19,216 nucleotides of DNA from the NCBI GenBank assembly GCA_945980015.1, contig CAMFQI010000001.1:1-19216 (forward strand), read 5' to 3'. Within the stretch, counting starts at the first letter, position 1, and the number at the start of each line of letters is the position of its first letter. Positions 1 through 19,216 of the stretch are shown here, in pieces. A program made the position numbers and the translations under genes. The notes under the pieces were generated by a model that was not told the origin of the DNA, searched no databases, and was given only the letters and a program-made list of their open reading frames with translations. This DNA comes from an uncultured Eubacterium sp. (lineage in GTDB: Bacteria > Bacillota > Clostridia > Oscillospirales > Acutalibacteraceae).

Positions 1-33
1 TCGTCGGCAGCGTCAGATGTGTATAAGAGACAG
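1..33. other. Illumina Nextera adapter remnant (not genomic)
   Basis: The first 33 bases equal the Nextera read-1 transposase adapter, ending in the Tn5 mosaic end AGATGTGTATAAGAGACAG (15-33). Genomic sequence starts at 34. Any reading frame that begins inside this stretch, such as an ATG at 17, is artificial. Confidence 0.97.
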
Positions 34-34
34 G

Positions 35-40
35 TATAAT
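35..40 (+). promoter_or_regulatory. Possible -10 box of the truncated first promoter
   Basis: TATAAT lies directly after the adapter, 37 bases before the first ATG. The position of a -35 box would fall in lost sequence, so only half a promoter can be seen. It could drive the plus-strand operon 77-4207, or be chance in AT-rich DNA. Confidence 0.35.
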
Positions 41-76
41 ATTTTCATATATACTCTTTTACTCGGTGGTGAAATA

Positions 77-793
77 ATGCTCGGAAAATATGTTAGAGTC
101 CGAATAGAAAAGCCTATCGGCTCGACTGACGAAGCGGGCTTCACCTATCCATTGAATTTCGGAAGCGTATATAACGAAGAAAATCAGGACGCCTTTATTA
201 TGGGCATACATCATCCTGTTAAGAACTTCGACGGCAGAGTTATCGCCATTTTAAGCGACCGAAAAAGCAATCACTTTATTTGGATAGTTGCGCCAAAAAG
301 CACACGCTTCATAATTAATGACATAAAACAATATATCAATGTTGAAAGGGATTTCCCCTCCTACCGCTTGGAATGTCTTTACGAGAGCAGTTGCGGTGCT
401 GTCGTTTTCAGAGACATCAAGGGCGAGGTCAAATACCTGCTCATCAAAAACAGACGCTCGGCTCATTGGGGATTTCCAAAGGGTCATATTGAGCAGGGCG
501 AAACGCTTGAGCAGACAGCCTTGCGAGAGGTACTTGAGGAAACAGGACTTCACATTAATATTATCGACGGCTTTAGCTGTGTTTCAAAATACAAAATCAG
601 AGATAAGATTGACAAGATGGTTACTATCTTTGTCGGCACAACCTCCGACACCTCAACGGTTATTCAGCGTGAGGAAATTGAGGACTTTATTTGGTTGACG
701 TATGAAAAGGCAATGAATTTGCTGAGATTTGAAAACGACAAAAACATTTTGGAAAGTGCATATAGCTTCCTTAATGAAAATAATATAATATAA
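77..793 (+). CDS. Nudix hydrolase with N-terminal pyrophosphatase-like domain
   Basis: The protein has 238 residues. The ATG at 77 is chosen because an upstream in-frame ATG lies in adapter sequence; GGTGGTG just upstream is a modest ribosome binding site. Residues about 1-87 resemble the short clostridial inorganic-pyrophosphatase-like proteins: a GKYVRVRIEKPIGS opening, a YPLNFG motif, then DAFIMG and VIAIL. Residues about 100-235 are a Nudix domain with a complete box: G136, E142, R150, E151, E154, E155 and G157. The WGFPKGH run before the box is typical of diadenosine-tetraphosphatase-like Nudix enzymes. It probably hydrolyses a nucleoside polyphosphate in the cytoplasm; the substrate cannot be read from sequence. 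It is first in a four-gene plus-strand run, 30 bases before the next gene. Whether the N-terminal domain keeps pyrophosphatase activity is unknown. Confidence 0.85.
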   Translation: MLGKYVRVRIEKPIGSTDEAGFTYPLNFGSVYNEENQDAFIMGIHHPVKNFDGRVIAILSDRKSNHFIWIVAPKSTRFIINDIKQYINVERDFPSYRLECLYESSCGAVVFRDIKGEVKYLLIKNRRSAHWGFPKGHIEQGETLEQTALREVLEETGLHINIIDGFSCVSKYKIRDKIDKMVTIFVGTTSDTSTVIQREEIEDFIWLTYEKAMNLLRFENDKNILESAYSFLNENNII

Positions 794-823
794 TATAAAC
801 TACTAAAGCATAGGAGAATGATT

Positions 824-1327
824 ATGCAAGAGGTTTGCAGAACTATTCAGGAATTTCTCACAACCCACGGAATACCCGATTGGCTCGTCGTATTTATCAT
901 ATCCCTTTGTCCGATACTCGAATGCAGGCTCGGTATGTTTACGGCAATCAGCCTTTTGGGTATGAATCCGTTTTTGGGATTTGCTATCAGCTTTTTGGGT
1001 AACATAATTCCCATTCCATTCATTTTGCTTTTGATTAACCAAATCTTTGAATGGCTCAAAAAGATACCTGTTATCAACAAACCGATATACTGGCTTGAAG
1101 AAAAAACGCTCAAAAAACGTGACAAAATCGACAAGTACGGTATTTGGGGCTTGCTGTTGTTCGTTGCTATTCCGCTTCCGGGAACAGGAGCGTGGACAGG
1201 GTCGTTGCTTGCGGCACTGTTGCATCTCGACCGTAAAAAGAGCTTCGGGGTAATCTGTATCGGCGTGTTTATTGCAGGCTTGATTATTTCAATCGCAAGC
1301 GCAGTATTCAACGTTGCAATGTATTGA
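824..1327 (+). CDS. Small multidrug-export-like membrane protein (COG2426/PF06695)
   Basis: A protein of 167 residues and about four hydrophobic segments. The ATG at 824 is preferred over the one at 818 because AGGAG (812-816) is 7 bases from it and too close to the other. Family marks visible are the membrane motif ECRLGMFTAI, GNIIPIP, and the re-entrant-like run PLPGTGAWTGSLLAALL. Proteins of this type are annotated as putative small multidrug exporters, but the transport role is weakly established. It is inserted in the cytoplasmic membrane. It lies 30 bases after the Nudix gene, and its stop codon abuts or overlaps the start of the next gene, so co-transcription is likely. Confidence 0.8.
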   Translation: MQEVCRTIQEFLTTHGIPDWLVVFIISLCPILECRLGMFTAISLLGMNPFLGFAISFLGNIIPIPFILLLINQIFEWLKKIPVINKPIYWLEEKTLKKRDKIDKYGIWGLLLFVAIPLPGTGAWTGSLLAALLHLDRKKSFGVICIGVFIAGLIISIASAVFNVAMY

Positions 1328-1328
1328 T

Positions 1329-2495
1329 ATGACGAACGTACAGAATTTTTTTATAAAATGCACAAAAGCGTTTTTTGAAGGTGAAAAAACAACTGTGCCG
1401 TCCGACGTCAGTCTCGATGAGCTATACGAAATTTCAAAGGCTCAAAACCTTGCCGCCGTCGTTTTCTCGGTTATAAAGGACGATGAAAATGCAAAACAAA
1501 GCAAGGCATACAAAATGCTTGAGGATTGCTTTTACGACAGCATTGCGAGGTACGATTTTCAGTCGGCAATCATAAACGAAATACGTTTTCTCTTGGAGAG
1601 TGAAAAAATACGCCACGTCTTTTTTAAGGGCGCAGTAATAAAGGAATATTACCCCGTGCCTGAATTACGCAGTATGGGTGATATTGACGTCCTTATCGGC
1701 GAAAGCGACAGAGACAGGGTTAAGGCTCTGCTTATAGCTAACGGCTTTGAGCTTATAAACTCAAACGGTCCCGTATACGACTACAAGAAGGACGGAGCGC
1801 TCATTGAGGTGCATACAAAAATTGTAAGCGGCAAGGTCGGAGGCGTTAACGCCGAGGAGTATTTCAGCAATGCAATGCAATATGCGAAATTTGACGAATA
1901 CTGCGGTGTGTTAGAAGACGAATACCATTTTTGCTATCTGCTGACCCACATTGCGCACCATTTTTGGTTTTACGGCGCAGGCGTGAAAATGATACTCGAT
2001 TTGGCGGTTTTTCAAAGAAGCAAAAGTCTTGATTATTCAAAGGTGTTCGGCTATCTTGACGAGCTCGGGCTTGAGGATTTTTCAAAGGTGCTTTTAACTC
2101 TTTGTTATAAATGGTTCGGCGTAGGCGAGGATTATAATTCGGACGTTTCGCAAACCGAGGAATTCTTGCTAAGCTTCGGAGCATTCGGAAACGCAGGGCG
2201 CAATAAGGCGGCAGTTGTTCGCCGCAAGGCACTTGAACAGGGTAAAAAAAGCGGGCTTTCGGCAAAGCTTTCCCTACTCTTTCCGTCGTATAAAAAAATA
2301 AAGGATATCCCGTATATGCGTTTTATTCAGGGTAGACCGTATCTGCTTTTGCTCGGCTGGATATACAGAATATATTACAATTTAAGATACAGAAAAACAT
2401 TCGTTGTGCAGTCGACCTCTACCCTTTCCGATGATGAAACGCTTATACAGGCAGAGAATGAACTGCAATATTTTAAGGAGATTGGACTATTATGA
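1329..2495 (+). CDS. PF14907-type nucleotidyltransferase family protein
   Basis: A protein of 388 residues from ATG 1329. An alternative in-frame ATG at 1314 would add five residues and overlap the previous gene by 14 bases. Neither has a clear Shine-Dalgarno, so the start is uncertain. The nucleotidyltransferase core shows FKGA, then MGDIDVLI (the two metal-binding Asp, about residues 118 and 120), then a third acid in EVH about 40 residues later. This order matches the uncharacterised family NTP_transf_5. The C-terminal half is helical, with LLTHIAHHFWFYG. Members are often found in surface-polysaccharide or peptide-modification loci, but the substrate is unknown. The stop overlaps the next start in an ATGA, so it is translationally coupled to the alpha-galactosidase. 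Confidence 0.8.
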   Translation: MTNVQNFFIKCTKAFFEGEKTTVPSDVSLDELYEISKAQNLAAVVFSVIKDDENAKQSKAYKMLEDCFYDSIARYDFQSAIINEIRFLLESEKIRHVFFKGAVIKEYYPVPELRSMGDIDVLIGESDRDRVKALLIANGFELINSNGPVYDYKKDGALIEVHTKIVSGKVGGVNAEEYFSNAMQYAKFDEYCGVLEDEYHFCYLLTHIAHHFWFYGAGVKMILDLAVFQRSKSLDYSKVFGYLDELGLEDFSKVLLTLCYKWFGVGEDYNSDVSQTEEFLLSFGAFGNAGRNKAAVVRRKALEQGKKSGLSAKLSLLFPSYKKIKDIPYMRFIQGRPYLLLLGWIYRIYYNLRYRKTFVVQSTSTLSDDETLIQAENELQYFKEIGLL

Positions 2496-4207
2496 TTTTT
2501 TTGATTATTATGCTTGTCATAATCGGACTTGCCGTTGTCGGATTTTTGACATGGTTTTTCTCGACAAAGGCAGACGGCAACTGTCCGCTTTGTGCATTAA
2601 ATGCAATTAAGCTAAGACAGACTACTATTGATTATCAGCACGACGAGGACTATATCGGCGGCAGTAAAACGCCTATTATGGGTTGGTCAAGCTGGAACAC
2701 TATGCGCAATCACATCGACGAGGACACTATTGTTGACGTTGCAAGGGCAATGGTCAGCACGGGACTTGCCGACGCAGGCTATAAATATGTCAATCTTGAC
2801 GACTGCTGGCAAAGTTCGATGCGTGATGAAAACGGTATGCTGCAGGGCGATTTAGAAACATTTCCGAGCGGTATTCCTGCGCTTACAAATGTCGTTAATT
2901 CAATGGGCTTGAAGCTCGGCATTTATTCGTCAAACGGCACGCTGACCTGTGAGGATTTGCCTGCTTCACTCGGCAACGAGGTGCTTGATGCAAAGACCTT
3001 TGCTTCATGGGGTATCGAATTTTTCAAATACGATTTTTGCCACCACGAAAACATAAGCGGCAAAACGCCGATTATTGAATACATTTCCATAAGCTCAAAG
3101 GGTGAGCGTGAATGTCTGCGCCTGACACCCGACAAAGCGAAATATACAGGCAGAGCAAGGGCAATTAATGTTAAAGACTTGCCAACAAAAAAGGGCATTG
3201 CCTTTCTCAATCACAACGCCGGCAAGGCTTCGTTTGTCGTTAATCTTGAGCAATCGGGCGAATATGTTTTCACCATTCATTTCAAGAAGCTTTCAAGCAA
3301 GAAAAAACAGTATATGCAGCTTAACGTTAATGGCGAAATTTATGAGGTTTTCTTCCCGCCGTCAGTTGCCTTCACCGCTGACGCACGAGTTCAGCTGACT
3401 GTTAGACTGCTCGCAGGAGAAAACAACATCACTCTTCAAAACCCCGTTGTAACAAAGGCTGACTCCGAATATATCCAATATCGCAGAATGGGTAAGGCGC
3501 TCGAAAACGGCGCAAATCTTTGGTCGGTTTATAACAACTCCCCTGTTAAGCCGATAACATATTCCATTTGTGAATGGGGCACGGGCGCTCCGTGGAAATG
3601 GGGTGCAAAGGCAGGAAATATGTGGCGCACAACCCACGATATTATGCCGAAATGGTTTAGTATTCTATATATCTACAAGAAGACAATCGCTCTTTACAAG
3701 TACGCTTCTCCCGGTCATATCAACGACCCCGATATGCTTGAGGTCGGCAACGGTAATTTGAGTGTTGAAGAAAACAAATCTCACTTCACCCTGTGGTGTA
3801 TGATGGCGGCTCCGCTTGTTTTGGGAAATGATATTCGCACTTTGACCGACGGTTCAAAAAAGAGTCAGGTTATTCTCAATATCGTAAAAAACAGCGAGCT
3901 TATTGCAATCGACCAAGACGCTCTCGTCAAGCCTGCGAAGATTATAGCAAAGCGCGGCAGTGTTGATATTATGGCAAGACCGCTTGAAAACGGCGACGTT
4001 GCTATATGCTTCTTTAACAAGAGCAAGTCTCCTAAGACCGTTGAATACGAGCTCAACGACTTGAAGGAGGACAAGTATCTCAATCTCACCCGTACAAACA
4101 GCGCACAAATCAAGGATTTGTGGACTGACGAGGTATTCCATAAGGACAGTATACGTGCCGAAATAAAGCCGCACGGCGTAAAGGCATACCGCATTTCCTT
4201 GCAATAA
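2492..4207 (+). CDS. GH27 alpha-galactosidase, membrane-anchored, with inserted domain
   Basis: A protein of 571 residues; SD AAGGAG at 2475-2480 and a 4-base overlap with the previous gene. Residues 1-24 form a single hydrophobic helix that looks like an uncleaved signal anchor. The glycoside hydrolase family 27 barrel follows: MGWSSWN (63-69), NLDDCW (101-106) and FFKYDF with the presumed nucleophile D181. After a gap come EWG, PWKWG, WRTTHDI with the presumed acid/base D383, then NDPDMLEVGNG (411-421) and APLVLGNDIR. A C-terminal beta domain (about 480-571) closes it. Residues about 190-328, between the two catalytic Asp, have no counterpart in compact GH27 enzymes and look like a beta-sandwich, carbohydrate-binding-like insert. 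It is expected to release terminal alpha-galactose outside the membrane; specificity is not determinable. Last gene of its operon. Confidence 0.88.
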   Translation: MIFLIIMLVIIGLAVVGFLTWFFSTKADGNCPLCALNAIKLRQTTIDYQHDEDYIGGSKTPIMGWSSWNTMRNHIDEDTIVDVARAMVSTGLADAGYKYVNLDDCWQSSMRDENGMLQGDLETFPSGIPALTNVVNSMGLKLGIYSSNGTLTCEDLPASLGNEVLDAKTFASWGIEFFKYDFCHHENISGKTPIIEYISISSKGERECLRLTPDKAKYTGRARAINVKDLPTKKGIAFLNHNAGKASFVVNLEQSGEYVFTIHFKKLSSKKKQYMQLNVNGEIYEVFFPPSVAFTADARVQLTVRLLAGENNITLQNPVVTKADSEYIQYRRMGKALENGANLWSVYNNSPVKPITYSICEWGTGAPWKWGAKAGNMWRTTHDIMPKWFSILYIYKKTIALYKYASPGHINDPDMLEVGNGNLSVEENKSHFTLWCMMAAPLVLGNDIRTLTDGSKKSQVILNIVKNSELIAIDQDALVKPAKIIAKRGSVDIMARPLENGDVAICFFNKSKSPKTVEYELNDLKEDKYLNLTRTNSAQIKDLWTDEVFHKDSIRAEIKPHGVKAYRISLQ

Positions 4208-4244
4208 TTCAAAAAACAATATTCTTGGCTCTACGCTTGATAAA

Positions 4245-4280
4245 AATAAAAACGACCTGAGCTTTCAGGTCGTTTTTATT
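4245..4280. terminator. Bidirectional intrinsic terminator
   Basis: A perfect 16-bp stem (4245-4260 with 4265-4280) around the loop GCTT has ACGACCTGA at its core. It is flanked by A-rich and T-rich sides, so it reads as a terminator in both directions. It ends the plus-strand operon and could stop transcription arriving from the minus-strand gene at 4401. Confidence 0.92.
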
Positions 4281-4400
4281 GTGCCCTGCCGTAACCGACA
4301 ATGACACGAGGAGTAAATTTATATAAAATCTAAAAAGGCTATATATAAAAGGTTGAGGAAAATTTCCGCCAACCCGGCTTGCAAAAGCCTGAATTTTTGC

Positions 4401-5246
4401 TCAATTCAATTTATTGAGCACTACAAATGCATCGGAGTTTGTATTAAGCTCGGCAGGGTTGTAATCCTTTGGAACACGGTTTTTTACCATTGCGCCTCTT
4501 ATCATAAAGAAAGCAACGTCCTTACTAATTTGAGCATAGTCAACATCAAGTATTTTTGACGTAACATTCTTTGAAAAGAAGTTTACAAGCGGTCCCATCA
4601 TAAAGGCGGTGATTACAGTGCCTATACCGATATTCTTAATTTGAGAAAAATCGCCTTGGAAAACATATTTAAGTCCTCCACTGACAATCAAGCCGATTAA
4701 TATAACTGTTATATCGGTGAAAACCCTTACCCATTTATACGGAATTTTCGTACCTCTGCTTATCATAAAGCCGAGACTGTCGTAAGGACCTACGCCGATG
4801 TTTGAAACGAAGAAAAGAGAGCAGGAAAAGCACAGAACTATTATACCTGCCGCAAGAAGTGCAATGCGAACTGCGATATTTTCAGAAGCAGATTTAAGGA
4901 TGGAAGTAATAATTCCTGTAAACAGCTCGCACGAATATCCGACTCCAACCATATTTATCATCGTTCCGACTCCGATAAGTCCTCTGTGTGCCACAATCAC
5001 TACAAACACGATGATAATTGCGTTGACAATCAGTTGGTAAGTTCCGTACCCAATTCCCAATGCGCCGGCAACGTTCATATTCATTGATGTAAAGGGGTCA
5101 ACACCAAAGCCTGAAACCGAAAAGAGAGAAATTCCGAAGCCCATAACAACAATCGATATTACGGTCATAATAACTCGCTTTACCATATTGTGCTGAACAA
5201 ACATATCCTTGATATATCCGTATGCTTCTTTCTCAAAACTCTTCAT
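4401..5246 (-). CDS. YczE/YitT-like integral membrane protein
   Basis: A protein of 281 residues; the start has GAGG about 8 bases upstream. There are two related halves, each with a helix followed by a G-V-[DG]-P-[FY] motif: ISLFSVSGFGVDPFTSMN (39-56) and CSLFFVSNIGVGPYDSLGF (142-160). This internal duplication and five or six hydrophobic segments (about 24-42, 68-86, 92-117, 127-147, 172-190, 205-225) fit the YczE/COG2364 family of membrane proteins. Their function is unknown; some are guessed to be transporters. The C-terminal 50 residues are polar and probably cytoplasmic. It is transcribed alone from a strong promoter at 5300-5327. Confidence 0.82.
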   Translation of the reverse strand: MKSFEKEAYGYIKDMFVQHNMVKRVIMTVISIVVMGFGISLFSVSGFGVDPFTSMNMNVAGALGIGYGTYQLIVNAIIIVFVVIVAHRGLIGVGTMINMVGVGYSCELFTGIITSILKSASENIAVRIALLAAGIIVLCFSCSLFFVSNIGVGPYDSLGFMISRGTKIPYKWVRVFTDITVILIGLIVSGGLKYVFQGDFSQIKNIGIGTVITAFMMGPLVNFFSKNVTSKILDVDYAQISKDVAFFMIRGAMVKNRVPKDYNPAELNTNSDAFVVLNKLN

Positions 5247-5299
5247 TTTATTGCCTCATTTTCCGCAATCAGTTGCTTTTTTCCTCTCTCTTGCAACCC

Positions 5300-5327
5300 A
5301 TTATATACTTGAAAAAGAAAAAATCAA
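5300..5327 (-). promoter_or_regulatory. Sigma-A promoter of the YczE-like gene
   Basis: On the minus strand TTGATT (5322-5327) and TATAAT (5300-5305) are separated by 16 bases. This lies about 55 bases upstream of the ATG at 5246. Confidence 0.75.
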
Positions 5328-5363
5328 GAGGTTTTTTGCAGTTTTTCGCTTATGGATAGTTTA

Positions 5364-5400
5364 CACAAAAATGTTAAAACTTTTTTGTGCAAATTGCACA
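5364..5400. repeat. Two overlapping hairpins after spoVT
   Basis: Directly beyond the spoVT stop lie a 15-base palindrome, TGTGCAA-A-TTGCACA (5386-5400), and a second stem, CACAAAAA with TTTTTGTG (5364-5371 with 5382-5389). They share bases, so only one can form. Neither has a clean U-tract on the minus strand. A termination role for spoVT is possible but not shown. Confidence 0.4.
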
Positions 5401-5402
5401 TA

Positions 5403-5939
5403 CTATTCCATCTGTTTTCCGAGAAATGAAGCCGCAACCTGAACGAGCTTAATGTCCGATTCACTCGGTAGGTTTTGCTTTCCGTCGTCAAAAAGCACAA
5501 CTGCGCCGCTTACATCTCCGCCGTAAATTATCGGATAAACAACCTGCGCCGGCAAATCGTAGCCCTCAACTGCATTAATTGACGGAACCTTATCGGTTTT
5601 GATATGAATTTTTCTGTTTTGCATAAGGTCCTCTAAATTCTTACTCACCCTGCGTTCAAGAACCTCTCGTTTGTTTACGCCCGATGCGGCGATTACGTGG
5701 TCGTTGTCCATAATCGCAACAGGCAATCCTGCGTCCTTTCCCAGCACATCTGCATACTGAAGCGCAAAATTCGACAACTCCCCTATCGGCGAATATTTTT
5801 TGAAAATAACCTCTCCCTCGCTGTCGGTATAAATCTCCAGCGGGTCGCCCTCCTTAATTCTAAACGAACGGCGGATCTCCTTTGGGATAACTATTCTTCC
5901 CAAATCATCAATTCTTCTTACTATTCCTGTTGCTTTCAT
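5403..5939 (-). CDS. spoVT: Stage V sporulation protein T, AbrB-type regulator
   Basis: A protein of 178 residues, the same length as Bacillus SpoVT. Residues 1-50 are the swapped-hairpin AbrB DNA-binding domain: ATGIVRRIDDLGRIVIPKEI, then SFRIKEGDPLEIY. Residues about 55-178 are the GAF-like domain, with LPVAIMDNDHVIAASG, VVYPIIYGG and GAVVLFDD. SpoVT controls sigma-G-dependent genes in the forespore, and its presence suggests an endospore former. The start has AAGGAG (5954-5959) 12 bases upstream. That SD is one arm of a long inverted repeat (5950-6004), and a sigma-G-like promoter overlaps the other arm. Start and identity are firm; the regulatory reading is inference. Confidence 0.93.
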   Translation of the reverse strand: MKATGIVRRIDDLGRIVIPKEIRRSFRIKEGDPLEIYTDSEGEVIFKKYSPIGELSNFALQYADVLGKDAGLPVAIMDNDHVIAASGVNKREVLERRVSKNLEDLMQNRKIHIKTDKVPSINAVEGYDLPAQVVYPIIYGGDVSGAVVLFDDGKQNLPSESDIKLVQVAASFLGKQME

Positions 5940-5949
5940 AATATATACA

Positions 5950-6004
5950 AAATCTCCTTGCTTTACAAATTTGTACTGTTAGTATCTGTAAAACAAGGAG
6001 ATTT
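5950..6004 (-). promoter_or_regulatory. Inverted repeat that can mask the spoVT ribosome binding site
   Basis: Arms 5950-5967 and 5987-6004 are 18 bases each and match at 17 of 18 positions, around a 19-base loop. The spoVT-proximal arm contains the SD AAGGAG and the distal arm its complement CTCCTT. A transcript that reads through from the upstream acyltransferase gene would hold both arms and could hide the SD. A transcript starting in the loop would hold only the SD arm. Confidence 0.75.
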
Positions 6005-6008
6005 ATAC
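5980..6008 (-). promoter_or_regulatory. Candidate sigma-G (forespore) promoter for spoVT
   Basis: The minus strand reads GTATA (6004-6008), 17 bases, then GATACTA (5980-5986). This is close to the sigma-G pattern (gHATR, 17-18 bases, CATWHTA) with one -10 mismatch. The predicted start near 5973 lies inside the loop of the inverted repeat. spoVT is sigma-G-dependent in Bacillus subtilis. Matched by eye only. Confidence 0.45.
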
Positions 6009-6009
6009 T

Positions 6010-7110
6010 TTATTTCAGTTTCATTTCAAAAACTTTCAAATAAAAATCATTGGTTTTTCGTGCAATAAATTCGGATAGTTTGCTCACCTTTATTAATTTG
6101 AAAATTTCTATTCTCAACAATTCAATTATTGTACACAATACAAATATAGCCAAACTTGCCAATATTACGCAAATAATCATAGCAATTGGCGATTTGGTAG
6201 CAAATGAAACGAAAGCATTATTAATAAGAAAATTAAAAACAAGCGGATGAGTATGTATTAAATAGACCCCTAAAGCTGCAGGAGAAACGAAATAAATGAC
6301 TTTTGATGCAAGATTGTTTATTTTTATTTTCAAACAAAACAAAAACAAAAAAATTGCAGATAGTAAAATCGTAATAGATATGTACGATATAAATGTATCC
6401 TCAAATTTTGCTTGACCGAAAACCCTTTTTGTAAAAAACCAAATTGTGATTTTACTTACAAATGTTAACACAATCATTGCAAAAAAACCAACAATACATT
6501 TAAATGCTGTGATTTTTTCGCATATATTATACTTCCTGATGTATGCACCAAACAAATACACAATCATAAGCCAAATAGCAGAATAACCATTATTAAGGGT
6601 AAAAGCATCTATAGGAAGAACACAGTCTATGCAACATATTACAAATAAAATTAACAGTAAAATTTTTTTGTATGTTTGTTGAGAAATATTATTTATGGCT
6701 TTATTTAAAAACGGAATGAAGAAACACAACGCAAAATATGAAGATACATACCACCATTGTTTTCCTAATATTGGCATAACCGCAACAACCAAATTTTTAA
6801 TGCTTCTACTTTCAGGTAAAAAAGCAAAAAACAAAGAGGTAAACAATAACGAATAAAATAAAACCTGAAACCATAAACCGATTATATTTTTTACTTTTAC
6901 AGTTTTGTTAACCATCAAATATCCGCTTATTAAAGCGAAACAATTAACCGCACAGTAAGCACAAATTTCTAAAAACCAGGCTATCCAATAGTTTGTTTCG
7001 GTGGGTGAAGTACTTTTCAATATTCCACCTTTCCCTAATACATGTAGTACAGTTACAAGAAACGCCGCAATTATACGAAATAAATCAACATTATAATTCC
7101 TTTTTTCCAT
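6010..7110 (-). CDS. Acyltransferase family 3 membrane protein
   Basis: A protein of 366 residues from the ATG at 7110, preceded by AAAGGAAAG. A longer frame from 7167 would begin upstream of the likely transcription start, so it is rejected. The opening NYNVDLFRIIAAFLVTVLHV is the signature of acyltransferase-3 (PF01757) proteins, with the conserved His at residue 23. About ten hydrophobic helices follow. Such enzymes move acetyl or other acyl groups onto surface polysaccharides or lipids; the acceptor here is unknown. The gene is distinctly AT-rich compared with spoVT and gdhA and neighbours another AT-rich accessory gene, which suggests horizontal gain. No carbohydrate gene cluster is adjacent. 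Confidence 0.85.
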   Translation of the reverse strand: MEKRNYNVDLFRIIAAFLVTVLHVLGKGGILKSTSPTETNYWIAWFLEICAYCAVNCFALISGYLMVNKTVKVKNIIGLWFQVLFYSLLFTSLFFAFLPESRSIKNLVVAVMPILGKQWWYVSSYFALCFFIPFLNKAINNISQQTYKKILLLILFVICCIDCVLPIDAFTLNNGYSAIWLMIVYLFGAYIRKYNICEKITAFKCIVGFFAMIVLTFVSKITIWFFTKRVFGQAKFEDTFISYISITILLSAIFLFLFCLKIKINNLASKVIYFVSPAALGVYLIHTHPLVFNFLINNAFVSFATKSPIAMIICVILASLAIFVLCTIIELLRIEIFKLIKVSKLSEFIARKTNDFYLKVFEMKLK

Positions 7111-7138
7111 ATATGAACTTCTTTCCTTTGTTTTTTTC

Positions 7139-7167
7139 AATATATCATAAAAACAGGAATAATTCAA
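7139..7167 (-). promoter_or_regulatory. Sigma-A promoter of the acyltransferase gene
   Basis: The minus strand has TTGAAT (7162-7167) and TATATT (7139-7144) with a 17-base spacer. The ATG at 7110 follows about 28 bases after the -10, which supports that start over the longer frame. Confidence 0.6.
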
Positions 7168-7451
7168 GTCGTTATTTTATTTCTTCCCACCACACTATGT
7201 ATCACCAAGCAAAATCTGTCGAAAGGTGTCAATGTTGTCAGCAGCGGGTCATCCTCCTTTACAATGTTGCGACTTTTTTGCCTTTTTTCGCTTACCACAG
7301 GGGGGGTAAAGAGAGGTGTATTTTCCACTAAATTGATGTCAAAGTGCTTTGCCGGCTGTTTAGTAGCCTTATGGATAATTTCGTCCTTGAAGAACTCCTC
7401 GGCAATCCGCTCAATCTCCACACTGCGGTTGGTAAGGGCGTAGATGTTCAC
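7164..7451 (-). pseudogene. Unrecognised gene relic, 95 codons from a GTG
   Basis: An open frame of 95 residues whose only plausible start is a GTG without a Shine-Dalgarno. The frame is open a further nine or so codons upstream without an ATG. It begins VNIYALTNRSVEIERIAEEF, looks helical and charged, and then becomes proline-rich; I do not recognise it. Its codons, especially from 7380 to 7450, are GC-richer than both AT-rich neighbours. It ends over the acyltransferase promoter. These points suggest the remains of a larger gene, possibly from a mobile element, rather than an intact small gene. A real short hypothetical protein cannot be excluded. Confidence 0.35.
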
Positions 7452-7481
7452 CAGAAGGTTTTCAATATAATTAGTACTTAA

Positions 7482-9896
7482 CTAAGATTTCGCGTTGCGA
7501 TCAACCCATAATGGCGGCTTGCCTTGACCGATTGCTCTTCTTAAATACCTGTTTATTGAAAGAACAAATATTTTAAGCATTTCAGGAAGAGAATTTGCGT
7601 CCATTATGTAATGCGAAACTCCTTCGTCCCAATAACAGATACCAAGTTCATTGTTTTCATAAGAATATTCCAAAAGATAATCTGTTATGTCAATTCTTAC
7701 TCCACACCGAAGCATATTTAGTTCGTCATTTTTAAGTTTCAATACAATTGAAATATACGGTTTGTATGAAACATTAGACGAATTATACTTTACATGAACT
7801 ATATCCGTGTCAATATATTCTAAGAGCTGCTTCCTGTAAAAACCAATATTGCTGGGTTTTCCGGTTAATACTTTTTCAACATTCTTTCTTTCTCCATCTG
7901 TATTAATTGCTTTAAGTCTCTTATATAGTTTTTTTGTTTCTTTTTGATCCAGCGGCTTCGGCAAGTCTTTAAGAAGCAGAGATTTGCAATTATCCCAATC
8001 TTTTTTATCTAAATCAGAAACTGCCGCAAACCAGTGCTCATATAAAAATTCAACAAGACGATCAGACCTTTTATAAATCTCGTTAACTGTCCAATAATCA
8101 TTATGTGCAATTTCTTGCGCCGATGGTGAACCACTGCTATAGGAAAACTTACCTGATGCAACAGGCATATCCTTTTTTACAGGAAAACTACAATTACCAA
8201 GAGTGCTGTTTTCACTACCTGAAGACAATAGTAATAAATTACCAAGAGAATTAGTAAGTGCGTTCAATTCTTCTTCAGTATAGTTTTCAAACGCAGTATT
8301 CCAATAATCAGTTTTAGGGGTTTGCGGGAGAACATGTTCTATAGAAGTACTACTTAAGTCGTACCATGCTAATTTTTTTGTGTTGCTGTTAAAAGAATCA
8401 TTGTATTCAAACAAAAAATATGATAATCCGTTCCAACTATAATAATAATGAGTCTTTTTTTCTAAAATCTCAATAACAAAGACGTTAATTGCGTCAACAA
8501 TACGTTTTCCATTAACGCTGAGCTCATGCTTGTTTATGTCGGAAATAATGCTTTTAATTATTGGGTTGCTGTTTGATGTAGTATTATTCATTAGAGGTTT
8601 GACAGCTGTAACGAGAAAACTTAAATCATTTTTGTTTTGAGCTATTAGCTTGTTAACAAAGACAAAACGCTCGAGCGTTTCATAAAGACGAGTCTTTTCA
8701 GCTGATTCGCAAGCGTTGTCTGCAACCACAACCATCATAGCAGTATTCAAATATATATTTGAAAAACATCTGGATATGCGTTTTACCCAATATAATTCAT
8801 CATAGTTTAGATTAGATTGCACCTGTTCTGGTTTTCGCACCAAAGCCCAATAATAACTATATTTAGAAAGACTTGTTACATAGTTATTGATGTAGTTATA
8901 TGCATCTTGGTATTCTCCTGACGAAATTAAAGAATAAAACTTTCCGCTGTCAACGGCAAATTCTTTGTTAAGCAAATCGTCAATATAAGTGTCTCTAATG
9001 GTTTTGTCCATCTTACCATATGCAAGCCAATGGGCTCTTAGATATTCATCGTCAGGCAACTGATCATCGCCATAGCACAAATTTTGAAATATCTCTTTCC
9101 ATGCTTCGTTAATACTGCTCTTTAATCGAAGATCAAAACGGTTAGAATCACTTTCAAAAAAGGTTGATAAATACATCAACCTGTTTTTTAATAGTTCGAG
9201 TTTTGACAATCTCTTTCCTCTATTGTTAATAGTTTCAAAAGTAACCCTTACGTCAAAGTCATCAGTAACAAAATAAATATTAAAGACAATACGATCAATT
9301 ATTACGTCCAGGATTTCAAGCGCTGTTTTACCATTCAATTTGTGCAATTCTTTGTCAATATACTCTTTTGCAAAATTGATATTTGAAAGATAATGGTCTT
9401 CGTGTTTAAGCAATTTGTTGTTATTAAATACACGTTCTTCAAAATACTTATTAGAGCCATCTTGTCTTGTTGCGGAATAGCCGAATCTGTACATCTGATT
9501 TACAGACATACAATCGTTATATTTACTTAAATCCTGTCCCGGTAATTCTTCGGCAATATATGAGATAAGTGATTTAATTATTATTACCAAAGAAGCCATG
9601 CGTTGTTGTCCATCAACTATATAAAAAGCCGTGGTTCCCATAACAGCTTCTTGTATAAGCGCAACATTATCTGTTATTTCTTCAAGTGCAAGCATACCAG
9701 TGTAATGTTTTTTTGTTTTTGTTTTATATAAATGTAAAATATCTTTCCACAAAACAATAAACTCATTGTTCCATGAATATCCTCTTTGATAATCTGGAAC
9801 ACGAAAAACACGGTCTGAGGAAAGCAAGTCTTTAATTGTAACAATATCCGTTACCTTTTTTTCTCTATCTAAAGGATTAACACTGTTATTACTCAT
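7482..9896 (-). CDS. DUF262/DUF1524 GmrSD-like putative defence endonuclease
   Basis: A protein of 804 residues; GGAG lies 8 bases before the ATG. The N-terminal DUF262 (GmrS-like) domain shows VPDYQRGYSW (33-42), IVDGQQRM (93-100, the DGQQR nucleotide-binding/hydrolysis motif) and TFETINNRGKRLS (219-231). A helical middle follows. The C-terminal DUF1524 (GmrD-like, HNH-type) region has SIEHVLPQT (518-526), then LTNSLGNLLLLSSGSENS (547-564), giving the His and Asn of the nuclease motif. Fused GmrSD proteins are type IV restriction enzymes that cut modified phage DNA using nucleotide hydrolysis. Residues about 640-804 form an extra region I cannot assign. The gene is AT-rich, stands alone with its own promoter, and has no methyltransferase beside it, which fits a single-gene defence cargo. 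Defence activity is inferred from the family. Confidence 0.88.
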   Translation of the reverse strand: MSNNSVNPLDREKKVTDIVTIKDLLSSDRVFRVPDYQRGYSWNNEFIVLWKDILHLYKTKTKKHYTGMLALEEITDNVALIQEAVMGTTAFYIVDGQQRMASLVIIIKSLISYIAEELPGQDLSKYNDCMSVNQMYRFGYSATRQDGSNKYFEERVFNNNKLLKHEDHYLSNINFAKEYIDKELHKLNGKTALEILDVIIDRIVFNIYFVTDDFDVRVTFETINNRGKRLSKLELLKNRLMYLSTFFESDSNRFDLRLKSSINEAWKEIFQNLCYGDDQLPDDEYLRAHWLAYGKMDKTIRDTYIDDLLNKEFAVDSGKFYSLISSGEYQDAYNYINNYVTSLSKYSYYWALVRKPEQVQSNLNYDELYWVKRISRCFSNIYLNTAMMVVVADNACESAEKTRLYETLERFVFVNKLIAQNKNDLSFLVTAVKPLMNNTTSNSNPIIKSIISDINKHELSVNGKRIVDAINVFVIEILEKKTHYYYSWNGLSYFLFEYNDSFNSNTKKLAWYDLSSTSIEHVLPQTPKTDYWNTAFENYTEEELNALTNSLGNLLLLSSGSENSTLGNCSFPVKKDMPVASGKFSYSSGSPSAQEIAHNDYWTVNEIYKRSDRLVEFLYEHWFAAVSDLDKKDWDNCKSLLLKDLPKPLDQKETKKLYKRLKAINTDGERKNVEKVLTGKPSNIGFYRKQLLEYIDTDIVHVKYNSSNVSYKPYISIVLKLKNDELNMLRCGVRIDITDYLLEYSYENNELGICYWDEGVSHYIMDANSLPEMLKIFVLSINRYLRRAIGQGKPPLWVDRNAKS

Positions 9897-9928
9897 AGTT
9901 TTTTCTCCGTCCTCTTAAAACTATTAAT

Positions 9929-9958
9929 ATTATACATCAAACGATAATAAATCGTCAA
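9929..9958 (-). promoter_or_regulatory. Sigma-A promoter of the DUF262 gene
   Basis: The minus strand has TTGACG (9953-9958), 18 bases, and a perfect TATAAT (9929-9934), about 30 bases before the ATG. The spacer begins within a small inverted repeat, CGAT-TTATT-ATCG, which could bind a regulator or be chance. Confidence 0.75.
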
Positions 9959-9959
9959 T

Positions 9960-9981
9960 AAAAAAAGTCCGCAAGAGCGGA
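9960..9981 (-). terminator. Minus-strand intrinsic terminator upstream of the DUF262 promoter
   Basis: On the minus strand, TCCGC-TCTT-GCGGA (9968-9981) is followed by CTTTTTTT. It ends just before the -35 box of the DUF262 gene. No minus-strand gene is visible upstream between 9982 and 10247, so it either insulates the defence gene or ends an unseen short transcript. Confidence 0.7.
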
Positions 9982-10032
9982 TGCCTGAAAAACGCATTAT
10001 ATGATATTCATCCTGTTATATTCAACAATGCA

Positions 10033-10062
10033 TAAAGGAGGAGTGTGTACGCCCCTCCTTTA
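10033..10062. repeat. Inverted repeat TAAAGGAGG / CCTCCTTTA
   Basis: Perfect 9-base arms (10033-10041 and 10054-10062) flank a 12-base loop, and the arms are an SD consensus and its complement. Weaker structures nearby are TTGAGC/GCTCAA (about 10082-10113) and the 12-base palindrome TTGCAATTGCAA (10147-10158), which lies upstream of the next promoter. No convincing gene is seen in the 350-base gap 9897-10247 beyond these and the flanking promoters. Confidence 0.5.
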
Positions 10063-10185
10063 CCCTTAGATACTTTTTTGTTGAGCTTTACTGTAATATT
10101 TTGCTCAATGCGTCATTTTATATACCTAAAACAAAATGGAATATTTTTGCAATTGCAACGAGTTCGCTTTGATTTTAATAGAACA

Positions 10186-10213
10186 TTGACAATAGGATTA
10201 TTAATGTTATAAT
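10186..10213 (+). promoter_or_regulatory. Sigma-A promoter of the RadC-like gene
   Basis: A consensus TTGACA (10186-10191) and TATAAT (10208-10213) are 16 bases apart. The ATG lies 34 bases after the -10. The palindrome TTGCAATTGCAA sits 28 bases before the -35. Confidence 0.85.
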
Positions 10214-10247
10214 TAAGTTAGAATAGTATTTTTTGGAGGGGAAGCAA

Positions 10248-10925
10248 ATGGCGACAGTCGGCAGAGAAGGTCACAGAGCCCGCCTCAGACAACAGTATTT
10301 TGATATAGGAGCCGAGGATATCAGCACAAGAACATTGCTTGAGCTATACCTATCTCTTACCGTACCCAGAAGGGATGTAAAAGAGCTTCTCTACGCCGTA
10401 ATGAACAAATTTCCTACCTTGACCGAGCTTTTCAATGCGTCCTACGACGAGCTTATGAGCGTTAAACATATGCAAAATGCAACGGCAATGTCAATTCTCA
10501 CGCTCAACGAGATTTTGAAAAGAAGTGAAAAAAATGAGAGCAGGCTTGACAAAGCTATCAAAAGGCTGATATACGCACGTTCAATTTTTGAGAATGACTA
10601 TGAGCACGAGGGAATAGCGGCAGTATTTATGACAGGCGACCTTGCCGTAAAGGACACTATAACGCTTCACGATTTTTCTCTAAGCAACAAATCGACTGTT
10701 TCAAAAATAACAAATGCTGCCGTTCAAAGCAACGCTTCAAGCGTTTATCTTGTCCACTTTACCTCCGGCAATGATGCCGAGGTGTCCGAGGATATTGATT
10801 TTTTGTGTGATCTAAAATACTCGCTTCGTCAGTTAAATATTGAAATTATAGACTATATTATTCTTTCCGGCTCGAACGATATAATTATGTCCCAAAACGA
10901 AAAGCTTCGGCTTTTGCTAGCTTAG
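10248..10925 (+). CDS. RadC-like protein with degenerate JAMM site
   Basis: A protein of 225 residues. The ATG at 10248 follows GGAGGGG (10235-10241) by 6 bases; a TTG further upstream overlaps that SD and is rejected. Residues about 25-92 are the helix-hairpin-helix part of RadC/UPF0758: TLLELYLSLTVPRRDVKELL, then FPTLTELFNAS and ELMSVKHM. Residues about 120-215 follow the RadC JAB fold (SSVYLVHFTSGNDAEVSEDID, then LNIEIIDYIILSGSND). The usual HNHPSG is replaced by VHFTSG, so both metal-binding His are gone, while the later Asp (D182) remains. Loss of metal binding makes peptidase-type catalysis unlikely. The role of RadC itself is unsettled, and a structural or DNA-binding role is only a guess here. 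Confidence 0.8.
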   Translation: MATVGREGHRARLRQQYFDIGAEDISTRTLLELYLSLTVPRRDVKELLYAVMNKFPTLTELFNASYDELMSVKHMQNATAMSILTLNEILKRSEKNESRLDKAIKRLIYARSIFENDYEHEGIAAVFMTGDLAVKDTITLHDFSLSNKSTVSKITNAAVQSNASSVYLVHFTSGNDAEVSEDIDFLCDLKYSLRQLNIEIIDYIILSGSNDIIMSQNEKLRLLLA

Positions 10926-11065
10926 GGTAACGATTAAAAGAAAATACGCAGAAAAACAATTTTGATTTTTATACACAAAATTAAATCGCCGACTGTTCGG
11001 ATAATAAAAAAGAGGAGGTTTAAGAGAAAAGACTGTCCGAGCAATAGGCAAAAAGAGAGGGAAAA

Positions 11066-12415
11066 ATGAACGAATATATTGAAAGGGTTATTGCGACTGT
11101 TGAACGCAGAGACAATGCAAAGCCCGAATTTATCCAATGTGTAAAAGAGGTTTACAGATCGCTCGAAGCTGTTATTGAGGAGCATCCGGAATACGTTGAG
11201 GACGACCTGCTTTCAAGAATGGCGGAGCCTGACAGACTGATTACATTCCGTGTTGCTTGGGTTGATGATAACGGAAAAACGCAAATTAACCGTGGATATC
11301 GTGTTCAGTTTAATTCGGCTATCGGTCCTTACAAGGGTGGCTTGCGCTTCCATCCGAGTGTAAACGGCTCAATTATGTACTTCTTAGGCTTTGAGCAAAC
11401 CTTCAAAAACTCGCTTACAGGTCTTCCTATGGGCGGTGCAAAGGGCGGCTCGGACTTCGACCCGAGAGGAAGAAGCAAGGGCGAAATTATGAGATTTTGC
11501 CAGGCGTTTATGACGGAGCTTTACCGCCATATCGGTCACAATATCGACGTTCCGGCAGGTGACATCGGCGTAGGCGGACGTGAGATAGGCTATCTTTTCG
11601 GTCAGTACAAGCGTATTTGCGACACCTTTGAAAACGGCGTTATTACCGGCAAGGGACTGTCATACGGCGGCTCGCTCATTCGTGCCGAGGCAACAGGTTA
11701 TGGTGCAGTTTACTATACTCAAGAGGTTTTGAAGCACGAAAACGACACTATTGAGGGCAAAACAGTTGCAATTTCCGGCTTCGGCAACGTTGCTTGGGGT
11801 GCTTGCAAAAAGCTCGCCGAATTAGGCGCAAAGCCTGTTACGATTTCAGGTCCGGACGGTTATGTTTATGACGAGGACGGCATTATTACAGAAGAAAAAA
11901 TCAATTATCTTTTGGAAATGCGTGCTTCCGGCAGAGACAGATGCGAGGATTATGCCGACAAATTCGGTGTTCCGTTCTTCAAGGGCGAAAAGCCGTGGGG
12001 CGTAAAGGTTGATATCGCTATGCCTTGCGCAACTCAAAATGAGGTTGACCTTGAGCAAGCAAAGAAAATTATTGCAAACGGTACAAAATACTATATTGAG
12101 GTTGCAAATATGCCGACAACCGAGGACGCTCTCAATCTCTTTATTGATACCGAGGGTGTTATCGTTGCACCGTCAAAGGCAGTAAACGCAGGCGGCGTTT
12201 GTGTTTCGGGTCTTGAAATGAGCCAGAACAGTCAGCGACTTTCATGGACTGCCGAGGAGGTTGACAAACGACTTCATCAGGCTATGATTGATATACATAA
12301 GCACTCCGTTGAGGCGGCTGAAAAATACAATCTCGGCTATAATCTTGTTGCCGGTGCAAACATTGCAGGCTTTGAAAAGGTTGCACAGGCAATGATGGAA
12401 CAGGGTATTTACTAA
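11066..12415 (+). CDS. gdhA: Glutamate dehydrogenase, hexameric 450-residue type
   Basis: A protein of 449 residues, normal for the bacterial small hexameric enzyme; GAGAGGG lies 4 bases before the ATG. It interconverts glutamate and 2-oxoglutarate plus ammonia with a nicotinamide cofactor in the cytoplasm. Substrate and catalytic residues are in place: K90 in GPYKGGLRFHP, K126 in LPMGGAKGG, and D166 in PAGDIGVGGREIG. The Rossmann domain has SGFGNVAWG (237-245). The stretch VTISGPDGYVYDEDG closely resembles the Clostridium symbiosum enzyme as I remember it, which is NAD-dependent, so NAD is favoured over NADP but not proven. The leader 10926-11065 holds no clear promoter; a terminator-like hairpin follows at 12506-12555. 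Confidence 0.95.
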   Translation: MNEYIERVIATVERRDNAKPEFIQCVKEVYRSLEAVIEEHPEYVEDDLLSRMAEPDRLITFRVAWVDDNGKTQINRGYRVQFNSAIGPYKGGLRFHPSVNGSIMYFLGFEQTFKNSLTGLPMGGAKGGSDFDPRGRSKGEIMRFCQAFMTELYRHIGHNIDVPAGDIGVGGREIGYLFGQYKRICDTFENGVITGKGLSYGGSLIRAEATGYGAVYYTQEVLKHENDTIEGKTVAISGFGNVAWGACKKLAELGAKPVTISGPDGYVYDEDGIITEEKINYLLEMRASGRDRCEDYADKFGVPFFKGEKPWGVKVDIAMPCATQNEVDLEQAKKIIANGTKYYIEVANMPTTEDALNLFIDTEGVIVAPSKAVNAGGVCVSGLEMSQNSQRLSWTAEEVDKRLHQAMIDIHKHSVEAAEKYNLGYNLVAGANIAGFEKVAQAMMEQGIY

Positions 12416-12438
12416 GCCGATTATTAGCAAAACGAACT

Positions 12439-12759
12439 TGCCGGCGGCATATATCACTTTGCGATTGTATCGCAAAATTTCACATTCCCGCAAGGGAATA
12501 TATCACTAAAAAAAGGAGACACTTCGTAAAGAAGTTGTCTCCATTTGTTTTTTAGATAAAAATAAGAATGTTAAGTGATATTGTGAGACAGGTCTCACAG
12601 TGATATTTTGCGTTATCACGCAAAGTGATATTGAAACTTGCAGTTTCAGTGATATTATATTCGCCCCAAAAACTCGCGAAGCGAATATAACTTGGGCATA
12701 GCCCAAATATAACTGCGAAGCAATATCACTCGCCACAAGGCGAATATAACTGTGGCACC
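12439..12759. repeat. Array of short palindromes joined by GTGATATT / AATATCAC linkers
   Basis: This fills the gdhA to pseudo-sortase gap. Successive stems: TGCCG-G-CGGCA (12439-12449), TTTGCGA/TCGCAAA (12458-12476), ATTCCC/GGGAAT (12484-12499), a large stem (12506-12555), GTGAGAC/GTCTCAC (12583-12598), TTGCGT/ACGCAA (12608-12623), GAAACT/AGTTTC (12633-12647), a central ATATTCGC/GCGAATAT (12657-12688), TTGGGC/GCCCAA (12692-12706), TGC/GCA (12714-12722) and TCGCC/GGCGA (12730-12743). Before the large stem the linkers read ATATCAC or ATTTCAC. From 12575 to 12656 they read GTGATATT four times. After the centre they read ATATAAC, ATATAAC, ATATCAC and ATATAAC. Stem sequences differ while linkers are kept. 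It has no open frame and no transposase nearby. I have seen similar arrays in clostridial intergenic regions but know no accepted name. Confidence 0.88.
12506..12555. terminator. Large hairpin in the array, likely gdhA terminator
   Basis: GGAGACA-CTTC (12515-12525) pairs with GAAG and TGTCTCC (12531-12542) around GTAAA with one bulged T. The stem is extended by CTAAAAAA against TTTTTTAG on the outside. A T-rich run follows on both strands, so it can stop transcription from gdhA and from the minus-strand operon. Confidence 0.75.
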
Positions 12760-12765
12760 TTTTTA

Positions 12766-13746
12766 TTATTTGTATTCCGGTTGCCATTTCGACGAGAGCC
12801 AATACGGATTATGCTCCTCGTTTTCGTCATACCAAATTTGCGGATAATGAACCTTTTTATTCGCAACGGCATCGGTAATAGGATTGATTTCGCCGTCGAC
12901 TCTTTCGCAGAGAATGACAAATCTGAATTGCTCCATAAAATCACTGTCAGCGCTTATCGTGAGATACTGCGATGTGTACGAAAGATTGCTCACCGCATCA
13001 AAAAGGCTTCTCGTAAGCACTCTGTCTTCAAAATCGTCGAAGCTGTCCTCTGTCAGCGTTCCGCATAAATTATACGGAAAAGCATAGCCGTTGTCATCAT
13101 TCGGATTTGTATTTACATAGTAAGCGCAAACAACCTGATACTTAACCGTATTTCCGTAAAGGTCTGTAAACGCAACCTCTTGATTTGCGTTATTGTATTT
13201 TTCCGCAGTTGAATATGCACTCTCAATATCGGCATTTTTTGAATAAATCGTGATTGAACGAAACTGCGGCGTTTCATTCGCTCTGCTTCCGTTTTCAAAA
13301 TGTGGACTGAGCGAATCTTTTTCCGAAGAAACAAAAAATTCTGCATTTGAATCCGGTATTTCAAGCTTTCCGACAACTCTTTGATTCTCTCCGTAGGCGT
13401 CGCAAAAATCCTCGGCTATGCCCTTTGGAAAATCAATACCGTACTTTTCCTCATAAGGCTTCAGGTATGCAGTTGAGATGTATTGAATAACGCCGAATAC
13501 AACGCCTATAACAACTACCGCCGCAACGCAGATTATTACAATCGCCTTTATAGGCGGTTTTTTCTTTTTTGTCAACGCCTTTTCTGTTTTATCTTCACAA
13601 GGCTCCGATTTTTTCGCAGGCTCAATTTCATCAAGATAAGAAACGTTTTGAGCCTTTTTTACATTTTCATTTTTGATTGAATCTAAAATATCGTCAAGCT
13701 CGGCGTCCTTGAGCACCTTGTCGAGCTTATCGTCAAATTCCTTCAT
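12766..13746 (-). CDS. Sortase-B-like membrane protein lacking catalytic His and Cys
   Basis: A protein of 326 residues that starts in a TAATG overlap with the thiI stop, so the two are coupled. Residues 1-65 are charged and cytoplasmic, about 66-90 form one membrane helix, and the rest lies outside. The outer domain follows class B sortases in order: VVGKLEIPDSNAEFFV, then SITIYSKN (164-171), YSTAEKYNN, VKYQVVCAYYVN, FEDRVLTRSLFD (239-250), QYLTISAD (260-267) and FRFVILCERV. In active sortases these sites read IYGHN and LTLSTC; here the His is K170 and the Cys is D267, while the Arg (R275) stays. The acidic C-terminal tail is unlike usual sortases. It is probably a pseudoenzyme or binding protein at the cell surface. 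The family call rests on pattern memory, not a profile search. Confidence 0.62.
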   Translation of the reverse strand: MKEFDDKLDKVLKDAELDDILDSIKNENVKKAQNVSYLDEIEPAKKSEPCEDKTEKALTKKKKPPIKAIVIICVAAVVVIGVVFGVIQYISTAYLKPYEEKYGIDFPKGIAEDFCDAYGENQRVVGKLEIPDSNAEFFVSSEKDSLSPHFENGSRANETPQFRSITIYSKNADIESAYSTAEKYNNANQEVAFTDLYGNTVKYQVVCAYYVNTNPNDDNGYAFPYNLCGTLTEDSFDDFEDRVLTRSLFDAVSNLSYTSQYLTISADSDFMEQFRFVILCERVDGEINPITDAVANKKVHYPQIWYDENEEHNPYWLSSKWQPEYK

Positions 13747-14915
13747 TAGTGAACAACCGTCTTTCTAACATTTTTTACAGCACGCTCGATAAGAGCCTCG
13801 CTGTCAAGAGACTTTTCCGCCTCGATTATTTCTTCAAGATTAGGTCTTGTTTTAGGGTGCTTCGGAGTGAACACGGTACAACAATCCTCATAAGGCAAAA
13901 TCGACGTTTCAAAGGTATCAATCTTCCTTGAAATACGAATAATCTCCTCCTTGTCCATACCGATGCACGGACGGAAAACAGGAAGCGTAGTTGCCGCATC
14001 CGTACAGCCGAGAGCATACATAGTCTGGCTTGCAACCTGACCTACGCTTTCGCCTGTGATGAGTGCAGAGCACCTCTGCTTTTTTGCAAGTACCTCGGCA
14101 ATTTTCATCATATATCTGCGCATAATTATCGTAAAATACTGCTCGGGACAACGCTTGCGGATTTCCTCCTGAATTTCCGTAAAGTGAACAACATAAGTAG
14201 TAATAGGTCCGCTGTACTTCGCAACCCTGTGAAGCAAATCCATTACCTTTTGTTCTGCAAGCTCGGTTGTAAACGGCGGAGATGCAAAGTGAACGCTGAC
14301 AAGCTCAATACCTCGCTTCGCCATCATATACGCCGCAACAGGCGAATCTATACCGCCGCTTATCAGCACGGCTCCCCTGCCGCTTGTACTAACGGGCATA
14401 CCGCCGGCACCCTTAATGCTGTCGCCGTGAATAAAGGCATATCTGTCCCTGATTTCAACCGTCACCGTAAGCTCGGGATTATGAACATCAACCTTTAAGC
14501 TATTGAATTTTGATAGGATTAATCCGCCGATTTCACGGCAGATTTCAGGCGACTTCATAGGAAATTTCTTGTCGCTTCGCTTTGCATTAACCTTAAAGGT
14601 TTCAACCTCGCCGAGCCTTTCGCCGAGATATTCAAGAGTCTTTTTCTTTATATCCTCAAAATCCTTTTCGGCAACTACCGCACGTGACAACGCCGCAATT
14701 CCGAACACCTTACTCAAAATCTCGGTGCACTCGTCCATATCAACATTTTCGTCAACAGGCTCAATCATAATGGTTGACTGACTTTTTGTAAAGCTAAACT
14801 CTCCTATTTCCTTGAGAGCCTTTCTCATATTCTTAATAAGTATGTCCTCAAAGGTGTTTCTGTTCAGTCCCTTAAGAACAAGCTCACCGTTTTTTACAAG
14901 TATAATTTCTTTCAT
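13746..14915 (-). CDS. thiI: tRNA 4-thiouridine synthase ThiI
   Basis: A protein of 389 residues, the short form without a C-terminal rhodanese domain common in Firmicutes. AAAGGAG lies 4 bases before the ATG. Residues about 1-165 hold the NFLD/THUMP RNA-binding part (VKNGELVLKGLNR; FKVNAKRSDKKFP; VDVHNPELTVTVEIRD). Residues about 175-389 are the PP-loop adenylating domain with LISGGIDSPVA (184-194), ITGESVGQVASQT and the Cys pair in YEDCCTVF (345-346). ThiI adenylates U8 of tRNA and takes sulfur from a cysteine desulfurase to make s4U; it may also serve thiamine thiazole synthesis. The upstream gene encodes such a desulfurase, which supports the partnership. A 196-bp MITE now separates the two genes. 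Confidence 0.95.
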   Translation of the reverse strand: MKEIILVKNGELVLKGLNRNTFEDILIKNMRKALKEIGEFSFTKSQSTIMIEPVDENVDMDECTEILSKVFGIAALSRAVVAEKDFEDIKKKTLEYLGERLGEVETFKVNAKRSDKKFPMKSPEICREIGGLILSKFNSLKVDVHNPELTVTVEIRDRYAFIHGDSIKGAGGMPVSTSGRGAVLISGGIDSPVAAYMMAKRGIELVSVHFASPPFTTELAEQKVMDLLHRVAKYSGPITTYVVHFTEIQEEIRKRCPEQYFTIIMRRYMMKIAEVLAKKQRCSALITGESVGQVASQTMYALGCTDAATTLPVFRPCIGMDKEEIIRISRKIDTFETSILPYEDCCTVFTPKHPKTRPNLEEIIEAEKSLDSEALIERAVKNVRKTVVH

Positions 14916-14931
14916 AATGCTCCTTTATATA

Positions 14932-15127
14932 GGCAATGAAGAGAAATCAGAACCGTGGTTCAAATTGGCTGATTTGCCCTTACTCTACGTTAAAAATACT
15001 CGGAATACATTGAGTATTCCTGCGTTTTTTGCCTTGATTAAGAACAAATCAGCACAATTTGAACTCTTCGACCAAAAATTCACTTTAATTCTGCATTTTT
15101 GGCAGGTTCGGATTACTCTTTATTGCC
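14932..15127. mobile_element. 196-bp MITE with 23-bp inverted ends and TA target flanks
   Basis: The ends 14932-14954 and 15105-15127 are inverted copies matching at 20 of 23 positions and starting GGCAAT. Both are flanked by TA (14930-14931 and 15128-15129), the target duplication expected of IS630/Tc1-mariner-type elements. Internal inverted copies (about 14958-14977 and 15044-15063, starting GTTCAAATTG) make the element fold as a long imperfect hairpin. Smaller stems are AATACTC/GAGTATT (14995-15018) and CCAAAAAT/ATTTTTGG (15072-15102). It has no coding capacity. It sits between the desulfurase and thiI, and its right end carries the desulfurase stop codon. Confidence 0.88.
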
Positions 15128-16256
15128 TAGGATAATTTTTTGTTGTTTCCTTTAACGCTTCAACCAAAGCGTCAATGTCCTGCTTTGTTGTAAATCTGCA
15201 AAAACTTACACGGATTGATTTTTCAATTATTTTATCACTTAGTTTCATTGCAGTCAGCACATGACTTTTTTTGCCCTTTGCACAAGCGGAGCCGTTGCTG
15301 ACATACACGCCGTACTGCGACGAAAGATGCTGAACAATCGTCTGGCTCGTCATAAAGGTCGGTACATAAATATTTAAAATATAGTCGGAGGAATCCGTTG
15401 AGTTATTAAAGCTAACGCCGTCAATTTTTGAAAGCTCCTGTCTTGCATAAGCATTAAGCTCGCTTATTTTTTTACTGCTTTCGTTAAAATCGGGAATTTG
15501 ACCCACCGCAACTCCGAAGCCGGCTATAAGCGGACTTGACTGTGTGCCGGGACGAATTTTCTTTTCCTGCTCACCGCCGTATGTACGTGGAATAATTCTT
15601 GCGCCCTTTTTCAAATACAAAGCTCCCACGCCCTTGGGTCCGTGGATTTTATGCGCCGTAATGCTTATCATATCCGCACCCAGCTTCGCAGGTTTAACCT
15701 CAACCTTACCGAACGCCTGAACACAGTCAATATGAATAAGTGCAGGTGCCTTTGCCCTTTCAACCGCTTTTTTTATTGTCTTAACGGGCAAAACCGAGCC
15801 GACCTCGTTATTAATATACATCATCGTGACCAATATCGTGTCGCCGTTTACCGCGTCAAATATTTGCTCCTCGGTTATATTTCCCTGTTTATCGGGCATA
15901 AGGCGAACAACCTCGAAGCCCTCTTTTTCAAGCTGTGCCGTTGCTTCAAGAACACTTTCGTGCTCAATGGCGGTTGTGACTATTCTCCTGCCCTTTCGTC
16001 TGTTTGCATAAGCCGCACCGAAGATTGCAAGATTATTCGCCTCAGTTGCTCCCGAGGTGAAGTATATCTCCTCCGCCTGACAGGACAGAGACTTTGCTAC
16101 GGTCTCTCTTGCAAGACGCATTTCATCATTAGCCGTCAAGCCCTCCTTGTGAAACGAGGACGGATTTCCGAACTTGTAGACAAGCATTTCGTAAACCTTG
16201 TCGGCAACCTCCTTTGTCGGCTTTGTCGTTGCACTGTTATCTAAATAAACACTCAT
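15120..16256 (-). CDS. Cysteine desulfurase, NifS/IscS-like
   Basis: A protein of 378 residues starting in a TAATG overlap with the HAD-Nudix gene. It is a PLP enzyme that takes sulfur from cysteine as a protein persulfide. Visible marks are YLDNSATT (4-11), TSGATEANN (67-75), the ring-stacking H99 in IEHES, D177 in HIDCVQAFGK, the PLP lysine K203 in SITAHKIHGPKG, RPGTQ (235-239), and the catalytic C325 in SNGSACAKG. Its place just before thiI suggests it supplies sulfur for 4-thiouridine, as dedicated NifS-like desulfurases do in Bacillus. The last residues (Arg, Gln) and the TAA stop are encoded by the right end of a MITE; before insertion the end would have been ...NYPI followed by TAA. 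The core is complete, so it is probably active. Confidence 0.94.
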   Translation of the reverse strand: MSVYLDNSATTKPTKEVADKVYEMLVYKFGNPSSFHKEGLTANDEMRLARETVAKSLSCQAEEIYFTSGATEANNLAIFGAAYANRRKGRRIVTTAIEHESVLEATAQLEKEGFEVVRLMPDKQGNITEEQIFDAVNGDTILVTMMYINNEVGSVLPVKTIKKAVERAKAPALIHIDCVQAFGKVEVKPAKLGADMISITAHKIHGPKGVGALYLKKGARIIPRTYGGEQEKKIRPGTQSSPLIAGFGVAVGQIPDFNESSKKISELNAYARQELSKIDGVSFNNSTDSSDYILNIYVPTFMTSQTIVQHLSSQYGVYVSNGSACAKGKKSHVLTAMKLSDKIIEKSIRVSFCRFTTKQDIDALVEALKETTKNYPRQ

Positions 16257-17428
16257 TATTTGCTTCTTAATTCCTTTAATTTCATTGCCGCAACAATAGT
16301 TTTTGCGTCCTTAATTTCACCTGACATAATCTTTGAAATCAAGGTTGAAAGCTTCATTTTGCAAACCTGCAAAAACTCATCCTCGTCAAGTTCCTGCTCA
16401 ACAAATGTCGGATTCACGCAGGCATACAAGCGAATAATTTCGTTTGTATAGCCGGGCGACGGATAAACCTCACCGAGCGGCTTTAATTCATCACATACTG
16501 CTCCGCATTCCTCACGAAGCTCTCTCATAGCGGCGTCAAGCGGATCCTCGTCCTTTTCAAGCTTGCCCGCCGGAATTTCATAAATCGTTTCCTTATATGG
16601 ATATCTAAACTGGCGCACCAAAACGACCTCGTCATCATCATTTACGCAGATAACACCTACTCCGCCCGGATGGTCAACGCATTCTCTTTGAGCCGGTAAA
16701 TCGTTACAAAGAGTGATATCGTCCAAATGCACGGTAATAACCTTACCGCTGAAAATTCCCTGAACATTCTCTGTTGCCTCGTAAAGCCCGAGTGCAATAT
16801 TCTCAACGTCGTCAATCTTGTCAATAATATATTTTGCACCGCTTTCTATAAGCTCAAACTTCGTACCGAAGCCCCAAAGCACGCCAACGCTGTCAACACC
16901 GCACTCCCTCGCTCCGTCGATATCATAAAACCTGTCACCCACCATAAGCGCCTCGCTCGGCTCAACACCAAGCTCAACGAGGCAACGGTCAATAATACTC
17001 TGCTTTGATTCGCAGTCGGCATTAAAGCTCACGGCACTCACGCAGTCAAACATATCACGCAAATCAGCCTTTATGAGCAGCTCTTCAACGTAGTTAATCG
17101 GCTTTGACGAAGCAATTCCGAGCAGTATTCCGTCATTCTTCAGCCTTTGAAGAAGCTGCGCAATGCCGTCATAAAACTCACTTTCGTACAGTCCGATATT
17201 TGTATATCTCTCACGGTATTTTTTCACGAGCTTCTCGGCGTCTGCGGCGCTTTGCTCAAACCTTTCCTGAAATGTCACAAGAAGCGGCGGACCGATGAAA
17301 AAATCAAGTTCCTCCCATTCGGGCGCAGGAATATTAAATGCGTCAAGCGCATATTTTGCACTCTTTTTTACGCCAATACCCGTGTCGCACAATGTTCCGT
17401 CAAAGTCGAATATTACTGCTTTTTTCAT
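16256..17428 (-). CDS. HAD phosphatase fused to ADP-ribose-type Nudix hydrolase
   Basis: A protein of 390 residues. The ATG at 17428 is chosen because AGAGG lies 8 bases upstream; a GTG three codons earlier overlaps that SD. Residues 1-215 are a HAD phosphatase of the phosphoglycolate type: FDFDGTLCD (7-15, nucleophile D8 and D10), IASSKP (105-110) and MVGDRFYDIDGA (162-173). Residues about 225-390 are a Nudix domain: VVLVRQFRYPYKETIYEIPA precedes the box G288, E294, R302, E303, E306, E307, G309. The RQFRYP and EIPAGK wording is typical of ADP-ribose pyrophosphatases. A fused enzyme could cleave ADP-ribose and dephosphorylate the ribose-5-phosphate, but that link is inference. It lies 14 bases after the thioesterase gene and overlaps the desulfurase start by one base. 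Confidence 0.88.
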   Translation of the reverse strand: MKKAVIFDFDGTLCDTGIGVKKSAKYALDAFNIPAPEWEELDFFIGPPLLVTFQERFEQSAADAEKLVKKYRERYTNIGLYESEFYDGIAQLLQRLKNDGILLGIASSKPINYVEELLIKADLRDMFDCVSAVSFNADCESKQSIIDRCLVELGVEPSEALMVGDRFYDIDGARECGVDSVGVLWGFGTKFELIESGAKYIIDKIDDVENIALGLYEATENVQGIFSGKVITVHLDDITLCNDLPAQRECVDHPGGVGVICVNDDDEVVLVRQFRYPYKETIYEIPAGKLEKDEDPLDAAMRELREECGAVCDELKPLGEVYPSPGYTNEIIRLYACVNPTFVEQELDEDEFLQVCKMKLSTLISKIMSGEIKDAKTIVAAMKLKELRSK

Positions 17429-17442
17429 TAGTACCACCTCTT

Positions 17443-17826
17443 TTATGAAAGCTTACTCATAAATTTTTCGGCAAAAACAACAAAGCGTTCAATACTGCCC
17501 TCGCCGATTACATCACCCTTGCCGTCAACTGCGCTGACATCGAAAACGAGCTTTCTGCCCTGAGCCTCACGCAGCTGTGCTCTTGCCGTTATCACAGTGC
17601 CCAAGGCACTCGCCTTGCAATGGCTGACATTAATCTGCGTTCCGACAGTTGTTTCGTCATTCTCCAAAAAAGGAGCAACGGCATTAACAGTCGCCTTTTC
17701 CATAAGCGCAATCATACACGGCGTGCCGAACACCTCAAGCGAGCCGCTTCCTACTGCAACGGCAGTATTGTCCTCGCCGACCTCAACGCTCACCTCGGCA
17801 TATGCCTTTGATTGAATATCCTTCAT
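17443..17826 (-). CDS. FlK-like hotdog thioesterase
   Basis: A protein of 127 residues. The ATG at 17826 has GGAGGG about 6 bases upstream; a longer frame from 17847 passes through that SD and is rejected. The hotdog fold shows FGTPCMIALMEKATVNAV (33-50), VGTQINVSHCKASALG (61-76) and the C-terminal strands RKLVFDVSAVDGKGDVIGEG. T35, E43 and H69 keep the exact spacing (8 and 26) of the Thr-Glu-His triad of fluoroacetyl-CoA thioesterase FlK. Homologues are widespread in Clostridia and need not act on fluoroacetate; they probably hydrolyse a short acyl-CoA. It is the first gene of the minus-strand operon, driven by a strong promoter at 17857-17885. Confidence 0.85.
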   Translation of the reverse strand: MKDIQSKAYAEVSVEVGEDNTAVAVGSGSLEVFGTPCMIALMEKATVNAVAPFLENDETTVGTQINVSHCKASALGTVITARAQLREAQGRKLVFDVSAVDGKGDVIGEGSIERFVVFAEKFMSKLS

Positions 17827-17856
17827 ATTGTCCCTCCGTAAATACAAATCCTATAT

Positions 17857-17885
17857 ATTATAACATATTATGCCCGCTATATCAA
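17857..17885 (-). promoter_or_regulatory. Strong sigma-A promoter of the thioesterase-to-sortase operon
   Basis: The minus strand has TTGATA (17880-17885) and TATAAT (17857-17862) with a 17-base spacer, about 30 bases before the thioesterase ATG. It is the only clear promoter for the five-gene run down to 12766. Confidence 0.85.
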
Positions 17886-18001
17886 ATATAAAATGTCGCA
17901 CTCTGAAATCATTGTGCAAAATGCTTTTTTATGATAAAATCAAATAAAACAATGCGAATATTTCAAACAGAAAATTCCGTGCAAAGAATTTTGCTTTCCT
18001 A

Positions 18002-18007
18002 TATAAT
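18002..18007 (+). promoter_or_regulatory. Weak promoter of the AraC-like regulator
   Basis: TATAAT lies 18 bases before the ATG at 18026. The -35 position holds only a poor match (GTGCAA, 17979-17984), so it may need an activator, for example the regulator itself. The divergent spacer 17848-18017 is AT-rich and shows no clear operator. Confidence 0.4.
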
Positions 18008-18025
18008 CAAAGCGAGGTGACAGAT

Positions 18026-18874
18026 ATGGATGTTTTGAAGGAGCTAAACGAGGTTTCGGATTATATAGAAAATCACATTACCGAGAATATTAACATTGGA
18101 GAGCTTGCAAAAATCACTATGTTAAGTCCGGACGGCTTTTGTCGGCTTTTCGGTTATATGGTCGGTATGACAGTAAACGAATATATACGAAAGCGTCGGC
18201 TTTCTCTCGCCGCCTTTGATTTGCAAAACGGTGATGAAAAAATCATTGATATTGCAATGAAGTACGATTGGAACAGTGCAGACGCATTTACAAAGGCATT
18301 TGTAAATCAGCACTCCGTTACACCGTCCGAGGTACGAAATCATATCGGCTCCGTAAAAATATATCCGCCTGTTTCCTTTGAAGTAAATATTAAAGGAGCA
18401 AAAGAAATGGATTTTAAGATTATTGAAGCAAACGGCTTTGAGGTTTATGGACTGACAAAGCAATTCGATTGTCAGGCAGGTGAACGCTTCAAGCAAGAAA
18501 ACATTATGTGGGCCGTTGACGAGGAGCATTATCCCGAAAAAATATGCAGCGGCTATGACGGAATTTGGTACGGTATTTTCAATAACGGCGAATACTCTAT
18601 TGCAAGAAGCAAAGCCGACGTCGAATATGATAACCTTGAAAAAATCACTATTCCGTCGGGTAAATATGCCGTGTTTACAACCGAAAAAGGCGGTTATGCG
18701 GGAACTGAATTACCAAAGCTTCACGATTTAATATTCAACTCGTGGCTAAAAAGCACGGATTATAAAATTAAAAAGGAATACATTATTGAGGTTTACCACT
18801 TGGCAACCGACAAAGCCGAACGCAGAAAAAACAGATACTACGAAATGTGGATTCCGATTGAGGACAACAGGTGA
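18026..18874 (+). CDS. AraC-family regulator with GyrI-like ligand-binding domain
   Basis: A protein of 282 residues. The ATG at 18026 follows GCGAGGTG by about 8 bases; a GTG at 18017 lies within that SD. Residues about 1-105 are the two helix-turn-helix units of AraC: YIENHITENINIGELAKITM, then FCRLFGYMVGMTVNEYIRKR, and DIAMKYDWNSADAFTKAF, VTPSEVR. Residues about 125-282 form a GyrI/BacR-like effector domain, with DFKIIEANGFEVYGL, then IPSGKYAVFTTEKGG and YEMWIPI at the end. Proteins of this layout (like Rob or the SoxS-like GyrI fusions) sense small, often hydrophobic or cationic molecules and control export or stress genes. It is transcribed away from the thioesterase operon, which is a possible target. 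The ligand is unknown. Confidence 0.88.
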   Translation: MDVLKELNEVSDYIENHITENINIGELAKITMLSPDGFCRLFGYMVGMTVNEYIRKRRLSLAAFDLQNGDEKIIDIAMKYDWNSADAFTKAFVNQHSVTPSEVRNHIGSVKIYPPVSFEVNIKGAKEMDFKIIEANGFEVYGLTKQFDCQAGERFKQENIMWAVDEEHYPEKICSGYDGIWYGIFNNGEYSIARSKADVEYDNLEKITIPSGKYAVFTTEKGGYAGTELPKLHDLIFNSWLKSTDYKIKKEYIIEVYHLATDKAERRKNRYYEMWIPIEDNR

Positions 18875-18907
18875 ACACAGGGAACGGTTCCCTGTGTTCA
18901 GTGATAT
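18872..18907. repeat. 14-bp palindrome at the regulator stop, followed by GTGATAT
   Basis: TGAACACAGGGAAC (18872-18885) pairs perfectly with 18887-18900 and includes the TGA stop of the regulator. It is followed directly by GTGATATA, nearly the linker of the palindrome array at 12575-12656. It may be a single unit of the same repeat family and may help end transcription, although no T-run follows. Confidence 0.7.
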
Positions 18908-18926
18908 ACTACTGCGGTTTGGGTGA

Positions 18927-18955
18927 TTGCATTTTTGCATAATATGTGGTATAAT
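18927..18955 (+). promoter_or_regulatory. Promoter of nrdG
   Basis: TTGCAT (18927-18932) and TATAAT (18950-18955) are 17 bases apart, with TGG before the -10 as an extended -10 element. The ATG lies 34 bases downstream. No obvious NrdR box was seen. Confidence 0.7.
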
Positions 18956-18989
18956 GCAGTACATAGATATGAATAATCGAGGTTAGGCT

Positions 18990-19216
18990 ATGAACTGGGC
19001 AGAAATAAAAACGAATGATATCGCAAACGGCGAGGGCGTCAGAACGTCGCTATTTGTTTCGGGTTGCCGTCATCATTGTAAAAATTGCTTTAACGAAGCA
19101 ACGTGGGATTTCGGCTACGGTAATCTCTTCACTGAAGAGACGATGGAGCAGATTTTCAAAAGCGTTGATCACGAATGGGTAAACGGTATTTCCCTGCTCG
19201 GCGGCGAACCGTTTGA
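18990..19216 (+). CDS. nrdG: Anaerobic ribonucleotide reductase activating protein, 5' part
   Basis: Only the first 75 codons are present; the gene runs off the window. The protein is a radical SAM enzyme that puts the glycyl radical on anaerobic ribonucleotide reductase NrdD. Visible are NGEGVRTSLFVSGC (the NrdG-like opening), the iron-sulfur motif C-X3-C-X2-C in SGCRHHCKNCFN (29-40), and the GGEP motif (71-74) that contacts S-adenosylmethionine. A weak SD (GAGG) lies about 7 bases upstream. nrdD, its usual neighbour, is not upstream in this window, so it is either downstream or elsewhere. Together with the anaerobic-type metabolism it supports a strict or facultative anaerobe. Confidence 0.9.
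   Translation, partial: MNWAEIKTNDIANGEGVRTSLFVSGCRHHCKNCFNEATWDFGYGNLFTEETMEQIFKSVDHEWVNGISLLGGEPF

Follow-up and report, generated by a model that had tools for sequence, protein, structure and literature searches.

A composite hairpin array behind gdhA in an uncultured Eubacterium sp.: a probable copy of a dispersed, IVP-linked DNA element

The array between gdhA and its convergent neighbour

The window analyzed here, a 19,216-nt stretch of DNA from an uncultured Eubacterium sp., carries an array of short linkers and hairpins between gdhA, encoding glutamate dehydrogenase (11066–12415, plus strand; Pfam PF00208 and PF02812), and a convergent open reading frame (ORF) without a Pfam match (12766–13746, minus strand), with the 3' ends of both genes facing the array. 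By direct reading, the array holds eleven linkers of 7 nt each, GTGATAT and close variants. Within a block, successive linkers enclose one hairpin, the stem sequences are unrelated, and the blocks are inverted relative to each other. Elsewhere in the window, a single 393-aa protein with HAD hydrolase and NUDIX domains is encoded at 16256–17437, and a GmrSD-type restriction endonuclease gene lies near a RadC-like gene at 7482–10925.

A terminator-like hairpin (12508–12555, plus strand; stem 12515–12542), flanked by an A-run and a T-run, separates a left-hand half-array from a more complete right-hand element (12574–12750); copies elsewhere are, by eye, likewise bordered by terminator-like hairpins. 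The left half-array (12439–12506, minus strand) contains three linkers (12451–12457, 12477–12483 and 12500–12506) and the hairpins 12439–12449, 12458–12476 and 12484–12499, and is matched at 12430–12508 by the Rfam Gut-1 model (47.5 bits). Similar stretches of about 60 bases occur on three contigs of the same genome (C4, C8 and C32, at 94, 85 and 82%). To the right of the divide, the plus block (12574–12655, plus strand), evident in the sequence and recovered by a linker-hairpin-linker detector, comprises four GTGATAT linkers (12575–12581, 12600–12606, 12625–12631 and 12649–12655) and three hairpins (12582–12599, 12607–12624 and 12632–12648), with a Gut-1 match at 12573–12660 (36.5 bits). The minus block (12674–12750, minus strand) has linkers at 12685–12691, 12707–12713, 12723–12729 and 12744–12750 and a Gut-1 match at 12680–12752 (43.4 bits); its hairpins 12674–12684 and 12714–12722 carry c(GAA)g loops. 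The original prediction had described a central ATATTCGC/GCGAATAT hairpin in this array. This is better described as a long-range pairing than as a local hairpin: the arm TTATATTCGCC (12655–12665, plus strand) is the perfect complement of GGCGAATATAA (12739–12749, plus strand), and these 11-nt arms enclose hairpins, a layout that inspection by eye also showed in relatives.

Against 2.17 expected, the window holds 11 exact copies of GTGATAT; none of 200 dinucleotide shuffles reached this count, and seven of the 11 copies fall within 12451–12729. Furthermore, the detector found four units and one array in the window, compared with two units and no array in 200 block-shuffled windows together. 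The predicted array, with its near-constant linkers, unrelated stems and inverted blocks, is thus real and enriched over shuffled sequence.

Distribution, placement and palindromes in relatives

All three Gut-1 matches of the window lie below the 50-bit cut-off of RF01706, an entry that Rfam types as sRNA. The genome of the window, which is 74% complete, holds 14 matches at E up to 1, a loose limit at which four of 14 control genomes also match, none of them over the cut-off; two of the 14 own-genome matches exceed it (58.5 and 55.1 bits). At E 0.001, matches were found in 31 of 60 genomes (own included), 25 of them over the cut-off, and in one of the 14 control genomes, not over the cut-off. 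Matches ranged from 0 to 48 per genome, and presence was patchy even inside one genus, with 29 of the 60 related genomes lacking a match. The copies in the own genome and in relatives run counter to the possibility, raised with the original prediction, that the array has no others. Inspection by eye of 28 other same-genus loci whose sequence could be read showed no array after gdhA, and the gdhA locus of one relative (G013) holds a remnant, a single linker-hairpin.

Dispersal is concluded because near-identical copies occupy unrelated loci: two copies in one relative (G002) share 98.5% identity over 202 bp between unlike flanks. Among 28 tRNA-adjacent elements, identity was no higher for copies behind the same tRNA (0.5675, 27 pairs) than for copies behind different tRNAs (0.5665, 351 pairs; p = 0.86). 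At the tRNA-Met/tRNA-Glu locus, an array was present in one (G013) of 26 same-genus loci with at least 100 readable bases; of 30 loci fetched, one lacked the tRNA pair and three ended early. Copies at unrelated loci and empty sites, which are general hallmarks of mobile elements, are therefore both found in relatives, and no target duplication was established at the element copies. The predicted REP-like dispersed element with a repeated recognition word is supported by this multi-copy, patchy distribution and by the near-identical copies at unrelated loci. At one locus (L580), an element copy is, by eye, flanked on both sides by TAGTGCA-type heptamers, which would fit the entry of one type of array into another.

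Viral contigs yielded 116 pattern stretches, of which nine had hairpins in both gaps, some of these being plain repeats; the same filter was passed by 58 of 120 genome-contig stretches among those listed. One element searched in phages gave one partial match, and the same type of search with one element in plasmids gave no match. Four viral contigs (L312, L352, L359 and L388) carry real-looking arrays, which may be host flanks of prophages. Arrays of hairpins with GTGAAAT linkers were also seen, together with IVP genes (see below), in three Akkermansia metagenome-assembled genomes (L156, L159 and L243), where they may reflect contamination.

The placement of the arrays was examined in a collection built with Gut-1 or GTGAAAT queries, tRNA not being used as a query. 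Of 138 distinct arrays, 40 have a tRNA gene no more than 300 nt away, and the 3' end points toward the array in 47 of the 48 tRNAs listed. An immediate tRNA neighbour was found for 31 of the 77 arrays for which both flanking genes were called (32 tRNAs, 31 with the 3' end facing). For tRNA adjacency in general, our own estimate from gene numbers would be a few per cent. By eye, the usual order is the CCA end of the tRNA, a terminator hairpin starting there, and then the element, whose other end often adjoins the promoter of the next gene. Within the 28 tRNA-adjacent copies, exactly four plus linkers were counted in 22, and four plus linkers with four or five minus linkers in 16. A terminator scan from crude array ends gave a weak signal, with either side positive in 43 of 115 arrays and 81 of 798 control sides positive. 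Three arrays (L251, L057 and L059) lie, by eye, beside what appear to be partial 3' ends of tRNA or tmRNA, as though an island had inserted between tRNA and array.

The stems were assessed by their base pairs. In 354 hairpins of relatives, 1631 Watson-Crick, 11 G.U and 22 A.C pairs were counted, compared with 615, 50 and 7 in tRNA stems at the same loci (Fisher p = 2e-7 as read); read on the complementary strand, the array gives 22 G.U and 11 A.C pairs (p = 0.027), and the argument for DNA is weaker there. After trimming to best pairing, the pooled hairpins with TGAATT, CGATAT or TGATGT linkers gave 568 Watson-Crick, three G.U and seven A.C pairs. In addition, a C-G pair closes 275 of 335 distinct hairpins in relatives. 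In the ATTTCAC-first reading, 105 of 176 triloops are GNA and the 4-nt loops are mostly GNNA; in the same reading, about five of ten window hairpins fit these loops by eye. Loops of these GNA and GNNA types have particular stability in DNA. Because the array stems lack the G.U tolerance of RNA, it is probably as DNA that the palindromes are preserved; from the stem pair counts, the covariation that suggested RNA therefore looks like maintenance of DNA palindromes. The same lack of tolerance disfavours the earlier suggestion of an RNA processing substrate.

The linked IVP protein and its linker words

In G013, at the tRNA-Glu locus, a small ORF comes after the element, and PF05635 (23S_rRNA_IVP, also S23p; hereafter IVP) is its sole Pfam match. 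The solved chains closest to its product are 2rld, which is uncharacterized (E 3e-23), and then 2gsc (E 0.049). Pfam detects no catalytic domain in this protein, and IVPs are not known to have one. An IVP was found in 36 of the 60 genomes, including all 13 with nine or more Gut-1 matches. With kinship ignored, Gut-1 and IVP co-occur significantly (27 genomes with both, four with Gut-1 only, nine with IVP only, 20 with neither; p = 1.4e-5), the four exceptions among the 31 Gut-1 genomes being G003, G009, G017 and G050. A comparison by hand placed at least 12 IVP genes no further than 300 nt from a Gut-1 match.

For the upstream tests, 80 of 90 IVP rows were used, partial or weak rows being among the 10 left out. 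A fixed-linker detector recovered an array at one of 30 IVP loci, and a linker-free detector was used instead. Upstream of IVP genes, it found at least one linker-hairpin-linker triple at 39 of 80 loci and at least two at 24, compared with 15 and 7 of 80 downstream and with 9 and 2 of 300 random windows. Tandem 7-mers provide a second signal: a repeat lag of 7 was detected upstream of 29 of 77 IVP genes, against 2, 0, 0 and 0 for lags of 5, 6, 8 and 9, and in 1 of 240 and 0 of 70 controls. Arrays or tandem 7-mers together precede 65 of 77 IVP genes versus 8 of 88 other genes, the latter from one genus, and under a stricter rule 53 of 77 versus 4 of 88. Of 72 IVP genes, 22 have a tRNA gene in the 520 nt upstream, reading toward the IVP in every case. 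In other phyla, in genomes reached via our own pattern, the heptamers are less clean, with lag 7 at 11 of 29 loci, lag 8 at four, lag 6 at two and lag 9 at one. The idea of a small partner protein, anticipated earlier, is supported in relatives, but the array-linked protein is PF05635. At four loci (L494, L504, L521 and L524), IVP elements of two linker clades lie, by eye, 3' of an apparent rlmD-type methyltransferase gene, and an inverted copy of that gene's end forms a hairpin at L494 and L504 and, less distinctly, at L524.

The linker word follows the IVP lineage. The linker-free test supplied the labels, supplemented at a few loci by inspection; k-mers that were shifted or complementary versions of each other were counted as one. 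The labels were placed on a 78-IVP tree of only 125 columns, in which 41 IVPs have no label. The labels require 16 changes, against a mean of 35.7 when shuffled, and none of 200 shuffles was as low; since the genomes share ancestry, p-values throughout this analysis overstate independence. TGAAAT marks one supported group (99/92; eight IVPs from six genomes), as does TGAATT (99/93; six IVPs from six genomes). CGATAT requires two changes, and GTKATA, the label nearest to the words of the window, requires four. A single genome can hold several IVPs with differing words.

A pattern search of the 60 genomes found TGAATT arrays in at least 22 and CGATAT arrays in at least 20, part of the matches sitting at the IVP loci that supplied the words and many being single matches without hairpins; the reversed-pattern control gave one match per search. 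Among the matches listed, arrays off the IVP locus occur in at least four of the six genomes with a TGAATT-clade IVP (G002, G016, G055 and G056) and in at least three of the five with a CGATAT-clade IVP (G029, G039 and G056), the places in G052 falling outside the matches listed. In the same set of listed matches, the TGAATT matches of G006 are confined to its IVP locus, as are the hairpin-bearing CGATAT matches of G013, and G058 has no TGAATT match. Among the matches listed, arrays of a word were also present in genomes with no matching IVP, for TGAATT in G046 (27 matches), G052 (four) and G029 (two), and for CGATAT in G046 (43), G002 (15), G043 (14), G055 (four) and G054 (three).

The window itself contains no IVP gene, and no IVP of the matching clade was found in its 74% complete genome, where one IVP, on contig C37, is associated with a different 7-mer and a second hit, on C115, is below the cut-off. 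The copy in the window is at most non-autonomous, because an IVP is absent from the window and the own-genome IVP hits lie on other contigs.

Interpretation, alternatives and significance

In relatives, the layout, the many copies at unrelated loci, the frequent placement at tRNA 3' ends, the DNA-type palindromes, the linkage of IVP and array and the agreement of word with lineage are all observed. With moderate confidence, we therefore read the array as a composite, partly decayed and probably non-autonomous copy of a dispersed, IVP-linked DNA element of the Rfam Gut-1 group. The element would fall within a broader class, the more complete members of which encode a PF05635 four-helix-bundle protein. 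The 7-nt linkers would be read by an IVP oligomer, to which the roughly four linkers per block may, as a guess, correspond. The variable stems would need only to form DNA hairpins that set the linkers at fixed spacing, and their sequence may drift, pairing then being restored when one arm is copied from the other. New copies would settle next to DNA hairpins or terminators, such as those opened by transcription. More broadly, and only tentatively at somewhat less than even confidence, PF05635/S23p proteins may be sequence-reading partners of 7-nt arrays, each lineage with its own 7-mer, in tandem or between hairpins, and may drive the spread of such arrays, Gut-1 included, behind the terminators of stable RNAs.

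Among the alternatives, the best surviving, which we nevertheless regard as unlikely, is a host-useful DNA element in which hairpins behind strong terminators relieve supercoils or insulate transcription units, as BIMEs might, with IVP as a resident binder and spread as a secondary matter. Arrays that stand behind tRNA terminators and, by eye, directly before promoters would suit such a role, as would the scarcity of divergent gene pairs around them (5 of 77, against 47 of 230 other gene pairs). A needed function is, however, at odds with copy numbers that fall to zero in nearly half of the related genomes, and the linker labels follow IVP lineages, which also speaks against this reading.

We give very little weight to each of the remaining three alternatives. 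If the arrays were mere operator sites for IVP self-control and the dispersed copies passive by-products of recombination, their position directly upstream of IVP genes would be explained, but not the excess of array matches over IVP genes (48 versus 3 in G059) or the near-identical copies with unlike flanks. Gut-1 as a trans-acting structured RNA, with the array a cluster of small RNA genes, follows the sRNA typing of RF01706 but conflicts with the intolerance of G.U pairs, with both linker orientations inside one element, with stems unrelated among copies and with promoters that, by eye, point outward from the element. A REP/RAYT or IS200/IS605 pair, in which a Y1 (HUH) transposase moves the hairpins, recalls REPs through its hairpins, short fixed word and inverted pairing, and, in a search of 60 genomes, Y1_Tnp is indeed present in 8 of the 13 high-copy genomes (at least nine Gut-1 matches each), the own genome included. 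Five high-copy genomes (G059, G039, G047, G055 and G051), however, have neither Y1_Tnp nor RVT_1, and the contig C6 that carries the one own-genome Y1_Tnp above the cut-off (56.5 bits) holds none of the 14 own-genome Gut-1 matches.

As a mover, the Y1 transposase is disfavoured by its absence from 5 of 13 high-copy genomes, and a reverse transcriptase by the absence of RVT_1 from 8 of the 13, RVT_1 being present in five and missing from all five Y1-less genomes. A group IIC intron was set aside, as no Pfam RVT_1 was found among the eight window proteins scanned. Clustering of genes within 4 kb of arrays revealed no recurrent mobility gene and did not pick up IVP; the biggest group consisted of translated array sequence, and the second resembled a small HTH protein.

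Placed beside known systems, the favoured IVP-linked DNA element shares with Gut-1 (RF01706) the linker plan (GUGAAAU) and the three-hairpin block, whereas Rfam models one half as an sRNA and that half here belongs to a dispersed DNA element that is double and inverted. REP/BIME sequences with RAYT (TnpA-REP) are alike in their short palindromes, fixed word, inverted pairs and many copies. REP hairpins bear a GTAG/GGAG-type tag, and the linker of the present array is GTGATAT. The gene linked here is not an HUH transposase, the stems are unrelated and there are about four linkers per block. Intervening sequences (IVS) with S23p share the PF05635 protein, and tandem heptamers precede the Coxiella IVS ORF according to PMC4990558. 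IVSs lie inside rRNA genes, whereas the present elements stand behind tRNA or other genes; their 7-mers are often separated by hairpins, and many copies are gene-less. The window array lies outside any 23S or 16S rRNA gene. PF05635 also resembles Avd of diversity-generating retroelements, as stated in a 2023 paper (PMC10053308), but no RVT_1 was found in 8 of the 13 high-copy genomes here.

PMC4990558 also terms the Coxiella IVS a selfish element, notes that the S23p of a different species forms a homopentamer of four-helix bundles and has no known function, and reports an older suggestion that the IVS ORF serves mobility. The PF05635 domain is called functionally uncharacterized in a 2024 paper (PMC11270868), and among the open-access papers listed, none stated a link between arrays and IVP beyond the Coxiella heptamers. 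Altogether, a catalogued RNA family is recast as DNA, and an uncharacterized protein domain gains a testable partner. The old idea of IVS mobility thereby becomes a testable question, namely whether each IVP binds its own 7-mer. If the broader reading given above proves true, the orphan IVS protein would gain a function, and many short bacterial heptamer repeats would be traces left by a single mobile class for which no transposase is known.
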